A program made the translations under genes and the position numbers. Positions 1-64,000 of a stretch of DNA of 64,000 nt are shown here, piece by piece; positions within the stretch are counted from its first letter, which is position 1; every line of letters begins with the position of its first letter. The notes below the pieces were generated by a model. That model made no database searches and had not been told where the DNA came from. It worked only from the letters and a program-made list of their open reading frames with translations. Source of the stretch: Methanofollis tationis (GTDB lineage Archaea > Halobacteriota > Methanomicrobia > Methanomicrobiales > Methanofollaceae); assembly GCF_013377755.1 (NCBI RefSeq), contig NZ_JABXWR010000001.1, positions 383,104 to 447,103 on the forward strand. The letters are read 5' to 3'.

Positions 1-1182
1 CTCCATGCCGGTGCGCCGGGCCGGGCCGAGGAGACGATCGACACCGCGGGTCTGGTCTGCGTCCCTGCGGCGGTGGATATGCACACCCACCTCAGGGGCG
101 GGGGCCAGCGCCAGAAGGAAGACTGGCGGAGCGGGACGACGAGCGCTCTTTTCGGCGGGGTGACGGTCGTTGTCGACCAGCCGAACACCGTCCCGCCGCT
201 GACGACGCCCGACGTCTTTTCCGCGCGGGTGCGAGAGGCAGAAGAGGAGGCCGTCTGCGCCTTCGGGATCAACGGTGGCGTCGTTCCCGGCGCAGACCTC
301 GCCGGCCTCTGGCATGCCGGGGCCCTTGCCTTCGGCGAGATCTTTGCCGGCCCTTCCAGTTATGGCGCCGCCGTGCCCCCAGATATCCTTCGTGAGGCGC
401 TGATCGCCCTGCGTGACCTCGGCGCCCTCGCCACGGTCCATGCCGAGGATCCCCTGCCCGGAGCGCCCGCGGACCTGCCAGACCACGACCGCCTCAGGCC
501 GGCCCTGACCGAGGCGGAGGCCGTGAGGGCGGTCTGTGCCCTCCTGTCCCCGGGCGGGCGAGTCCACTTCTGCCATATGAGCACCGCCGCAGCCGTGGAC
601 GCCGCCTGCGGCACCGTCGAGGCGACGCCGCACCATCTCTTTCTCTCATGGGAACGCTTCGACCGGGACGACACCCTGGCGCGGGTCAACCCTCCTCTCC
701 GCACAGAGCGGGAGCGAAAAGCACTCTGGAGCCGCTGGGAAAGGATCGACGCCGTCGCCTCCGACCACGCGCCCCACACAGCTGCCGAGAAGGGCGCTCC
801 TTTCCCCGATGCCCCCTCGGGCATGCCGGGTGTCGAGACGATGCTACCCCTCCTCATCGCGGAGGTTTTTGCCGGGAGGATCACGCTGGAATCGGTGATC
901 GAGAAGACTTCCTCCAGCCCGGCCCGGATCCTCGGCATCCCGAAGGCCGGGTTTGAGCCCGGCGACCGGGCGGACTTCGCCTTCTATTCCCGAAAGACGG
1001 TGCGGATCGATCCCGATGCGCTCCACGCGAAATGCCGGTGGACGCCGTTCGAGGGTATGCCGGCGTCGTTCCCGGAGATCGTGGTGATGGGCGGGCGCTG
1101 TGCCGTGAGAGGCGATGATCTCCTCTCCTCCCGCGGGCGGTGGATCCCGGGGAAGGGCTATTTATCCCTGAGCGCCCAATAG
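1..1182 (+). CDS. pyrC: Dihydroorotase, 5' end outside window
   Basis: Cyclic amidohydrolase of pyrimidine synthesis that interconverts carbamoyl aspartate and dihydroorotate. The frame is open from base 1, so the start lies upstream; 393 codons are visible. The metal-binding HTH triad (VDMHTHLR, about codons 25-32), a later histidine in HFCHMST and the C-terminal metal aspartate in SDHAPH are all present. Where many type I enzymes carry the bridging carbamoyl-lysine, this one reads GEIFAGPSS, without lysine, as in family members that use another ligand. pyrE lies 7 kb downstream and carAB 18 kb downstream, so the pyrimidine genes are near each other but not in one operon. Dihydroorotase is preferred over allantoinase because of the methanogen setting and the compact length. 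Confidence 0.88.
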   Translation, partial: LHAGAPGRAEETIDTAGLVCVPAAVDMHTHLRGGGQRQKEDWRSGTTSALFGGVTVVVDQPNTVPPLTTPDVFSARVREAEEEAVCAFGINGGVVPGADLAGLWHAGALAFGEIFAGPSSYGAAVPPDILREALIALRDLGALATVHAEDPLPGAPADLPDHDRLRPALTEAEAVRAVCALLSPGGRVHFCHMSTAAAVDAACGTVEATPHHLFLSWERFDRDDTLARVNPPLRTERERKALWSRWERIDAVASDHAPHTAAEKGAPFPDAPSGMPGVETMLPLLIAEVFAGRITLESVIEKTSSSPARILGIPKAGFEPGDRADFAFYSRKTVRIDPDALHAKCRWTPFEGMPASFPEIVVMGGRCAVRGDDLLSSRGRWIPGKGYLSLSAQ

Positions 1183-1365
1183 ATCTGTGCCGATACATGC
1201 ACATCCATAGGTCCCCGGGCGATCGACTGGCAGAGCCTGGATATGAGCTTCGGGACAACCCGGATGTGCGACAGGCGCGCCCGGCGCATGGGTTATACCG
1301 GTGAGGTACGGCACAAGCCACCGATGAACAACGGTTGTTAGCGCCGGGCGACACGGAGATGACCG

Positions 1366-1686
1366 ATGCCTCTTCTTGAAGATGCCGTTTCCGGTTCAGA
1401 CGACCATGCCGTGATAACGCTCGACGTTTCGGCCGGTTCGAAAAAAGACTCTTTTCCGTCGGGCTATAATCCCTGGCGCAGTGCCGTCGAGTGTCATGTC
1501 TCAGCCCCGGCCGTCGGCGGAAAGGCGAATAAAGCAATCATCGGCCTTGTAGCAGAGGCATTTGGGGTACAGAAATCGGCGGTGCATATCCTTTCGGGCG
1601 CCACCTCGACAGTCAAAAGAGTGGAGATCACGGGTCTATCGAGGCTCCGGGCCATCACAGTGTTAAAAGGCTGCATTTCTGTTTAA
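1366..1686 (+). CDS. DUF167 (YggU-like) family protein
   Basis: Small protein of 106 aa whose central part carries the DUF167 signature: SVxCHVSAPAVGGKANKA followed by LVAEAFGVQKSAVHILSGATS. The family is widespread in archaea and bacteria and its biochemical role is unknown. GGAG at 1355-1358 lies 7 nt before the ATG and supports this start. The 183 bp between pyrC and this gene show no other coding sequence. It precedes dnaG by 130 bp, with an AT-rich promoter-like stretch at 1735-1760 between them, so dnaG probably has its own promoter. Confidence 0.8.
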   Translation: MPLLEDAVSGSDDHAVITLDVSAGSKKDSFPSGYNPWRSAVECHVSAPAVGGKANKAIIGLVAEAFGVQKSAVHILSGATSTVKRVEITGLSRLRAITVLKGCISV

Positions 1687-1816
1687 TACTGGAATATCCT
1701 CGGTTTTTGCAGATTTTCCCGTGGGGTGCATGTATAAGTACTTGGGGAATATATCTACTATTGTTATCTATGGGCTGTCATAGTATTACTGGTATGACAT
1801 ATCCTGGAGGCTTATT

Positions 1817-3052
1817 ATGTATTCATCAGATACGACCAAGTATCTCATTCACATCAATCTTCATGCAGAGGGGGTGGTCGAGAAACCTGATGTAGTCGGC
1901 GCTATATTCGGCCAGACTGAAGGGTTGCTCGGCGAAGACCTCGACCTGCGCGATCTCCAGCGCACCGGGCGGATTGGACGGATAGACGTCCACATAACGA
2001 GCAAAAAAGGAGAGACGCGCGGCGAGATACTGATATCTTCATCCCTTGACAGAGCTGAGACTGCAATTCTTGCGGCCTCTCTGGAGACGATCGACCGTGT
2101 CGGCCCGTGCATCGCACATGCATCGGTCGAACGGATCGAGGACATCAGGGTCACCAAACGAAAGAAGATTGTGGACCGTGCAAAGGAGCTGCTGCTCAAC
2201 CATTTTGACGAGGCTTCCATCGACTCCACCGAACTCCTCGACGATGTCAGGGAGTCGATGCGTATCGAAAAAATCGGCGTTCTGGGTGACGAACGGGTGC
2301 CGGCCGGTCCGAACGTTCTTGACTCGGACGCGATCATCATCGTCGAAGGGCGGGCCGATGTGATCAACCTCCTCCGCTACGGCATTAAAAACGCCGTTGC
2401 GGTCGAGGGGACAAAGGTGCCCGCCGTGATCACCAAACTCTCCGAGATAAAGACGGCAACCGCCTTCCTTGACGGCGACCGGGGCGGCGACCTGATCCTC
2501 AGGGAGCTCCTGCAGGTCGCGGACATTGATTATGTGGCGTTCTGCCCCCGCGGCAAGAGCGTCGAAGAGATCACCAGAAAAGAGATCATCAAGTCCCTGC
2601 GGAACAAGGTGCCGGTGGAATATCTCAAGGAGCAGATCGCTGAGGGCAAGGACAGTCCTGCCCCTGAACCTGAGATACCGGTGCAGGAAAGTCAGGTGAT
2701 TGTCAGCGAAACGAACGGGGCGATCGAGGAGAGCGTTCCTGAAAAGACTGTTCCTGATGGCTCGATGACGCTCGAGCAGCAGATCCGCGGCGTCGAGGGG
2801 CAGAGTATCGCACGCTTTCTCACCTCTGATTACGCCCTTGTCGGTGAGGTCAGGGCCGGCGACGTCGAGCAGGCCCTCGAAAAGATCGACGCCGATGTTT
2901 CGGGGATTATCCTTGACCGTCCGGTGGATCAGAAACTGATCGATGCTTTTCTGTCCCGCGGGCTCGAGTTCGTTGCCGCTCCGGAATTTCGCAATATCGT
3001 CAAGCGGCCGTTGTCCCTGAGGCTCATGAAAATACGAAAGAGCGATCACTGA
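1817..3052 (+). CDS. dnaG: Archaeal DnaG-type primase/exosome subunit
   Basis: 411-aa archaeal DnaG homologue with a central TOPRIM domain at about residues 170-255: the acidic [14 protein letters not shown] motif and the [10 protein letters not shown] motif hold the metal-binding Glu and Asp residues. The N-terminal domain ([21 protein letters not shown]) is typical of archaeal DnaG. An acidic linker at about 275-315 joins a C-terminal domain. In other archaea the protein is a core part of the RNA exosome and has some primase activity. The RBS CTGGAGG at 1803-1809 fixes the start. The next gene downstream has its own TATA-like region. Confidence 0.93.
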
Positions 3053-3101
3053 GGAAATCTATATATTATAAAATTTCCTATTTATCTTTCCCGGTCTGGA
3101 C

Positions 3102-3389
3102 ATGCATAAGGAAGAATTGATTACGTTGCATCAGATCCTTGTTGAGATCAAGGATTATTTTGAGATGATGAATCCGGATCTGAAGTTCCCGCAGTACTAC
3201 GCACTCAAAATCAACCCTTCACAGATCCACAAGAGCAAACTCGAGCATAAGCACGCCATTTTTGTGCTTGGACAGGAGCTTGCCAATGCCATGAAGGATA
3301 TTGAATTTACGGGATCTGCCCGGATATCTGCCCGCATGAAGGAACTTGCGGAAAGAACGGTGAAAGAGATCGAACGAGATATGGAGTGA
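3102..3389 (+). CDS. UPF0058 family protein
   Basis: 95-aa protein beginning MHKEELITLHQILVEIKDYF, the hallmark of the UPF0058 family, which is confined to archaea and has no assigned function. It looks mostly alpha-helical and soluble, with no signal peptide or membrane segment. There is no Shine-Dalgarno site. A TATA-like TATATTATAAAA at about 3060-3071 lies 30-40 nt upstream, so the mRNA has a very short leader or none. A small GGGG-CAGA-CCCC inverted repeat follows at about 3390-3401, before the convergent gene. Confidence 0.82.
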   Translation: MHKEELITLHQILVEIKDYFEMMNPDLKFPQYYALKINPSQIHKSKLEHKHAIFVLGQELANAMKDIEFTGSARISARMKELAERTVKEIERDME

Positions 3390-3425
3390 GAGGGGCAGAC
3401 CCCTGCTCTGTATCGCTGGAAAAAA

Positions 3426-4220
3426 TTACCTTCCAAATTCCTGCTCTTTTCCGATGAGGTAGCGCGCCATCAGACTCGGGATCGGCGCCGCCATGCAGTG
3501 CCAGTTCGGCGTCCCGTTCACTTCGAGGACCGTATATCCGCCGTCGAGCGGAAGGAGGTCGACACCGCAGTAGTCGGCACCGACCGCCTCGGCGGCTCCG
3601 GCTGCAATCTCCTGCATGGCAGGGTCGATCTCCACCGGCGTTCCGATCCCTCCCTGGTGGATGTTATGGGTGAGATGCGGCGACCTCCTGCAGATCGCCC
3701 CGACAGCCCGGCCCTCGATGACAAAGACGCGGTAGTCCCGGTCGTTCTCCACATATTCCTGGAGATAATAGGGCGCGTCGCGGAGGTCATCGACCGACGA
3801 AACCATCCTGACATCGATCCCGTCATAGCCGTACACGGGTTTAGACACCACGCTCCCGTGGCGTGCAAGGAACGCCTCGGCAAGAGGGCGTGAGGCCGTG
3901 AACAGGGTCTCTGGCGAGGGTATTCCCGACCTGAGGAGCAGGGCGGTCGTCTTCACCTTGCTTGCGCAGGTGGCGATGGCGTCAGGGGAGTTGACGACGT
4001 TGTTCTCCATGGAGAGGACGTCCAGGCACTCGAACTGGTGGATATCCTGCTTCATGCCGCAGACCCATATGGTGTCCCCGGTGATCGGTGAAGCCAGAGG
4101 GTCGATGGTGTCAAGGTCAAGGAGGCTGAATGCTGCGCCTTCGCGCCGGAGTTCTCTGATCACGGCGCCGGTGGAGTTGTCGCCCGGTGTGTCGGTCGGT
4201 TTGGGTACGATCCGTATCAT
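3426..4220 (-). CDS. RimK-like ATP-grasp glutamate ligase (MptN-like)
   Basis: 264-aa ATP-grasp enzyme. The pre-ATP-grasp domain covers about residues 1-95. The ATP-binding core includes VSKPVYGYDGIDV and YLQEYVENDRDYRVFVI, and the C-terminal metal site is GVDLLPLDGGYTVLEVNGTPNW (key residues D, E, N). This is the RimK alpha-L-glutamate ligase architecture. In methanogens close relatives (MptN) add glutamate to tetrahydromethanopterin to give tetrahydrosarcinapterin, and related CofF adds glutamate to F420. MptN is the favoured reading because the radical-SAM neighbour in M. jannaschii (MJ0619) also has a homologue 1.8 kb away here. Substrate is inferred. Confidence 0.72.
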   Translation of the reverse strand: MIRIVPKPTDTPGDNSTGAVIRELRREGAAFSLLDLDTIDPLASPITGDTIWVCGMKQDIHQFECLDVLSMENNVVNSPDAIATCASKVKTTALLLRSGIPSPETLFTASRPLAEAFLARHGSVVSKPVYGYDGIDVRMVSSVDDLRDAPYYLQEYVENDRDYRVFVIEGRAVGAICRRSPHLTHNIHQGGIGTPVEIDPAMQEIAAGAAEAVGADYCGVDLLPLDGGYTVLEVNGTPNWHCMAAPIPSLMARYLIGKEQEFGR

Positions 4221-4301
4221 GCTCTCATCCCTGTGGTCTCTGGTCGCCTGTGTACTCCCAGAGGTCAGGGGCGAACAGGGATGAACCTATCGGTTGAGGC
4301 C

Positions 4302-4904
4302 TCATTCCCCGATCTCGCCAAGGCTTGCCTCGGCCTTCTCGATCATGATCTGCATCGCCCTGGCCTTTGCCCGTGCAACCGGAGTATGTCTCTTTTGCAG
4401 CTCGAAAACCGCCTCTTCATAGAGCTGGTGCGCCCTTTTCGCCCGCCGTTCAGGTCTGGAAACATCCCGGTCCTCTTCTCTGAGATGGTTGATCTCCTCA
4501 CGCACTGTTAAGAGTTCCTGGTACATCTCCTCAAGGCTCTGCCTGATCTGCTCCTCGTCGTCCGGTCCGCCCGTTTCTGTGGCAGGCAGCACCTCCCCCT
4601 CCTCCAGAAGCGCTTTCATCTCCGCATCGATATCGCCCACTTTTTCATCGATGAGCAGGCACAAGGGGCTCTTTTTTGCAGGAGAATTCTTGCCTTCAGG
4701 CGCGTAGGTGACCTCGATATCCGCACCCCGACGCACGACTCTCAGGATGCCGGACTCCCCGTTGTGGCTGATCAGCAGGGATCCCCGTTCTGGCGATCCG
4801 TTCTCTGCGACTGATGCTCCGATTCCGGTAAGACCTTTTACCAGATAGGCGAGGAATGCTGGATATGCACTGGCCAGGCTCCGTGCATAGTAGATATATG
4901 GCAC
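4302..4904 (-). CDS. Conserved hypothetical protein with C-terminal coiled coil
   Basis: Unrecognised 200-aa protein. The frame is open to 5042, but that would run through the promoter and start of the divergent gene. The GTG at 4904 has GGGGGA a few bases upstream and gives a plausible N-terminus (VPYIYYARSLASAYPAFLAY). Residues 1-95 form a compact mixed domain. About residues 110-155 are highly charged and heptad-like (DEEQIRQSLEEMYQELLTV), followed by a basic helical tail. No membrane segment is clear. It is transcribed with the glutamate ligase 81 bp downstream and opposite the alanine dehydrogenase. No function is proposed. Confidence 0.6.
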   Translation of the reverse strand: MPYIYYARSLASAYPAFLAYLVKGLTGIGASVAENGSPERGSLLISHNGESGILRVVRRGADIEVTYAPEGKNSPAKKSPLCLLIDEKVGDIDAEMKALLEEGEVLPATETGGPDDEEQIRQSLEEMYQELLTVREEINHLREEDRDVSRPERRAKRAHQLYEEAVFELQKRHTPVARAKARAMQIMIEKAEASLGEIGE

Positions 4905-5040
4905 TATACGTCCCCCGTACCTTTTAGAAGGTCTCACTCCAGATAAGCATTCCGCAGATACTCGTTCTTCCAGAATCCGGGTGCCGGGCAGGATAAGCCG
5001 GTCATAATGGTTTTTATTCTCGCGTGTCGATGATCCGCAC

Positions 5041-5976
5041 ATGCGCTATTATCCCGGAAAGATCGGTCTTCCCTCTCCCCACGAGGTCAACCATGCGGTC
5101 GAAGCGGCGTTCAGGGAGTACGGGGAAGGCCAGGTCCAGATGCCGCCGAAGGTGTATGTGACCCTTCCGAAGGGCGACTTTCGGACCATGCCCGCATATC
5201 TCCCGTCGATGGGGATCGCCGGTGTGAAGATCGTGAATGTTCACCCGGAAAACCCGCGGTCCGGGTTGCCGACGGTGATGGCCCTCACCATAATCCTTGA
5301 TATCGATACCGGGATGCCGCAGGCCGTCCTGAATGCGACTGAACTCACCGATCTGCGGACCGGCGCCGCCGGGGCCGTTGCCGCACAGTATCTCTCACGG
5401 AAAAAGCGTATCGCCCTCGGTGTGGTCGGCAGCGGCCGGCAGGCAATCGCACAGGTACATGCCATCGCCGACGTGCTGGAGATCGAGGAGATCCTGGTCT
5501 GGAGCCGTACAGCAGAGAATGCCGTGGAGTTCTGCGGGCAGTTCGGGGAGATCGGGTGCCGGGCAGGATCGGTCGAGTCTGCCTGCAACGCCGATGTGAT
5601 CGTGACGACGACTCCCTCCAGGACGCCCCTGATCAGGTCTGAGTGGGTGCAGAAGGGGACGCATATCAACGCCATCGGCGCCGATGCCCCGGGAAAAGAG
5701 GAACTCGACCCTGCTCTCCTGGTGCGGGGCCGTGTTTTTGTTGACGATCCCGAACAGGCGCTTCATTCCGGTGAGATCAATCTTCCGTTCTCACAGGGGC
5801 TCTTTCGGGCCGATCAGATCGCGGGCACGCTCGGCGACGTCGTCTGCGGCAGAAAAAAAAGGGAGAGCCAGGATGAGATCACCATCTTTGACTCGACGGG
5901 CCTTGCGATCCAGGACCTCGCGATCGCCTCCCTCGTCATGGGACGGGGAGAATACATCGATCTCCCCTTCCCCTGA
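5041..5976 (+). CDS. Alanine dehydrogenase / ornithine cyclodeaminase family
   Basis: 311-aa mu-crystallin-type NAD-dependent enzyme. The substrate domain contains MPPKVYVTLPKGDF and KIVNVHPENPRSGLP. The Rossmann core starts with LGVVGSGRQAIAQV (GxGxxA) at about residue 123. TELTDLRTGAAGAVA is diagnostic of the ornithine cyclodeaminase/alanine dehydrogenase family. Archaeal members of this size are alanine dehydrogenases (pyruvate + NH3 to alanine), so that is preferred, but cyclodeaminase or another imine reductase cannot be excluded. TTTTTATTC at about 5010-5018 is a TATA candidate 25-30 nt upstream of the ATG, so the transcript is probably leaderless. It ends 1 nt before the convergent tes gene. 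Confidence 0.8.
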   Translation: MRYYPGKIGLPSPHEVNHAVEAAFREYGEGQVQMPPKVYVTLPKGDFRTMPAYLPSMGIAGVKIVNVHPENPRSGLPTVMALTIILDIDTGMPQAVLNATELTDLRTGAAGAVAAQYLSRKKRIALGVVGSGRQAIAQVHAIADVLEIEEILVWSRTAENAVEFCGQFGEIGCRAGSVESACNADVIVTTTPSRTPLIRSEWVQKGTHINAIGADAPGKEELDPALLVRGRVFVDDPEQALHSGEINLPFSQGLFRADQIAGTLGDVVCGRKKRESQDEITIFDSTGLAIQDLAIASLVMGRGEYIDLPFP

Positions 5977-5977
5977 C

Positions 5978-7450
5978 TCACTCTTTTTGTACCCGGTCCC
6001 GCGCGAACTTTTTCCAGACCTGTTCGCGGTAGACCGGACCTGAGTTATAGGTGCAGAAGGGGATGATCCGCCCGTCTGGCGTGGCATAGTGAATGCAGCA
6101 GCGCTGCACGCGGGAGAGATCGTAGTTGTAGTTGTCCATGAAGTGCATCGTCCCGATGAACAGGGCGTTCCAGTGGAAGTCTCTCAGCGCATCGAAATTC
6201 TGGGAGATCAGCGTTTTTCCGAGGAGTTTATAGAACTGGCTCCCGTTCGCATGATCGCCCTTCGCTGCGGAGAGGCCCATGTCCTTCACACCTTCGAGCA
6301 GGGCCCGGTATTTGTTGATGGTGCCGCCGTTTTTCATCGTCTCGGTCATTTTCCCGATGGCGTCGAAGAAACCGTCGACGTCGACCATCTCGTTGATCGG
6401 CACCAGTCCCTTCTCGGTGACGAAGACGTAGGTCGCTGCCCCGCAGTGCTGGTGGGTGGTGAACCGCACAACCGGTTTGCCGGTATAGGCCTCAACGAGG
6501 TCTGAGATGGGCATCACACAGGGAACCGGGTAGAAATATTCTTTCTTGATGATCCCGCCGGTCTGCTCTTCGATCCGATCGGCAAGATCAGGGATGGTCA
6601 CCCGTTCCTGTTTGAGGTTCTCCTCAGAAGCGGCACCGGTGAATGAGACGGGCTGGAAATTGACGCCCCGCACCACCTTGATATGCTCGGCCGCGTACTT
6701 CAGGATGGCCCCGACCTCATGGTCGTTCTGGCCGTTGATCACCGTCGGGACGAGCACCACGCCCATGCCGGTTTTCTCACAATATTCCACAACTTTCTGG
6801 CTCGTCTGGAGGATGGGGTTCGTCTCCTCGGTCACGCCGTCGAAGTGGAGATAGATGGTGCTCAGTCCGGCATCCTTCAGTTTCTGGACATATTGAGGAT
6901 CTTTTGCGATTTTTATCCCGTTGGTGGCGACCTGCACCTGGGAGAAACCCAGTTCCTTTGCCTTTTTGATGATCTCGACGAGGTCGTCGCGCATCGTGGG
7001 CTCGCCGCCTGAAAACTGGACGGCCGGTGGCGGGACAGGTTTTTCGTTCCTGAGCATCGCCATCATCTCGACGATCTGATCGAACGAGGGTTCATAGACA
7101 AAACCGCAGGCCCGGGCATTAGCAAAGCAAAAAGAGCAGTTAAGGTTGCAACGGTTTGTAAGGTCGATGTTTGCGAGAAGCGTCCCTGAACGGTGGTTTG
7201 AACAGAGGCCGCATGCCGTCGGGCAGGCGTCGGTGGTCGCATCCCGCTGCGGGTTTGCAACGCCGGTACCGATCCTCTCGAAGGCATCAAACCGCCTGTA
7301 CATCTCTGCATCTGACCAGTACAGATTTTTTGCTTCCCCATGTTCCGGACAGGTACGTCTGATCCATACTTTCCCATCCTCCTCAAATATCTCGGCATCG
7401 AGAACTTTTCTACAGATGGGGCAAAGGCCCCGGGTTTTTTTTAGAAGCAT
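5978..7450 (-). CDS. tes: Radical SAM tetraether lipid synthase
   Basis: 490-aa radical SAM enzyme. The N-terminus has a Cys-rich zinc-ribbon-like part (CPICRKVL, CPEHGE). The SAM [4Fe-4S] motif CNLNCSFC is at about residues 101-108, followed by QFSGGEPTMRDDL. More cysteines follow toward the C-terminus (HQHCGAA, RCCIHYATPDGRIIPFC) for auxiliary clusters. This matches the MJ0619/MA_1486 family, shown to be Tes, which joins two archaeol phytanyl chains through sp3 C-C bonds to make tetraether (GDGT) lipids. The start has GGATGAG just upstream. It is divergent from carS, which makes the CDP-archaeol substrate of the same pathway. Confidence 0.83.
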   Translation of the reverse strand: MLLKKTRGLCPICRKVLDAEIFEEDGKVWIRRTCPEHGEAKNLYWSDAEMYRRFDAFERIGTGVANPQRDATTDACPTACGLCSNHRSGTLLANIDLTNRCNLNCSFCFANARACGFVYEPSFDQIVEMMAMLRNEKPVPPPAVQFSGGEPTMRDDLVEIIKKAKELGFSQVQVATNGIKIAKDPQYVQKLKDAGLSTIYLHFDGVTEETNPILQTSQKVVEYCEKTGMGVVLVPTVINGQNDHEVGAILKYAAEHIKVVRGVNFQPVSFTGAASEENLKQERVTIPDLADRIEEQTGGIIKKEYFYPVPCVMPISDLVEAYTGKPVVRFTTHQHCGAATYVFVTEKGLVPINEMVDVDGFFDAIGKMTETMKNGGTINKYRALLEGVKDMGLSAAKGDHANGSQFYKLLGKTLISQNFDALRDFHWNALFIGTMHFMDNYNYDLSRVQRCCIHYATPDGRIIPFCTYNSGPVYREQVWKKFARDRVQKE

Positions 7451-7589
7451 ATCTCATCCACCGGCATCTCTATACAATAGCGTTTCATATATTGGTACCT
7501 GAATCTTTGCAGATTATCACAGTGTTTGCCTGTCTGAAATTTAAACTTAAGTAGGAATAGAGGGGATTAGTATTAATAGTATCGTCTCG

Positions 7590-8123
7590 GTGTTCTCTGC
7601 CCTTATTGCGGCGATCTGGATCATGATGCCGGCCTATGTGCCAAATCCTGTGGCTGCGGCATGTGGCGGAGGCGCTCCGGTTGATTTCGGGAAGAACTGG
7701 CTGGACGGTCGGCGGATCCTGGGCGATGGAAAAACGTTCCGGGGTTTTTTCGCCGGCGTTGCCGCCGGGATCGCCGTCGGACTTCTCCAGATATGGGTCC
7801 AGGGTACCCCGGGATTTGCATTTCTCCCCCAACATACCGTCGTTTCTGTTGTTCTCTTCTCGGCAGGGGCGCTTCTCGGCGACATGGCAAAGAGCTTTTT
7901 CAAGCGGCGGCTCGGGATGGACCGCGGCGAAGAATGGCGTATTTTTGACCAGTATGATCTTGTCATCGGAGCATTTGCGCTCGCGGCCGTGTTCCAGCCT
8001 GGATGGCTTTTCCAGAACCTCACCCTCCTGATCCTGCTCTGGATCATCATCATCACCCCTCTTCTCCACCGTGCCGCGAACATCATCGGATATTTTGCAG
8101 GAGTTAAAGACGTACCATGGTAG
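7590..8123 (+). CDS. carS: CDP-archaeol synthase
   Basis: Integral membrane protein of about 177 aa with four to five hydrophobic segments. The family features are MMPAYVPNPVAAACGGG near the N-terminus, then DFGKNWLDGRRILGDGKTFRG (the CTP/lipid site) and GALLGDMAKSFFKRRLGMDRG. CarS transfers CMP from CTP to unsaturated archaetidic acid, activating it for polar head-group addition. The start is uncertain: GTG at 7590 is the first ordinary codon, but the RBS-like GAGGGG at 7560-7565 is 24 nt away and would better fit a rare ATT at 7572. The 3' end overlaps pyrE by 7 nt, so the two are translationally coupled. Confidence 0.85.
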   Translation: MFSALIAAIWIMMPAYVPNPVAAACGGGAPVDFGKNWLDGRRILGDGKTFRGFFAGVAAGIAVGLLQIWVQGTPGFAFLPQHTVVSVVLFSAGALLGDMAKSFFKRRLGMDRGEEWRIFDQYDLVIGAFALAAVFQPGWLFQNLTLLILLWIIIITPLLHRAANIIGYFAGVKDVPW

Positions 8124-8629
8124 CATCAATTGCATCACTGCTCAAGGACCACGGGGCAATCGAGTTCGGGGACTTTGTTCTTGCCTCAGGGGCAAGAAGC
8201 ACGTACTATCTGGATATCAAGACGGCGATTACGGATCCCGCCCTTCTCGGCCGGATCGGCAGGGAGTTTGCAGGCCGGTTTACCTTCGATGTGGTGGCCG
8301 GCGTCGCCGTCGGGGCAGTGCCCCTGGCGGTCGCAACCTCTCTCGCAGCGGGAAAACCCTATGCGATCATCAGAAAGGAGGAGAAGGCCCATGGAAAAAG
8401 CGGCGTCATTATCGGTGACGTAAAGGGAAAGGCGGTTCTCCTCGTCGAAGATGTCACAACCTCAGGCGGTTCGGCCCTCTATGGTGCCCGCGCCCTCAGG
8501 GACGCCGGGGCCGAGGTCGTCGCCGTCGGTGTGGTTGTGGACCGTGAAAGCGGCGCGACTGAGGTTTTTGCAGGTGAAGGGCTCTCCCTTATTCCCCTGG
8601 CGACGGTATCGGAGATAATGAACCTGTAA
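8117..8629 (+). CDS. pyrE: Orotate phosphoribosyltransferase
   Basis: 170-aa type I phosphoribosyltransferase that makes orotidine monophosphate from orotate and PRPP. The PRPP-binding motif VLLVEDVTTSGGSALYGA (the two acidic residues E-D) is at about residues 110-127. The flexible catalytic loop RKEEKAHGKSGVIIG and the N-terminal FGDFVLASGARSTYYLDIK are also intact. The length is typical of archaeal PyrE. The ATG lies inside the last codons of carS. purD follows after 28 bp. Confidence 0.95.
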   Translation: MVASIASLLKDHGAIEFGDFVLASGARSTYYLDIKTAITDPALLGRIGREFAGRFTFDVVAGVAVGAVPLAVATSLAAGKPYAIIRKEEKAHGKSGVIIGDVKGKAVLLVEDVTTSGGSALYGARALRDAGAEVVAVGVVVDRESGATEVFAGEGLSLIPLATVSEIMNL

Positions 8630-8657
8630 CCAATTTATTTAGGAGAGGCATATAATT

Positions 8658-9950
8658 ATGGACATGAAGATTCTTGTTGTGGGCGGAGGAGGCAGGGAAC
8701 ACGCCATAGCCCGTGCCCTCTCCTGCAACAGTGAAGCCACGATTTTTTCGGTAATGGCCAGAAAAAACCCGGGTATTGCCGCTCTTTCGAAGCGTCACCT
8801 CATAGAAAAAGAGACCCGTGTCGAAAAAGTCGCTGATTTTGCCCGTGAATGTGGCGTGGACTGCGCGATCATCGGCCCTGAGGCGCCCCTTGAGGCAGGT
8901 ATCGCCGATGCTCTCCAGCAGCAGGGCATCCCCTGTGTCGGCCCCACCCGTCTGGCCGCACGCCTCGAGACCGACAAGGCGTTCTGCAGGGATATGATGG
9001 AACGGCACGGGATTCCCGGTCGCCCCCATTACCGGGTCTTCCATGACACCGCTGCCGCCTGCGACTATATCGACGCTTATGACGGCGACCTTGCTGTAAA
9101 GCCGATCGGCCTCACCGGCGGCAAGGGCGTCAGGATCATGGGCGAGCAGGTCGACCGCGAAGGGGCGAAGGCGTATGCCAGGACCCTTGACGGTGGTGTC
9201 GTTCTTGAGGAACGGCTCATCGGCGAGGAGTTCACCCTTCAGGCCTTTGTCGACGGCAACCATCTGGTGCCGATGCCCCTGGTCCAGGACCACAAACGCG
9301 CCTTTGAGGGGGACACCGGCCCGAATACCGGCGGCATGGGCACCTACTCCCTCGAAGATCATCTCCTCCCATTTGTCACGCATGCCGATTACGAGGCTGC
9401 CCTCGAGATCATGCGGGGAACGGTGGCGGCGATGGCCGTCGAGGGGCAGCCCTACCGCGGGATCCTGTATGGTCAATTCATGAATACGCGGGACGGCCCG
9501 AAGGTTGTGGAGTTCAACTCCCGGTTCGGCGATCCCGAGGCGATGAATGTTCTTTCGCTTCTGGAGAGCGATTTTGCCGCAATTCTCTGCAGGATCGTCG
9601 AGGGCAGCCTCTCCAGGGCCCACGTGCAGTTTGCGCCGAAAGCGACGGTCTGCAAATATCTCGTTCCCGAAGGGTATCCGGACGCCCCGGTGTCAGGGGC
9701 GCCGATCGCCGTCGGGGACTATGGCGACGCTATCCTCTACTATGCGAATGTCGGGGAGAAGGACGGCCGGATGGTGACCCTTCAGTCAAGAACGATGGCG
9801 TTTGTCGGGCTTGGCGACTCCCTTGCAGAGGCCGAGGAGACTGCCGAGCGGGCGGCGGCATCGGTGAGAGGAGGCGTATGGTACCGGCACGACATCGGCA
9901 AACCTGCCCTCCTTGACAAACGGATCAAACATATGAAGGAAATACGATGA
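8658..9950 (+). CDS. purD: Phosphoribosylamine--glycine ligase
   Basis: 430-aa GAR synthetase (purine pathway step 2), a typical full-length ATP-grasp enzyme. The N-domain begins [18 protein letters not shown]. The ATP-grasp part contains [33 protein letters not shown] and the metal-binding [20 protein letters not shown] at 8641-8645 precedes the ATG at good spacing. The stop overlaps the argF start by 4 nt (ATGA), which makes a pyrE-purD-argF transcription unit, probably from carS onward. Confidence 0.96.
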
Positions 9951-10855
9951 AGAAGGATTTTCTTACACTTCTGGATGTAGATGCAGGCGAACTTGAGGCG
10001 CTTCTTGCCGAGGCCGAGCGGCTCAAGGCCCTGCGCAGGGAAGGGCGCTCTCATGCCCTTCTGCAGGGCAAAAGCCTCGGCATGATATTCGAGAAGGCCT
10101 CCACCCGGACCCGTGTCTCCTTTGAGGCGGGCATGCACGACCTCGGGGGACATGCCCTCTTTCTCAACCCGAGCGATCTGCAGATCGGCCGCGGCGAACT
10201 GGCGCGGGACACGGCGCGGGTGCTCTCCCGCTATGTCTCGGCGGTGATGATCAGGGCGTACAAACACACGACCATCGAGGAATTCGCGCGATATGCATCT
10301 GTACCGGTGATCAACGGGCTCTCAGATATCGCCCATCCCTGCCAGGTGCTCGCCGACCTCATGACCCTGAAGGAACATTTCTCATCCCTGAAGGATCTGC
10401 GGCTCGCCTGGATAGGTGACGGGAACAATGTCTGCAACACGCTTCTGATGGCCTCGGCCCATACCGGCCTTGACCTGCGTGTCGCCTGCCCGCCAGGCTA
10501 TCAGCCCCCGCAACGGATCGTTGAGGAGGCCCTTTCCCACGGGGCCCATCTGACCTTCTGTAAAACGGCCGAAGAGGCCGCCGATGGGGCCCATGCTCTC
10601 TATACCGATGTCTGGGTTTCGATGGGCAACGAAGCCGAGCGCGAGGCGCGGCTGCGTGCCTTCCAGGGTTATACGATCACCACCGAGATCGTGAACCGTG
10701 CCGAACCCGACGCCATCGTGATGCACTGCCTCCCTGCACACCGCGGCGAGGAGATCACCGACGAGGTGATCGAAGGGCCGCAGAGCGTCGTCTGGGACCA
10801 GGCCGAGAATCGGCTCCACGCCCAGAAAGCCCTTCTTGTGCGGCTGCTCCACTAA
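9947..10855 (+). CDS. argF: Ornithine carbamoyltransferase
   Basis: 302-aa transcarbamylase joining carbamoyl phosphate and ornithine to give citrulline. The carbamoyl-phosphate site [16 protein letters not shown] (STRTR) is at about residues 47-62. [12 protein letters not shown] and the C-terminal ornithine site [16 protein letters not shown] distinguish it from aspartate transcarbamylase. It is translationally coupled to purD. It shares the carbamoyl-phosphate supply of carAB at 16-20 kb, and its product is used by argG at 14.7 kb. A T-run directly after the stop suggests termination there. Confidence 0.96.
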
Positions 10856-10878
10856 TATTTTTTTGGAGAGAAAAAAAG
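10856..10878. terminator. T-rich/A-rich convergent terminator
   Basis: ATATTTTTTT followed by GAGAGAAAAAAAGG separates the convergent argF and 79-aa ORF. The T-run on the plus strand and the T-run on the minus strand are consistent with archaeal U-tract termination in both directions. No strong hairpin is present. Confidence 0.5.
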
Positions 10879-10879
10879 G

Positions 10880-11119
10880 TCAGTCCTCGCCGATAAACGC
10901 AAGGACAAGGGTGCGCATCTCTTTTTCGGCCTCCAGGACCACCTCTTTTTTGCCCCTGAAGGCGAGGAGATCCCGGACGTCACCGCTCATATTTGCATAA
11001 TAGAGCGGCTGGCTTCGTTCCACCAGTTCTACGTCATATTTCTGGATGATGGCCCTGATAACGCTTCTCGGCACGCCCGGCGGGATCACCAGATCAAATA
11101 ACTCTTCTTCTTCTGCCAT
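10880..11119 (-). CDS. Conserved small protein coupled to marker 14
   Basis: 79-aa acidic protein starting MAEEEELFDLVIPPGVPRSV. The frame continues upstream, but the ATG at 11119 follows GAGGAAG by about 5 nt and lies 8 nt after the stop of the marker-14 gene, so this start is well supported. No membrane segment, Cys motif or known domain is recognised; the C-terminal half is probably helical. Tight spacing means it is made with marker protein 14 and may work with it; that is inference from context only. Confidence 0.65.
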   Translation of the reverse strand: MAEEEELFDLVIPPGVPRSVIRAIIQKYDVELVERSQPLYYANMSGDVRDLLAFRGKKEVVLEAEKEMRTLVLAFIGED

Positions 11120-11127
11120 ATGCTTCC

Positions 11128-12630
11128 TCACTTGCCAATTTTTATCCGTCTGGCCATGATGCATGGGCCGCCGCGTACGCCTCCGAGCGGATTTTTCGGT
11201 TTTCCAAGGGAGTTCATGCACCTCCCCATCAGGGCGGCGCCCCGTGCGAGGCCGTCGTCCACAAAGACGACATGGTTCTGCGGATCTTTGTAATAGCCCC
11301 GCTTTGCAATGCCGTCGAGGATATACTGAGGTTTGCGACCTGAGATTGCCGCTCTCCCGGTGAAACCGATGGACGAATTTTCAGGGACCATGCCATGGTC
11401 GGATGCTATATCTATGAGACGGAGGGCCATCTCTGCGCAGACATGGTCGATCACGTCCACAAGCACGCCCCTGCCGTACTTCTCATATATTTCGGCACCG
11501 ATGGTATTGAGTTCTCCGGTTTCGCTCCCGTTCACGCCCACGTCGCAGCCGATCAGGGCGACGCCGGAATCGTGGGCGACCTTTGAACTGACCGGCACAC
11601 GACCGAAGCGCTCCCGGTCAGGCGGTACGATGCCGATATCGATGTGGCTGTGGATGCGCCTGACATAATCCTCGATGATCGACGCCGATCTGCCGATCCG
11701 TGAAAGCCCCTCGGTGACGCTCTGGTCGCCGAACATGTCCAGGGCCGTGCCGGTCCGCCCCTCGACCTGTCCGGTCCCCCTGACAATGGCGTCGGGAACT
11801 GCGCCGGCAAGACCGCAGAAGTTTCCGATCGTCTTGGCGAAGGGGTTTGGATCGCCGGCCGGGACGTCAGAGGTGATCCTGCCGTCAAGGGTGGTGCCGA
11901 AGTCGATGGAGATGCAGGGATTGCGAAAGTCCACCGGGGTGCCCTTTGCGCCTTCTTTGATCCCGGCCATCGCAAGTTCGCCCTCCATCTCGTTTGCGAC
12001 CATCTCCACACCTGAACTTCCCAGTGGCGGGATAACGCCCGCAACCGCCCCGACAAAGACCACTTTGTCCGCGAAACTGTGGGCCTGGAGTTTTTTCGTG
12101 AGGTTCTCCTTGGACATGGGCGGCGTCATCTTCTTTGGCGGCACACCGGCAGCAAGACAGCCGTTTGCAAGGGCGATGACGAAATCGCCGACCTGATCGG
12201 GAGAGTCCATGGCGGCAACGACGCCGGTGCTCCTGACCACGAAATCGAGATCGGTCTGGATTGAGAGGCCCACATCCTTGTGGCACTGGATCAGCGTGTC
12301 CCTGACAAGTTCGGTGACCGACTCCTTGGTGAGCTGCGTGCCGTCGAGCGTCTCACCGAAGACCTCTTCGCCGGGTTTTGGCGCTCGGACGTCCCGGCTC
12401 ATCTTCACCGTCTTGTTGATGATATAGGTGTGGCCTGTTTCCAGGTTTGTGCCGGTGAGGATGCACTTTGTCGTGGTATTTCCCATCTCGACCGATGCAA
12501 CGATGAAGTACGGCTTCACCTTATATTCGGGGATCACCATCCCTGCGCCGTGGCTGATTGATGGTGGGGGAACACTTTCAACGATATACGGCTTCGGTTT
12601 GAAAAAGCGGTCCATAAAACTGGCGCACAT
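11128..12630 (-). CDS. Methanogenesis marker protein 14
   Basis: About 500-aa protein of the methanogenesis marker 14 family, found in genomes with methyl-coenzyme M reductase and of unknown biochemical role. The sequence has ASKHA/acetate-kinase-like nucleotide-binding features: VASVEMGNTTTKCILTGTNL near residue 47, ISIDFGTTLDGRI near residue 240 and GFTGRAAISGRKPQYIL near 425. An ATP-driven activase-like role is therefore possible but not shown. GGTGAG 8 nt upstream supports the ATG at 12630; a second ATG five codons later lacks an RBS. It heads a two-gene unit with the 79-aa ORF. Confidence 0.8.
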   Translation of the reverse strand: MCASFMDRFFKPKPYIVESVPPPSISHGAGMVIPEYKVKPYFIVASVEMGNTTTKCILTGTNLETGHTYIINKTVKMSRDVRAPKPGEEVFGETLDGTQLTKESVTELVRDTLIQCHKDVGLSIQTDLDFVVRSTGVVAAMDSPDQVGDFVIALANGCLAAGVPPKKMTPPMSKENLTKKLQAHSFADKVVFVGAVAGVIPPLGSSGVEMVANEMEGELAMAGIKEGAKGTPVDFRNPCISIDFGTTLDGRITSDVPAGDPNPFAKTIGNFCGLAGAVPDAIVRGTGQVEGRTGTALDMFGDQSVTEGLSRIGRSASIIEDYVRRIHSHIDIGIVPPDRERFGRVPVSSKVAHDSGVALIGCDVGVNGSETGELNTIGAEIYEKYGRGVLVDVIDHVCAEMALRLIDIASDHGMVPENSSIGFTGRAAISGRKPQYILDGIAKRGYYKDPQNHVVFVDDGLARGAALMGRCMNSLGKPKNPLGGVRGGPCIMARRIKIGK

Positions 12631-12854
12631 ATACCAATCTCACCCCCTGAATACTTTATACCTTTCTATCTTCCCATTTCCTCCTCCCTCAGGAAAGGAT
12701 GGCGGTGCAGGTTCCTGCATTGCCGTGTGATACGCTCCTGCAGGGGTCTTTCACCCCATCATCTCCGGTGATGTTCCGGTATCTCCTAATTGAGGCCTTT
12801 TTTGGTGTGTGACGCACAGGTATATATTGCGGGATGCAAAGGTATCTGATTACC

Positions 12855-13271
12855 ATGGTCAAACTCACAGAAGAGATGAAGGCCGCCTTTTCGTCGGTCA
12901 GGGTATTTCCCGTTGCGACCGCTTCGAAGGACGGCATTCCGAATGTTGTGCCGATCGGGTTCTGCATGCTTGTGGGCGACGATACGATCTGGATCGCCGA
13001 CAATTTTATGAAAAAGAGTCTCGCGAACCTCAGGGAAAACCCGAAGGCTGCGATCTATGTCTGGGGGCCGGAGACGAAGGGGTGTTTCCAGATCAAGGGC
13101 GACGTCTCGATCGTGACCGAGGGGGAGGACTTCCAGAAGATGCGGGAGATCGTCCTTGCCAAGATGTCGCAGGCCCCGGCAAAGAGCCTGATCGTCGTCG
13201 CGATCACCGAAGTGTTCTCCTGCACGCCCGGGCCCGGTGCGGGCGACCGCATTCCGATGATGGGGCAGTGA
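12855..13271 (+). CDS. Pyridoxamine 5'-phosphate oxidase-like split-barrel protein, copy 1
   Basis: 138-aa FMN-binding split-barrel protein. The core is VFPVATASKDGIPNVVPIG, then DDTIWIADNFMKKSLANLREN and AAIYVWGPETKGCFQIKG. Such small proteins bind FMN or F420-like cofactors; the substrate is unknown. The frame is open seven codons further upstream, but GTATATATTG at about 12820-12829 lies about 26-30 nt before this ATG, as expected for a leaderless message. The C-terminus is Gly/Pro-rich (SCTPGPGAGDRIPMMGQ). It is a close paralogue of the gene at 13734. Confidence 0.75.
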   Translation: MVKLTEEMKAAFSSVRVFPVATASKDGIPNVVPIGFCMLVGDDTIWIADNFMKKSLANLRENPKAAIYVWGPETKGCFQIKGDVSIVTEGEDFQKMREIVLAKMSQAPAKSLIVVAITEVFSCTPGPGAGDRIPMMGQ

Positions 13272-13358
13272 ACCTGAGGAGAGGGGGCAGACCACAGAAG
13301 GAACTGCTCCGCTCCTGGAGACCTCGCCTTTTTTTCCGCCCTGATGAGGGAGGAGGGT

Positions 13359-13673
13359 TCAGGAGAATCGTGACTTCGCCTTTTCAAGCGCTGCGGTGAG
13401 TTCGTCGAGCGCCCGCCCGGCCCCTTCTTTCATGTCCTGCATGGCGCTTCCGCCTGATGCCTGGAGGTCTTTCACCTTTCTCTCCATTTCATCCCGTTTC
13501 CCGGCATATTCAGAGGCGATCTCGTTGAGCTGGATCTCGGCCTCGGCGCCCCTGCCTTTTGCCTTTGCTTTGATCACGTTGAGCTCGGCATCCAGCTCCT
13601 CGATCTTCGCTTTAATCATGGTGATATAGGGATCGACGTTGGTCATGGCTGAATGAGGTGCGTATGACATCAT
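13359..13673 (-). CDS. Small coiled-coil protein
   Basis: 104-aa protein. AGGAGGT at 13680-13686 with a 6-nt spacer fixes the ATG at 13673. The open frame upstream of it is only the antisense of the neighbouring gene. After a short N-terminus (MMSYAPHSAMTNVDPYITMIK) almost the whole chain is heptad-patterned helix: KIEELDAELNVIKAKAKGRG, EYAGKRDEMERKVKDLQ, ALDELTAALEKAKSRF. No catalytic motif is seen. It lies between two paralogous split-barrel genes and is divergent from the second, sharing a 60-bp promoter region. A structural or scaffold role is possible, but not shown. Confidence 0.75.
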   Translation of the reverse strand: MMSYAPHSAMTNVDPYITMIKAKIEELDAELNVIKAKAKGRGAEAEIQLNEIASEYAGKRDEMERKVKDLQASGGSAMQDMKEGAGRALDELTAALEKAKSRFS

Positions 13674-13733
13674 AAAATTACCTCCTGCCCGGCAGTATTT
13701 TTTATCAGGGCGTTGTATTTTGTGATGATCACC

Positions 13734-14138
13734 ATGGCAGAACTGACGCCTGAGATGAAAGAGATGTTTGCAAAGGCCCCGGTCTATCCGCTCGCGACCG
13801 CCTCGAAGGACGGCGTTCCAAACGTCGCCCCGATGAAATCGGTATGGCTCATCGACGACCGGACGATCTGGGTTGCAGACAACTACATGAACAAGAGCCT
13901 TGCGAATATGCAGGAGAACCCGCGGGCAGCGATCTATATCTGGGGGCCTGAGACGAAAGGGTGCATCCAGATCAAGGGCGACGTCGAGATCCTCACCGCC
14001 GGGCCCGAGTACGAGAAGATGCGTGCGGACGTGAAGGCGAAGTCCGATAAGTACCCGGCAAAGTCGCTGATCAGGATCACGATCACCGATGTGTATTCGT
14101 GTGCGCCCGGCGCCGGGGCTGGCGATAGACTCCTGTAA
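13734..14138 (+). CDS. Pyridoxamine 5'-phosphate oxidase-like split-barrel protein, copy 2
   Basis: 134-aa paralogue of the gene at 12855, with the same block order: YPLATASKDGVPNVAPMK, DRTIWVADNYMNKSLANMQ, AAIYIWGPETKGCIQIKG and a Cys/Gly-rich end SCAPGAGAGDRLL. The resemblance extends to the DNA upstream: both frames carry a seven-codon extension ending in I-T-M, so the duplication included the 5' flank. A TATA-like TATTTTTTATC at about 13697-13707 lies about 30 nt before the ATG. A probable flavin- or F420-binding protein of unknown substrate. Confidence 0.75.
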   Translation: MAELTPEMKEMFAKAPVYPLATASKDGVPNVAPMKSVWLIDDRTIWVADNYMNKSLANMQENPRAAIYIWGPETKGCIQIKGDVEILTAGPEYEKMRADVKAKSDKYPAKSLIRITITDVYSCAPGAGAGDRLL

Positions 14139-14150
14139 TATCTCTTCTTT

Positions 14151-14162
14151 CCCTCTTTTTTT
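14151..14162 (+). terminator. Pyrimidine/T-run terminator
   Basis: CCCTCTTTTTTT starts 13 nt after the stop of the split-barrel gene. It is a typical archaeal U-rich termination signal without a strong hairpin. Confidence 0.45.
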
Positions 14163-14354
14163 GGGGTTCTGGGACCATGTTGTTGACGTCACCAGAGGAG
14201 TTTGCCCTAGGTCGGGACCCTGGAGAGATCCATGACATCATGCTGAACAGATAGGCCTGCTATCTCATGAGGATCGGATCCTTCTTGCCGATTTGCGTGG
14301 AAGGCAGGGGCCGGAATTCAGATCTGCCCGGCTTCGTCCCCTCCCAATTGCAAT

Positions 14355-14530
14355 CGGCATGCCGATCACCCGCCTTCCCCACGCTGCCCGCCGGGGGCTC
14401 TGCCCCCGGACCCCCGCGCGCGATTGGGCCGGGAAGGCAGCACAGGAGCCAGAATGAACCACGCCATCTTCCCCCCGCAATGGGCGGGGGGACCGGGGGG
14501 CGGCAGGCCCCCGCCACCGGCATGCCGATC
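14355..14530 (+). repeat. Dispersed GC-rich intergenic repeat, copy A
   Basis: About 175 bp bounded by 13-bp direct repeats CGGCATGCCGATC at 14355-14367 and 14518-14530. It contains the perfect hairpin CCGGGGGC-TCT-GCCCCCGG at 14391-14409, the block GGACCCCCG, a spacer with GCGATTGGGCCGGGAAGGCAG, and a second GC-rich foldback GGACCGGGGGGCGGCAGGCCCCC near the right end. A closely matching copy occurs at 61136-61308, and more diverged ones at 34483-34610 and, inverted, at 59556-59706. No ORF is convincing within it. Confidence 0.85.
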
Positions 14531-14699
14531 TACCGTCCTTTCATCGATGCAATCGTTCCCGGATACTTCGCATGTCTTCTTTCATGTGCGAATCCCCGCC
14601 ATCCGGGGTCTGCCCGGGAAGTACAGACGAAGGGGGGGAGTTATGTCAGGGCGGTGGGAAACGTTCCCTCCTCCACCGTGACCCCGCCACAAAAAAAGT

Positions 14700-15887
14700 T
14701 TATTCTTTTCTGATCTGCTTGAGAAGGCGCGCCTGCATCCCGAAGTACTTTGAGACCCCGACCGCATCGCACTGGTCGATGGTGTGGGAGTCGAAGGAGA
14801 CGAGGTCGCTCGAATAGAGGGCCATCGGCGAACTCCGCCCGGCGACATGGACGCTTCCCTTGAAGAGGACGCAGTCCACCGAGCCTGTGACCCGCTCCTG
14901 CGTGGTGTCGATGAAGGCGTTGAGGGCGGCATAGAGGGGCTCGTGGACCAGGCCCATGTAAGCGAGTTCTGACCACTTCTCGTCCACGATGTGCTTGAAG
15001 GAGAGTTCTCCCCTGGTGAGCACCAGCTGTTCGAGGTCGCGGTGGGCCGTGAGAATGACGGTTGCGGCCGGGTGCTCGTAGTTCTCGCGGGCCTTGAGGC
15101 CGAGGATGCGGTCCTCGATCATGTCGTTCCTGCCGACACCATGGCGCCCGGCGATGGCGTTGAGTTCCTGGATCAGGTCGCCGCCTTCCATCCTCTTCCC
15201 GTTGAGGGATACCGGGACACCCTGCTCAAAGCCGATCGTGACGGTTTCGGGCTCTGCGGGTGCGTCCTGTGCAGATAGGGTCCAGGCAAAGATCTCCTCG
15301 GGCGGGTGGTATGCGGGGTCCTCGAGTTTTCCGCCTTCAATGCTCCGGGACCAGAAGTTCTCGTCGATGGACCAGGGCTTCTCTTTCTTCACCGGGACCG
15401 GTACGCCGTGCTTCTCGGCGTACTCGATCTCCCACTCGCGGGCGAGGTTCATCTCCCTGATCGGGGCGACGACCTCGAACCCGTTCGCACGGAAGATGAA
15501 ATCGAAGCGGAGCTGGTCGTTGCCCTTGCCGGTGCAGCCGTGGGCGATTGCCGTCGCTCCCTCTTTCTTTGCGATGGCGACGATCTCCTCGGCGATCAGG
15601 GGGCGGGCGAGGGCGGTGCCCATCGGGTAACCTTCGTAACTCCCGTTCGCCTTGATCGCACGGAAGATGTGCTCCCGAACAAAGGCGTCCTTCGCGTCCA
15701 CCGTGTAGTGGCGGTCGGCAAGCCGTTCGCCCTTCTTTGCCCCTTCTTCGATCTCGTGAGCGGGCTGACCGACGTCGACGACGACGGTGACCACTTCGTC
15801 GTAACCGTAGTGCTCCTTGAGGAGCGGGATGCAGATCGAGGTGTCAAGGCCGCCCGAGTAGGCGAGTACAATTTTTCCTTTTCCCAT
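14700..15887 (-). CDS. argG: Argininosuccinate synthase
   Basis: 395-aa enzyme making argininosuccinate from citrulline and aspartate with ATP. It starts [17 protein letters not shown], the PP-loop ATP pyrophosphatase motif (SGGLDTS). [15 protein letters not shown] and [27 protein letters not shown] are further family hallmarks. Full length for the family. The 188-bp upstream region contains a TATA-like TTTTATGGTA (minus strand, about 15975-15984). It lies next to carBA, which supplies carbamoyl phosphate to the same pathway, with its own promoter. Confidence 0.96.
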
Positions 15888-16075
15888 GGGTGATGCTCCC
15901 TCTGTTATTGAGAGGATCCGGCGGTCCTTGTCCGGCCGGCCCTCCTGTATGACGGTACAGATATTGCATTCATACCATAAAAGGTGGTGCAGGGCCCGGG
16001 CCCGGTTTCATCGTCCCGCTCGGCGCCGCCGGGATTTCGGCCCTGCATCGAAGAAAAACGAAGAGGATGGCCGGT

Positions 16076-19000
16076 TCAGAGCCCGGCGTGGTAATGGCTC
16101 AGCGGCTCGATGGTGATCTCCTCGTGCTTCATCACCTCGATCGCCCCGGCCGCAGCTTCGGCCGCGGAGAGGGTGGTGATGTAGGGTACCGAGTAGTCCA
16201 CGGCGACCCGCATGATCTGGTAGTGGTCCTGCCTGGACTGCTTGTCCGAGGGCGTGTTGATGATCAGGCTGATCTCGCCTTTGCGCATCATGTCGATGAC
16301 GTTCGGGGATCCCTCCTGGACCTTCCTGACCATCTTCATGTCGATGCCGGCCTGGAGGAGGCACTCAGCCGTGCCGCCGGTGCCATAGAGGACGAGGCCG
16401 AGATCGCTGAGTTTCCGTGCGATCGGGACGATCGCCTCCTTCTGCTCGTCAGGGACCGAGATGAAGACGCTCCCCTCGAGCGGGAGGTCGTTGTCGGCCG
16501 CAAGGCATGCCTTGTAATAGGCCCGGCCGAAGTCGTAGTCGATGCCCATTACCTCGCCGGTGCTCTTCATCTCAGGGCCGAGGACGGTGTCGACGCCCGG
16601 CAGTTTGTTGAAGGGGAGGAGCACCTCCTTGACGGCGACGTGCTTCAAGGTCTTCTCCTGGTAGCCGAGTTCGGAGAGTTTGCGTCCCATCATCACCCTG
16701 GCGGCGACCTTTGCGAGCGGGATGCCGGTCGCCTTCGAGACGAAGGGAACGGTGCGGCTCGCCCGCGGGTTTGCTTCGAGCACGTAGACGATATCGTCTT
16801 TCACCGCGAGCTGGATGTTGATCAGCCCGACCACGCCCATCTCGATGGCGATCTGCCGGGTGTAGTTTTTCACCCGCTCGATCACCGACGCCGAGAGGGA
16901 CTGGGTGGGGATGACGCAGGCCGAGTCGCCCGAGTGGACGCCGGCCTCCTCGATATGCTCCATGACCCCGCCGATGAGCACCTCTTCACCGTCGCAGACG
17001 GCGTCGACGTCGAGCTCGTAGGCGTCCTGGAGGAACCGGTCGATGAGCACCGGGTGCTGCCGCGAGACCCTCACCGCCTCCTTCATATATCCCTCCAGTT
17101 CCACCTGGTCGTGGACGATCTCCATCGCCCTGCCGCCGAGGACGTAACTGGGCCTGACGAGCACGGGGTAGCCGATCTCCTCGGCAATGGCCCTGGCCTG
17201 GTCCTCGGAATATGCCGAACTGTTCGGTGCCGAGGGTATGCCGAGCCGGTCCAGGAGGACGCTGAAGCGGTCCCGGTCCTCAGCGACGTCCATGGCGTCC
17301 GGCGACGTCCCCAGGATCCGGGTCGGAAGCCCGAGCCTCCTGATCTCGTTCTCGATCGGGATGGCGAGGTTGACCGAGTTCTGCCCGCCGAACTGGACCA
17401 TCACGCCGTAATACTCGTCGTTTTTCAGGATGTTCATGACGTCTTCGAGCTGCATCGGCTCGAAGAAGAGGAGGTCGGAGGTGTCGAAGTCGGTAGAGAC
17501 GGTTTCGGGGTTGTTGTTGACGATGTGGACGAGCACGCCCTCTTCCCGCGCCGCCTTCACGGCGTGGACGGTGCAGTAGTCGAACTCGATCCCCTGCCCG
17601 ATCCTGATCGGGCCCGAACCGAGGATGAGCACCTTCCGGCGATCGTCGTGCACGTCCTCGTTCTCGTCTTCCATGGTGGAGTAGAGATAGGGGGTGTTTG
17701 CCGGGAACTCGGCGGCGCAGGTGTCGACCATCTTGTAGGTCACTTTCCCGCCCTGCCGGTCGATCTCATCCGCCGAAAGGCCGGTGAGTTCGACGATCTC
17801 CGTCGTGGAGAAGCCGAAGCGTTTGGCCGTCCTGATGTCGCCCTCCTCGCAGTTCTCCCTGAGCTTTTTCTCGATCTCGACGATGTGCCGGATCTTCTCC
17901 AGGAAGAAGGGGGTGATTTTCGTCATCCCGGCGATCTCGTCGACGGTCATTCCCTGTCTGAAGGCGTCGAAGAGGCAGCCGAACCGTTCGTCGGTCGGGC
18001 TTGTCAGGATCATCCTGATCTCGTTGAGGTTGGTGTGCTCGCGCTGGTCGTTGTCCAGGGAGCGGAGCGCCTTTTTGAAGGCCTCTTCGATGGTCCGGCC
18101 GATCGCCATCACCTCGCCGGTGGACTTCATGGCTGTCGTCAGGGTCCGGTCGGCGGTCTTGAACTTGTCAAAGGGCCAGCGTGGCACCTTGACGACGACG
18201 TAGTCGATCGCCGGCTCGAAGGAGGCCGGCGTCTTGCCGGTGACGGTATTTGTGATCTCGTCGAGACGAAGACCGATGGCGATCTTCGCGGCGACCCGTG
18301 CGATCGGGTAGCCGGTTGCCTTCGAGGCGAGGGCCGAGGAGCGAGAGACCCGCGGGTTCACCTCGATGACGCGGTAGTCGCCGTCCTTGAAGGCGAACTG
18401 GATATTGCAGCCGCCCTGGACGTCGAGCGCCCTGATGATCTTGATCGCCGCCGAGCGCATCATCTGGAACTCGTCGTCGCGCAGGGTCAGGATCGGGGCG
18501 ACGACGACGCTCTCGCCGGTGTGGACGCCCATCGGGTCGACGTTCTCCATGCCGCAGACGATGAGACAGGTGTCAGCGGCGTCGCGCATCACTTCGAACT
18601 CGATCTCCTTCCAGCCCATGACGCTCTCTTCGATGAGCACCTGGTGGATGCGCGAGCGGTTGAGGCCCACATCGACGATGCGCTTTAACTCTTCGGGGGT
18701 GTGGGCGATCCCGCCGCCGGCCCCGCCGAGGGTGTATGCCGGCCTGATGATCGCAGGCAGCCCGACCAGTTCGAGGGCACGGTCCAGGTCCTCGATATGT
18801 TCGAGGATCATGCTCTTCGGGACGGGTTCACCAATCGCGGTCATCAGGTCCTTGAACTTCTCCCGGTCCTCGCCCTGGTAGATCGCTTCCAAGGGTGTGC
18901 CCAGGATCTCGACGTCCTTGAGCGCCCCCATCTCGGCGAGTTCTGCGGTCATGTTCAGGCCGGTCTGGCCCCCCATGCCGGAGAGGATGCCGTCGGGCCG

Positions 19001-19243
19001 CTCTTTTTCGATGATCTTCGCGATGATCCCGGCGTTGATGGGCTCGATATAGATCCGGTCGGCCATCTCGGGGTCGGTCTGGATCGTGGCGGGGTTGGAG
19101 TTGACCAGCACCACCTCGACGCCCTCTTCACGCAGGGCGCGGCAGGCCTGTGAGCCCGAGAAGTCGAACTCGGCGGCCTGCCCGATCTGGATGGGGCCTG
19201 ATCCGATGATCAGCGCCTTTTTGATACGGGGGTTTTTCGGCAT
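16076..19243 (-). CDS. carB: Carbamoyl-phosphate synthase large subunit
   Basis: 1055 aa, full-length two-fold-repeated ATP-grasp synthetase that forms carbamoyl phosphate from bicarbonate, ammonia from CarA and 2 ATP. The first half begins [20 protein letters not shown] and the second half [20 protein letters not shown], the internal duplication. ATP-site motifs are duplicated too ([36 protein letters not shown]). The C-terminal MGS-like domain (about 940-1055) is the allosteric region. GGAGGATTGCC precedes the start, and carA's stop TGA shares its A with the carB ATG. Product feeds argF and the pyrimidine genes. Confidence 0.98.
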   Translation of the reverse strand: [1055 protein letters not shown]

Positions 19244-20298
19244 CAGGCAATCCTCCTGTACATTTCGTTGAATATGTGTCGTTCGGTGTCGTGCGGGCCG
19301 CCGTGCGCCTCTGGATGGAACTGGACGCAGAGGACATTGAGGTCGTCGTTGCAGAACCCTTCGACACTGCCGTCGTTCACGTTGGTGTAGGCGACCGTGC
19401 AGCCCTCGGGGAGGGAGTTGCCGTCCACTGCAAAACCGTGGTTCTGGGTGGTGATGTAGATCTGCCCGTCGGTGTGGCGCACCGGCTGGTTGGAGCCGCG
19501 GTGGCCGAACTTCATCTTATAGGTCTCGCCGCCGAGGGCGAGGGCGCAGATCTGGTTGCCCATGCAGATCCCGAAGACCGGCAGTTTGCCGATGAAGTGT
19601 TTTGCCGCGGCGATGGCGTCGGTGGCGCGTTTGGGATCGCCCGGGCCGTTGGTGATGAATATTGCCTCGGGCTCGTAGGATTCGATCTCCGAAGGCTTTG
19701 CATTGTGCGGGAAGATGTGCAGGTCGGCCCCGCGCCTGCGCAGGCTGATTGCGATGTTCTTCTTGATCCCGAGGTCTATCACGGCGATCCTCTTGCCCTT
19801 CCCGGGGATGCGGTAGGACTCCTTGCACGAGACCTGCGCGATCAGGTCCTGCTCGCTGATGTTCTGAACGGCGCGGGCCATGCGCACCGCCTCCTCACCG
19901 TCGTCGCTGCCGACGATGAGCGCCGCGCGCATCGTGCCGTGCTCTCGTGTCTTGATGGTGAGCTTCCTGGTGTCGACGCCCGATATCCCCAAAAGCCCGT
20001 TTTTCTCAAAAAAGTCGATGATTGATGGATTTGCCGATGGTGTGGTGCACACCTCCCGGGCAACACAGCCGAGGGCATGCACCATCGGACTTTGAAAATT
20101 CTGTCCGTCTACGCCATAATTGCCGATAAGCGGGAAGGTGAACATGAGGAGCTGACCCGCGTAACTGGGGTCGGTGAGCGCCTCCATGTATCCGGTCATC
20201 TGGGTGGAAAAGACCAGTTCTCCGGAACTGGACCCTTCAGCACCGAACCCTTCTCCCACAATAAATTCGCCGTCTTCAAGACCCAGAACCGCCTTCAT
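19243..20298 (-). CDS. carA: Carbamoyl-phosphate synthase small (glutaminase) subunit
   Basis: 351-aa class I glutamine amidotransferase subunit that delivers ammonia to CarB. The N-terminal CarA domain carries FSTQMTGYMEALTDPSYAGQ. The glutaminase domain has the oxyanion motif TNGPGDPKRA, the catalytic Cys in VFGICMGNQICALALGG, and a His/Glu pair in CVQFHPEAHGGP. It overlaps carB by one base, so the two are translated together. Upstream lie about 114 bp shared with a divergent flavoprotein gene. Confidence 0.97.
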   Translation of the reverse strand: MKAVLGLEDGEFIVGEGFGAEGSSSGELVFSTQMTGYMEALTDPSYAGQLLMFTFPLIGNYGVDGQNFQSPMVHALGCVAREVCTTPSANPSIIDFFEKNGLLGISGVDTRKLTIKTREHGTMRAALIVGSDDGEEAVRMARAVQNISEQDLIAQVSCKESYRIPGKGKRIAVIDLGIKKNIAISLRRRGADLHIFPHNAKPSEIESYEPEAIFITNGPGDPKRATDAIAAAKHFIGKLPVFGICMGNQICALALGGETYKMKFGHRGSNQPVRHTDGQIYITTQNHGFAVDGNSLPEGCTVAYTNVNDGSVEGFCNDDLNVLCVQFHPEAHGGPHDTERHIFNEMYRRIA

Positions 20299-20412
20299 GA
20301 ATTACCATAGTTATTGCGCTACGAACCTTTTTAACGGTAGTGACCGTTCCGGTCAGGCCCGCTCACAAAATCTTATATCTCTGGCCAGCCTTAAATCGGC
20401 CGGAGGAAGAGA

Positions 20413-21300
20413 ATGCATGGCGCCTGGACCGTACGTTCGGCCGAGATCACGGTAGAGGGGCAGCCCGGTGAGCTGGTGCTGCTCTATGAAGACCTCAGCG
20501 ATGCCTGTCCCGGAATGGGGCGATACACCGTCGAGTTTCGGAGGGGGGGAGAGGCGCTGTACACCTATCACACCAACACCCACGAATACCCGCCGGGAAG
20601 CCCGCAAAGTGCAGAGAGCGTAGCCCTGACGACCTTTTCCCTGCTCGCAAACGCCCTGCCCGAACGGCCCGACACCTTTCTTCTCCACCCGCCCGAACCG
20701 CGCGTGCGCCCTTCTCCCGCGGCACCCCGTGACGGCGCGCTCATCATCCAGGGCAGCCCGCGCCGCCACGGCAACACCGCCACCCTTGCCGGGTGGGCTG
20801 CGGACGCCTGCGCCGCTGCGGGTCTTGGCACCACATTTGTGTATCCGGCCGAGCGTGCGATCAGTCACTGCACCGCCTGTTACCGCTGCTTCAATACGGG
20901 GCGGTGCGTGATTGACGACGAGATGGACGGGGTGATCGGGGCGATAGAGGCGGCGCGCCTGATCGTCGTCTGCACCCCGGTCGCCGCCGGCACCGTTCCC
21001 TCAGCCTTAAAAGCGCTCATCGACCGTTCCCTCTCCCTGGCCGCCGCCCGGGCGCTCTCGGGTCAGACCCCGGTGCAGTGGGGTCTCCTCTGTTCGGCCG
21101 GCGCCGAGGACTTCACCTGCGTCCACCGGGTGGTCCACGCCTTTTTCACCCGCCTCGGCATACGCCAGCTCGGCAACGTCCTCGTGCCTGACGTGGACGA
21201 GATGGCCGATATCCGCGCCGATCCCGATCGGGAGAAGGATCTGCGGGACCAGATGGGTGCGCTGCTCGCCACCATGGCCCTGCCAGATAACAAACCCTGA
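20413..21300 (+). CDS. Iron-sulfur flavoprotein (Isf/NADPH-dependent FMN reductase family)
   Basis: 295-aa protein. Residues 1-105 are an unrecognised N-terminal domain. Residues 108-290 are a flavodoxin-like fold with FMN phosphate loop QGSPRRHGNTATLAGW. Inserted in it is the compact iron-sulfur motif C153-x2-C156-x2-C159-x5-C165, as in Methanosarcina Isf, which carries one [4Fe-4S] cluster plus FMN and moves electrons from ferredoxin to O2/H2O2 or other acceptors. GGAGGA at 20402-20407 fixes the start. The N-terminal extension is unusual for Isf. It is followed after 27 bp by a Cys-rich small gene, probably the same transcript. Confidence 0.78.
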   Translation: MHGAWTVRSAEITVEGQPGELVLLYEDLSDACPGMGRYTVEFRRGGEALYTYHTNTHEYPPGSPQSAESVALTTFSLLANALPERPDTFLLHPPEPRVRPSPAAPRDGALIIQGSPRRHGNTATLAGWAADACAAAGLGTTFVYPAERAISHCTACYRCFNTGRCVIDDEMDGVIGAIEAARLIVVCTPVAAGTVPSALKALIDRSLSLAAARALSGQTPVQWGLLCSAGAEDFTCVHRVVHAFFTRLGIRQLGNVLVPDVDEMADIRADPDREKDLRDQMGALLATMALPDNKP

Positions 21301-21327
21301 TATTTTACCGGCCCCAACCTTTCTCCT

Positions 21328-21669
21328 ATGGCAGAATCTGTTGAGATCGAGGTGATCGGGTTTTCCTATGGGTCGTGCAGTCCTTTCCCCTGCAATGAGG
21401 ACCGCACCTGCGGGCTTGTTGCGTGCTGCCCGACGGAAAAACTGGTCGAAGCGGTAAAAGCCCTTGAAGAGGCGCTTGCTCTGGAGTACGGCGGGAAGGT
21501 CGGGGTAAAACTCACCCTGCTCGATGACGGCGTTCCCGATTATGTCAGGGCGATCGTCGAGAAGCACCACCCGCCCCTTCCGATCATCCTGGTCAACGGC
21601 AAGGTCACGCCGATCGGGCGGATCTCTCTTCCGCAGATAAAAAAAGAGATCGAGGCTGTCCTCGATTAA
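21328..21669 (+). CDS. Cys-rich thioredoxin-fold-like small protein
   Basis: 113-aa protein with five cysteines in the first 34 residues (C17, C22, C28, C33, C34). It starts with a beta strand VEIEVIGFSYGSCSPF and ends with a strand-helix pattern LPIILVNGKVTPIGRISLPQ, which resembles thioredoxin-fold disulfide or metal proteins (YuzD-like). Function is not known. It follows the iron-sulfur flavoprotein closely, so a redox or stress role is reasonable inference. The last 4 nt overlap the convergent carbonic anhydrase gene. Confidence 0.6.
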   Translation: MAESVEIEVIGFSYGSCSPFPCNEDRTCGLVACCPTEKLVEAVKALEEALALEYGGKVGVKLTLLDDGVPDYVRAIVEKHHPPLPIILVNGKVTPIGRISLPQIKKEIEAVLD

Positions 21670-22054
21670 GCAACTTTTTCGAGTTTGCCCGTGTCAAGGT
21701 CGAAATACATGCCGTGCGCCTCGACCTTGCCGCTCCGTTCTGCTTCGCGGACGATCGGGTAGGTCCTGAGGTTCTTCAGCTGGAGTTTCACGTTCTCCTC
21801 CTCGAGTTTGCGCCGCCACTCTTTCTGGGCCACGGGATCGGCGGGCTTTGGCATTTCCCGCTCGAGCTCGGCGCGCGCCTGACTGGCATTGGAGAGCCAG
21901 AGCGGGATATAGGCCTCATCCGACTCTTTGTCTGCTGTAAGAGCCTTAATTGCGCCGCAGTCCGAGTGGCCGCAGATCACAATGTCTGAGACCTTCAGGT
22001 GCTTGATGGCGTACTCGAGGATCGTGGCGAAGTTCCAGTCGCCGACCCGTACGA

Positions 22055-23311
22055 GACAGTGTAACGAATCTTCTGTAAAAATAATTTGGCCCTGAATCCA
22101 ACCTAGATTTGCAGAAAGGAGAAACAGGGCCATGGATCCCTTAGCGTTAATCGAAGATTATCTTTCCGATAATGAGAATGGCATGAAGACCCTCATCACC
22201 TGGTTCCTCAACCAGGTGATGCTGCTCGAAGCCCTCCACCAGGCGGGAGCCGAGCAGTATGAACGAACCGATGCGCGGAAGGCTCACCGAAACGGCTACA
22301 AGAAGCGATCTCTGAAAACCCGATATGGAGAAACGATCCTCCAGAAACCGCAGTTCCGAGAATTTCCCTTCGAAACACAGGTATTTGGACGCTATTCCCG
22401 GGTTGAGAAGGCTCTTGAGAATGCTATCTTTGAATCCTACCTTCAGGGAGTCTCAACCCGCCGGATCCAGGAGATTGTTGCTCATTTTGGCATCGAACAA
22501 CTCTCTCCTGCTTCAGTATCCAGGATAGCAAAGGACCTCGATGAACAGGTCCATGCATTCCTTCAGAGGCCTATTGAACAGGAGATTCCCTATCTCTTTG
22601 TGGATGCTTCGTACTACAAAGTCAGAGAGGGACCACGGTACATCACCAAAGCTCTTCTGGTGATCGCCGGTGTTCGAATGGATGGCTACCGCGAAATCCT
22701 GGGAGCCAGAATCACTGATTGCGAGAATGAGATGTTCTGGTCGGGATTGTTCGAAGACCTCAAAGAACGAGGATTGGTGGGTGTCAAGATGGTTGTCTCA
22801 GATGGTCATGCCGGGATCCAGAAGGCGGCGGAAGCCACCTTCCTCGGCGCATCGTGGCAGATGTGCTCGGTCCATTGCACCCGGGCGGTTTTAAAGAATA
22901 TTCCACGGAAACATCAGAAAGAAGTTGCTGAGTCCTTGAAGGAGGCATATGGGGACGAGGAGAGACTGCAGGAGCTTGCAGACGATCTGAACGAACGAGG
23001 ATATCGGAAAGCGGCCAATACGATCGAGAGATTCATCCCGGGACTTATGAGTTACACGGCGTTCCCGAAAGAGCACGCAAAGCGGATCCGAACGACGAAC
23101 ATGATGGAAAGAGTCAACAAGGAACTGAAACGGAGAACCAAAGTTGTAGGGGCCTTTCCCAATGAAGAGTCACTCCTCAGGCTGGCAGGATCCATCCTGA
23201 TGGACATCAATGAGGAGTGGGTGACCGGCAGAAGATATTTGACGATGGAGGGGGAATGATCAAACAAGGAGACAGGGCTCAGACGAATTACAGAAGATCT
23301 GAAACACTACC
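22055..23311 (+). mobile_element. IS256-family insertion sequence, copy 1
   Basis: 1257 bp carrying one transposase gene. Left end GACAGTGTAACGAATCTTCTGTAA and right end (reverse complement) GGTAGTGTTTCAGATCTTCTGTAA form imperfect terminal inverted repeats. It lies inside the carbonic anhydrase gene. GTACGA is repeated directly on both sides (22049-22054 and 23312-23317). If the last two bases are assigned to the target instead, the duplication is CCGTACGA (8 bp). Ends were set by comparison with copy 2 at 59724-60980, which has exactly the same length. Confidence 0.92.
22132..23259 (+). CDS. IS256/Mutator-type transposase, copy 1
   Basis: 375-aa DDE transposase of the Transposase_mut family. 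Catalytic residues are recognisable as the Asp in YLFVDASYYKVR, the Asp in VVSDGHAGIQKA and a Glu in the C-terminal NEESLLRLAG region. CSVHCTRAVLKNI is the typical C/H element. The frame is intact, so the element could be active. It differs from copy 2 at two residues only: T236 versus A, and E281 versus Q. Confidence 0.95.
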   Translation: MDPLALIEDYLSDNENGMKTLITWFLNQVMLLEALHQAGAEQYERTDARKAHRNGYKKRSLKTRYGETILQKPQFREFPFETQVFGRYSRVEKALENAIFESYLQGVSTRRIQEIVAHFGIEQLSPASVSRIAKDLDEQVHAFLQRPIEQEIPYLFVDASYYKVREGPRYITKALLVIAGVRMDGYREILGARITDCENEMFWSGLFEDLKERGLVGVKMVVSDGHAGIQKAAEATFLGASWQMCSVHCTRAVLKNIPRKHQKEVAESLKEAYGDEERLQELADDLNERGYRKAANTIERFIPGLMSYTAFPKEHAKRIRTTNMMERVNKELKRRTKVVGAFPNEESLLRLAGSILMDINEEWVTGRRYLTMEGE

Positions 23312-23574
23312 GTACGATGTTGCCGATGTTGCGGTGGACGAAGATCTCGCCGGACTTTGCCCCGCTTATCCGCTCGGGGGCGACCCTTGAATCTGAGCAT
23401 CCGATCCAGAGCACGGTGGGGCTCTGGCCCGATGCGAGTGCGCGGTAATAGTCACGGTTTTCGGTGAAATCGCCCTTGATAAACTCTTTGTTGCCTTCAA
23501 GAATATGGTCAATCATATCAGATCCTCTCTGATCCACCCGCTGCGGGCAGACCACAGGAGAGAAATGGATTGAA

Positions 23575-23590
23575 GAGGATTTTAATCCTC
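23575..23590 (-). terminator. Hairpin after ilvD
   Basis: GAGGAT-TTTA-ATCCTC is a perfect 6-bp stem 16 nt past the stop of ilvD on the minus strand, in the short gap before the carbonic anhydrase gene. It could terminate ilvD transcription; the T-run is weak. Confidence 0.4.
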
Positions 23591-23606
23591 CGAAAAAATG
23601 TTCGAC

Positions 23607-25250
23607 TCAGCGCTGGACCGCGCCGATGTCGGCACCGCCGACGGTTGCCGCATAGCGTTTGAGGATCCCGGTGATCTCGCGCTCTTCTGGTGTCCACGCC
23701 GCCCTGCGTTCTGCCAGGACCTTCCCATCGACGATCAGGTCGATCCTTTTTTCGAAGAGGTCGACGGCGATCAGGTCGCCGTCCTGGACAAGCCCGATCG
23801 GGCCGCCGGCCGCCGCCTCCGGGGCCACATGCCCGATGCACGGCCCGCGCGTCCCGCCGGAGAACCGACCGTCGGTGACGAGCACCACCCGGTGGTAGCC
23901 GAGGCCGACGAGGGCCGAGGTCGGGGAGAGCATCTCTGGCATACCCGGCCCCCCTTTCGGCCCCTCGTACCGGATCACGACGACGTCGCCCTCGTTGATC
24001 TCCTTCTCCAGGATCGCCTTCATCGCCTCGTCCTCTCCGTCGAATACCCGGGCAGGGCCGGTGTGCCGCCACATCGCCTCGTCGACGGCCGAACACTTGA
24101 TCACCGATCCCAGAGGTGCAAGGCTGCCTTTGAGGATCTTCAGCCCGCCGGCGGCGTGTACCGGGTCGGAGACCGGCCTGATCACGGCGGGGTCGAGCAC
24201 CCGCGCTGCCGCGGCGATCTCCCTGATGCTCCTGCCCGAGACGGTGGGAGCGTCTTCGATCAGGTCGATGAGTTCGTGGAGCACGGCAGGGATCCCGCCG
24301 GCCCGGTGGAGGGCGACCATCGGATGGGGACCGCCGGGCTGCATGTGGCTGATATGCGGGACGACCTCGCCGATCGTGTTGAAGTCGTCCAGCACCAGGG
24401 GCACGCCGGCCTCGGTGGCGATCGCCATCAGGTGGAGGACGGTGTTGGTCGAACCGCCGAGCGCCATGTCCACCCTGACCGCATTCTTCAGGGCGGCGTG
24501 GGTGATGATCTCCCGGACTGTTCTGCCCTCCCGGACGAGCCTGAGCACCGCCTCGCCGCTCTCGTAGGCGATCCTGAGTTTGCCGGCGTCGACCGCCGGC
24601 ATCGCCGCACACCCGGGCAGGGACATGCCCATCGCCTCGGTCATGCAGGCCATCGTGTTCGCCGTGTACAGCCCCTGGCAGCTCCCGCAGCCCGGCATGG
24701 CGGCGCATTCGAGGTCGTGGAGCTCTGCCTCGCTCATCGTTCCGGCCGCAACCTTCCCGACGCCCTCGAAGACGTCGGTCAGGGAGAGGTCTTTTCCGCC
24801 GAGGCTACCGGGAAGCATCGGCCCGCCGGTGACGACGATCGCCGGGATGTTGCACCGCGCCGCCGCCATCAGCATGCCGGGCACGATCTTGTCGCAGGTA
24901 CCGACGCAGACGAGTCCGTCGAAGCGGTGGGCGTGGACCATCAGTTCGATGGCGTCGGCGATGTTCTCCCGCGACGGCAGGGAGTAGCGCATCCCGGTAT
25001 GGCCCATGGCGATCCCGTCGCAGATCCCGATGACGCCGAACTCGAAGGGAACGCCTCCCCCTGCCGCAACACCTTCCTTTACCCGTTCGGTGAGGGAGCG
25101 AAGGTTAAGGTGGCCGGGGACGATGGTGTTGTAGGCGTTTGCGATGCCGATAAACGGCCGGTCCATTTCGCCGTCGGTGACCCCGAGAGAGCGCAGGAGC
25201 GACCTGTTCGGCGCCCTGGCATATCCTTTCTTGACGAGATCGCTTCTCAT
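23607..25250 (-). CDS. ilvD: Dihydroxy-acid dehydratase
   Basis: 547-aa Fe-S dehydratase of branched-chain amino acid synthesis (dihydroxy-isovalerate to ketoisovalerate). Cluster cysteines occur in [14 protein letters not shown] and [33 protein letters not shown] and [21 protein letters not shown] are typical of the family. Length is normal and the frame is complete. A 42-bp gap separates it from the upstream epimerase-like gene on the same strand. Confidence 0.96.
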
Positions 25251-25292
25251 ACTATCCAGAAAAAGGGGAACAGGAGAGTATAAGAATCCTCG

Positions 25293-25760
25293 CTATCCGT
25301 GGCGCAGTCCCTGTCTGAGCACCCAGTCGTACGGGATCTCCGGGGTGTCGGGCGGGAGGCGGTATTCGTCTGGCCGCTCGTAGTTGTAGGCCTCGGTCGG
25401 GACAGAGACCACGATCGACTCTTTTTCCGAGATGCATTTCCAGCCGTGGTAGACTCCCGGCGGGATGGTGACGAGCATGGGGTTGTGCTCGCCGATAAAG
25501 AACTCGTTCACCTCGCCGTGGGTGGGGGAATGCTCCCGTGCGTCGTACAGGGCGACCTTGATCATCCCGGAGAGGCAGCAGACGTTATCGGTCTGGAGCC
25601 TGTGGTAGTGCCAGGCCTTTACAACGCCGGGGTAATTGGTGGTCATGTAGACCTGCCCGAATTTCTTGAATAACTGATCGTCGCAGCGAAGGATCTCCAT
25701 CAGCCGCCCCCGCTCGTCAGGGATCACCCGCAGGCTTTTCGTTTGAACGCCGTCTATCAT
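25293..25760 (-). CDS. dTDP-4-dehydrorhamnose 3,5-epimerase-like cupin protein
   Basis: 155-aa RmlC-type cupin. It begins MIDGVQTKSLRVIPDERGRL and has QVYMTTNYPGVVKAWHYH (base His), KVALYDAREHSPT and VTIPPGVYHGWKC, the core epimerase pattern. Family enzymes epimerise dTDP- or CDP-4-keto sugars. No other nucleotide-sugar gene is adjacent, so the substrate is open. GGAGAAGAG precedes the ATG at 25760. An 18-codon open extension upstream has no start signals. Divergent from the SAF-domain oxidoreductase across 198 bp. Confidence 0.75.
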   Translation of the reverse strand: MIDGVQTKSLRVIPDERGRLMEILRCDDQLFKKFGQVYMTTNYPGVVKAWHYHRLQTDNVCCLSGMIKVALYDAREHSPTHGEVNEFFIGEHNPMLVTIPPGVYHGWKCISEKESIVVSVPTEAYNYERPDEYRLPPDTPEIPYDWVLRQGLRHG

Positions 25761-25925
25761 CGCTCTTCTCCGGGCAGGTGGTTCTGCCCATCGGTCAGGG
25801 ATACGCCGCAGCATATAAGGGTATCCATTTCCCTGACCCGATCGGGCCTGCCTGAGGTTTCTGGCGATGTCTGTATGCTCGCTGCCCTGCAGGTGACGCC
25901 GCCGCCCATTTCGGATATTGAAAAA

Positions 25926-25937
25926 CTTTATATATTA
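25926..25937 (+). promoter_or_regulatory. TATA box for the SAF-domain oxidoreductase
   Basis: CTTTATATATTA is a strong archaeal TATA match whose centre is about 27 nt before the ATG at 25959. This spacing predicts transcription starting at or next to the start codon, a leaderless mRNA. No RBS lies between. Confidence 0.6.
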
Positions 25938-25958
25938 TCCCCCTGAGAAAGCCCCGCA

Positions 25959-27134
25959 ATGTATCGGGGGGAAGAGAGGAGCGACCGCGTCCGGGTCGGC
26001 ATCGTCGGGACCGGGTTTATTGCGCGAGGGTTGATGATGGCGCTGGAGGGGCAGACTGACCTCGCATTGGGGCCGGTGCTGACGCGTCGACCCCGACTCG
26101 GCGGTTCCGGGCTGCCGACCGGCATAAAGGCGTCAAACGATGTCACCGACCTGATCGAGGGTTCGGATATCGTCGTCGAGTGCTCGGGCGACGTGATCCA
26201 TGCGACCGCCGTGATCGAGGAGGTGATGGCGGCCTCCATCCCGGTCGTCACGATGGACGCCGAGGTGCAGGTGACCACCGGATCGTATTTTGCCGGAAAA
26301 GGTCTTTTCACCGAGGCCGAGGGCGATCAGCCCGGGTGCCTTGCCGCACTGCGGGAAGAGGCCGTCCAGATGGGCTTTCTTCCCCTCGTCTACGGGAACA
26401 TCAAGGGGTTCCTCAACCATAACCCGGTCCCGGACGAGATGGCCTTCTGGGCGAAGAAGCAGGGGATCAGTCTGGACAAAGTGACGGCGTTCACCGACGG
26501 CACCAAGGTCCAGATCGAGCAGGCGCTGGTGGCAAATGGGCTTGGCGCCGGGATCCTCAGGCCCGGGCTCCTCGGCCCGGCGACGCCAGACCTGACGGCC
26601 GGGGCCGAACTCCTTGCCGCGGGGGCGGCCAGTCTCGGCCGTCCGGTGAGCGATTACGTCCTCTCGCCCGGCGCCCCTGCGGGTGTCTTCATCGCCGCCC
26701 GCCATGACGAGCGGTTCAGGGAGTATCTCAGGTATTACAAGATGGGGGAGGGTCCGGTCTATACGCTGGTGCGGAACTTCCACCTCTGCAACCTGGAGAT
26801 CGCAAAGACGGTCAGGCGCGTGGCCGCCGGCGGCGGGGTTCTGCTCAACAATGGCACTCGCCCCACGGTCTCGGTGGCGGCGATCGCAAAGATCGATCTC
26901 GAACCCGGTCAGCGGATCGAGCGCGGCATCGGGAGTTTTGTGGTGCGGGGGAGCTGTGTGCCGATCGCCGACTGCCCTGACCACGTCCCGATCGGGCTTT
27001 TGTACGACGCCGGGGTAAAAAGAAGGGTGGCGGCCGGGTCGGTTCTTACCATGGACGACCTCGACCTGCCCGAGAGCCTTGCCCTCGATATCTGGACGGA
27101 TATTCAGGGGCGAAAGAGCGTCGTCCCGTCGTAA
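25959..27134 (+). CDS. Homoserine dehydrogenase-like oxidoreductase with SAF domain
   Basis: 391-aa NAD(P)-dependent oxidoreductase. The Rossmann motif VRVGIVGTGFIARGL is at residues 11-25. DIVVECSGDVIHATAVIEE and VTMDAEVQVTTGSYFAGKG follow, as in homoserine-dehydrogenase-like proteins (COG4091 type). The C-terminal third (GVLLNNGTRPTVSVAAIAKIDLEPG) is a SAF-like domain. Bacterial relatives act on sugar-like or branched substrates. The divergent cupin epimerase suggests a sugar-derived substrate, but this is inference. It overlaps the convergent cobA 3' end by 31 bp. Confidence 0.65.
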   Translation: MYRGEERSDRVRVGIVGTGFIARGLMMALEGQTDLALGPVLTRRPRLGGSGLPTGIKASNDVTDLIEGSDIVVECSGDVIHATAVIEEVMAASIPVVTMDAEVQVTTGSYFAGKGLFTEAEGDQPGCLAALREEAVQMGFLPLVYGNIKGFLNHNPVPDEMAFWAKKQGISLDKVTAFTDGTKVQIEQALVANGLGAGILRPGLLGPATPDLTAGAELLAAGAASLGRPVSDYVLSPGAPAGVFIAARHDERFREYLRYYKMGEGPVYTLVRNFHLCNLEIAKTVRRVAAGGGVLLNNGTRPTVSVAAIAKIDLEPGQRIERGIGSFVVRGSCVPIADCPDHVPIGLLYDAGVKRRVAAGSVLTMDDLDLPESLALDIWTDIQGRKSVVPS

Positions 27135-27850
27135 AGGCTGACGACGTCGCCGATGACGATGACGGCGGGCGGTCTGACGCTCTGCGCCCGGGCGATCCCG
27201 GCGATGTCGCCGAGCGTGCCGACGGTCACGCGCTGGTCAGGGCGCATCCCGCGCTCGATGATGGCGACCGGGGTTTTGGGGCTGCGGCCGTTTTCCACGA
27301 GGGCGGCGGCGATCTGCGGGAGGTTTTTTACTCCCATCAGGACGACGATCGTGCCGCGGCTCTGCCCCAGCAGCCGCCAGTCAAGGGCCGACTCACCCTT
27401 CGTCGGGTCCTCGTGGCCGGTGATGACGGTCACCTGCGATGCGAAGCGTCGGTGGGTCACCGGGATGCCGACCGCCTCGGGGACGGCGATCGCCGAGGTG
27501 ATGCCCGGCACCACGGCGACCTCGATCCCGGCGGCCCGCAGACTCTCCATCTCCTCCCCGCCGCGCCCGAAGAGGAAGGAATCACCACCTTTCAGCCTGA
27601 CGACGTTCTTCCCTGCCCGTGCACGGTCGATCATCAGCGCCTCGATCTCGTCCTGCTCCAGGGTATGGTCGCCGCCGTACTTCCCGCAGTCGATCAGTTC
27701 GGCATGTTGGGGGAGGACGGCGATGATCTCCTCGCCTGGCAACTGGTCGTAGAGCACGACTTCTGCCGCCTCGATCGCCTCTCTGCCCCTGGGTGCAAGC
27801 AGACCGATCGAACCCGGCCCTGATCCGACCAGGGTGACCTTTCCGCTCAT
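27104..27850 (-). CDS. cobA: Uroporphyrinogen-III C-methyltransferase
   Basis: 248-aa SUMT that methylates uroporphyrinogen III at C2 and C7 to precorrin-2, the branch toward siroheme, corrinoids and F430. Diagnostic parts are VTLVGSGPGSIGLLAPRG at the N-terminus, EVVLYDQLPGEEI, VRLKGGDSFLFGRGGEE and VPGITSAIAVPEAVGIPVTHR. Last gene of the tetrapyrrole operon; its ATG overlaps the hemC stop by 4 nt. The 3' end overlaps the convergent oxidoreductase. hemD, often next to cobA, is absent here. Confidence 0.94.
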   Translation of the reverse strand: MSGKVTLVGSGPGSIGLLAPRGREAIEAAEVVLYDQLPGEEIIAVLPQHAELIDCGKYGGDHTLEQDEIEALMIDRARAGKNVVRLKGGDSFLFGRGGEEMESLRAAGIEVAVVPGITSAIAVPEAVGIPVTHRRFASQVTVITGHEDPTKGESALDWRLLGQSRGTIVVLMGVKNLPQIAAALVENGRSPKTPVAIIERGMRPDQRVTVGTLGDIAGIARAQSVRPPAVIVIGDVVSLYDGTTLFRP

Positions 27851-28731
27851 GGTGCGATCCCCAGCTGGCGGTAGGCGTCTTTGATCAGGTCGATCGCATC
27901 GTTGCGGAGGCGCTGCCCGCAGGCGCGCGCCTCTTCGGGCGTCGTGATCTCGTCCTCGATCCGCACGTCCTCACTCCCGTCGAGGGAGAGGATCTCGGCG
28001 ATGACGTGGCCGTCCCTGCAGTAGATTCCCTGCGGGGTGAAACAACCGCCGCCCACCTCTTCCATGATGATCCGCTCGATCCCGACGTCCATCCTGGTCT
28101 GCGGGTCATCGAGTTTCCTGATGACGTCGGTGATCTCTGGAGTATTCCTGCAGACCACGGCGATCGCCCCCTGGTTCGGCGAGGGGACGAACTGCGAGAG
28201 GGGGAGGCGCTGGCCCCGGAGGTGGTAGCCCAGGCGGTCGAGTCCGGCCTCGGCGAGGACGATGGCGTCGTACTCCCCTTCCCGCATCTTCTTGATCCTG
28301 GTGTCCACGTTGCCGCGGAGCTGTTTCACCGTGATCTCAGGGTCGTGCCTGAGGATCTGCGCCCGCCGCCGCGTCGAGGCGGTGCCCACAATGCCGACGT
28401 CGCCGATCTCCCCCTCATAGGCGAGGAAGTCGGCGGGCGAGTCGCGGGAGAGGACTGCCCCGGTGGCGACGCCCCGCGGGCGTTTGGCCGGGATGTCCTT
28501 CATGCTGTGGACGGCGGCGTCGATCGTCCCCTCGATGATCGCCTCGTCGAGGGCCCGGACAAATACGCCCTGCCCGCCGATCTGGTGGAGGGGGACGCCT
28601 GTCGCCGTGTCCCCTTTCGTCCTGATGACGGCGGTTTCAACCTCGATGCCCATCTTCGTCAGCGCCTTGCAGACCCGTTCGGTCTGGACGAGGGCGAGCT
28701 GACTTCCTCGTGTTCCTATTCTGAGAGACAT
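27847..28731 (-). CDS. hemC: Hydroxymethylbilane synthase
   Basis: 294-aa porphobilinogen deaminase that polymerises four porphobilinogens. [17 protein letters not shown] at the N-terminus, [20 protein letters not shown] in the middle, and the Cys carrying the dipyrromethane cofactor in [14 protein letters not shown] are all present. Start overlaps the hemL stop region by 16 nt; end overlaps cobA by 4 nt. Confidence 0.96.
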
Positions 28732-29960
28732 GTGCTGTATGCGTCTGCGATGTGTTCGATGATCTCATCTGTGTGCGCGGCCGAGAGGAAGTTCGTTTCG
28801 AACTGTGAGGGCGGGACGAAGATGCCCCTCTTGAGCATCTTCTCCCAGAATACTCTGAACGCCGCGGTGTCGCTCTCTTTGGCCTCGGCGTAGTTCTTCG
28901 GGGCTGCCGGCCTGAAGAAGTACTTGAACATGGAGCCGAGGGAGACAAACGAGCCGCCGGCCCCGGCGCAGGTCTCGCCGATCCTGCGCGTCCCCTTTTC
29001 GAGCCTGCTATAGATCCCCGGGTTCTCGTGGAGCCAGCCGAGGGCGGCATTGCCTGCCGCCATCGTGAGGGGGTTTCCGCTGAAGGTGCCGGCCTGATAG
29101 ACCGGGCCCTGCGGGGCGACCATTGCCATCAGGTCGCGCCGTCCGCCGAAGGCCCCGATGGGGAGGCCGCCGCCGATGATCTTGCCCAGAGTGGTCAGGT
29201 CGGGGGTGACGCCGTAGCGCACCTGCGCCCCGCCGATGCCCAGGCGGTAGCCGGTGATCACCTCGTCGAAGATGAGCAGGACGTCGTAGTCGAGCGTGAG
29301 GGCCCGCACCTCCTGGAGGTAGCCGGGCTCCGGGAGGATCGGGCCGACGTTGCCCATCACCGGTTCGATGATCAGGGCGGCGATATCTTCTGAGGAGGAG
29401 AGCAGGGCGTCGAGCCCTTCGAGATCGTTGTAGGCCACCTGCCGCGTGTGCGCCACCAGGTCGGCGACGACGCCGGCCGAGTCCGGGACGCCCATCGTGG
29501 TGGCGCCCGACCCGGCCTTCACGAGCACGGCGTCGTGGGCACCGTGGAACCCGCCCTCGATCTTGACGATGTCCTGCCGCCCGGTGGCGGCGCGGGCAAG
29601 CCTGATCGCCGCCATCGTCGCCTCTGAACCGCTGGATACGAACCTGACCATATCGATCGAGGGGTGATCGGCCGCGATCCGCTCCCCGAGGGCGACCTCG
29701 CCGGGACAGGGGGTGCCGTAGAGCCAGCCGTCGGCCAGCTGGGACTCGATCGCTACCCTGACCGCTTCAGGGGCGTGGCCCAGGATCAGGGGGCCGTAGC
29801 CCAGGCAGCAGTCGATGAGGCGCTCCCCGTCGACGGTCTTCAGGTACGCACCCGCAGCCCCGGCGACGTAGAAGGGGTAGGGCTGGATCGCCCGCACCGG
29901 GCTGGAGACGCCGCCCGGCATCAAGGCTTTTGCCCGATCGAAGAGCTCACTGCTCTTCAT
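28716..29960 (-). CDS. hemL: Glutamate-1-semialdehyde 2,1-aminomutase
   Basis: 414-aa PLP enzyme making 5-aminolevulinate from glutamate-1-semialdehyde. [16 protein letters not shown] holds the PLP aspartate and [19 protein letters not shown] the Schiff-base lysine. The N-terminus [20 protein letters not shown] is typical. The ATG at 29960 is preferred over the open frame 9 codons upstream because it matches the family start and follows GGTGG. It overlaps the end of hemB by 14 nt. Confidence 0.96.
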
Positions 29961-30933
29961 GCAGCCACCTCGCAGCGTCTTCGGCATAGTAGGTGATGAT
30001 CAGGTCGGCCCCGGCCCGCTTGATGCAGGTGAGGGCTTCGAGGGCGCACTTCCGCTCATCGAGCCAGCCGAGGGCCGAAGCGGCCTTCAGCTGGGCGTAC
30101 TCGCCTGAGACCTGGTAGGCGGCGACCGGGAGGCCGATCTCCCGTATCTCTGCCAGGACGTCGAGGTAGAGCCCGGCGGGTTTCACCATCAGGATGTCCG
30201 CACCCTCTGCGGCGTCCTCCTCTGACTCCAGCAGGGCCTCGCGTGCATTGGCCGGGTCCATCTGGTAGGTGGTCCGGTCGCCGAAGGAGAAGCCCGAGTC
30301 TGCCGCCTCCCTGAAGGGGCCGTAGTAGGCGCTCGCGAACTTCGTGGAGTAGGACATGATCGGGACCTCTGCAAACCCTGAACCGTCGAGGGCGGTCCTG
30401 ATCGCCCGCACCATGCCGTCGAGCATGCAGGAGGGGGCAACGATGTCGGCCCCGGCCCTGGCATGCGAGACGGCGATCTTCTGCATCAGGGCGAGCGAGG
30501 GGTCGTTGAGCAGGTCCCTCCCGCCGTTGCAGGTCTCCCCGACGATCCCGCAGTGGCCGTGGTCGGTATACTCGCAGGCGCAGACGTCGGTGATCACGAC
30601 GAGGTCCGGGCAGGCCGCTTTCATGCCGGCGATGGCCCGCTGGACCACGCCGTCCCCGTCGTAGGCCGATGTGGCCACGGCGTCTTTCTCCCGCGGGATG
30701 CCGAAGATCAGCACCGCCGAAAGACCGGTACGCTGCAGCCGCTCTGCGACGGCGCCCGCATCCCCGAGGGGATAGCGGTACTGCCCGGGCATCGAGCCGA
30801 TGGGCACTGCCTCTTCGATCGTCTCGTCGAAAAAGAGCGGCATCACAAGGTCGCTCACTGCCAGCCTCGTTTCTTTGAAGAGGGGCTGGAAGGTTCGTTT
30901 TCTCAGTCGTCTCAGTCTTCTTTCCGGAAACAT
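29947..30933 (-). CDS. hemB: Porphobilinogen synthase (ALA dehydratase)
   Basis: 328-aa enzyme condensing two aminolevulinates. The Cys metal site reads [18 protein letters not shown], that is a zinc-type DxCxCxxxxxxGxC arrangement. The two active-site lysines are in [16 protein letters not shown] and [14 protein letters not shown]. Start overlaps the last codons of hemA by 22 nt, continuing the compact operon. Confidence 0.96.
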
Positions 30934-32186
30934 GATTGGTCACCCCGTGTGATCGCATCTACCAGACGTTCGGCCTCTTCGATCCGGCCGTTCTGGGCGC
31001 AGGCCCTGATCGAGTAGGTCGCATCGATGAGGAGTTTTTTCGTCAGCACCCTTGTCAGGTCGTCGATGACGGCGGCGGTCTCGGGGCTGCACCCCTGCAG
31101 CCGCGCGCAGGCGCGGTCGCGTTCCCTGAGCCTGATCGCCTCGGCCCAGGTGAAGAGGCCGCCGAGCACCTCGTCGGCCGACGCCCCGTTGAGCATGGTG
31201 ATGAACCGGTCGATCTCGGCCTCCACGAACGCCTCTGCCCGCGCCGCCTCTTCCCGCCGGGCCTCCATATTGTGCTCGTTGACGTCCCTGAGGTTATCGA
31301 TGGTGAAGAGGTTCACCCCGTCGACCTCGCCCGCTCCCTCCTCGACGTCGCGCGGCTGGGCGATGTCGATGAGGACGAGGGGTCTTGGATGGCCGTCGAG
31401 GGGCCAGCACCGCCCTTTCATCACGTCAATGAGGATCTCCTTTGTGATCACCGGGTGCGGGGCCGAGGTGCAGGTGATCACGACGTCGGAGAGGGTGAAG
31501 TAGCGTCGAAGCTCGTTGAAGTGGACCGCTTTGCCACCGATCTTCCCGGCGAGCATGACGGCCCGTTCATAGGTGCGGTTTGCGACATAGATGGCGGTCA
31601 GGTTCTTTGCGGCGAGCGCCTGCGCCACGAGCATTCCCATCTCGCCGCTGCCGATGACGAGAATGTGCCGCCCTTTGAGGGTGGTGAGGAGGTTTTCGGC
31701 GAGGGCCACGGCGGCCGAACCGATGGAGACCGAGCCGCGGTTGATCTTTGTCTGCTGTCTCACCTCGATTCCCACATGCACCGCCTTTTTCATGCAGAGG
31801 TCGATGACCTGGCTGCAGGCGCCGGCCTCCTGCGAGGCGGCCCAGGCGCGCTTCAACTGGCCCAGGATCTGGTCTTCGCCGACGATCATCGAGTCGATGC
31901 CCGCGGCGACCTGCAGCAGGTGGCGGAGGACGTCGACGCCTTCCCTGATCTCGAATCGCTCCCGCCCCTGCTCATGGAGAAAGTCGGTGAGCGAGGCGGC
32001 GCTCCCCTGGACGAGCACCTCGATCCGGTTGCAGGTCTGGAGGAGGAGCACTCCCCTGAAGCGCTCCCGCGCCGCCAGCAGAAATATCTGTTCGTCGGGA
32101 AACCTGAACGTTTCAAGGTCTGAAAGCCCTGCCGTATGGTGGTTGAGGCCGGCCATCGCCAGGTCAGTACGGAGTATCTTTTCCAC
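30912..32186 (-). CDS. hemA: Glutamyl-tRNA reductase
   Basis: 424-aa NADPH-dependent enzyme that reduces Glu-tRNA to glutamate-1-semialdehyde. MAGLNHHTAGLSDLE and the catalytic Cys in VLLLQTCNRIEVLV mark the catalytic domain. HILVIGSGEMGMLVAQALA is the NADPH domain, and the C-terminal helix pair is the dimerisation domain. The start is GTG at 32186 (VEKILRTDLAMAG) with GGAGCGG 10 nt upstream; an internal ATG nine codons later is less well supported. It overlaps the upstream gene by 23 nt. Confidence 0.95.
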   Translation of the reverse strand: MEKILRTDLAMAGLNHHTAGLSDLETFRFPDEQIFLLAARERFRGVLLLQTCNRIEVLVQGSAASLTDFLHEQGRERFEIREGVDVLRHLLQVAAGIDSMIVGEDQILGQLKRAWAASQEAGACSQVIDLCMKKAVHVGIEVRQQTKINRGSVSIGSAAVALAENLLTTLKGRHILVIGSGEMGMLVAQALAAKNLTAIYVANRTYERAVMLAGKIGGKAVHFNELRRYFTLSDVVITCTSAPHPVITKEILIDVMKGRCWPLDGHPRPLVLIDIAQPRDVEEGAGEVDGVNLFTIDNLRDVNEHNMEARREEAARAEAFVEAEIDRFITMLNGASADEVLGGLFTWAEAIRLRERDRACARLQGCSPETAAVIDDLTRVLTKKLLIDATYSIRACAQNGRIEEAERLVDAITRGDQSCFRKED

Positions 32187-32808
32187 TGATATACCGCTCC
32201 CATATTCTCTGGTATGCCCCTTCTTCGCCCGAGGAGAGCCAGGCCCATGCCTCGGGGTCGCGGAGGACGGCCCGCAGGATCCGCTGCCGTTCTTCCTGCG
32301 ACCCGATGCACTCCTTTAAGTCTTCCCTGAGGCGCGCCTGGACGCCGATCATCGTATCGAGGTGGGGGAATCTCTCTTCCAGGTGCTCGCGCAGGAAGCG
32401 GGGGACTGCAGGGCTCGCCCCGCCGGTGCTGAGGGCGACGAGATACCGCTCCCCCCGGATCACCGAGGGGATGAGGACGTCGCCCGCCTCCCCGTCGGCG
32501 TTGTTGAAGAGGGCGCCTGCAGACCTTGCCGCACGGCCGATCCGGTCGTTTAAGCCGGGGTCTGAGGTTGCGGCGACGACGAGGAAGGCGTCCCTGATCA
32601 AATGGTTGAGCCCGGCCTCGTCCATGCCCGCGCACTCCGCTTCGATGCGCTCGATGCCCGGCCTCAAGAGCGCCGGCAGAAATGACCTGCTGATGACGGT
32701 GACCCGCGCCTCCCCGGAGAAGAAGGCCGCTTTACGCGCCCCCACGGCACCGCCGCCGAATATGACGACGTGCCTGGCCGCAAGGTCGATCATCAGCGGT
32801 ATCATCAC
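32164..32808 (-). CDS. Precorrin-2 dehydrogenase (siroheme synthase N-terminal type)
   Basis: 214-aa protein matching the bifunctional dehydrogenase domain of CysG/Met8: HVVIFGGGAVGARKAAFF (NAD site) at residues 12-29, LFNNADGEAGDVLIPSVIRGE and VALSTGGASPAVPRFLREHLEE. It oxidises precorrin-2 to sirohydrochlorin, precursor of siroheme, F430 and, by the anaerobic route, B12. First gene of the operon; the 105-bp upstream region is shared with a divergent membrane protein gene. Confidence 0.9.
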   Translation of the reverse strand: MMIPLMIDLAARHVVIFGGGAVGARKAAFFSGEARVTVISRSFLPALLRPGIERIEAECAGMDEAGLNHLIRDAFLVVAATSDPGLNDRIGRAARSAGALFNNADGEAGDVLIPSVIRGERYLVALSTGGASPAVPRFLREHLEERFPHLDTMIGVQARLREDLKECIGSQEERQRILRAVLRDPEAWAWLSSGEEGAYQRIWERYISGKDTPY

Positions 32809-32888
32809 TGATCTGTGGGCGGCGGGCGTACTTTAAGATTCTGTATCACTTCTGTGGGGTGTTTGTAGCACCCGCCCGCCGCCCCCGG

Positions 32889-32898
32889 CTATATATCT
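32889..32898 (+). promoter_or_regulatory. TATA box for the membrane protein gene
   Basis: CTATATATCT is centred 26 nt before the ATG at 32920 and 20 nt before that at 32914. No RBS is seen, so a leaderless transcript is likely. Confidence 0.5.
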
Positions 32899-32913
32899 CT
32901 CCTCTTCCCATGC

Positions 32914-33891
32914 ATGGGCATGAGCTCTGCGATTCATGCCTTCACCGCCATCGACGGTGCGGTATCTCACACAAAATCACTCCTCTGGCCGTTCAGGGCC
33001 GGGGTGTGGCTGCGGCTTGCGGTGATCTCCCTCTTCATCGGCGGGTTTGGGGGCGGGTTCAATTTCTTCTCGTTCCCTGACGGCGGGGGGCACGCGGGAT
33101 CGGGGATGCCGGTGGACCTCTTCGCACCGGGTGCGGGCTTTATCTTCCTCCTCATCGGGGTCATCCTGCTCCTCGCCCTGTTCTTCGGGATCATCGGGTC
33201 GATCTTCCAGTTCGTCTTCGTCGACTGCCTGACCACGGGTGAGGTCTCCCTCTCGCGCACCTTCGGGATGCGGAGCGGGAAGGGCCTGAGGCTCTTTCTC
33301 TTCCAGGTCCTCTTCGCCCTCCTGATGGTGGCGGCGATGATCGTCGTCCTGCTGACCATCTTCCTCCCGGTGCAGAGCGTCGGCGCACCCAACCTCCTCG
33401 CCCTCATCATCCTTGTCCCGGCGGCGCTGCTGATCCTGGTGATCATCGGTATCGTCCTGATGCTCACCATAGACTTCGTCGTCCCGGTGATGATCCGCTC
33501 GGACTGCGGCGTCATCGACGGGTGGCGGCACGCCCTCGCCTTCCTCCGCCCCGACCTGGTGAACGCCGCCGCGTACGTCGTCTTCAAGTTCCTGCTCGGG
33601 ATCGTGCTCGGGCTCATCGCCCTGGTCCTGGCCCTCATCGCCGCGGCCGTGATCGCTGTGCCGCTCGTGGCCGTCGGCGTGGTCGCCGGGATCGCCCTGG
33701 GGAATGCGGCGGTGCCGGTCTACCTCCTGCTCCTCCTCATCGGGATCGTCGTTGCCGTGCCGGTGCTCCTGCTGGTGCAGGTGCCGTTCGCGACCTTCCT
33801 CAGGTACTACAGCCTGGGGGTTCTCGGCCGGTTTTCGCCTGAATACGACCTCTTGGCGCGGCCTGAGGGGTCCGGCGCGGTCAGCGACTGA
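32914..33891 (+). CDS. Multi-pass membrane protein (archaeal DUF7544-like)
   Basis: 325-aa integral membrane protein with about six to seven long hydrophobic stretches (for example FIFLLIGVILLLALFFGIIG and LLALIILVPAALLILVIIG). The start resembles a family of archaeal membrane proteins: SSAIHAFTAIDGAVSHTKSLLWPFRAG, with a conserved Trp/Pro-containing amphipathic helix. A cytosolic loop DCGVIDGWRHALAFLRPDL is also seen in the family. No transport motif is recognised. The ATG at 32920 may be the true first codon given the TATA distance. Confidence 0.7.
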   Translation: MGMSSAIHAFTAIDGAVSHTKSLLWPFRAGVWLRLAVISLFIGGFGGGFNFFSFPDGGGHAGSGMPVDLFAPGAGFIFLLIGVILLLALFFGIIGSIFQFVFVDCLTTGEVSLSRTFGMRSGKGLRLFLFQVLFALLMVAAMIVVLLTIFLPVQSVGAPNLLALIILVPAALLILVIIGIVLMLTIDFVVPVMIRSDCGVIDGWRHALAFLRPDLVNAAAYVVFKFLLGIVLGLIALVLALIAAAVIAVPLVAVGVVAGIALGNAAVPVYLLLLLIGIVVAVPVLLLVQVPFATFLRYYSLGVLGRFSPEYDLLARPEGSGAVSD

Positions 33892-34000
33892 TCCTGCGCG
33901 GCCCCCGCGCTCCCACCCCCTGCCGGCGCCGGCCCGCGTGCCCTGGCGGCGACCGCCCCCCGGGCGAACAAATATCTTATTTTGTGGGTTTTATTGTTGA

Positions 34001-34153
34001 ATGAGCGCCTTTTATCGCTCTTTTTCGTCCCGGCGATCGCCCTTTGCATGGACCTCTCCTGCCGGTCCGAATAGCGCCGGCGCACCGGTCGAGGCCATCA
34101 GGGGGCAGGTGCGGGGGATCGATGACCATATTGGACCCCCCGGGTCTGGATAA
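34001..34153 (+). CDS. Possible 50-aa small protein
   Basis: ATG at 34001 opens a 50-codon frame (MSAFYRSFSSRRSPFAW..., ending DDHIGPPGSG) in the 314-bp gap between the membrane protein gene and tRNA-Gly. An AT-rich AAATATCTTATTTT at 33970-33983 is placed about right for a leaderless promoter. No RBS, domain or homologue is recognised. Codon use is GC-rich like its neighbours. It may be a chance frame; the rest of the gap is very GC-rich and holds nothing else recognisable. Confidence 0.25.
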   Translation: MSAFYRSFSSRRSPFAWTSPAGPNSAGAPVEAIRGQVRGIDDHIGPPGSG

Positions 34154-34155
34154 TG

Positions 34156-34162
34156 TTTATAT
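34156..34162 (+). promoter_or_regulatory. TATA box for tRNA-Gly
   Basis: TTTATAT lies 44-50 nt before the mature tRNA 5' end, the distance expected for a box A that directs a tRNA precursor with a short leader. Confidence 0.55.
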
Positions 34163-34205
34163 GCGAGAAGTGCGAATATTGTAGAGCGCTGCGGTAAAAT
34201 GCAGG

Positions 34206-34277
34206 GCGCCGATAGTGTAGTGGTTATCACTAGGCGTTGCCAACGCCTAAACCCGGGTTCGAGTCCCGGTCGGCGCA
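34206..34277 (+). tRNA. tRNA-Gly (GCC anticodon)
   Basis: 72-nt cloverleaf. Acceptor GCGCCGA pairs with TCGGCGC, followed by discriminator A; CCA is not encoded. The anticodon stem AGGCG/CGCCT encloses loop TTGCCAA with anticodon GCC. The T arm is CCCGGGTTCGAGTCCCGG. No intron. Confidence 0.96.
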
Positions 34278-34650
34278 CTTTTCTCCGTTTTGACTTTGTC
34301 CAGAACATTTTGTTTTTCATGATCTCTTCGATGTGCTGGTGAGGGTTGGCTGGATGAGTTTTGCCGCCCCTGGACCCGGACTCTCTTTACTTCACCACCC
34401 GGGAGGGGTCTGCTCGATCTTCAGGACCCCTCACGTTCTCGACGCGAAGATGCGATCATCGCTCAGGGTGGAGATGACATCGCGCCGGGGGGTGCACCCC
34501 CTGACCCCTTGCATGCGATTGCCCCTGAATGGGCGTGCTGGAGTTGTTTTCCCATCCCTGCCCCGATCATATTTGCGGGAGGTCGGGGGGAAGCAGGCCC
34601 CCTTCCCCGAATAAAAGCGGTTATTACACCCCTGGCGCAAAGACTACCCC
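34278..34650. other. Intergenic region with diverged repeat copy
   Basis: 373 bp between tRNA-Gly and the next gene. The right half is repeat copy C (34483-34610). The left half shows a hairpin-like CCCGGGAGGGGTCTGC...GGACCCCTCACG but no coding signal. AATAAAAGC at about 34609-34617 may serve as promoter for the small membrane protein gene. Confidence 0.5.
34483..34610 (+). repeat. Dispersed GC-rich intergenic repeat, copy C (diverged)
   Basis: Shares the block order of copy A: CGCCGGGGGGTGCACCCCCTGACCCC (foldback GGGG-TGCA-CCCC), then GCGATTGCCCCTGAATGGGCG, and at the right end GGTCGGGGGGAAGCAGGCCCCC, matching GGACCGGGGGGCGGCAGGCCCCC of copy A. It lacks the terminal direct repeats of copy A and is shorter. 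Confidence 0.65.
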
Positions 34651-34890
34651 ATGGAAGTCACCCTCCCCCAGCTCAGGAATCTCCTCTACCCCATGGAGTG
34701 GTTCTTTCGGTTCTCCATCCTCAGTTTCGTGGTCTGGCTCGCCCAACCCCTCTACCCCGGCAACTACATCGCCTACTCGATCGCCCTCTACGTGCTCTGG
34801 TTCCTGATCCTGGTGATGTTCGTCTGGCAGATCGTGATCACCGCCCGTTTCCTCCGCGGCTACGGGGACAAACAGGAAACGGCGGACTGA
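34651..34890 (+). CDS. Small membrane protein, two TM helices
   Basis: 79-aa protein with two hydrophobic helices: about residues 17-35 (WFFRFSILSFVVWLAQPLY) and 43-63 (SIALYVLWFLILVMFVWQIV), followed by a short charged tail RFLRGYGDKQETAD. No known domain. No RBS is seen and AATAAAAGC lies about 35-40 nt upstream, so it is probably leaderless. Stands alone between tRNA-Gly and the convergent PEBP-like gene. Confidence 0.6.
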   Translation: MEVTLPQLRNLLYPMEWFFRFSILSFVVWLAQPLYPGNYIAYSIALYVLWFLILVMFVWQIVITARFLRGYGDKQETAD

Positions 34891-34983
34891 ACGCAGCTCG
34901 TCCCGGCGGCGCCTTCGCTCAGGCCGGGTGCTGATCTCTCAGCCGTCTCCGGGACGATCCGCACGGGCCGGATCGACCGGGCG

Positions 34984-35430
34984 TCAGTCCTTCCTGTAGC
35001 CTGCCACCGCCGTACCGCTGTACTGGATGGCATGCTTCTTCAGCGCCTCTTTCAACTCCGCCCCACTGGCACCGCCCGGAAGATCGAGCGGCCCATCGGT
35101 CCCGTAGAGATTGAAGTAATACTCATGGGCCGATCCCTTCGACAGGCAGGGCCCGCTGTAGCCGATCCGCCCGAGATCGTTTCTTCCCTGGCGTGCCGGG
35201 ACGGGAGCGTGCACCTCAGCTGTTTTCGGGATCCCCGCGGGTACGACATCGGTCGCTTTGATGTTCCATATCAACCAGTGATCGACCTTTGCTCCCGGAT
35301 CGCTCAGGATGATCGCAAAATACGGCGCTTTCAATCCTGAAATCCGGATCTCGGGTGAACTGTCCTCGCCGTCGCAGGTGTGCTGCTCCGGGAAGGTGGT
35401 GAAGCCAATCTCTACAACCGGGTTGTCCAT
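34984..35430 (-). CDS. PEBP/YbhB family protein (Raf kinase inhibitor-like)
   Basis: 148-aa phosphatidylethanolamine-binding-protein fold. Hallmarks are the anion-site residues: TCDGEDSSPEIRISGLK near the start, ILSDPGAKVDHWLIWNI (DPD/H-W pattern) and GRIGYSGPCLSKGSAHEYYF (GYxGPxxP-like, here G-C-L). No signal peptide. Biological role in archaea is unknown. A minus-strand TATA-like ACTTATACC at about 35470-35478 precedes it. A palindromic ACCCATTTAATGGGGTTTTTT lies farther upstream at 35530-35551. Confidence 0.85.
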   Translation of the reverse strand: MDNPVVEIGFTTFPEQHTCDGEDSSPEIRISGLKAPYFAIILSDPGAKVDHWLIWNIKATDVVPAGIPKTAEVHAPVPARQGRNDLGRIGYSGPCLSKGSAHEYYFNLYGTDGPLDLPGGASGAELKEALKKHAIQYSGTAVAGYRKD

Positions 35431-35675
35431 GATGTTTTCCCCCTCTGGTCACTATGCAGATATTCTATGGTATAAGTATGTTGTCCGGGATCCGCTTATC
35501 TGTGATACCACATCACGTGTGGATGTTCAACCCATTTAATGGGGTTTTTTGGTGTTTGCCTGTTTGAAAAATAGTGTGAATATTTGTCGGCACGCCCTGG
35601 ACCATCAGGCGCTTTTGATCTCAGATGCCTGGGATTCGCCCACGTATGGCGAGAGCCGGGCTTTTTCTCCAGCCT

Positions 35676-37010
35676 TCACCTTTTTCTCTTCAGGTCCCCG
35701 ACGAACTTCCGCACCGCCGTCACCCCGGCCACCATACCGGGCGCCGCCTCGTTCACGAACGCCACCTCGTCAAGACTCGTCTTCGGCCGGTCCCGCCGGT
35801 AGAGGTCGAGCGCCGCCGCACCGTCGTAATCCACGCAGGCGATCCGTGCGGCGAACGTGTCCCGCGGGAGCATGATCGCATCCCCGCTCAGGGTGGCGAC
35901 GTGGTAGGGGTGGGCGAGCAGGGCGGCGGAGAGGTCGTTCGACTGCGCGACCCCGGCCCGGCCGAGGCGGTCGGTGAGGGCGTTGAAGTCGGCCAGGAAA
36001 TAAAATCCGCCCTCGGGTTTTGTCGCCGCCACCCCATCGATCATGGCGAACGCCCGACTCACGTACCGGCACATGATCCCGTGGATCGCTCTGATCGTCC
36101 TGATATACTCCTCGATCTCGAGGTTCGGCGAGTAGGCGGCCACCGCCGCCATCTGCACCGGCGTCGAGACCGCGGTGTAGATCGTCGCCGCAATGGCGGT
36201 CATGTCGGCGATCAGGTTCTCCGGGCCGCCTTCAGGCAGGACGCAGACACCGAGGCGGTATCCCGCGGCAGATCGGTCCTTCGAGAGCCCGCCGGTCACG
36301 AAGGTCCCCTCCGGGTACACCGCCGCCATGGAGGTGAAGTGCTCGAAGGTGTAGGTAGTGAGGGCGTAGATCTCGTCGGCCAGGACGAGACAGCCGTAAT
36401 CGCGGCAGACGGCGGCGATCTCCTCGAGTTCGCTGCGGGAGTACAGGGCGCCGGTCGGGTTGTTCGGGTTGGTGAGGACGAGGATATGGCGCCGGTCAGG
36501 GTCGGCGGCGAGCACCGCCCTGAGTGCCTCCGGGTCCATCCGGAACCCCCTCTCCCGTTCGGGCGGGAGGGTGAGGTACGGCCTGCCGATCAGGTTCAGG
36601 ATGGGTGCATAGCCCACCCACGCGGGCGATGGGATGATCGGAACCGCATCGAGCGATGAAAAGAGGATGTAGATCAACTCTTTCGTCCCGTTCCCGATGA
36701 AGACCCGGTCGGGTTCCACGGCCAGCCCGAAATGCCTCCGGTAAAAGGCGGCGACGGCCATCCGCAGGAGATCGATCCCCTCGGCGGCGGCGTACTCCCC
36801 GCGATCGGCCGCGCTCGCGAGCGCTTTTACCAGTGCCGGCGGCACCGGAAAGGGCGACTGCCCGAGGGCGAAGTTGTAATACCGTTCTTTGCAGCCCGCA
36901 AGGCTGCAGGCATTCCTCTGCCTGGCGATCATCTGCCCGATCCTCAGGTTTTCGGGCATGGTGAGCGCATCGATATGCGGCTCCGTCCGTATGGCGAAGA
37001 TCTGCTCCAT
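35676..37010 (-). CDS. PLP-dependent class I/II aminotransferase
   Basis: 444-aa fold-type I aminotransferase. LVLTNPNNPTGALYSRSEL, LVLADEIYALTTY (PLP Asp) and VTGGLSKDRSAAGYRLG (Schiff-base Lys) are intact. Several residues before GxGxKE (FIGNGTKELIYIL) fit too. The ATG at 37010 has GAGAGGGGGA about 9 nt upstream and is preferred over the TTG at 37034. Substrate is unknown. The upstream gene on the same strand is a TPP-dependent decarboxylase/carboligase; a transaminase feeding a 2-oxoacid to such an enzyme is a plausible pair. Confidence 0.85.
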   Translation of the reverse strand: MEQIFAIRTEPHIDALTMPENLRIGQMIARQRNACSLAGCKERYYNFALGQSPFPVPPALVKALASAADRGEYAAAEGIDLLRMAVAAFYRRHFGLAVEPDRVFIGNGTKELIYILFSSLDAVPIIPSPAWVGYAPILNLIGRPYLTLPPERERGFRMDPEALRAVLAADPDRRHILVLTNPNNPTGALYSRSELEEIAAVCRDYGCLVLADEIYALTTYTFEHFTSMAAVYPEGTFVTGGLSKDRSAAGYRLGVCVLPEGGPENLIADMTAIAATIYTAVSTPVQMAAVAAYSPNLEIEEYIRTIRAIHGIMCRYVSRAFAMIDGVAATKPEGGFYFLADFNALTDRLGRAGVAQSNDLSAALLAHPYHVATLSGDAIMLPRDTFAARIACVDYDGAAALDLYRRDRPKTSLDEVAFVNEAAPGMVAGVTAVRKFVGDLKRKR

Positions 37011-37094
37011 GGCTGCCGTCCCCCTCTCTGACAACTACCCCTTCGGAGTGTCGGTATAAAGGTTTATGGGTCGCCCTCCCGGCCGCGTTCGTCT

Positions 37095-38732
37095 TCAGAA
37101 CCGCTTCGGATCCGTCTCCACATCGACGATCGCCGGGCGTCCGCTCTCCAGCGCCTTCGCCACCGCCGGGGCGAGTTCGTCAGGCCTCTCCACCGAAAAC
37201 CCCTCGCCGCCGCATGCCCGGGCATACGCCGCAAAATCCGGGTTGTGCAGTTCGGTCCCGAAGTTCGGGTAGTTCTCCATCCGCTGCTCGACGCGGATCA
37301 TCCCGAGTTCGTGGTTGTTGAGCACGACAACCGTCATTGGCAGGTCGTATTTCACCGCAGTCAAAAACTCCGCCATCGCCATGGAAAACCCGCCGTCTCC
37401 GGTGATGCAGACGGTCGGCCGCTCTGGATAGGCGATCTTCGCCGCGATCGCCGCCGGCATCGCAAACCCCATCGTCGCGAGATATCCCGACATCGCGAAC
37501 TGCTGGGTCCCCTTCATTCTGAAGTTTCGCCCGAACCACCACCCGTTCTCCCCGACATCGACCGTGATGACAGCGTCGTCTGGCAGGATCTCGGAGAGCA
37601 CCTGCATGATGAAGGGGGGCCTGACGGGTACCGCCGCGGGATCGGCCTCGTTATCGATCTGCGCCCTCCATGCCGCCCGGTCCTGCGCAATCGTCTCCTT
37701 CCTCGCCGCATCCTCCCGCCGCTCCAGGCGTTCGAGGAGACGGGGCAGCACCAGCCCGCAGTCCCCCCAGAGTGAGACGGTCTCTCGATGCCGCCCGAGC
37801 TTGATCGGGTCGAGGTCCACCTGGACGAGCGCTTTTTCTCCGGGGACGTTCGTCTGCTTCGAGAACCCCACCCCGAAGGCGAGGAGGAGATCGGCCTCCT
37901 CCGCCTTTTTTCTCGCCTGCGCCGATCCCACCGAGCCCAGGATGCCCAGGTGCCAGGGGTCGTCCTCGGGGATCAGCCCTTTCGCCCTGAAGGTGGTGAG
38001 GACCGGGGCGGCGATTCTCTCTGCAATGGCGCGGACCACCGGCACGGCGTCGCGAGCGCCCCAGCCTGCGATGATCACGGGCCTCTCTGCCCGGTTCACG
38101 ACCCCGGCCGCCCGGTCGATCCCGGCGTCCGAGGGTGCGATCTCCACGGACGGCGGCATCCCCTCGGCCGGGCAGCAGGCCAGATCGACGTGCTCCTTCT
38201 GGACGTCGTTCGGAATCGAGAGCTGGGCGACGCCTCGGTGGACGATCGCGTGGCGCATGGCGGCGTCGACCAGGCGGACCGCCATCGTCTTCTCGTGCAG
38301 CGTGTTGTTATAGACCGTCACCGGCCGGAAAAAGGCGTCCTGATCGATCTCCTGAAAACCCCCCGGCCCGGCGTACTGGGCCTTCACCTGCCCGTTGAGG
38401 GATATCACCGATGCCCGGTCCTCTTTTGCGTCGTACAGCCCGGTGGCAAGGTTTGTCGCCCCCGGCCCGGCGATCGTGACGCAGGCGGCGACCCTGCCGG
38501 TGAGTTTGTGATAGGCGGACGCCGCCATCGCCGCAGTCTCCTCGTGCCGGACCTGAAAAAAGCGTATCTCTGGATGTTTTCTGATGGCATCGATGACACC
38601 CAGCGACGAGGTGCCGGGAATACCGAAGACGACACCGACGCCCCACCTGACGAGTTCCCCGATGATCACTTCGGCGACCGTCTGCTCGCCCCGGACGCCT
38701 TCGTCCCCTGAAGAATGAATCTCTCCTGACAT
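37095..38732 (-). CDS. Thiamine-diphosphate-dependent 2-oxoacid decarboxylase/carboligase (AHAS-like)
   Basis: 545-aa three-domain TPP enzyme. The N-domain has VVFGIPGTSSLGVID and the catalytic Glu in FQVRHEETAAMAASAY. The middle domain is FAD/NAD-like. The C-domain has TPP motif VCITGDGGFSMAMAEFLTAV. It resembles acetolactate synthase and pyruvate oxidase. No regulatory subunit lies next to it, which argues against the main biosynthetic acetolactate synthase. GAGGGGGATC precedes the ATG. Coupled to the downstream aminotransferase (84-bp gap). Product not determined. Confidence 0.78.
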   Translation of the reverse strand: MSGEIHSSGDEGVRGEQTVAEVIIGELVRWGVGVVFGIPGTSSLGVIDAIRKHPEIRFFQVRHEETAAMAASAYHKLTGRVAACVTIAGPGATNLATGLYDAKEDRASVISLNGQVKAQYAGPGGFQEIDQDAFFRPVTVYNNTLHEKTMAVRLVDAAMRHAIVHRGVAQLSIPNDVQKEHVDLACCPAEGMPPSVEIAPSDAGIDRAAGVVNRAERPVIIAGWGARDAVPVVRAIAERIAAPVLTTFRAKGLIPEDDPWHLGILGSVGSAQARKKAEEADLLLAFGVGFSKQTNVPGEKALVQVDLDPIKLGRHRETVSLWGDCGLVLPRLLERLERREDAARKETIAQDRAAWRAQIDNEADPAAVPVRPPFIMQVLSEILPDDAVITVDVGENGWWFGRNFRMKGTQQFAMSGYLATMGFAMPAAIAAKIAYPERPTVCITGDGGFSMAMAEFLTAVKYDLPMTVVVLNNHELGMIRVEQRMENYPNFGTELHNPDFAAYARACGGEGFSVERPDELAPAVAKALESGRPAIVDVETDPKRF

Positions 38733-38776
38733 GATCCCCCTCTCTCGAAGGGGGGGATCGACCCCATACTATATCT

Positions 38777-39733
38777 CTATTGCTCAGCCCCGGCGTCGCC
38801 GTAGCGGTAGCTCCCGGCCGGGACGACGATCTCAAAGCGGGCGCCTTTCCCGGCCTCGCCCGTCTCCCTGATGGCGATCCCGGTGATCGCAAGAATCTCG
38901 CGTATGAGGAAGAGCCCGAGGCCGGTGTTTTTCCCGACGCTCCTGCTGAATATTTTGCCCTTTAAGTTAGGGTCCACGCCTTTTCCGTCGTCCTCTATCC
39001 AGAGGATGCCGCTCTCGCCGGTCGGGGTAAATCCGATCCGGATCGATGTCACGCCTCCGCCGTGCCTGACCGCATTCTCAAAGAGTGTGTAGAAGACCTT
39101 TCCAAAGAGGGGATCTGCATAGACCTCCAGGCGGCCGAGATCGATCGAGAGGCAGATGTTGTTGAACCTGACGATCCGGGCCGACTGCCGCGCCACCGTC
39201 TCGACGCCCTGCCAGACGGGCGCCTTCACCCCGAGGCTCTGGTAGTCCCTGGCAATGGCGATCTGCTCCTCGATCATCTCCGAGGCGCTGATGATCCGTT
39301 CGGTATAGACCCGTTCGTCAGAGCCCTCAGGTGTGATGTCCACCAGCAGACCGGCGTAGCCCCTGATCACGCCGAGATGGTTTTTGATGTCGTGCTGGGT
39401 GATCTCGGAAAGGATGGAGAGTTTTGTGTGCGCCGAGACGAGGGCATCCTCAGTCTGCTTTAGTTGAGAGATATCGCGGACGATCAGGGTGTGGCCGATG
39501 GTCCTGGAGCGGCGATCGGTGACCGGGGCGATCCGCAGTTCAGAGTGCTGCAATCCCCCTCCGCTCTGTTTTATGCTTCGTATGTAGGTTTTCTCCTCAT
39601 CCCCGTCGTAGCCGGCGATGAGTTCGGGGAAACGGTTGAGAATTGCGATTAACTCCTCCCTGCCATCAGATACTCGCTCCCGACTGCCCTCTTCCCCTCG
39701 CTGTTCAGCCGTTTCCTTCCTGAACCCCTGCAT
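38777..39733 (-). CDS. PAS-domain histidine kinase, possibly 5'-truncated
   Basis: 318 aa in the present frame. A PAS-like segment (about residues 25-95) ends in HTLIVRDISQLKQTEDAL. The H-box is EITQHDIKNHLGVIRGYAGLL. The ATPase domain has N-box YTLFENAVRHGGG, G1 LWIEDDGKGVDP and G2 TGLGLFLIREILAI. All residues needed for autophosphorylation look present. The N-terminus MQGFRKETAEQRGEE is low-complexity, has no RBS, and follows a stop codon directly; 30 bp upstream lies an IS5-type transposase. The sensor part is probably lost. No response regulator is adjacent. Confidence 0.75.
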   Translation of the reverse strand: MQGFRKETAEQRGEEGSRERVSDGREELIAILNRFPELIAGYDGDEEKTYIRSIKQSGGGLQHSELRIAPVTDRRSRTIGHTLIVRDISQLKQTEDALVSAHTKLSILSEITQHDIKNHLGVIRGYAGLLVDITPEGSDERVYTERIISASEMIEEQIAIARDYQSLGVKAPVWQGVETVARQSARIVRFNNICLSIDLGRLEVYADPLFGKVFYTLFENAVRHGGGVTSIRIGFTPTGESGILWIEDDGKGVDPNLKGKIFSRSVGKNTGLGLFLIREILAITGIAIRETGEAGKGARFEIVVPAGSYRYGDAGAEQ

Positions 39734-39762
39734 TTAGAGGGTTTTTTGGATTTTCTCGAGAG

Positions 39763-40713
39763 CTATCGCTCGGCAGCTTGCGCTTTGAGGGTAAGAAGTT
39801 GCCTGAAGTTGAAATTCATGCAGGAGAAGATGTTCTTGACGTGCACTCTGGCAACCGTCGTGACCATGAGGTGGCCTGCATGGAACACCCGCTTGATCAC
39901 GGCAAACGGTCGTTCCACCAGCGATCGTGTTCTGCTGATGGCCTTGTTCCGCCGGTTCTCCTTGATGGAGAGGGGATGGTTGCGAACGGCCCGGTGCATG
40001 GTCTTGTCCATAGATGCCTGCGGTTTCACCCCAAAATAGCCTTTATCGCGATAGACCGTCTCACCTTCCCGGGAGAGATCGATCCTGCTGTCATGGAGTG
40101 ACGCCGTGGTGGTCTCAATCCGGCGGATCAGCTGACTGTCCTTGTCGAGCAGGATGTGAAGTTTGTACCCGAACTGTGACTTCGAGCCCTTCTTGGCCCA
40201 GGTGCCGTCGCGGCTGCGCCGCGTCTCTGCCTGATCTCCCCGGGGCGTGCCGGCAGGAGCATGCCCGGGATCGGCGGTGATGAACGTCGCGTCCTGCATG
40301 ACACCGCGTTTGATGGCGAGCCCTTGTACTTCGAGTTGCCGCTGGAACTCATCCCAGATCGCGGTATCCTTCCCGGTTTGCGCCAAGCGTTCCCGGAACA
40401 GCCAGACCGTCGACCGATCCGGAATGGTTTCCGGATATCCCAGGAAGTGACGGAACGAGATCCGGTCGGTCGCCTGACGCTCCAGTTCGGGGTCAGACAG
40501 GCCATACCACTGCTGAAGCACCAGCAGCCGGATCATCAGAACGACGTCATAGTTCGGACGGCCGCCTCGCCCCTCGGCGTTGGTGTAGAGGTCAGCAAGG
40601 AGAGGGCGGAAGGCATCCCAGTCGATCAGACCGCTGACCTCACCCAGCCGATCACCCAGAGCTGCAAGGCTGGCATATTCGTGGTGGATCGCGAAATTGG
40701 TAAACGTGCTCAT
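39763..40713 (-). CDS. IS5-family transposase
   Basis: 316-aa DDE transposase of the IS5/DUF772 kind. RPNYDVVLMIRLLVLQQWYGLSD is the N-terminal domain. QDATFITADPGHAP, VYRDKGYFGVKP and RSLVERPFAVIKRVFHAGH carry the D, D and E triad. The frame is intact. The element's ends could not be set: the flanks within 60 bp show no convincing long inverted repeat or target duplication. It sits just upstream of a kinase that appears to have lost its N-terminus. Confidence 0.9.
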   Translation of the reverse strand: MSTFTNFAIHHEYASLAALGDRLGEVSGLIDWDAFRPLLADLYTNAEGRGGRPNYDVVLMIRLLVLQQWYGLSDPELERQATDRISFRHFLGYPETIPDRSTVWLFRERLAQTGKDTAIWDEFQRQLEVQGLAIKRGVMQDATFITADPGHAPAGTPRGDQAETRRSRDGTWAKKGSKSQFGYKLHILLDKDSQLIRRIETTTASLHDSRIDLSREGETVYRDKGYFGVKPQASMDKTMHRAVRNHPLSIKENRRNKAISRTRSLVERPFAVIKRVFHAGHLMVTTVARVHVKNIFSCMNFNFRQLLTLKAQAAER

Positions 40714-41060
40714 GGGAAAAAGGTCGATCCGGGACTATAAAGTACTTTGGGTGAGGTGGGGTTGTTCGAAATTCTCTGATGTAAAACCTTTCTTGGTGAG
40801 GCGTCTGGATCGCACTTCCGGGATTTTTTGTATTTCTCTTCCTGCCGGGACTTTTTCTATCTCCAGATTTCGGCGCGGATTCCTGGATAGGGGCTGCATG
40901 TGCGTGCGTGCTGGTACTCCTCCCGGAATATGGACGGATACTGGAATATCTATTATGGTCTCCCTGATCCGGACACTGCCCATTTATAATTAATTTAATC
41001 TCATTATCGATCCTTGAAACGCAGGGAATATTTAAATATTATATTGTCATTTAATGGAAC
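40714..41060. other. Intergenic region right of the IS5-type element
   Basis: 347 bp. No coding sequence is supported; the kinase sensor part is not here. The far right AATATTTAAATATTATATTG at 41029-41048 is a clear promoter-like AT stretch for the zinc-ribbon/HEAT gene. The IS right end probably lies in the first 80 bp. Confidence 0.5.
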
Positions 41061-41798
41061 GTGCCCGAGGAAGCGTTCTGCATGGCTCTTGGATACAGAG
41101 ATGTCTCTGATATAGAGGAGCAGTGGAGAGCAGCGCGGAGATATGATGCCTTTGAAGCTGAGAAATTCAATAAAAGAATGCTCTCCGCTCTGAATGAGAC
41201 CGATGCGGCTCTCGCGCCTCCGGATGGCATTTACGTATGCCCGTTCTGCGATAAAATTTCGTTCAGATATCTTAAAAAAGAGGGAGAAGCCCATCTCAGG
41301 TGTTCTGCATGTGGATCCGCTGTCACCCTGAACGATGAGGTCTGGGAAAATCCCCGCAGGCGCATTGAATATCTTTCCTTCACCTCGGGCTATCCGGGGA
41401 TCTATATTCTCCATCATCTTATCGCTCTCCACGAAAAAAACCGCGTTCAACCCGGGATATCTGGTGCAGAAAGCAAGGATGTCGAAAAAGCCATCGCTTC
41501 TCTCTCCAGTCCTGATGAGGAGGTGCGATACAGGGCTGCACGCTACCTCCGCATCCGCCGTCCGCTGCGGGCGTTCGAGGCGGTTGCCGCTGCCCTCAGT
41601 TCAGAACCGGCAGCGAAGATCAGGGTCATGCTCGTGCAGGCCCTTCCCTCGATCGGCGGAAGGGATGCGATCCCGCACCTCATCGCGGCAAGCGAGGACG
41701 CCGATCCCGCCGTCAGGGGTGCGGCTCTTCATGCCCTCTCATCGTTTGAGGGGATCGTCGTCGATGAGGTAACCGGACGCGCGGGCTGCGTTCGGTAA
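41061..41798 (+). CDS. Zinc-ribbon and HEAT-repeat protein
   Basis: 245 aa from GTG 41061; an ATG at 41082 (MALGYRDVSDIEE) with GAGGAAG about 8 nt upstream is an equally likely start. Residues 58-85 form a zinc ribbon (YVCPFCDKISFRYLKK ... LRCSACGSAV). Residues 145-235 contain three HEAT-like repeats (VEKAIASLSSPDEEVRYRAA; AALSSEPAAKIRVMLVQALP; AIPHLIAASEDADPAVRGAA). Such proteins mediate protein contacts; partner unknown. AT-rich promoter at 41029-41048. Confidence 0.7.
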   Translation: MPEEAFCMALGYRDVSDIEEQWRAARRYDAFEAEKFNKRMLSALNETDAALAPPDGIYVCPFCDKISFRYLKKEGEAHLRCSACGSAVTLNDEVWENPRRRIEYLSFTSGYPGIYILHHLIALHEKNRVQPGISGAESKDVEKAIASLSSPDEEVRYRAARYLRIRRPLRAFEAVAAALSSEPAAKIRVMLVQALPSIGGRDAIPHLIAASEDADPAVRGAALHALSSFEGIVVDEVTGRAGCVR

Positions 41799-41904
41799 AC
41801 AGCTGGCGCAAGAGAGCTGCTTGAGTGTATGCCCCCGGAGCGGCGGGCACACGATGAGATCGCGCAAAAAGAGTGATGGTCGGTGAGATGGCGGCAGCAC
41901 CCGG

Positions 41905-42174
41905 TCAGACCGGTCCGCCCGGACTCTCTTCATCTGCCGGCACGGCCACGAAGCGTTTCTCTATCCATCCGGTCGGCCCGCTTCAGGACCACGTTCATCG
42001 CCGCCTTTTCCTCCGGGGCTTCGAAGATCACGACGGTATCGTACCTTCCGAGCGTCCAGTACATGCCCGGGTATTTGACCTCCTCTTTCGTGTCGTCCTC
42101 GATATCCTTCAGGTTCTCGGCGATCACTTCTCCCGTCAGGTTTTTTTGAATTTCGCAAGCGCAATGAAAAGCAT
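41905..42174 (-). pseudogene. GYD-domain protein gene with two frameshifts
   Basis: The start is clear: GAGGTGA lies 3 nt before ATG 42174, which opens MLFIALAKFKK and hits a stop after a run of seven A (minus strand, 42141-42147). With one more A the frame continues NLTGEVIAENLKDIEDDTKE and YPGMYWTLGRYDTVVIFEAP, the GYD-domain core. Near 41950 one extra base breaks the frame again: removing it turns ETLRGRAGR-stop into ETLVAVPADEESPGGPV, the usual family C-terminus. Thus an about 90-aa gene carries one deletion and one insertion. GYD proteins are small and of unknown function. Confidence 0.8.
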
Positions 42175-42371
42175 CGTTCACCTCATCCACTCTCAGGGCA
42201 TTTCAGCATGGGAGAGGGAGATATATCGAGTGAATTATATGATGCGGGGAGTGGGAGGTCGGACGAGAGAGGGGGAGACGTTTTTCACCACTCAAGATAT
42301 GATGTCACTGAAAAACGGTTGCCTGTTAACACGGGTCTGATTTTTCTATAATACATAACCCGGATTTATAG

Positions 42372-42456
42372 TGCGAGGGAGGGGATTCGAACCCCCGAAC
42401 TCCTGCGAGAATGGACCCTAAATCCATCGCCTTTGACCTGGCTCGGCAACCCTCGC
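42372..42456 (-). tRNA. tRNA-Leu (TAG anticodon)
   Basis: 85-nt type II tRNA on the minus strand. Acceptor GCGAGGG pairs with CCCTCGC, followed by discriminator A, no encoded CCA. The anticodon stem ATGGA/TCCAT encloses TTTAGGG with anticodon TAG. A long variable arm (TCTCGCAGGAG) and T arm GGGGGTTCGAATCCCC are present. Confidence 0.95.
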
Positions 42457-42495
42457 GTTCAGATGAAAAATGCACTCAATCATACGATTGCCCGG

Positions 42496-42504
42496 TATTT
42501 ATAT
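42496..42504 (-). promoter_or_regulatory. TATA box for tRNA-Leu
   Basis: ATATAAATA on the minus strand lies 40-48 nt before the mature 5' end of tRNA-Leu, typical for an archaeal tRNA promoter. Confidence 0.6.
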
Positions 42505-42535
42505 CTTGGAGCGGCGGGCACCGCACGGTGCCGTC

Positions 42536-43095
42536 TTACCTCTCCTGCTTCCGGCCCGCGACATACTCCTCCAGCGTGACGACCCGGGCGTACACGCCGT
42601 TCAGCGCCGCCATGAAGGCCGCGTGGACCGATGCGGTCGGGACGCTCTCCCCCGAAAAGACCAGGTCCCTTGTGGCGCAGGCGTCTTCGACGACCGTGCA
42701 GGCGAACCCGGCCTCGCGGGCCGCCCGCGTCGTGGCGTCGATGCACATGTGGCTCATCGCCCCGCAGATCACGCACTCGCTGACCCCCTTCTCCCTGAGC
42801 GCAGCGAGCAAATCGGTCTGGAAGAAACTGTTCGGGAAATGCTTCTCGATCACCGCCTCGCCCGGACCGGGCGCCACCCGCTCGTGGATCTCCGAGCCGC
42901 GCGTCCCCGGCAGGAGAAACCCGGCGCCTTCCCGCATCGAGATGTGGCGGATGAAAAAGACGGGCTTTCCCTCCAGCCTGAACCGTTCGAGGGGGGGGAT
43001 GCGGCGCCGGAAGCCAACTCCATGCCGGCGCACTCCATCGCGCCGCCGGGAAAATAGTCGTTCTGGATGTCGATGAGGAGAAGGGCCTCTGTCAT
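42536..43095 (-). pseudogene. Isochorismatase-family hydrolase with a homopolymer frameshift
   Basis: ATG 43095 opens MTEALLLIDIQNDYFPGGAM, the catalytic-Asp start of the cysteine hydrolase family. The frame is lost at a run of eight C (minus strand, 42991-42998). One extra C would join it to LERFRLEGKPVFFIRHIS and on to CVICGAMSHMCIDATTRAA (catalytic Cys region), ending at 42536. The restored protein is about 186 aa. Either a true one-base deletion or a sequencing error in the homopolymer. Family enzymes hydrolyse isochorismate or amides such as nicotinamide; substrate unknown. Confidence 0.8.
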
Positions 43096-43247
43096 GGGTA
43101 GAGGTGGCCTCTCCGGCCACAAGAACATGGCGCCCCGCCCCTGCCGACTGAACCGGTGCCCCCCCCTCTCCGGATCGCCGCGTGAGACGGCGATGGTATT
43201 CAACGAAAATAAATAAAACACGGAGAAAGAGAAATACGGAGAAAACG

Positions 43248-43664
43248 ATGCTTGAGTACCTGAATACATTCGAACGATGGGTCTATCGGATCCTCACCGC
43301 CCTCCTTGCCGTCGTCATCGCCTTTTCCGTCTATGAACTGGCGATCCTGGTCGCCTACGGTCTCGTGGACGACCGTATGTTCAGGCTCGAAAACCACGAA
43401 CTTCTCGGTGTGTTCGGGGCATTTCTTCTCGTTCTCATCGGCATAGAACTCCTTGACACCATGCGGGCGTATATCGAGAAGCACGAGGTCCACGTCGAGG
43501 TGATCATGCTCGTCGCCATCATCGCCATCGCCCGGAAGATCATCCTCCTCGAGTCCTCTGAAGCGGCCGATCTCCCCCTGATCGGCATGGCCCTCCTGCT
43601 GATGGCGCTTGCGGCCGGTTATTATATCGTCGTCAGGACGCGGAGGATCCAGGACGGGGAGTGA
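43248..43664 (+). CDS. PsiE-family membrane protein
   Basis: 138-aa protein with four predicted TM helices (about 12-35, 55-75, 88-105, 110-128). It carries LENHELLGVFGAFLLVLIGIELLDTM and VHVEVIMLVAIIAIARKIILLE, the core of the phosphate-starvation-inducible PsiE family. Role unknown even in bacteria. GGAG at 43238-43241 supports this ATG over an upstream open frame. Confidence 0.82.
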   Translation: MLEYLNTFERWVYRILTALLAVVIAFSVYELAILVAYGLVDDRMFRLENHELLGVFGAFLLVLIGIELLDTMRAYIEKHEVHVEVIMLVAIIAIARKIILLESSEAADLPLIGMALLLMALAAGYYIVVRTRRIQDGE

Positions 43665-43673
43665 AGCGGCGGG

Positions 43674-43881
43674 ATACCCTTGAACCGCACCAGCCACGAA
43701 CCGTTGATCTCTCCGGCGATCTGGACGGTAACCGATTCGGGGGTGAGAACGTCGGCGGTCCCGGCAATCAGCAGCACGTCGTTTGTGATCCCGGAGAGGT
43801 TCTCATACTACACCCTGCCGTTGCTATCAGGCAGATGGCGACGATGACCGTTGCAGATGATATCAGTGCTCCTTTCATCAT
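43674..43881 (-). pseudogene. Remnant of a lipoprotein alpha/beta hydrolase
   Basis: ATG 43881 with GAGG upstream opens a signal sequence with a lipobox-like end (MMKGALISSATVIVAICL then IATAGCS), followed by a stop within 37 codons. Shifting frame right after the lipobox gives YENLSGITNDVLLIAGTAD, VLTPESVTVQIAGEINGSW and LVRFKGIPP. This matches the region around the acidic residue and the segment before the catalytic His in methanogen alpha/beta hydrolases (ITNPVLVITGTDDVLTP type). Most of the gene, including the nucleophile, is gone. The remnant ends against the PsiE gene. Confidence 0.6.
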
Positions 43882-44013
43882 AATTGCCTCAATACTGGAT
43901 TATTATCTATAGATGTTCGAGAAACAGGCACATACCGCTTTTGTTTTGCAGGCCGGGATCGTGCCCGCTCACCCTGCTTATTTGTGCTCACGCACCGAAC
44001 AGGATCAGGAACC

Positions 44014-44832
44014 ATGACGACCTTTGGCGTGATCGGGACGGGCAGCATGGGCAGCATGCTTGTTCGGAAGATGGTGGAGACCGGGCAGGCGGGGGCGCAC
44101 GAGATCATCGCGTATAACCGGTCGGCCGAGAAGGCGCTTCGCCTGGCCGGCGAGACCGGCGTCCGGATCGCCCCGAGCGCCCGGGACGTCGCCGAAGAAT
44201 CCGACGTCCTCCTCCTCTGTGTCAGGCCCCTGGAGGTGCGGGGCGTCCTCCTGGACCTCCGGGGCGTGCTGACCCCGGACAGACTCCTCGTCTCGGTCGC
44301 ATCGGACGTCACGCTCAACAACCTCTCGGCATGGTCAAAGGCGCGGGCGGTGCGGGCGATCCCTTCCATCACCTCTGAGTGCGGGGGCGGGGTCACCCTG
44401 GTCGCCTTCGGAGATACCGCCTCCGCTTCAGACAGGCACCTCGTCCTCTCCCTCTTCGGCGCCATGAGTTCCCCGGTCGAAATCGCCGAGGAGCACGTCG
44501 AGGTGATGACCGCCCTGACCAGCTGTGCGCCGGCGTTCATCGCCGCTCTCATGCAGGAATTTGCGGCCGCGGCCGTCAGGCGGTCAGGGATCGCCCCTGC
44601 CGTTGCCGAACGCCTGGTGAGGGAGACCCTCACCGGGACGGCCGGCCTGCTCGCGGCATCAGGGACTGATTTCGAGGGGGTGATCGCCAGGGTGGCGACC
44701 GAAGGCGGGATCACGAGGATGGGCGTCGATGTCATCAGGCAGGGGGCGCCCGGCGTCTTCGACGAGATCCTTGTGAAGACGGATGCACGACACGACCTGG
44801 TGAAGGCGAAGATCAGGGAGACCGGGCCCTGA
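44014..44832 (+). CDS. proC: Pyrroline-5-carboxylate reductase
   Basis: 272-aa NADP-dependent enzyme of proline synthesis. FGVIGTGSMGSMLVRKMVETG is the dinucleotide site. RAIPSITSECGGGVTLVAFG and the C-terminal signature region LVRETLTGTAGLLAASGTDFE plus GGITRMGVDVIRQG match ProC. In the central part SCAPAFIAALMQEFAAAA matches the helical dimer core. AGGA lies upstream of the ATG at 44014. A CCCGC-TTC-GCGGG hairpin follows the stop at 44837-44849. Confidence 0.9.
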   Translation: MTTFGVIGTGSMGSMLVRKMVETGQAGAHEIIAYNRSAEKALRLAGETGVRIAPSARDVAEESDVLLLCVRPLEVRGVLLDLRGVLTPDRLLVSVASDVTLNNLSAWSKARAVRAIPSITSECGGGVTLVAFGDTASASDRHLVLSLFGAMSSPVEIAEEHVEVMTALTSCAPAFIAALMQEFAAAAVRRSGIAPAVAERLVRETLTGTAGLLAASGTDFEGVIARVATEGGITRMGVDVIRQGAPGVFDEILVKTDARHDLVKAKIRETGP

Positions 44833-44977
44833 GGGGCCCCGCTTCGCGGGCTATAACGTGAGATGCTCCGGGAGAACAGGATAGAACGCTCACGTGAAGA
44901 ACCAGAGCCCGGCGCCATCTTCGCGAGAATGGACCGGTCTAAAAAATATCTACGTTCCAGCCTTTTTTTGCCCCGGA

Positions 44978-46003
44978 TCACGTCCCCTGTGCGGCCTCTT
45001 TCACTTCTTTCAGCTCCTCCAGCAGGATATGGTAGCCGGTGATCGCCAGCGCCAGGAAGAGCGGGCCAAGGACGAACCCGACGATCCCCATCACCGCAAG
45101 CCCGCCGAAAAAGCCGATCCACATGATCACCGGGTGGATGCTGGCGCGGCGCCCCATCATCATGGGGCGGAAGTAGATGTCGGGAAGGGCGCAGACGATC
45201 GGGTACCCGACGAACGCCACCAGAAGCCCGCCCCTGATGTCCCCCAGGGAGAGGGAGTACACGCCGAGAAAGAGCATGATCACCGAAGGGCCGATGATCG
45301 GGATGAGCTGGAAGATCGCCGCCATCAACGCATAGAAGACGATGTGATCGTAGCCCAGCACGTAAAAAAACGGAATGGCAAGGACGAAGGTGACGACCGA
45401 CGTCGCCACATGGACGATATAGAGGGCGTACAGGGTGTCGACCGAGGTGCGGGTCAGTCGTTCCACCGCCGCGCGGAGGCGGGATGGGAGGGCTGCGGTC
45501 ACCTCAGCGGCGAGGGCGTCCCCCTGGTAGATGAACATGTACAGGGAGAGGAAGAAGACGATCAGGTCGATGATGAGCATCGGCACCTGCGAGGCAAGTC
45601 CGGTCGCCCAGTCCCCGAAGGAGGCGATCTGCTCGTCTGTCCATGCGGCAAGGTCGGTGGAGGCGATCCCTGCCTCCGCGCCGCCGATCTCCACCGACTC
45701 GATCCATGCGAGGATCCCCTGCACGATCTGGGCCAGATAATCGGCGTTCTGGGCAAGGACTGCGATCGTAAACCCGACCGAAAAGACGACCGCGAAGAAG
45801 ACGAGCACCGTCGTGAGCATCGCCGCCGTGCCCTCCCGCATCGACCGGCCAAGATAGTGCTTCACCGGCATGATCACGATCGCCAGGGAGGCCGAGAGGA
45901 CGACGACCCAGAGCAGGTTCCAGAAAGCGATCGCAGCGGCTGCAAGGATGCCGAGGACCAGCAGGACGGTGAGGCGGTCCGGGAGGGAGAGATCGTGCGC
46001 CAT
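44978..46003 (-). CDS. AI-2E family transporter-like membrane protein
   Basis: 341-aa polytopic membrane protein with seven to eight TM helices. The family pattern includes IVIMPVKHYLGRSMREGTAAM after the first helices and ILGYDHIVFYALMAAIFQLIPIIGPSVIMLFLG followed by DIYFRPMMMGRRASIHPVIMW and FFGGLAVMGIVGFVLGPLFLA. The family (UPF0118) includes exporters of AI-2 and Na+/H+ antiporters; substrate here is unknown. It is divergent from the eha operon across 237 bp. Confidence 0.87.
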   Translation of the reverse strand: MAHDLSLPDRLTVLLVLGILAAAAIAFWNLLWVVVLSASLAIVIMPVKHYLGRSMREGTAAMLTTVLVFFAVVFSVGFTIAVLAQNADYLAQIVQGILAWIESVEIGGAEAGIASTDLAAWTDEQIASFGDWATGLASQVPMLIIDLIVFFLSLYMFIYQGDALAAEVTAALPSRLRAAVERLTRTSVDTLYALYIVHVATSVVTFVLAIPFFYVLGYDHIVFYALMAAIFQLIPIIGPSVIMLFLGVYSLSLGDIRGGLLVAFVGYPIVCALPDIYFRPMMMGRRASIHPVIMWIGFFGGLAVMGIVGFVLGPLFLALAITGYHILLEELKEVKEAAQGT

Positions 46004-46185
46004 GGACGATAGAAGAGTGCGGGTTCTGCCGGGATAAATACTTGCGGCCTTCCGGGATCACGGCACGCGGAAAGGTGTGGGAAGGCGATGCCGCCCCAAT
46101 ATCAATTTTCTTATAGGATGGAAAGCAAATAGCACGTGCATAGGCAAAAAGAGTTTGAAATAGGTTGATTTGCTGGAATACAAAC

Positions 46186-46193
46186 GTTTATGT
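46186..46193 (+). promoter_or_regulatory. Probable TATA box of the eha-fwd operon
   Basis: GTTTATGT lies 48-55 nt before the first eha ATG, preceded by AT-rich sequence from 46100. Transcription from about 46218 would give a 20-25 nt leader that includes the AGGAG site at 46229-46233. The region from 46004 to 46185 shows no gene. Confidence 0.5.
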
Positions 46194-46240
46194 TAGGGAC
46201 AGAGTTAAATGAACCTCATTGAATAACCAGGAGACCGGAG

Positions 46241-46726
46241 ATGCTTGCTGACTATATTCAGATCCCGATCGCGGCCGCCCTCTGCTGGATCCTCTTCGTC
46301 ACCGTCGATATCGTCTTCAGGCTCCCGGAGAAAGGCGGGGTAAAAGGGGCGGCGGCGATCGGTCGGAAGATCCGGGAGGACGGCGGCAGCCTTCCCGGCG
46401 GCACCATGATGGGGAATATCGTCTCCTCCCCTGATGCCTCTGCCGGCACGCTCCTCGCCGCCTGCGGCGTATATGTCGCAGGGCTTCCCGGCGGCCTTGC
46501 GGCAGCCGCTCTCGTCTTTATCGGCAACCGGATCTGCCACGACCCCGGGTATGCCGGGACGACCGGCGCCGTCCTTGCAAGCATTATGGTCACCGGCTTC
46601 GCCGTTCTCGGGTTCGCTCCCGAAAACTTCATCGCAGGGATGGTCATCGCCATCCTGACGATACAGGGGCTCTCTCACCCCTATGCGAGCCGGCTCCTCA
46701 CCCGCATCTGGGGGTGGCGGAGTTGA
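46241..46726 (+). CDS. ehaB: Eha hydrogenase membrane subunit (EhaB-like)
   Basis: 161-aa membrane protein. Three to four hydrophobic stretches flank a Gly-rich loop (PGGTMMGNIVSSPDASAGTLL). AGGAG at 46229-46233 is the best RBS of the operon. First gene of the operon; assignment to EhaB rests on position before the EhaC-EhaG set and on size. No candidate EhaA is seen upstream. Part of the membrane arm that couples ion flow to ferredoxin reduction with H2. Confidence 0.65.
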   Translation: MLADYIQIPIAAALCWILFVTVDIVFRLPEKGGVKGAAAIGRKIREDGGSLPGGTMMGNIVSSPDASAGTLLAACGVYVAGLPGGLAAAALVFIGNRICHDPGYAGTTGAVLASIMVTGFAVLGFAPENFIAGMVIAILTIQGLSHPYASRLLTRIWGWRS

Positions 46727-46965
46727 TCGCCCTGTACGTCTGCGGCCTCATCGCCCTCTTCGCCGCCGTCAGGACGGTGATCGAGCCCCACCCCTACCGG
46801 AAGCTCCCCTACCTCAACGTGATGAACTTCGCCATCGCCGGTCTGATCGTCCTCGTCCTCTCTCACCCCCTTTCCATCCTTGCGGCGGCCGCCTATTTCG
46901 TCGGCTCCACCCTGGAGGCGAACGCGATCGCCTCGGCACGCGCGGCGGTGATGGGCAATGATTGA
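46714..46965 (+). CDS. ehaC: Eha hydrogenase small membrane subunit (EhaC-like)
   Basis: 83 aa from GTG 46714, which overlaps the previous gene by 13 nt. Three TM helices with the conserved cytosolic stretch RTVIEPHPYRKLPYLNVMNF. Order and size match EhaC. The GTG gives the only full-length product containing the first helix. Confidence 0.65.
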   Translation: MAELIALYVCGLIALFAAVRTVIEPHPYRKLPYLNVMNFAIAGLIVLVLSHPLSILAAAAYFVGSTLEANAIASARAAVMGND

Positions 46966-47194
46966 ATTTCTGCAGGTGGTACTCGCCGCCATCGTCATCC
47001 TCGGCACCGCGGCGACGGCGTGGAGCCGCGACCCGTTCAACAAACTGATCTGCCTCGGCGTCCTGATCGGCGGGGTCTTCCCGTTCATCGTCGCCGGCGG
47101 CTATCTCGACGTCGCCGTCGCCGTCGCCCTGATCGCCCCTATGACCACAATATTCGTGCTTGCAATCACCGGGAGGGACGGCGATGGAGTCTGA
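46958..47194 (+). CDS. ehaD: Eha hydrogenase small membrane subunit (EhaD-like)
   Basis: 78-aa protein with three hydrophobic helices around the short charged loop SRDPFNKLICLGVLIGG. MnhC/NuoK-like in size. Start overlaps the preceding stop by 8 nt. Placed as EhaD by order in the cluster. Confidence 0.65.
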   Translation: MIEFLQVVLAAIVILGTAATAWSRDPFNKLICLGVLIGGVFPFIVAGGYLDVAVAVALIAPMTTIFVLAITGRDGDGV

Positions 47195-47420
47195 ACTCAT
47201 CCTCGGACTTCTGGTGCTGATCATCGGAGCGCTCGCCGCGGCGTTCCCGCGGCCAAAGACCTATCTCTCCCGGATCATCAGCCTCGAAATCCCGGCCTGG
47301 GGGCTTTTGCTCATCATGCTCGCCTACAACGAGACACTTGCCCTGCTTACCTTTATTGCCGTCACCGCCATCTCCACCTTTGTCATGGTGCGGGTGGTCG
47401 AGAGGAGGATGGTCCCATGA
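47184..47420 (+). CDS. ehaE: Eha hydrogenase small membrane subunit (EhaE-like)
   Basis: 78-aa protein of three TM helices with RPKTYLSRIISLEIPAWGLLL between the first two, a feature of EhaE-like subunits. ATG 47184 follows GGGAGGGACGG and lies inside the end of the previous gene (11-nt overlap). An upstream open extension is ignored for lack of signals. Confidence 0.65.
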   Translation: MESELILGLLVLIIGALAAAFPRPKTYLSRIISLEIPAWGLLLIMLAYNETLALLTFIAVTAISTFVMVRVVERRMVP

Positions 47421-47869
47421 TCATCAGCAGGATCTCGCGGATCCTTGCCGGCTACGAGAACCTCTCCCTCCTCTATGCGGTGCTCGTCCTGGTCGGCATC
47501 GTGATCGGCCTCGTCTCCATCCCCGGCATCGTCTATCACGGGGACAACCTCTACCCCAAGACGCTCGACCCGTCGAGCGCCCTCGACCCCTACGACCGCG
47601 GCGGCGAACCCTTCGGGAACACGAGCGTTGCCGCACAGTACCCGGAGAACTCTCCCTATCTCGGCTACGTGACGGCGTACCTCACGCCCCTCTCGCAGTT
47701 CCTCGCCGATACCACGTCCCACCTGGGCACGACGATCGTTGCCCATCCCGGCGGGATCATCGACGAGATCCTCTACAACACGCGGGGGCTCGATACCGTC
47801 GTCGAGACGAGCATCCTCTTTGTAGCATTTGCGATCGCCTCGTTCCTCTTCAGGAGGCGTGAAGGATGA
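47417..47869 (+). CDS. ehaF: Eha hydrogenase membrane subunit (EhaF-like)
   Basis: 150 aa. One N-terminal TM helix, a long extracytoplasmic loop rich in Pro/Asp/Tyr (DNLYPKTLDPSSALDPYDRG and PLSQFLADTTSHLGTT), then a C-terminal TM helix ending FRRREG. This topology matches EhaF. ATGA overlap with the upstream stop. Confidence 0.65.
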   Translation: MIISRISRILAGYENLSLLYAVLVLVGIVIGLVSIPGIVYHGDNLYPKTLDPSSALDPYDRGGEPFGNTSVAAQYPENSPYLGYVTAYLTPLSQFLADTTSHLGTTIVAHPGGIIDEILYNTRGLDTVVETSILFVAFAIASFLFRRREG

Positions 47870-48462
47870 GCCCGTACGGGACGGTCCTCGCTGTCGTCCT
47901 GGTCGCCATGGCGATCGCCTTTGTGGCCCTGGTGCGCGAACGCGACGACCTCCACCGCCTGCTCCTCACCGATCTCGCCGAGATCGTCGCCCTGGCGATC
48001 ATCGCCCTCGTCGCCACCGACCTTGCCGAGGCGCTCATCCTCCCGGGCCTGGTCGTCGGAATCTCCGAACTGATGGCGCTGTCCGAGGTCTACCTGGTGA
48101 AAGAAGGGCTCAGGTCAGTGCCCGAACGCCTGATGCACATCGAGGTCATGGACAGCGCCCCGGCGATTCTGGCGGTCGCCCTCGTCATCTACGGTATCGT
48201 GCTCTCGGGCTTCTCCGGGGGCGCCGTCGCCGGGTGCGGTCTCCTCTTCTGGTTCTTCTGCAAGGGCCATGACGAGGCCTTCGAGATCATAGAGACCGCC
48301 TCGGGCTACGCCTGGGCGCTCTGGATCGTCGCCTTCTTCGTCTTCATGATCGCCCCTGCGTACTGGCTCTTTGCGGTGATGCTTGCCGGCGGCGGGATCC
48401 TCCTGAAGGTGATGGCGAAGATGGCCCTGGTCGGGACCATGCGAGGTGGTCGCGATGTTTGA
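47866..48462 (+). CDS. ehaG: Eha hydrogenase membrane subunit (EhaG-like)
   Basis: 198-aa polytopic protein with about six helices; SELMALSEVYLVKEGLRSVP is a conserved cytosolic segment. Start overlaps the previous stop by 4 nt and the end overlaps the next gene by 8 nt. Assigned to EhaG by order and length. Confidence 0.65.
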   Translation: MSPYGTVLAVVLVAMAIAFVALVRERDDLHRLLLTDLAEIVALAIIALVATDLAEALILPGLVVGISELMALSEVYLVKEGLRSVPERLMHIEVMDSAPAILAVALVIYGIVLSGFSGGAVAGCGLLFWFFCKGHDEAFEIIETASGYAWALWIVAFFVFMIAPAYWLFAVMLAGGGILLKVMAKMALVGTMRGGRDV

Positions 48463-49111
48463 TCTCCCGATCGAGGGGGCGCAGTTGATGGCGGTCGAGT
48501 TCGGCGATATCGTCGCCTACTTCAGCGTCTATACAGGCACGCTCTTCGCCTTCGCCCTGCTCTTCACGGTGCTCGCGATAGTCAGCCTCCCTGAACGGCC
48601 GATGGACATCGTCTTTGGCGGCGACGCCTATTACACCAAGGAGATCCCGCTCGATCTTCTGCGGTTCCAGCGGTTCATGGCGATCGCCTGCGGGCTCGCC
48701 ACCCTCGGGGCGGTGGTCTCCGGCGACATCTTCAACTTCACCCTCTTTGGCTCGATGATCGGGATCACGAATATCGGGATCGTCGCCGCGGTGAAGAACA
48801 GGCACGTCCTGGAGGCCGCCTACCAGTACGGGATCGTGGCGATGGTCGCCACCGTCCCCCTCTTCGGCGGTGCGGCGATCGTCCTCGCATCGACCGGCAC
48901 CCTCTCCATCTGGGCGCTCGCCGGTGCGGCTGCGGTCCCTCTCCTCGCCAAAATCTTCCTGGTCCTCGGGGTGATGGGGGAAGGGATGGCGCCGTTCTAT
49001 ATCGGAAAAGCCGAGATCACCCGTGCGCCGGGCGCGCCCTACGTGCTGATGATCCATGTGAGTTCTCTTCTCCTCTTCCTCCGGGTGGTGGAGATCGTCC
49101 TGACGGTGTGA
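48455..49111 (+). CDS. ehaH: Eha hydrogenase membrane subunit (EhaH-like)
   Basis: 218-aa membrane protein, five to six helices, with buried charged residues (LLAKIFLVLGVMGEGMAPFY) such as occur in ion-translocating antiporter-like subunits. EhaH is the subunit of Eha compared to such transporters. ATG 48455 is preceded by GAGGTGG. A three-codon extension to 48446 has no RBS. Confidence 0.65.
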   Translation: MFDLPIEGAQLMAVEFGDIVAYFSVYTGTLFAFALLFTVLAIVSLPERPMDIVFGGDAYYTKEIPLDLLRFQRFMAIACGLATLGAVVSGDIFNFTLFGSMIGITNIGIVAAVKNRHVLEAAYQYGIVAMVATVPLFGGAAIVLASTGTLSIWALAGAAAVPLLAKIFLVLGVMGEGMAPFYIGKAEITRAPGAPYVLMIHVSSLLLFLRVVEIVLTV

Positions 49112-49320
49112 TGACAATGAAAAAACAGACAGCAGGTGCGGTGACGGTGGCGGCGGGCGTGGTCTGCGTCGCCGCCTCGGCGGCGTGGCGGCTCGGCCTC
49201 CTGGAGACATGGCTTGCGATCGTGCTGAACGTCGTCGCCTTTCCGTTCTTCCTTGTCGCCCTTGGCCTGTGGTGGAATGCAGCAGAAAAAGAGGGGGACA
49301 CCCCATTCATAGGGTACTGA
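49111..49320 (+). CDS. ehaI: Eha hydrogenase small membrane subunit (EhaI-like)
   Basis: 69-aa protein, two TM helices (about 9-26 and 32-52) and a short acidic tail EKEGDTPFIGY. Its ATG shares a base with the TGA of the previous gene. Position suggests EhaI; sequence alone is not decisive. Confidence 0.55.
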   Translation: MTMKKQTAGAVTVAAGVVCVAASAAWRLGLLETWLAIVLNVVAFPFFLVALGLWWNAAEKEGDTPFIGY

Positions 49321-49321
49321 C

Positions 49322-50164
49322 ATGATCGAATATCTCATCGTCGCAGTCTTTGCCGGCCTTCTCCTCCACGGGATCCACCGGAAGGCGATCGCACGGATAC
49401 AGGGCCGGCCCGGCCCCCCGATCTGGCAGGAGATCCTCCATGTCCTGAAGTTCTCCTTCAAGGAGACCTGGATCCCATGGACGGCGAGCCGAACGCTCTT
49501 CGTCGCCGTCGTGTTCATCGCCATCGGTATCTGGAGCACCGCTCTCGTGGTGCTCCTCACCGGGCAGAGCCTTCTCCTCCTCTTCGGCGTCTATATGCTC
49601 CACAAGATCGTGGAGCACGGTCTCGGCCTCTCTTCGGGCTCGCCGTACGGGAAGTTCGGCGCCATCAGGTCGGTGATGTCGGCGGCCTCTGAGATCCCGC
49701 TCTTCGCCACGATCGCCGCCATCTACCTGGTCACCAACTCCCTGATGATCTCCGACATCCTTGCCTGGCAGGTGGCGAACGGGCCGCTCCTGCTCGCGGT
49801 CCCGCCGGCGGCGGCAGCCCTCTACATCGTGGTCCTTGCAAAGATGCACTACAGCCCCTTCGCCGTCATCGAGAGCAAGGAGATCGTGAGCGGGAATATG
49901 ACCGAGCACTTCGGCGTCTGGCGGGCCGGTCTCGACGTCGCCTTCGGGCTCAAGACCTTTGTCCTCCTCTACGCCTTCATCCTGCTCTTCATCGGGCCGA
50001 TCTCCCTCCTTGCGATGGCGGTGGTGATGCTCCTCCTGCTCCTCTCCCTCTCGCTCATCTGCGCCATCACCCCGATGCTCTCCCCCTTCGACACCGTCAC
50101 CATCCAGATCGGGGCGGCCGGGCTGATCGTGGCATACGTCCTCCTGATGGGGGTGTTCCTGTGA
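49322..50164 (+). CDS. ehaJ: Eha hydrogenase membrane subunit (EhaJ, NuoH/HyfC-like)
   Basis: 280-aa polytopic protein, about eight helices. The N-terminal IARIQGRPGPPIWQEILHVL and the conserved ESKEIVSGNMTEH near residue 180 (Glu-rich loop facing the quinone/ion channel in NuoH) mark it as the NuoH/HycD-type subunit of energy-converting hydrogenases. This is the anchor between the hydrogenase module and the membrane arm. Confidence 0.8.
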   Translation: MIEYLIVAVFAGLLLHGIHRKAIARIQGRPGPPIWQEILHVLKFSFKETWIPWTASRTLFVAVVFIAIGIWSTALVVLLTGQSLLLLFGVYMLHKIVEHGLGLSSGSPYGKFGAIRSVMSAASEIPLFATIAAIYLVTNSLMISDILAWQVANGPLLLAVPPAAAALYIVVLAKMHYSPFAVIESKEIVSGNMTEHFGVWRAGLDVAFGLKTFVLLYAFILLFIGPISLLAMAVVMLLLLLSLSLICAITPMLSPFDTVTIQIGAAGLIVAYVLLMGVFL

Positions 50165-50409
50165 GCATGATACGCAATGCAATCGCCGGCGGCGCAGTCA
50201 TATATGGCGCCATCATGGTTGTCCAGGCGCTGCAGCGCCCGTCGACGGCTGCGGGAGCGATCGCGGCGGCCTTCCTCCTTGCGGCCGCCGGGCTCGTTCT
50301 CTGGTCGACGGACGAGCACCGGCTTAAAACGGTCGAGATGGCGCTCCTCTGGTGCTGTGTCGCCCTGTTTCTGGTCTATGGTCTCCTCGCCTCCGGGGGT
50401 GTGCTATGA
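50161..50409 (+). CDS. Eha hydrogenase small membrane subunit (EhaK/EhaL-like)
   Basis: 82 aa from GTG 50161 (an ATG two codons later is possible), three hydrophobic segments with a charged linker STDEHRLKTVEMAL. Lies between ehaJ and ehaM, where EhaK and EhaL are found in M. thermautotrophicus; only one such gene exists here, so EhaK versus EhaL is not settled. Confidence 0.55.
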   Translation: MSMIRNAIAGGAVIYGAIMVVQALQRPSTAAGAIAAAFLLAAAGLVLWSTDEHRLKTVEMALLWCCVALFLVYGLLASGGVL

Positions 50410-50798
50410 ACGACGGCTATCTCTATGAAAAAGACCTGCGTCCGCTGAAGTACAACATCCTCACCGGGTCCAGACAGGACCGGACGGTCAGGGAGATCGC
50501 CCTGCGCCTGGGTGTGCGGATCCAGAAACTCCGTCTCCATCTTATCGAGCGCCTGGACATGTCAGACATGGAGAACATGCCCGCACGTTTCGAGGCAGGT
50601 GTTGCCGCCATGACCGGTGAGGACCAGGTGGCCGACGCCCTCGGGCGCGACCTGTTTGTCAGGTCCATCGGGGTGTTCACCGCAGAAGAGATGGCGGCCG
50701 CATATGCAAGGGCCCGGACGCTCGCCGAGGGGGGGACGCCGCTTGAAGAAGCAATCGCCGGGGGAAAAGCGGTTCTGAAGGAGATAGTGGCACCATGA
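50406..50798 (+). CDS. ehaM: Eha soluble subunit EhaM (DUF1959)
   Basis: 130-aa hydrophilic protein of the DUF1959 family, known from methanogen Eha clusters. Helical, no membrane segment or Cys motif. [20 protein letters not shown] is the N-terminal part. ATGA overlap with both neighbours. Role inside the complex is unknown. Confidence 0.75.
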
Positions 50799-51253
50799 CA
50801 GGGATGCTCCAGAAACTCAAAAACAACGTCCGATCACGCTCGATCCATGTGGCCTACGTGGACACGGGCTCGTGCAACGGCTGCGATATCGAGGTGCTCG
50901 CCTGCCTCTCGCCGCGCTATGATCTCGAACAGTACGGGATCTACGTCCATAACAACCCCCGGGAAGCCGATGTCCTGCTGGTGATCGGGTGCTGCACCCC
51001 GCAGTGGGAGGACAAACTCAAGAACATCTGGGAAAAGATCCCGGAGCCGAAGGTGGCGATCGCCATCGGGAACTGCCCGATTTCAGGGTGCGTATTCAAC
51101 AGGGAGGGGAGCTATGTCAACCCGCCTGCCTCCAAGCATATCCCGATCGCCGCTTCGGTCCCGGGCTGTCCGCCGCGGCCGACCGAGATCATCAGGGCAA
51201 TCCTCTCGCTTGCACCGATAGTATTCGAGGACTACGAGGAGAAAAAACAATGA
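50795..51253 (+). CDS. ehaN: Eha [NiFe]-hydrogenase small subunit
   Basis: 152-aa NuoB-like protein that holds the proximal [4Fe-4S] cluster. [20 protein letters not shown] gives C27 and C30; further cysteines lie in [20 protein letters not shown] and [12 protein letters not shown]. It passes electrons from the NiFe site to the ferredoxin subunit. Overlaps the ehaM stop and the ehaO start by 4 nt each. Confidence 0.9.
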
Positions 51254-52335
51254 AAAAGACGGTCGATGTGGCGGTGCCGATCGGGCCCGTCCACCCCTGC
51301 TGGAAAGAGCCGATCAGGATCAAGTGCGCGACGAAAGGAGAGCAGGTGCTTTCCGCCGAGGTGGAACTCGGCTACATGAAGAAAGGGATCGAGCGGATCA
51401 TGCGGGGCAGGCCATGGCAGGAGGTGATGTTCCTTGCCGAACGGGTATGCGGGATCTGTTCGGTCGTCCACAACATGGTCTTCATCGAGACGATGGAGGC
51501 GATATCCGGGATCGAACCGGCCGAACGGGCGGCCTTTCTGCGGGTGATCGTCAACGAGCTCGACCGCATGCAGAGCCACCTCATCGCGAACTTCTCGTAC
51601 TGCTATACGATCGAGCACGAGACGCTTGCGATGTACCTCCTCAACGAACGTGAGCACGTGATGGACTTAATCGAGCGGATCACCGGCAACCGGGTGAACA
51701 CCGCCTATATGATCCCGGGCGGCGTCCGCTACGACCTCAGGCCCGAGGACGCCGCTGCCGTTCAGGAGACGCTCGACCTCCTTGAGGCGAACATCACCCG
51801 CTACATGGGTATCTTTGAGGACGGGCCGATGATCGCCCTGCGGAGCCGCGGCGTCGGGGTGCTCACGAAGGAAGACGCCCTGCGGGCGCATGCGGTCGGG
51901 CCGACGGCGCGGGCGAGCGGCATCTCAACCGATCTGAGATCACAACACCCGACCTACCGGAAACTCGGCTTCGAACCGGTCGTCAGGACCGAGTGCGATA
52001 ACTATGCCAGGATCATGGTCAGGTTCGGGGAACTCTTCCAGTCCATCGGCCTGATCAGGAAAGCGCTTGCAATGATGCCCGAAGGCCCGGTCAGGAGCGG
52101 GGGCATCTGCAAGGGGGGCGAGACCCGCTACTCGGGCGAAGCGCCGCGGGGCGAACTCACCTATGTGGTAAAGGCCGATCGCTACGGGAGGGTGGAGGAG
52201 ATCGCCATCCAGACGCCCTCCATCATGAACATCGACGCATGCGCCCACTATATGCTGAAGGGAGCCCTGTCCATCGCCGACGTGACGGCGACCTTCATCA
52301 GTTCGGATCCGTGCGTGGCATGCACTGAGAGGTAA
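51250..52335 (+). CDS. ehaO: Eha [NiFe]-hydrogenase large subunit
   Basis: 361-aa catalytic subunit. The four Ni-Fe ligands are intact: [12 protein letters not shown] (C67, C70) and DPCVACTER at the very C-terminus (C355, C358). As in other group 4 enzymes there is no cleavable tail after the last motif. It activates H2 at the cytosolic side. The ATG at 51250 ([15 protein letters not shown]) matches the family start. Confidence 0.93.
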
Positions 52336-52339
52336 GGAG

Positions 52340-52945
52340 ATGGGTCTGTCGGTTATCTGGTATCTGAAAGAATTTTGCAGGGGGAAATGGATCAAAACCC
52401 TCCTCTTTGCAAAAACCGCCCCGCTCGTCGATCCCCCGTACTTCCGGGGGTATCCGGCGCTGACCGGGAAGGAGTGCACCCGCTGCCTCTCCTGCATGAT
52501 GATCTGCCCGACGCCTGGGGCAATCGAGGTGCTGCGCGAGGGCGAGAAGTGGGTGCCGAAGATCTATCCGGGCCACTGCATCAGGTGCGGGCTCTGTGTC
52601 GAGGCATGCCCCGAGGACGTCCTGGACGCCGGGCGGGTGCTGGAGACGCAACACCGGGACGGCACCTCCATCTCGGTCCGCTACCAGGTGACTGTGAACC
52701 CGGACACCTGCGTGCGCTGCGGCAACTGCGTCGTCGCCTGCCCGGTGAACAAGGAGGTCGACCCGCAGCTCGGCGCCTCCGGGACCTCGGCGAACGACGA
52801 GGTGATCATGCGCATCGAACGGGGCAACCTCTGGGTGCTCCACAACGAGAAGTGCACCGGCTGCAAGACCTGCGAGACCGTCTGCCCGACGGACGCGATC
52901 AAGATCGCCCGCGTCGCCGAAGGGCGGCAGGGGGTCGAGGAATGA
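52340..52945 (+). CDS. Four-cluster polyferredoxin linking Eha and Fwd
   Basis: 201-aa ferredoxin with four CxxCxxCxxxCP motifs: CTRCLSCMMICPTPG, CIRCGLCVEACPED, CVRCGNCVVACPVN and CTGCKTCETVCPTD. The first 35 residues are amphipathic (SVIWYLKEFCRGKWIKTLL), similar to NuoI/EchF. It takes the place of EhaP/EhaQ here and is overlapped by fwdD. It can carry electrons from the hydrogenase directly to formylmethanofuran dehydrogenase; this link is inferred from position. No separate FwdF or FwdG polyferredoxin is found in the operon. Confidence 0.85.
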   Translation: MGLSVIWYLKEFCRGKWIKTLLFAKTAPLVDPPYFRGYPALTGKECTRCLSCMMICPTPGAIEVLREGEKWVPKIYPGHCIRCGLCVEACPEDVLDAGRVLETQHRDGTSISVRYQVTVNPDTCVRCGNCVVACPVNKEVDPQLGASGTSANDEVIMRIERGNLWVLHNEKCTGCKTCETVCPTDAIKIARVAEGRQGVEE

Positions 52946-53340
52946 CGTTTCTCTTCAACACCGGGCGGACGTCGGCGCAGGGTGCGGGACTGGAACACAA
53001 GAGCGGTCCTGAATACCGCGAGGCGACCTCTGTCTGCCGGATGAACCCGGTGGATCTGATGCAACTGGAGATCGAGGCGGGCGAGCGGATCCGCGCTGCA
53101 GGGCCCGGGGGCGTTGTCGTCCTGCAGGTTGCGGCCAGCGACGATATACCGCAGGGAACGGTCTTCGTGCCGCTCGGGCCGTATGCGAATGCGGTCATCG
53201 GCGAGGAGACGCACGGGACCGGGGTGCCAGACTACAAATCGGTCGAGGTCGAGATCGAACCGACCGACGACCCCGTGCCGACGATCGATCAGCTGATGGA
53301 GGCGGTCGGCGGCCTCGCATATCAGGAGGAGAAGAGATGA
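52942..53340 (+). CDS. fwdD: Formylmethanofuran dehydrogenase subunit D
   Basis: 132-aa molybdopterin-dinucleotide-binding (MopB C-terminal) domain protein. TGRTSAQGAGLEHKSGPEY is the family start, and IPQGTVFVPLGPYANAVI plus GTGVPDYKSVEVEIEP form the pterin-binding beta barrel. It completes the active site of FwdB. Overlaps both neighbours by 4 nt. Confidence 0.93.
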   Translation: MTFLFNTGRTSAQGAGLEHKSGPEYREATSVCRMNPVDLMQLEIEAGERIRAAGPGGVVVLQVAASDDIPQGTVFVPLGPYANAVIGEETHGTGVPDYKSVEVEIEPTDDPVPTIDQLMEAVGGLAYQEEKR

Positions 53341-54632
53341 TCCACCGGGATATGATCTGCCCGTTCTGCGGCTGTCTCTGCGACGATCTGGTGATCACGA
53401 CTGAGGGGAACGAGGTGGTGCAGGTGGACAACGCCTGCACGCTCGGCACCCACAAGCTCATGGGGGCCTGGAAGAACCGGCTGAAAAATCCGATCATGCG
53501 GAACGGCGGCGGGTGGCGGGACGCCAGTTACGAGGAGGCGATCGAGTATGCCGCCGGCGTTCTCCTGGACGCCGACCGCCCTCTCCTCTACGGCTGGTCG
53601 AGCACGCAGGGCGAGGCGCAGGGGCTCGGCGTCTCGATGGCCGAACTCCTCGGCGGGGTGATCGATTCCACCACCTCGGTCTGCCACGGCCCCTCGATTC
53701 TCGCCATCCAGGAGGTGGGCCACCCGGGCTGCACCCTCGGGCAGGTGAAGAACCGCGCCGATCTCGTCATCTACTGGGCATGCAACCCGACCGAGGCCCA
53801 CCCGCGGCATATGAGCCGTTACACCACCTACGCCGACGGGTTCTTCCTCGAAAACGCTTTCAGAGACAGAAAACTCATTGTCGTCGACGTCAGGAAGAGC
53901 GAGACCACCTCGATCGCCGACGAGTTCGTGAAGGTGAAACCGGGAGGGGACTATGCGGTCTTCGCCGCCCTGCGGGCGATCGTCAGGGGCCGGGCCGACG
54001 TCGTCCCTGACACGGTCGCGGGCGTCACAAAAGAGCAGCTCGTGCGTATCGGGGAGATGTGCAAAGAGGCAAAGTTCGGTGCGCTCTTCTTCGGCGTCGG
54101 GCTCACGATGGCGCCGGGGAAATACAAAAACATCAGGAACGCCATCGAACTCGTGGACGAACTCAACCGCTACACGAAGTGGACCTTGACGCCCCTGCGG
54201 GGCCACTACAACGTCCACGGCTCCAACGAAGTCTTCACCTGGATGACCGGCTACCCGTACGCCGTGGACTTCTCCAGGCAGATCGCCTTCTACAATCCAG
54301 GAGAGACGACGGCCGTCGATATCCTGGCCAGAAAGGAGTGCGACGCCTGCCTGATCGTGGCGTCCGACCCGGGCGCCCACTTCCCGAAGGCCTGTCTGGA
54401 GCACCTTGCTAAAATCCCGACCGTGCTGATCGACCCGATGCACACCGTGACAACGCCCCTCTGCCGGTGCCAGATCCCGACCGCGGTCAACGGGATCGAT
54501 GCGGGGGGCACCGCCTACCGGATGGACGGCGTGCCCATTCACGTAAAGAAGTTCATGGACCTCGGCTACCCGAGCGACACCGAGGTCATCGGCCGGATCT
54601 TCGAGCAGATAAAGGAGGTAAAACACCCATGA
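53337..54632 (+). CDS. fwdB: Formylmethanofuran dehydrogenase subunit B
   Basis: 431-aa tungsten/molybdenum pterin subunit that reduces CO2 to formate. N-terminal cluster ligands MICPFCGCLCDDL with C34 in DNACTLG. The metal ligand is Cys116 in TTSVCHGPSIL, not selenocysteine. HPRHMSRYTTYADGF and KPGGDYAVFAAL match the family. The form (W or Mo) cannot be read from the sequence. Translationally coupled on both sides. Confidence 0.95.
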   Translation: MIHRDMICPFCGCLCDDLVITTEGNEVVQVDNACTLGTHKLMGAWKNRLKNPIMRNGGGWRDASYEEAIEYAAGVLLDADRPLLYGWSSTQGEAQGLGVSMAELLGGVIDSTTSVCHGPSILAIQEVGHPGCTLGQVKNRADLVIYWACNPTEAHPRHMSRYTTYADGFFLENAFRDRKLIVVDVRKSETTSIADEFVKVKPGGDYAVFAALRAIVRGRADVVPDTVAGVTKEQLVRIGEMCKEAKFGALFFGVGLTMAPGKYKNIRNAIELVDELNRYTKWTLTPLRGHYNVHGSNEVFTWMTGYPYAVDFSRQIAFYNPGETTAVDILARKECDACLIVASDPGAHFPKACLEHLAKIPTVLIDPMHTVTTPLCRCQIPTAVNGIDAGGTAYRMDGVPIHVKKFMDLGYPSDTEVIGRIFEQIKEVKHP

Positions 54633-56329
54633 GCGACCTTTTGATCAAAAACGCTTTCGTCATCGACCCGATCAACCGGATCAACGGCGAAATCATGGAC
54701 ATCGCCGTCCGGGACGGGCGGATCGTCGAGGACGTCGGGCAGGGGGCCGAGGTGATCGATGCTGCAGGCTGTCTCACCCTCCCCGGAGGGATCGACTCCC
54801 ACACCCATATATGCGGCACCAAGGTGAATTTCGGGCGTTATATGAGCCCTGAGGACATGCGGGCCGGCAGGGAGGCGCGCCGGGGCGTGAAGCATTCCAT
54901 CTCAGGCTACTCGGTGCCGACGACCTATGCAAACTCCTACCGCTACGCCATCATGGGCTACACCACCCTGCTTGAAGGGGCGATGGCGCCCCTCGAGGCC
55001 AGGCACACCCACGAGGAGTTCTCGGCCACGCCCCTGCAGGACGTGATGGCGAACACCCTCTTCGACGGGAACTGGGGAGTGATGGAGGCGATCCGTGACG
55101 GCGACCTCGAGCGTGCGGCAGCCATCGTGGGGTGGACGCTCTCGGCGGTAAAGGGGTTCGGGATCAAACTCACCAACCCCGGCGGCACCGAGGCATGGGG
55201 CTATGGGAAGGACGTGACCTGCATCAGGGACAAAGTCCCCTACTTCGAGGTCACCCCGGCCGAGATCATCGAGACGATGATCCGTTCCTGCGAGCTCCTG
55301 CGCCTCCCGCACTCGGTCCACCTCCACTGCAACAACCTGGGCAAACCAGGCAACTATGCCTGCACCATCGAGACGCTCAATCTCGTCCCTGACCTCAACG
55401 AGAAAAGGCAGACCCTCTATGCCACCCATGTCCAGTTCCACAGCTATGGCGGGTCGGACTGGAAGACCTTCTGCTCGAAGGCCGAACCGGTGGCAGATAC
55501 GGTGAACAACCGCCCCCAGATCGTCATCGACATGGGGCAGGTGATGTTCGGGAAGACGACGACGATGACCGCCGACGGCCCGATGGAGTTCAATCTCTAT
55601 CGTCTTCACCATGACAAGTGGAGCAACCACGATGTGGAGCTCGAGACCGGGTCAGGGATCATCCCGGTGCTCTACCGGCGCAAGAACCTGGTCAACTCGA
55701 TCATGTGGGCGATCGGGCTCGAACTTGCCCTGCTGGTCAAGAACCCCTGGCAGTGCATGCTCACGACCGACAACCCGAACGGGGCGCCGTTCGTGAAGTA
55801 CCCTGAGATCATCGCCCTTCTGATGAGCAAAAAATACCGGGACGCCGAGTTTGCGACGGTCCATCCAGATACGGGATCGAAGGTCGTCCTCCCGGCCCTC
55901 GAGCGCGAGCTGGACTGGAACGAGATCGCCGTGATGACGCGCGCCGGGCAGGCAAAAGCTCTCGGCATCACCGGGATCGGGAAAGGGCACCTCGGGATCG
56001 GCGCCGAGGCCGACATCGCCGTCTATCCCCTGAAGGTCGACGATATCGATCCCTCGACCGAGTACCAGCGGGTGATCGACGGGTTTGCACAGACGAAGTG
56101 GACGGTGAAGCGGGGGAGACCGGTGTCACGGGACGGCGAGATCCTGGTCCACGGGGAGAACACGACCATCTGGGTCGATCCGAAGATCAGGCCCGAGCGC
56201 GATATCTCCAGAAACCCGCGGTTTGTCGAGATGTTCAACCACTGGTACTCGGTGAGGATGAGCAACTATCCGGTGCAGGACGAGTACCTGAAGAGGAACC
56301 TGAGGATGGAGACCGAGGCGGCGATATGA
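54629..56329 (+). CDS. fwdA: Formylmethanofuran dehydrogenase subunit A
   Basis: 566-aa amidohydrolase-type subunit that condenses formate with methanofuran. The metal site begins PGGIDSHTHICGTKVNFG (H58, H60); later HSVHLHCNNLGKPGN supplies another His pair, and TTDNPNGAPF the Asp. AAGGAGGT at 54611-54618 and overlap with the fwdB stop fix the start; a 54-codon open extension inside fwdB is ignored. Typical full length. Confidence 0.95.
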   Translation: MSDLLIKNAFVIDPINRINGEIMDIAVRDGRIVEDVGQGAEVIDAAGCLTLPGGIDSHTHICGTKVNFGRYMSPEDMRAGREARRGVKHSISGYSVPTTYANSYRYAIMGYTTLLEGAMAPLEARHTHEEFSATPLQDVMANTLFDGNWGVMEAIRDGDLERAAAIVGWTLSAVKGFGIKLTNPGGTEAWGYGKDVTCIRDKVPYFEVTPAEIIETMIRSCELLRLPHSVHLHCNNLGKPGNYACTIETLNLVPDLNEKRQTLYATHVQFHSYGGSDWKTFCSKAEPVADTVNNRPQIVIDMGQVMFGKTTTMTADGPMEFNLYRLHHDKWSNHDVELETGSGIIPVLYRRKNLVNSIMWAIGLELALLVKNPWQCMLTTDNPNGAPFVKYPEIIALLMSKKYRDAEFATVHPDTGSKVVLPALERELDWNEIAVMTRAGQAKALGITGIGKGHLGIGAEADIAVYPLKVDDIDPSTEYQRVIDGFAQTKWTVKRGRPVSRDGEILVHGENTTIWVDPKIRPERDISRNPRFVEMFNHWYSVRMSNYPVQDEYLKRNLRMETEAAI

Positions 56330-57096
56330 GGATCATATTGACGATGCGCCCGAGAAAAAACCCGTTCATCCCGGTCGAGGCCGAAGGGATCGTCCCGTCT
56401 ATCCTGATGAACGGGGCCGAGATCACTGTCTGGGAAGGAAACCGGGAGCGGCGGCTTGACGAGGTCTTCGAGGTCGCCGTCGAAGGGGAGGCGGCGACGG
56501 TCGAGGAGGTGGAGGTCGTGCTCCGCGGCGACACCTCGCGCCTCAAACGGATCGGGGAGTACATGGACGGCGGAAGGATCACCGTGGAAGGCGATATCGG
56601 GATGCACTGCGGGAACTTCATGAAGGCCGGGACCATCGAGGTGATGGGCAACGCCGCCGGGTGGTTCGCCCGCGAACTCTGCGGCGGGACGGTCGTCTGC
56701 CGCGGCGATGCCGGTCATTACTGCGCCTCAGGATACCGGGGCGAGAAAAAGGGGATGACCGGGGGCAGGGTCGAGGTCTTCGGGAACACCGGCGACTTTG
56801 CAGCCGAGCACCTTGCCGGCGGCGAGGTGGTCATCCACGGAAACTGCGGCGATATGCCCGGGGTCGAGATGCACGGCGGCACCCTCTCCATCGGCGGGGA
56901 CTGTACCCGTCCCTGCGGGAACATGACCGGGGGAACCTGCACCGTTCTCGGGTGCGCCTATGGGATGATCCCGACGTTCCAGGCAAAAGGCGAGACAAAC
57001 GGCCCGGACGGGAAAAACATCAGTGCATTTACCGGAGATATTGCAAACAGAGGAAAGGGAAGCCTTTTAGTCAGGCGCTATCAATACCTGAAATAG
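56326..57096 (+). CDS. fwdC: Formylmethanofuran dehydrogenase subunit C
   Basis: 256-aa protein with a GltB C-terminal-like right-handed beta helix. Repeated G-xx-G-x-I/V-x-V turns are seen: MDGGRITVEGDIGMHCGNFM, ELCGGTVVCRGDAGHYC, GGRVEVFGNTGDFAAEHLAG and GDCTRPCGNMTGGTCTV. It scaffolds FwdA and FwdB. Its ATG overlaps the fwdA stop; it is followed without gap by a small zinc-ribbon gene. Confidence 0.95.
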   Translation: MRIILTMRPRKNPFIPVEAEGIVPSILMNGAEITVWEGNRERRLDEVFEVAVEGEAATVEEVEVVLRGDTSRLKRIGEYMDGGRITVEGDIGMHCGNFMKAGTIEVMGNAAGWFARELCGGTVVCRGDAGHYCASGYRGEKKGMTGGRVEVFGNTGDFAAEHLAGGEVVIHGNCGDMPGVEMHGGTLSIGGDCTRPCGNMTGGTCTVLGCAYGMIPTFQAKGETNGPDGKNISAFTGDIANRGKGSLLVRRYQYLK

Positions 57097-57246
57097 ATGA
57101 TCAGGCATGAGTGCGGCTACGAAGAGCCGGCCTACTGTAAAAAATGCGGCAGACCCCTTGAGTATACCGAACGCCGCGGCATTTACTGCCCCAACTGCGG
57201 GCATCGGGTCACGATCCTCTGCCCGCAATGCGGCAAGCGCTGGTAG
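57097..57246 (+). CDS. Zinc-ribbon microprotein at the end of the eha-fwd operon
   Basis: 49-aa protein whose ATG directly follows the fwdC TAG. It has seven cysteines, three in CxxC pairs: EC6G, YC14KKC17G, YC31PNC34GH and LC42PQC45GKRW. This looks like a double zinc ribbon or rubredoxin-like knuckle. No function is known. The reading frame, Cys spacing and exact junction argue that it is real and made with Fwd. A role as metal or redox accessory of Fwd is inference. Confidence 0.75.
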   Translation: MIRHECGYEEPAYCKKCGRPLEYTERRGIYCPNCGHRVTILCPQCGKRW

Positions 57247-57250
57247 GAGA

Positions 57251-57520
57251 TCAGGTCATCCAGCTTCTGACCCACCGGGTATATTCTGAGCGGAGTTTAC
57301 TTTTTTCATCCTCGTCCAGGTCTTCCCGCCCAACATCGTTCAAAAAAGATTCGAGCCTGCAGATGAGGTCGTCCGCGTCCCTGTGGTCCAGCACCTCGAG
57401 ATAGACCGGGGCGCGGCTTGCATCGATCACCTCGCCGCAGATATGGCAGAGTTTCCAGTGCTGATAGGGATCGACATAGGTGAAGGTCTGGCACCCGGGA
57501 CAGCGGATGACGCGGTACAT
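57251..57520 (-). CDS. Zinc-finger small protein (DUF1922-like)
   Basis: 89-aa protein starting MYRVIRCPGCQTFTYVDPYQ, then KLCHICGEVIDASRAPVYL: two CxxC pairs form a zinc ribbon at residues 7-30. The C-terminal half (DADDLICRLESFLNDVGRE) is acidic and helical. This resembles archaeal DUF1922 zinc-ribbon proteins. It converges on the eha-fwd operon with only 4 nt between stops. An upstream open extension has no signals. Confidence 0.7.
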   Translation of the reverse strand: MYRVIRCPGCQTFTYVDPYQHWKLCHICGEVIDASRAPVYLEVLDHRDADDLICRLESFLNDVGREDLDEDEKSKLRSEYTRWVRSWMT

Positions 57521-57584
57521 TATGCGGAGATGCGCGCTGCTCTCTGAAAAAGATTGCTCTTTTCTCCGGGAAAGAAAAAAAGAT

Positions 57585-57941
57585 TCAGTGTTCGTGGTTG
57601 CAATCATGGTCGTCGTGGCTGCAGACATTGCCGCCGCTGACGAGTGCGCCCTCGAGGTAGGCCTCTACAGCGCCTTCGATGCTCCCGCTGACCCCGAGAT
57701 AGACCTGGATGTCGCGTGCACAGAAGAGATCCACTGCTTTGGGGCCCATGCCGCCTGCGATGACGATGCTTGCTCCGTGTTCGGCAAGCAGGGCCGGGAG
57801 CGCACCCGGCGTGTGGCCCGGGCTTATGATGTCTTTCCGGCCGACAATCTTTCCGTCTGCAATCTCGAAGATCGCATAGCCTTCGCACTGGCCGAAGTGC
57901 TGTGAAACCTGGTTACCGTCTTTTGCAACGCCAATCTTCAT
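57585..57941 (-). CDS. NifX/NifB-type dinitrogenase cofactor-like domain protein
   Basis: 118-aa protein of the Nitro_FeMo-Co domain family: MKIGVAKDGNQVSQHFGQCE, LIAEHG-like ALLAEHGASIVIAGGMGPKA and GSIEGAVEAYLEGAL. The C-terminus is a metal-binding-like tail CSHDDHDCNHEH. GAGAGG 7 nt upstream fixes the start. In methanogens such proteins often occur without nitrogenase and their cargo is unknown; no nif genes are in this window. The DUF5320-like gene upstream is its usual partner. Confidence 0.8.
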   Translation of the reverse strand: MKIGVAKDGNQVSQHFGQCEGYAIFEIADGKIVGRKDIISPGHTPGALPALLAEHGASIVIAGGMGPKAVDLFCARDIQVYLGVSGSIEGAVEAYLEGALVSGGNVCSHDDHDCNHEH

Positions 57942-58011
57942 GTATATACCTCTCACTTTATCTCTGTGGGAATCCCTGATTAGTCTTTAGGTCAAAATAC
58001 AAAAAAGAAGG

Positions 58012-58251
58012 TCACCAGCATCGGCGCCGGCGGCCACCGCAGAAACCCATTCCGCATCCCCTGGGGATGCCGCCCCGCCCGACACCGTAGACGGTGTTCT
58101 GCTGGACCGGGATCTCCTGCTGGACCGGTGCGGTGCCCGTGGTCTCTGCAGCCTGCTGTACATCTGTCTGGGGGACCGGCCTGCACCGCCCAAAGCCCCT
58201 TCCTGTCATCGGACCCGCGCCTCTGGGCCCGGTACCATCAAATCCTGGCAT
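58012..58251 (-). CDS. DUF5320-like Gly/Cys-rich small protein
   Basis: 79 aa from ATG 58251: MPGFDGTGPRGAGPMTGRGF is the typical DUF5320 start. The rest is Gln/Gly/Arg-rich and ends GCGMGFCGGRRRRCW. A TTG two codons upstream is an alternative start. Family members occur next to NifX-like and Mrp/NBP35-like genes, as here. Function unknown; a metal-binding role is only suggested by composition. Confidence 0.7.
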   Translation of the reverse strand: MPGFDGTGPRGAGPMTGRGFGRCRPVPQTDVQQAAETTGTAPVQQEIPVQQNTVYGVGRGGIPRGCGMGFCGGRRRRCW

Positions 58252-58770
58252 TGTCAATCACATCCAGGAGGAGGAATTCCTCCACCTGCAATTATTGCTC
58301 ATATGCGCATTAATAGATAAACTCTGCCTATCGGGCAAAGATGGTCGGCACAAAAATAAGAACCCGAAGAGAGCGCTCTCTCTTCCCCTCTTCGCCCGGT
58401 TTTCCCTGTCCGGATCAGGTGGACCCTCCGGTGTGGTCCGGCCCCTGTCCGTCGCCCTGTTTTTTACCCCTGCCAGTGCCAGCGCCATTTCCAGCGCCGC
58501 TCAGGGCACGGGGCCAGGACGACGACCCCTGTCTCCAGACACGGCTCATCGGTTTCAGGTCTCCGTATCCTCCCTGCAACGCAGGGCCCGTATTTCCTCC
58601 TGGCGAGTCTCTCTTTTCCCGCGAGCCCGACGCTCTGTCCTCTCATTATCGCTCCCCCCCGCGGACCGGGCACTGCCCGCCCGCAGGTGCCCTTTGATAT
58701 CCCCCATGATATTACTGCCGTCCATGCGAGAACCGATGGCTATTAGTCAGTGCCACGCCGATCATCCTTT
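58252..58770. other. Intergenic region without a clear gene
   Basis: 519 bp between the DUF5320-like gene and cofE. Near the left end, GGAGGAGGAATTCCTCC is palindromic and lies 11 nt from the DUF5320-like start. The rest is GC-rich; on the minus strand, fragments read Gly/Arg-rich in shifting frames (for example GNGAGTGRGKKQGDGQG), which may be a decayed DUF5320 relative, but no intact frame has start signals. GGCTATTAGTC near 58738-58748 may be the cofE promoter. Confidence 0.4.
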
Positions 58771-59511
58771 ATGCATATCCAGGTAATCCCGGTTGAGGGG
58801 CTGCCGATCATCCATCCGGGTGATCTTCTGACGGAGATGATCTGCGAGCGAGTCACCTTCGAGGACGGGGACATCCTCTGTCTTGCCTCATCGGTCTACT
58901 CCAAGGCGAACGGATATATCAGAAAACAGGACGAGATCGTAGCCTCTGCGGAGGCCGTCCGCATCGCACAAAAAACCCATGAAGACCCCAGGTTTGTGCA
59001 GGCCATTCTCGACGAGACCACCGACGTGATCCTCGAGGACCCTTTCATCCTCTCGGAGACGGTCACCGGGCATGTGGGGGTTCGGGCGGGCGTCGACCAC
59101 TCCAATATCGAGGACGGCATGATCATCCTCCTCCCGCCCGATCCGATGGGCGCCGCCGCCGGTCTCCAGAACGAGATCGCACGGATTACCGGCAAAGAGG
59201 TCCGCGTGATCATCACCGATACCTGCGGGCGCTCCTTCAGGCGGGGTCAGACCGGCGTCGCCATCGGGTGGAGCGGGATGACGGCGATCCGCGACTTCAG
59301 GGGCGATCACGACCTCTTCGGCCACGTCCTCGAGATCACCGAGGAAGCGGTCGTCGATGAGGTCGCCGGTTTTGCCAACTTCATCATGGGCGAGAGCAAC
59401 AACGGTGTTCCGGCCGTCGTATTCAGAAACTGCACCCGGTGGACCGGCCACGACAACCTGCACTTCAACAGGGAAGAAGACATCATCAGAAAGGCGCTCT
59501 GCAAAAAATAA
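58771..59511 (+). CDS. cofE: Coenzyme F420-0:L-glutamate ligase
   Basis: 246-aa GTP-dependent ligase that adds gamma-glutamyl groups to F420-0. Family blocks are present: VIPVEGLPIIHPGDLL, FEDGDILCLASSVYSKANGY, VGVRAGVDHSNIEDGMIILLP and RVIITDTCGRSFRRGQTGVAIG with GESNNGVPAVVFRNC near the end. ATG 58771 fits the family start and is probably leaderless. Stands alone. A strong T-run follows. Confidence 0.93.
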   Translation: MHIQVIPVEGLPIIHPGDLLTEMICERVTFEDGDILCLASSVYSKANGYIRKQDEIVASAEAVRIAQKTHEDPRFVQAILDETTDVILEDPFILSETVTGHVGVRAGVDHSNIEDGMIILLPPDPMGAAAGLQNEIARITGKEVRVIITDTCGRSFRRGQTGVAIGWSGMTAIRDFRGDHDLFGHVLEITEEAVVDEVAGFANFIMGESNNGVPAVVFRNCTRWTGHDNLHFNREEDIIRKALCKK

Positions 59512-59522
59512 CCCTTTTTTTG
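59512..59522 (+). terminator. T-run terminator after cofE
   Basis: CCCTTTTTTTTGG begins right after the cofE stop: eight T in a row, a typical archaeal U-tract terminator. Confidence 0.6.
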
Positions 59523-59555
59523 GCTTTGTTTAAATCCTATTCTGGGGTGCTTGAA

Positions 59556-59706
59556 CCGGGGGTCTGCTGTCTCCGGACCCCCGCTCAGGATAGGTGGGGA
59601 TACGGCCCGCTCCCCTCGGACGCCCTGTTCGCTCTTCCCGGGGCCCATCCGCTCCAATGGGGTGAAACCCCCGGCAGGCAGTATGGGGAAGGCGGGGGAT
59701 CCGCAC
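59556..59706 (-). repeat. Dispersed GC-rich intergenic repeat, copy D (inverted)
   Basis: Read on the minus strand it aligns with copy A: GCGGATCCCCCGCCTTCCCC, then CTGCCTGCCGGGGGTTTCACCCC (first foldback) and, at the other end, GAGCGGGGGTCCGG ... GCAGACCCCCGG. It lies 18 bp from the left end of IS256 copy 2. With copy B on the other side, the IS is flanked by the same repeat in opposite orientation. Confidence 0.65.
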
Positions 59707-59723
59707 CTCCTCCCTGAGATTAC

Positions 59724-60980
59724 GACAGTGTAACGAATCTTCTGTAAAAATAATTTGGCCCTGAATCCAACCTAGATTTGCAGAAAGGAGAAACAGGGCC
59801 ATGGATCCCTTAGCGTTAATCGAAGATTATCTTTCCGATAATGAGAATGGCATGAAGACCCTCATCACCTGGTTCCTCAACCAGGTGATGCTGCTCGAAG
59901 CCCTCCACCAGGCGGGAGCCGAGCAGTATGAACGAACCGATGCGCGGAAGGCTCACCGAAACGGCTACAAGAAGCGCTCTCTAAAAACCCGATATGGAGA
60001 AACGATCCTCCAGAAACCACAATTCCGAGAGTTCCCCTTCGAAACACAGGTATTTGGACGCTATTCCCGGGTTGAGAAGGCTCTTGAGAATGCTATCTTT
60101 GAATCCTACCTTCAGGGAGTCTCAACCCGCCGGATCCAGGAGATTGTTGCTCATTTTGGCATCGAACAACTCTCTCCTGCTTCAGTATCCAGGATAGCAA
60201 AGGACCTCGATGAACAGGTCCATGCATTCCTTCAGAGGCCTATTGAACAGGAGATTCCCTATCTCTTTGTGGATGCTTCGTACTACAAAGTCAGAGAGGG
60301 ACCACGCTACATCACCAAAGCTCTTCTGGTGATCGCCGGTGTTCGAATGGATGGCTACCGGGAAATCCTGGGAGCTAGAATCACTGATTGTGAAAATGAG
60401 ATGTTCTGGTCGGGATTGTTCGAAGACCTCAAAGAACGAGGATTGGTGGGTGTCAAGATGGTTGTCTCAGATGGTCATGCCGGGATCCAGAAGGCGGCGG
60501 AAGCCGCCTTCCTCGGCGCATCGTGGCAGATGTGCTCGGTCCATTGCACCCGGGCGGTTTTAAAGAATATTCCACGGAAACATCAGAAAGAAGTTGCTGA
60601 GTCCTTGAAGGAGGCATATGGGGACGAGGAAAGACTTCAGCAGCTTGCAGATGATCTGAACGAACGAGGATATCGGAAAGCGGCCAATACGATCGAGAGA
60701 TTCATCCCGGGACTTATGAGTTACACGGCGTTCCCGAAAGAGCACGCAAAGCGGATCCGAACGACGAACATGATGGAAAGAGTCAACAAGGAACTGAAAC
60801 GGAGAACCAAAGTTGTAGGGGCCTTTCCCAATGAAGAGTCACTCCTCAGGCTGGCAGGATCCATCCTGATGGACATCAATGAGGAGTGGGTGACCGGCAG
60901 AAGATATTTGACGATGGAGGGGGAATGATCAAACAAGGAGACAGGGCTCAGACGAATTACAGAAGATCTGAAACACTACC
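59724..60980 (+). mobile_element. IS256-family insertion sequence, copy 2
   Basis: 1257 bp, same ends as copy 1 (GACAGTGTAAC ... AACACTACC). The perfect 8-bp direct repeat GAGATTAC at 59716-59723 and 60981-60988 is the target duplication, which defines the ends exactly and fits the IS256 family. It lies in intergenic DNA between cofE and secG, next to copies D and B of the GC-rich repeat. Confidence 0.95.
59801..60928 (+). CDS. IS256/Mutator-type transposase, copy 2
   Basis: 375-aa transposase identical to that at 22132 except A236 and Q281. All catalytic regions are intact (FVDASYYKVR, SDGHAGIQ, NEESLLRL). Several silent differences exist between the copies, for example around 59987 and 60363, so the two insertions are not from the very last transposition. 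Confidence 0.95.
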   Translation: MDPLALIEDYLSDNENGMKTLITWFLNQVMLLEALHQAGAEQYERTDARKAHRNGYKKRSLKTRYGETILQKPQFREFPFETQVFGRYSRVEKALENAIFESYLQGVSTRRIQEIVAHFGIEQLSPASVSRIAKDLDEQVHAFLQRPIEQEIPYLFVDASYYKVREGPRYITKALLVIAGVRMDGYREILGARITDCENEMFWSGLFEDLKERGLVGVKMVVSDGHAGIQKAAEAAFLGASWQMCSVHCTRAVLKNIPRKHQKEVAESLKEAYGDEERLQQLADDLNERGYRKAANTIERFIPGLMSYTAFPKEHAKRIRTTNMMERVNKELKRRTKVVGAFPNEESLLRLAGSILMDINEEWVTGRRYLTMEGE

Positions 60981-60988
60981 GAGATTAC

Positions 60989-61518
60989 AGGAGAGACCTC
61001 AAACCCGGCACGAGGGTTTACCATGAAAAACATTTCATGGAGTATGCTTGAGTCCCCCTCCCGGACTCATGTGCGATTCAACAGCGCCCTTTTTTTGGCT
61101 CTTTGCCTTTCACGCGGGTGGCACATTCGTGCTGACATGCCGATCACCCGCCTTCTCCGCATGCTCTGCCGGGGGCTCTGCCCCCGGACCCCCGCACACG
61201 ATTGGACCCGCAAGGCAGTACAGGAGCCAGAATGTACCGCTCTCATCTCCCCTTGAATCGCAATCGGCAGGGGGATCGGGGGGCGGCAGGCCCCCCGGCA
61301 CCGACATATGGGTGGACCAATGTTCGTCCCCCAAACACTCGCTCCATCTCAATTGCAGTCCATCGTCATGATCGCCTGAGCGGTGTTTATAATGGTGTCA
61401 TGGTTACCCGCGCACAGGAGCGAAGCGCTCATTTTTGTATCACGCAGGAGACCGGCATAGCCTCGAAGGCGTGCCTTCGTCCTCCTCGTCCCCTCCTGGC
61501 CGACGATAAAAAAAGATT
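60989..61518. other. Intergenic region between IS256 copy 2 and secG
   Basis: 530 bp. It holds repeat copy B (61136-61308), a T-run at 61090-61097, and a TATA-like GTTTATAAT at 61385-61393 followed by a 42-codon frame from 61400 (MVTRAQERSAHF...) that has no RBS or recognisable product and is not called. Confidence 0.45.
61136..61308 (+). repeat. Dispersed GC-rich intergenic repeat, copy B
   Basis: Best match to copy A: CATGCCGATCACCCGCCTTC, the identical hairpin CCGGGGGCTCTGCCCCCGG at 61169-61187, GGACCCCCGCACACGATTGG, AAGGCAGTACAGGAGCCAGA and the right-end foldback GATCGGGGGGCGGCAGGCCC. The identity runs for about 100 bp before the middle diverges. Confidence 0.85.
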
Positions 61519-61677
61519 TCAGTAGAAGGAATTCAACAGAAAAATGACCACGCCAATCGCGACCGAAATGGCGATCACATGCACGGGGTTGATGTGGACA
61601 GCCCTGCGGTCCTCACTGTCATAATAATTCACGAGACCCGCGGACGAAACGAGTCGCCCACCACTCTTCTTCGCCAT
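61519..61677 (-). CDS. secG: Preprotein translocase subunit Sec61-beta (SecG)
   Basis: 52-aa tail-anchored protein: MAKKSGGRLVSSAGLVNYYD, then EDRRAVHINPVHVIAISVAI and GVVIFLLNSFY. The N-terminal GRLVSSAGLVNYYDSED-like motif and a single C-terminal TM helix (about residues 32-50) are diagnostic for archaeal Sec61-beta of the SecYE-beta channel. An in-frame ATG at 61683 would add two residues. TATATA at 61700-61710 lies about 25 nt upstream, so it is probably leaderless. It shares this promoter region with the divergent amidohydrolase. Confidence 0.9.
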   Translation of the reverse strand: MAKKSGGRLVSSAGLVNYYDSEDRRAVHINPVHVIAISVAIGVVIFLLNSFY

Positions 61678-61699
61678 ATCCATAAACTTTCGCATTCAC

Positions 61700-61710
61700 T
61701 ATATATAAAA
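61700..61710. promoter_or_regulatory. Shared divergent TATA element
   Basis: TATATATAAAA lies between secG (start 61677 or 61683) and the amidohydrolase (start 61730). It is 20-30 nt from each start and readable on both strands, so it may serve both leaderless transcripts. Confidence 0.55.
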
Positions 61711-61729
61711 TCGGCGTCAACGGGTGGAT

Positions 61730-62761
61730 ATGCCAGACCAGGTGTACCGGGGATCGGTCCTCGCCGGCGACGACTTCGAACCGATCAGGGCGGCGGTGAT
61801 CGTCGAGGACGGCGTGATCACGGCGATCGAAGAGGATTCGTCGGCCCCTGATCGCTGGATCTGCCCGGCATTTTTCAATGCCCATACCCACCTCGGCGAC
61901 ACGGTCGCCATGGACTGCGCCACCGGCGGGGACCTTGAGGCCCTGGTCACCCCTCCCCACGGGCTCAAACACCGCATCCTGGCGGCAACGCCGCGCCCCC
62001 GCCTGATCGAGGGGATGCGCTCCAGCATCGGGGGTATGCAGGCCACCGGAACAGCAGGTTTCGCCGACTTCAGGGAGGGGGGGGCTGACGGCGTTACGGC
62101 ACTCCGCGAAGCGGTTCAGGGGGAACCGATCCTCCCGCTGATCTTCGGCAGAGAAGGGGGCGAGACTATCGCCGACGGGATCGGCATCAGCAGTGCACGG
62201 GATATCCCTGACACCGAGGAGCAGGTCAGACGGGCCAGGGCCGCCGGCAGGCTGGTGGCATTCCATGCCGGCGAGAAGGACCCGGACGACATCGACGCCG
62301 CCCTCTGCTATGACCCCGACCTCCTCGTCCACTGCACCCACGCCACCAGAGGGCAGCTCAGGGCGATCGCCGATGCCGGCGTGCCCATCGCCGTCTGTAT
62401 CCGATCCAACTGGACCCTCGGCGTCACCTGCGATGCCGGGAGGCCGCCGGTCAGAGAGATGGCAGCGTGCGGCTGCACCTGGTACATCGGCACCGACAAC
62501 GTGATGTTTGTCCAGCCCGATATGCTCAGAGAGATGTCTTTCTGCGAAACCGTCACTCGAATGCCTCCCGAAGAGATCCTGCGCGCTGCTGTCGGCGGTG
62601 CTGCGCTCGCCGGCAGGTCTTTCCTGATAAAAAAAGGCAGCCGGGCGAATTTTATCATAATAAACCCTGAAAGGGCGGGTCTTGGGTTCAGCCCGGACCC
62701 GGTCGCTTCCATGGTAAAACGAGTTGGAGAGCGATCCATACTGCAAACTGTTATAAATTGA
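61730..62761 (+). CDS. Metal-dependent amidohydrolase (deaminase-like)
   Basis: 343-aa amidohydrolase superfamily protein. Metal ligands: HxH in FFNAHTHLGDTV, His in LVAFHAGEKDP, His in LVHCTHATRGQ and Asp in WYIGTDNVMF. The pattern fits the cytosine/guanine deaminase-chlorohydrolase branch. The C-terminal strand (RANFIIINPERAGLGF) belongs to the small beta domain. It is shorter than typical deaminases of 400+ aa. Substrate unknown. ATG 61730 is preferred to GTG 61724 since the TATA spacing allows either. Confidence 0.75.
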   Translation: MPDQVYRGSVLAGDDFEPIRAAVIVEDGVITAIEEDSSAPDRWICPAFFNAHTHLGDTVAMDCATGGDLEALVTPPHGLKHRILAATPRPRLIEGMRSSIGGMQATGTAGFADFREGGADGVTALREAVQGEPILPLIFGREGGETIADGIGISSARDIPDTEEQVRRARAAGRLVAFHAGEKDPDDIDAALCYDPDLLVHCTHATRGQLRAIADAGVPIAVCIRSNWTLGVTCDAGRPPVREMAACGCTWYIGTDNVMFVQPDMLREMSFCETVTRMPPEEILRAAVGGAALAGRSFLIKKGSRANFIIINPERAGLGFSPDPVASMVKRVGERSILQTVIN

Positions 62762-62805
62762 TAGATTGAATAAAATAGCAGATTCCGGTTTTGTGAGGTG
62801 TAGCC

Positions 62806-63231
62806 ATGTTTAAAAAAATCGTCGTCGCTATCGACGGGTCAGATATCAGCCTGAAGGCGCTTGAGGTTGCTCTGTCTGAGGCCCGGATCTGGAATGCTGA
62901 ACTCCATGTGATCTACGTCGTCGAAACCAGCATGTTCTCCTCCATCCCCATGGACAACACCTGGGAAATTATCTACTCGCTCCTTGAAAGCGAAGGAAAA
63001 GAGGTCTTCCAGAAGAGCAAGGAACGTGCCGCACAGGACGGAGTCTCGCTCATCACGCACCTCAAGGACGGACATGCCGGCAACGAGATCGTCTCCCTTG
63101 CCGAAGATCTGCACGCCGACCTGATCGTGATCGGTTCGCGTGGGAAGACCAATATCGATCGCCTCCTCCTTGGCAGCGTTTCGGAGCATGTTGTTCGGAA
63201 CAGCAGCTGTACGACGATGGTGGTGAGATAA
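62806..63231 (+). CDS. Universal stress protein (UspA family)
   Basis: 141-aa Usp fold. KKIVVAIDGSDISLKALEVAL starts the chain and the ATP-binding signature G-x2-G-x9-G-S/T is visible as IVIGSRGKTNIDRLLLGSVSEHVV. Probably binds ATP. The CBS-domain gene follows after 20 nt, a frequent pair in archaea. GAGGTG lies before the ATG. Confidence 0.9.
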   Translation: MFKKIVVAIDGSDISLKALEVALSEARIWNAELHVIYVVETSMFSSIPMDNTWEIIYSLLESEGKEVFQKSKERAAQDGVSLITHLKDGHAGNEIVSLAEDLHADLIVIGSRGKTNIDRLLLGSVSEHVVRNSSCTTMVVR

Positions 63232-63251
63232 TTCCCGTTGACGTCACCGAG

Positions 63252-64000
63252 ATGTTCGTCCAGGACTACATGACAAAGGATGTGGTCTCCGTTGAGATCC
63301 CGAGCAACCGCGATGATATCCTCAAGATACTGAAAAGGACCGGTATCTCGGGCATCCCGGTACGAGAACGGGGCAAGGTCGTCGGCGTGGTGACCCGAAA
63401 AGATCTCCTCCGCAAGTCCGAGGAGACGCAGGTGGCGCTCCTGATGTCACAGAATCCCGTTGTGGTAACGCCTGATACCCCGCTCTCTGATGCAGCGGCG
63501 GTGATGGTCAGGCATAACTACCGGAGACTGCCGGTCGTCGACGACAACGGTAGCCTTGTCGGGCTGCTCAGCGTGGCCGACCTCATTGCGGCGATTGCCC
63601 AGCTGCGGATCAAGGATGAGATCAGGGACTACTACCTCAGCAGCACCTTTGCCCTCTGGGAGGAGACGCCGCTCCCCCTTGTCGGTCGGATCATGGAGAT
63701 CTCCGATGTCGAGGCCGTTCCGATCATGGACGAGCGTGGCGTGGTATCGGGGATCATCTCTGAGCGCGACCTGATCAGGAACTCCCACATCGAGGATTCG
63801 GTCGAGGTCTCAGATTTCTCCAACGGGACCGACGACGACGAATGGACCTGGGAGAGCATCAGGGACATGCACACGGTCAGCTATGGGGTCTCCAAGGTCC
63901 AGCTCCCTGAACGGCCGGTCAGGACGGCGATGGTGAAGAATGTCGTCACCGTCCCGAAGAACGCCGGTGTCTCTGAGTGTGCCCTTCTCATGAAGCGTTC
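63252..64000 (+). CDS. CBS-domain protein, 3' end outside window
   Basis: 249 codons visible, open to the window end. At least three CBS motifs and the start of a fourth: MTKDVVSVEIPSNRDDILKI, SQNPVVVTPDTPLSDAAAVM, RIMEISDVEAVPIMDERGVV and VKNVVTVPKNAGVSECALLM. Paired CBS domains bind adenosyl ligands and act as energy or redox sensors. No RBS is seen; coupling to the Usp stop 20 nt upstream is likely. Any catalytic domain beyond the edge cannot be excluded. Confidence 0.85.
   Translation, partial: MFVQDYMTKDVVSVEIPSNRDDILKILKRTGISGIPVRERGKVVGVVTRKDLLRKSEETQVALLMSQNPVVVTPDTPLSDAAAVMVRHNYRRLPVVDDNGSLVGLLSVADLIAAIAQLRIKDEIRDYYLSSTFALWEETPLPLVGRIMEISDVEAVPIMDERGVVSGIISERDLIRNSHIEDSVEVSDFSNGTDDDEWTWESIRDMHTVSYGVSKVQLPERPVRTAMVKNVVTVPKNAGVSECALLMKR

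What the first reader, a model, noticed from the sequence alone, without database searches (positions are those of the whole stretch)
46241..57246. Single 11-kb eha-ferredoxin-fwdDBAC operon
Thirteen Eha-type genes, a four-cluster ferredoxin, fwdDBAC and a zinc-ribbon gene run on one strand with nearly every stop overlapping the next start (mostly ATGA). Eha normally makes reduced ferredoxin and Fwd consumes it in the first step of CO2 reduction. Fusing both in one operon, with one polyferredoxin between them and no FwdF/FwdG, suggests a dedicated electron path or a physical supercomplex. EhaA, one of EhaK/EhaL, EhaP/Q and EhaR-T are not visible, so the complex may be a reduced form.
Basis: partly seen in the sequence, partly recalled or inferred. 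Interest (0 to 1): 0.75.

Follow-up and report, generated by a model that had tools for sequence, protein, structure and literature searches.

The report
Hydrogenase wired to CO2-capturing enzyme
In this methanogen a membrane hydrogenase and the enzyme that makes the first catch of CO2 are encoded as one unit, and the protein between them looks like a hydrogenase ferredoxin subunit fused to the CO2 enzyme's own electron-entry subunit, which suggests the two machines are joined by a built-in wire.

Summary
In detail: 46241-57246 (+) is ehaB-J, one ehaK/L, ehaM-O, a four-[4Fe-4S] protein, fwdD-B-A-C and a Zn-ribbon gene, tightly overlapping. It is not peculiar to this strain and the adjacency is published (Anderson 2009; Gilmore 2017). 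Of 82 ehaH loci fetched from the order, ehaO is followed by the same four-cluster gene in essentially all, and by fwd in about 70.

What I could not find published:
(1) The "ferredoxin" is a fusion. Residues ~20-100 resemble the NuoI/MbhN/EchF hydrogenase subunit; residues 112-193 resemble FwdG (VIA Z 11.5 to 5t5i). An out-of-order lineage has only the N-terminal half after ehaO.
(2) So "no FwdF/FwdG" is half wrong: FwdG is present, fused; FwdF is absent.
(3) The genome's other Fwd lies in fwdGF-hdrCBA-mvhD-fwdDBAC-mcr. FwdA and FwdB fall into two deep clades: Eha-associated and Hdr-associated.
(4) Eleven near-complete genomes without Eha also lack the Eha-clade FwdA.
(5) EhaA is absent genome-wide; EhaM is present, contrary to the 2009 report.

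Best reading: an ion-gradient-driven H2-to-CO2 module, with the fusion protein as intramolecular wire. Dedicated pairing is well supported; a physical supercomplex is inferred and untested.

The parts
46004..46240 (+). divergent intergenic region, the only apparent place for a promoter of the unit
   Evidence: no other gap above 4 bases inside the unit; next upstream gene is on - strand
46241..46726 (+). ehaB (161 aa membrane protein)
   Evidence: position and order-wide conservation (67% mean column identity); no Pfam family
46714..46965 (+). ehaC
   Evidence: PF09882 1.5e-27
46958..47194 (+). ehaD
   Evidence: PF09881 1.8e-21
47184..47420 (+). ehaE
   Evidence: PF09880 9.6e-28
47417..47869 (+). 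ehaF
   Evidence: PF09879 2e-57
47866..48462 (+). ehaG
   Evidence: PF09878 1.3e-72
48455..49111 (+). ehaH (NuoN-related)
   Evidence: PF10125 3.3e-96
49108..49320 (+). ehaI-position small membrane protein
   Evidence: position and conservation in the order
49322..50164 (+). ehaJ (NuoH-like)
   Evidence: PF00146 2.7e-29
50161..50409 (+). single small membrane protein at the ehaK/ehaL position
   Evidence: conserved 80-86 aa, ATGA-coupled to ehaJ in 71/71 loci
50406..50798 (+). ehaM
   Evidence: DUF1959 matched by 28/29 orthologues, best 1.9e-12
50795..51253 (+). ehaN, hydrogenase small subunit
   Evidence: PF01058 2.5e-27
51250..52335 (+). ehaO, [NiFe] large subunit with both CxxC motifs
   Evidence: PF00346 7.1e-53, PF00374 2.1e-11; sequence
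52340..52945 (+). four-[4Fe-4S] linker: NuoI/MbhN-like domain (residues ~1-108) fused to FwdG-like domain (residues 112-193)
52942..53340 (+). fwdD, Eha clade
   Evidence: NF042908 2e-30 (below its exception cut-off), PF01568 3.6e-13
53337..54632 (+). fwdB, Eha clade
   Evidence: TIGR03129 597 bits; tree
54629..56329 (+). fwdA, Eha clade
   Evidence: TIGR03121 786 bits; tree
56326..57096 (+). fwdC
   Evidence: TIGR03122 231 bits
57097..57246 (+). 49-aa zinc-ribbon protein
   Evidence: three CxxC-type pairs; follows fwdC in 40 loci and stays behind fd where fwd has left

Best explanation
[quoted passage not shown] Inward ion flow through the Eha membrane arm pays for the uphill potential. The linker is thus both the terminal subunit of Eha and the electron-entry subunit of this Fwd. 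The cell's second Fwd, with separate FwdG and FwdF, is fed by electron bifurcation at HdrABC-MvhD. Shown here: gene content, conserved coupling, domain identities by sequence and predicted structure, separation of the two Fwd lineages, joint absence. Inferred: electron route, physical docking, ion coupling, and an anaplerotic or low-heterodisulfide role.
For: Order-wide linkage and ATGA coupling at fd->fwdD in 56/60 loci. The C-terminal half of the linker matches FwdG: phmmer 9sfi_U 2e-18, 5t5i_G 1.3e-12, 7bkb_L 1.4e-9; the N-terminal half matches MbhN 6cfw_N 5e-7 and MbsN 6u8y_N 3e-8. AlphaFold model pLDDT 89; VIA top row is FwdG 5t5i_P, Z 11.5, 79 of 81 residues, next unrelated row 9.6; Foldseek FwdG TMt 0.83, plus NuoI and MbhN. 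In the own genome only the linker and the FwdG of the other locus pass 1e-12 out of 57 candidates. None of 79 Eha-clade fwd operons has a separate fwdG or fwdF nearby. FwdA/FwdB trees split cleanly by partner. 11 near-complete genomes without EhaH have no Eha-clade FwdA. An out-of-order lineage has a 103-aa N-domain-only version behind ehaO. Precedent for swapped Fwd electron modules: FwdF replaced by an F420-reductase in Ca. Ethanoperedens (PMC11493965), whose Fwd (8rja) is the closest solved relative of this FwdA/FwdB.
Against: No biochemistry. In a group of genomes (9 loci) the Eha-clade fwd has left the operon, in several to sit beside the hdr-fwd cluster, so linkage is not obligatory. One outside lineage (G244) has the fused linker with no fwd directly behind it. 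Joint absence can reflect one deletion of a contiguous operon. A FwdG HMM built from the Hdr-linked copies separates the linker (median 37 bits) from FwdF domains (median 33) only weakly. Two-cluster ferredoxin folds are alike, so the N-terminal assignment rests on modest scores.
Confidence: 0.65

Rival explanations
1. Functional pair without physical contact: Eha reduces the linker or soluble ferredoxins, which diffuse to the Eha-clade Fwd. This is the Gilmore 2017 reading (separate ferredoxin pools for two Fwd enzymes).
For: Relocated fwd in 9 loci shows that the pair survives without co-translation; published as a hypothesis for Methanocorpusculum parvum (PMC5563889).
Against: A FwdG domain fused to a hydrogenase-type subunit is not what a free ferredoxin looks like; the Eha-clade Fwd has no separate FwdG nearby.
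Confidence: 0.25
2. Shared transcription only: the genes are co-regulated as methanogenesis genes, and Eha mainly feeds biosynthesis as in class I methanogens.
For: In Methanothermobacter Eha is described as mainly anabolic (PMC3087415); the genome also has an Ech-type operon that could do other jobs.
Against: Two Fwd clades track their partners; the Eha-clade FwdA is absent in all 11 near-complete Eha-less genomes.
Confidence: 0.07
3. The C-terminal domain is a generic 2[4Fe-4S] extension and the likeness to FwdG is only shared ferredoxin fold.
For: FwdF domain pairs score nearly as well with a local HMM; unrelated ferredoxin folds reach Z 8-9.6.
Against: FwdG is the top single-domain match by phmmer, Foldseek and VIA, end to end, including the stretch between the two cluster motifs; of 57 candidates in the genome only FwdG passes besides the linker itself.
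Confidence: 0.12

Closest known systems
eha-fmd gene clusters of Methanocorpusculum labreanum, Methanoculleus marisnigri, Methanospirillum hungatei (Anderson 2009, PMC2686161)
   Same: same adjacency, and the same proposal that Eha supplies this Fwd
   Different: that report gives subunits A and M as absent; here M is found. The passages I read do not describe the linker's domains or the two Fwd clades.
Two Fwd sets of Methanocorpusculum parvum, one with Eha, one with HdrABC/MvhD (Gilmore 2017, PMC5563889)
   Same: same division of labour proposed
   Different: electron transfer by separate ferredoxins was proposed, in one strain; here a fused FwdG domain suggests direct wiring, and the split is shown across the order.
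Eha of Methanothermobacter (EhaA-T) and Methanococcus maripaludis
   Same: ehaB-O core in the same order
   Different: no EhaA, one of K/L missing; no EhaP-T seen in the operon; fwd attached. In M. maripaludis the two operons are not linked (PMC2686161).
Fdh-Hdr-Fmd complex of Methanospirillum hungatei (PDB 7bkb) and Fwd of Methanothermobacter wolfeii (PDB 5t5i)
   Same: FwdABCD core and FwdG as electron entry
   Different: there FwdG is a separate subunit accompanied by FwdF; here it is fused to a hydrogenase-type domain and FwdF is absent.
F420-coupled Fwd of Ca. Ethanoperedens (PDB 8rja, PMC11493965)
   Same: closest solved FwdA and FwdB; FwdF replaced by another electron module
   Different: partner there is an F420 reductase, here a membrane hydrogenase.
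MbhN / EchF / NuoI subunits of group 4 hydrogenases and complex I
   Same: N-terminal half of the linker
   Different: those proteins lack a FwdG domain (the genome's own putative EchF is 134 aa).

Membership tests
Eha energy-converting hydrogenase | [NiFe] large subunit EhaO with two CxxC pairs, and small subunit EhaN | tested here: met
Eha energy-converting hydrogenase | Eha-type membrane subunits C-H and J in order | tested here: met
   DUF2105-2109, PF10125, PF00146
Eha energy-converting hydrogenase | EhaM (DUF1959) | tested here: met
   28 of 29 orthologues
Eha energy-converting hydrogenase | EhaA (PF17367) | tested here: not met
   no match in the whole genome, control positive; I therefore call it an Eha-type, reduced variant rather than a full EhaA-T enzyme
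Eha energy-converting hydrogenase | EhaP-T accessory subunits | not tested
   not visible in the operon; no genome-wide search made
Formylmethanofuran dehydrogenase (Fwd/Fmd) | FwdA, FwdB, FwdC above curated cut-offs, plus FwdD | tested here: met
   (FwdD below its exception cut-off but 2e-30)
Formylmethanofuran dehydrogenase (Fwd/Fmd) | FwdG electron-entry subunit | tested here: met
   as a fused domain, not a separate subunit
Formylmethanofuran dehydrogenase (Fwd/Fmd) | FwdF polyferredoxin | tested here: not met
   no other ferredoxin-type gene near any of 79 Eha-clade operons except one locus with an unidentified short ORF
NuoI/MbhN/EchF subunit | 2[4Fe-4S] domain with N-terminal helices that docks on the small subunit | tested here: inconclusive
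   phmmer 3e-8 to 5e-7, Foldseek NuoI and MbhN; VIA list dominated by the C-domain; docking not testable
Physical Eha-Fwd supercomplex | co-purification | not testable with these tools
   needs experiment

The most novel reading that the evidence does not exclude
Most Methanomicrobiales carry a membrane-bound H2:CO2 reductase in which Eha and Fwd are one enzyme, joined by a fusion of the hydrogenase's last subunit with FwdG, so that low-potential electrons are made from H2 by the ion gradient and used for CO2 fixation without ever appearing as soluble ferredoxin; a second, bifurcation-fed Fwd works in parallel.
Probability: 0.5. Interest if true: 0.75.

Novelty: new variant of a known kind. 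Interest (0 to 1): 0.55.

Why it matters
How methanogens without cytochromes balance bifurcation-driven and ion-gradient-driven CO2 reduction is an open question, and for Methanomicrobiales the role of Eha has rested on gene adjacency. A fused FwdG domain gives a concrete, testable wire between the two enzymes, explains why this Fwd has no FwdG or FwdF of its own, and names a single protein to tag, truncate or solve.

Tried and rejected
A strain-specific fusion: rejected, order-wide. EhaM absent (as reported in 2009): rejected. EhaA hidden elsewhere in the genome: no match. A FwdG HMM from Hdr-linked copies as classifier: weak discrimination, not relied on. Viral copies of the linker: none found. 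Browne 2016 on Methanomicrobiales genomes was not held. VIA rows for the N-terminal half are few because the C-domain fills the list; the N-domain was not modelled alone. Class I EhaP/Q polyferredoxins were not compared with the linker.
Full report
WHAT IS THERE. The window stretch 46241-57246 (+) holds thirteen Eha-type genes (ehaB-J, one of K/L, M, N, O), a 201-aa protein with four CxxCxxCxxxC motifs, fwdD, fwdB, fwdA, fwdC and a 49-aa zinc ribbon. Family searches agree. In the window all junctions overlap or lie within 4 bases; the genes on both sides are on the other strand, so the unit is bounded. The catalytic cysteine pairs of EhaO are present. The window lies in a 2.25-Mb, two-contig genome.

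CORRECTIONS. EhaM is present: 28 of 29 orthologues match DUF1959, although the window copy alone is below the cut-off. EhaA is absent from the whole genome while the control genome scores. EhaP-T are not seen in the operon and were not sought elsewhere.

IT IS ORDER-WIDE AND PARTLY PUBLISHED. EhaH is found over the cut-off in 104 of 120 genomes of the order (a few of these are weak paralogues). I fetched 82 ehaH neighbourhoods. Three layouts appear: eha-linker-fwdDBAC (about 60 loci, with or without the zinc ribbon), eha-linker-fwdAC (11 loci, one genus of family f6, records titled Methanocorpusculum), and eha-linker(-zinc ribbon) without fwd (9 loci, family f2). Junctions are conserved: linker->fwdD is ATGA in 56 of 60, ehaO->linker at most 20 bases in 81 of 82, ehaN->ehaO ATGA in 79 of 82 (the start codon nearest the preceding stop was chosen, which favours overlaps). 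Anderson et al. 2009 already reported eha next to fmd in three genomes and proposed that Eha feeds this Fwd (PMC2686161); Gilmore et al. 2017 found one Eha-linked and one Hdr-linked Fwd in Methanocorpusculum parvum and proposed separate ferredoxins (PMC5563889); Eha flanked by fmd genes is also noted in Methanospirillum (PMC11346949). The headline finding is therefore known.

THE OTHER FWD. The genome's second fwd set lies in fwdG-fwdF-hdrC-hdrB-hdrA-mvhD-fwdD-fwdB-fwdA-fwdC-mcrB (L045), the same layout in most genomes examined. FwdA trees of 135 sequences and FwdB trees of 131 split into two deep clades; every Eha-linked copy is in one, and the Hdr-linked copies are in the other (one FwdB labelled Hdr-near but Eha-clade comes from a relocated operon beside an hdr cluster, and four FwdB-labelled sequences on a very long branch are other molybdopterin enzymes by their low identity). 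Identity to the window FwdA is bimodal, 68-73% within the Eha clade in other genera and 42-47% for the other clade. FwdA from outside the order is closer (up to 53%) than the Hdr-clade paralogue in the same genome (46%), so the two are not a recent duplication. Eleven genomes at least 94% complete without EhaH (G033, G002, G017, G059, G064, G068, G084, G092, G096, G112, G116) have no Eha-clade FwdA. In seven family-f2 genomes where fwd has left the eha operon, an Eha-clade FwdA is retained elsewhere, in several next to the hdr-fwd cluster. Caveat: a single deletion of a contiguous operon also produces joint absence.

THE LINKER. phmmer against PDB gives, for residues 115-191, FwdG subunits end to end (9sfi_U 2e-18; 5t5i_G 1.3e-12; 7bkb_L 1.4e-9) and, for residues 20-96, the NuoI-like subunits of the membrane-bound sulfane reductase and hydrogenase (6u8y_N 3e-8; 6cfw_N 5e-7). 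The AlphaFold model (49 sequences, pLDDT 89.2, pTM 0.65) matches FwdG 5t5i_G with TMt 0.83, and E. coli NuoI and MbhN; VIA puts FwdG first, Z 11.5, rmsd 2.2, over 79 of 81 residues, model 114-193, with unrelated ferredoxin folds at 9.6 and below. A profile of the linker family searched through the whole genome finds only itself and the FwdG of the Hdr locus among 57 candidates at 1e-12; in three Eha-less genomes it finds only a FwdG-like stretch, aligned to positions 109-190. A second line is weaker: an HMM of Hdr-linked FwdG scores linker C-domains (median 37 bits) only a little above FwdF domains (33). None of 79 Eha-clade fwd operons has fwdG or fwdF nearby, the seven relocated ones included. 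Outside the order, one lineage (f19) has behind ehaO a 103-aa protein made of the N-terminal domain alone, and another (G244) has the fused form followed by unrelated genes. The N-terminal domain thus exists as an Eha-linked protein by itself, which suggests that the FwdG domain was added.

HOW IT PROBABLY WORKS. H2 is oxidised at EhaO; electrons pass EhaN, the N-domain, the FwdG domain and FwdB; the ion gradient pays for the potential; CO2 becomes formylmethanofuran on FwdA-D. From established knowledge, Eha replenishes methanogenesis when bifurcation falls short (Lie et al. 2012, as cited). The FwdF module can be replaced by another electron module, as in Ca. Ethanoperedens (PMC11493965), whose Fwd is the nearest solved relative. 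Only the anatomy is shown here; electron route and docking are inferred.

VERDICT. Observation confirmed; adjacency already known; the fused FwdG linker, the order-wide two-clade split and the joint absence appear new as far as the open-access papers I could search show. Subscription papers were not searchable.

Noticed in passing
L072, L073, L083 (same genus) against window 47417-50798: In three genomes of the genus the block ehaF-ehaM is much more divergent (ehaF-J about 63-71% identical) and falls outside the genus in a tree, while ehaB-C, ehaN-O, linker and fwdB/A on both sides are 81-93% identical: an in-operon replacement of the membrane subunits.
   Followed up: partly
L075 (G057 contig C25): In a same-genus MAG the linker is followed by a remnant of fwdC, fwdDBA being absent there; its Eha-clade FwdA (only 73% identical to the window's) lies on another contig. 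Real rearrangement or binning error.
   Followed up: partly
L045 3115-14442 (genome C1 ~871-882 kb): fwdGF-hdrCBA-mvhD-fwdDBAC runs straight into the mcr operon, so the first and last steps of methanogenesis are clustered.
   Followed up: yes
window 57097-57246: The zinc-ribbon gene stays behind the linker where fwd has left the operon (family f2) and is not detected in most loci of families f5 and f6; it seems tied to Eha rather than to Fwd. Function unknown.
   Followed up: partly
genome contig C2 (30,789 bases), L049: The F420-reducing hydrogenase large subunit with neighbouring frh-like genes sits on a 31-kb second contig: plasmid or unplaced piece not determined.
   Followed up: no
L048 7281-12139: The genome has an Ech-type operon whose last gene encodes a plain 134-aa EchF-like protein without a FwdG domain.
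   Followed up: yes
G108 (L185): A 97% complete genome of the genus that mostly lacks Eha (g12) has Eha plus Eha-clade Fwd, and no Hdr-clade FwdA was found: the mirror image of the Eha-less genomes, or a gap in the assembly.
   Followed up: no
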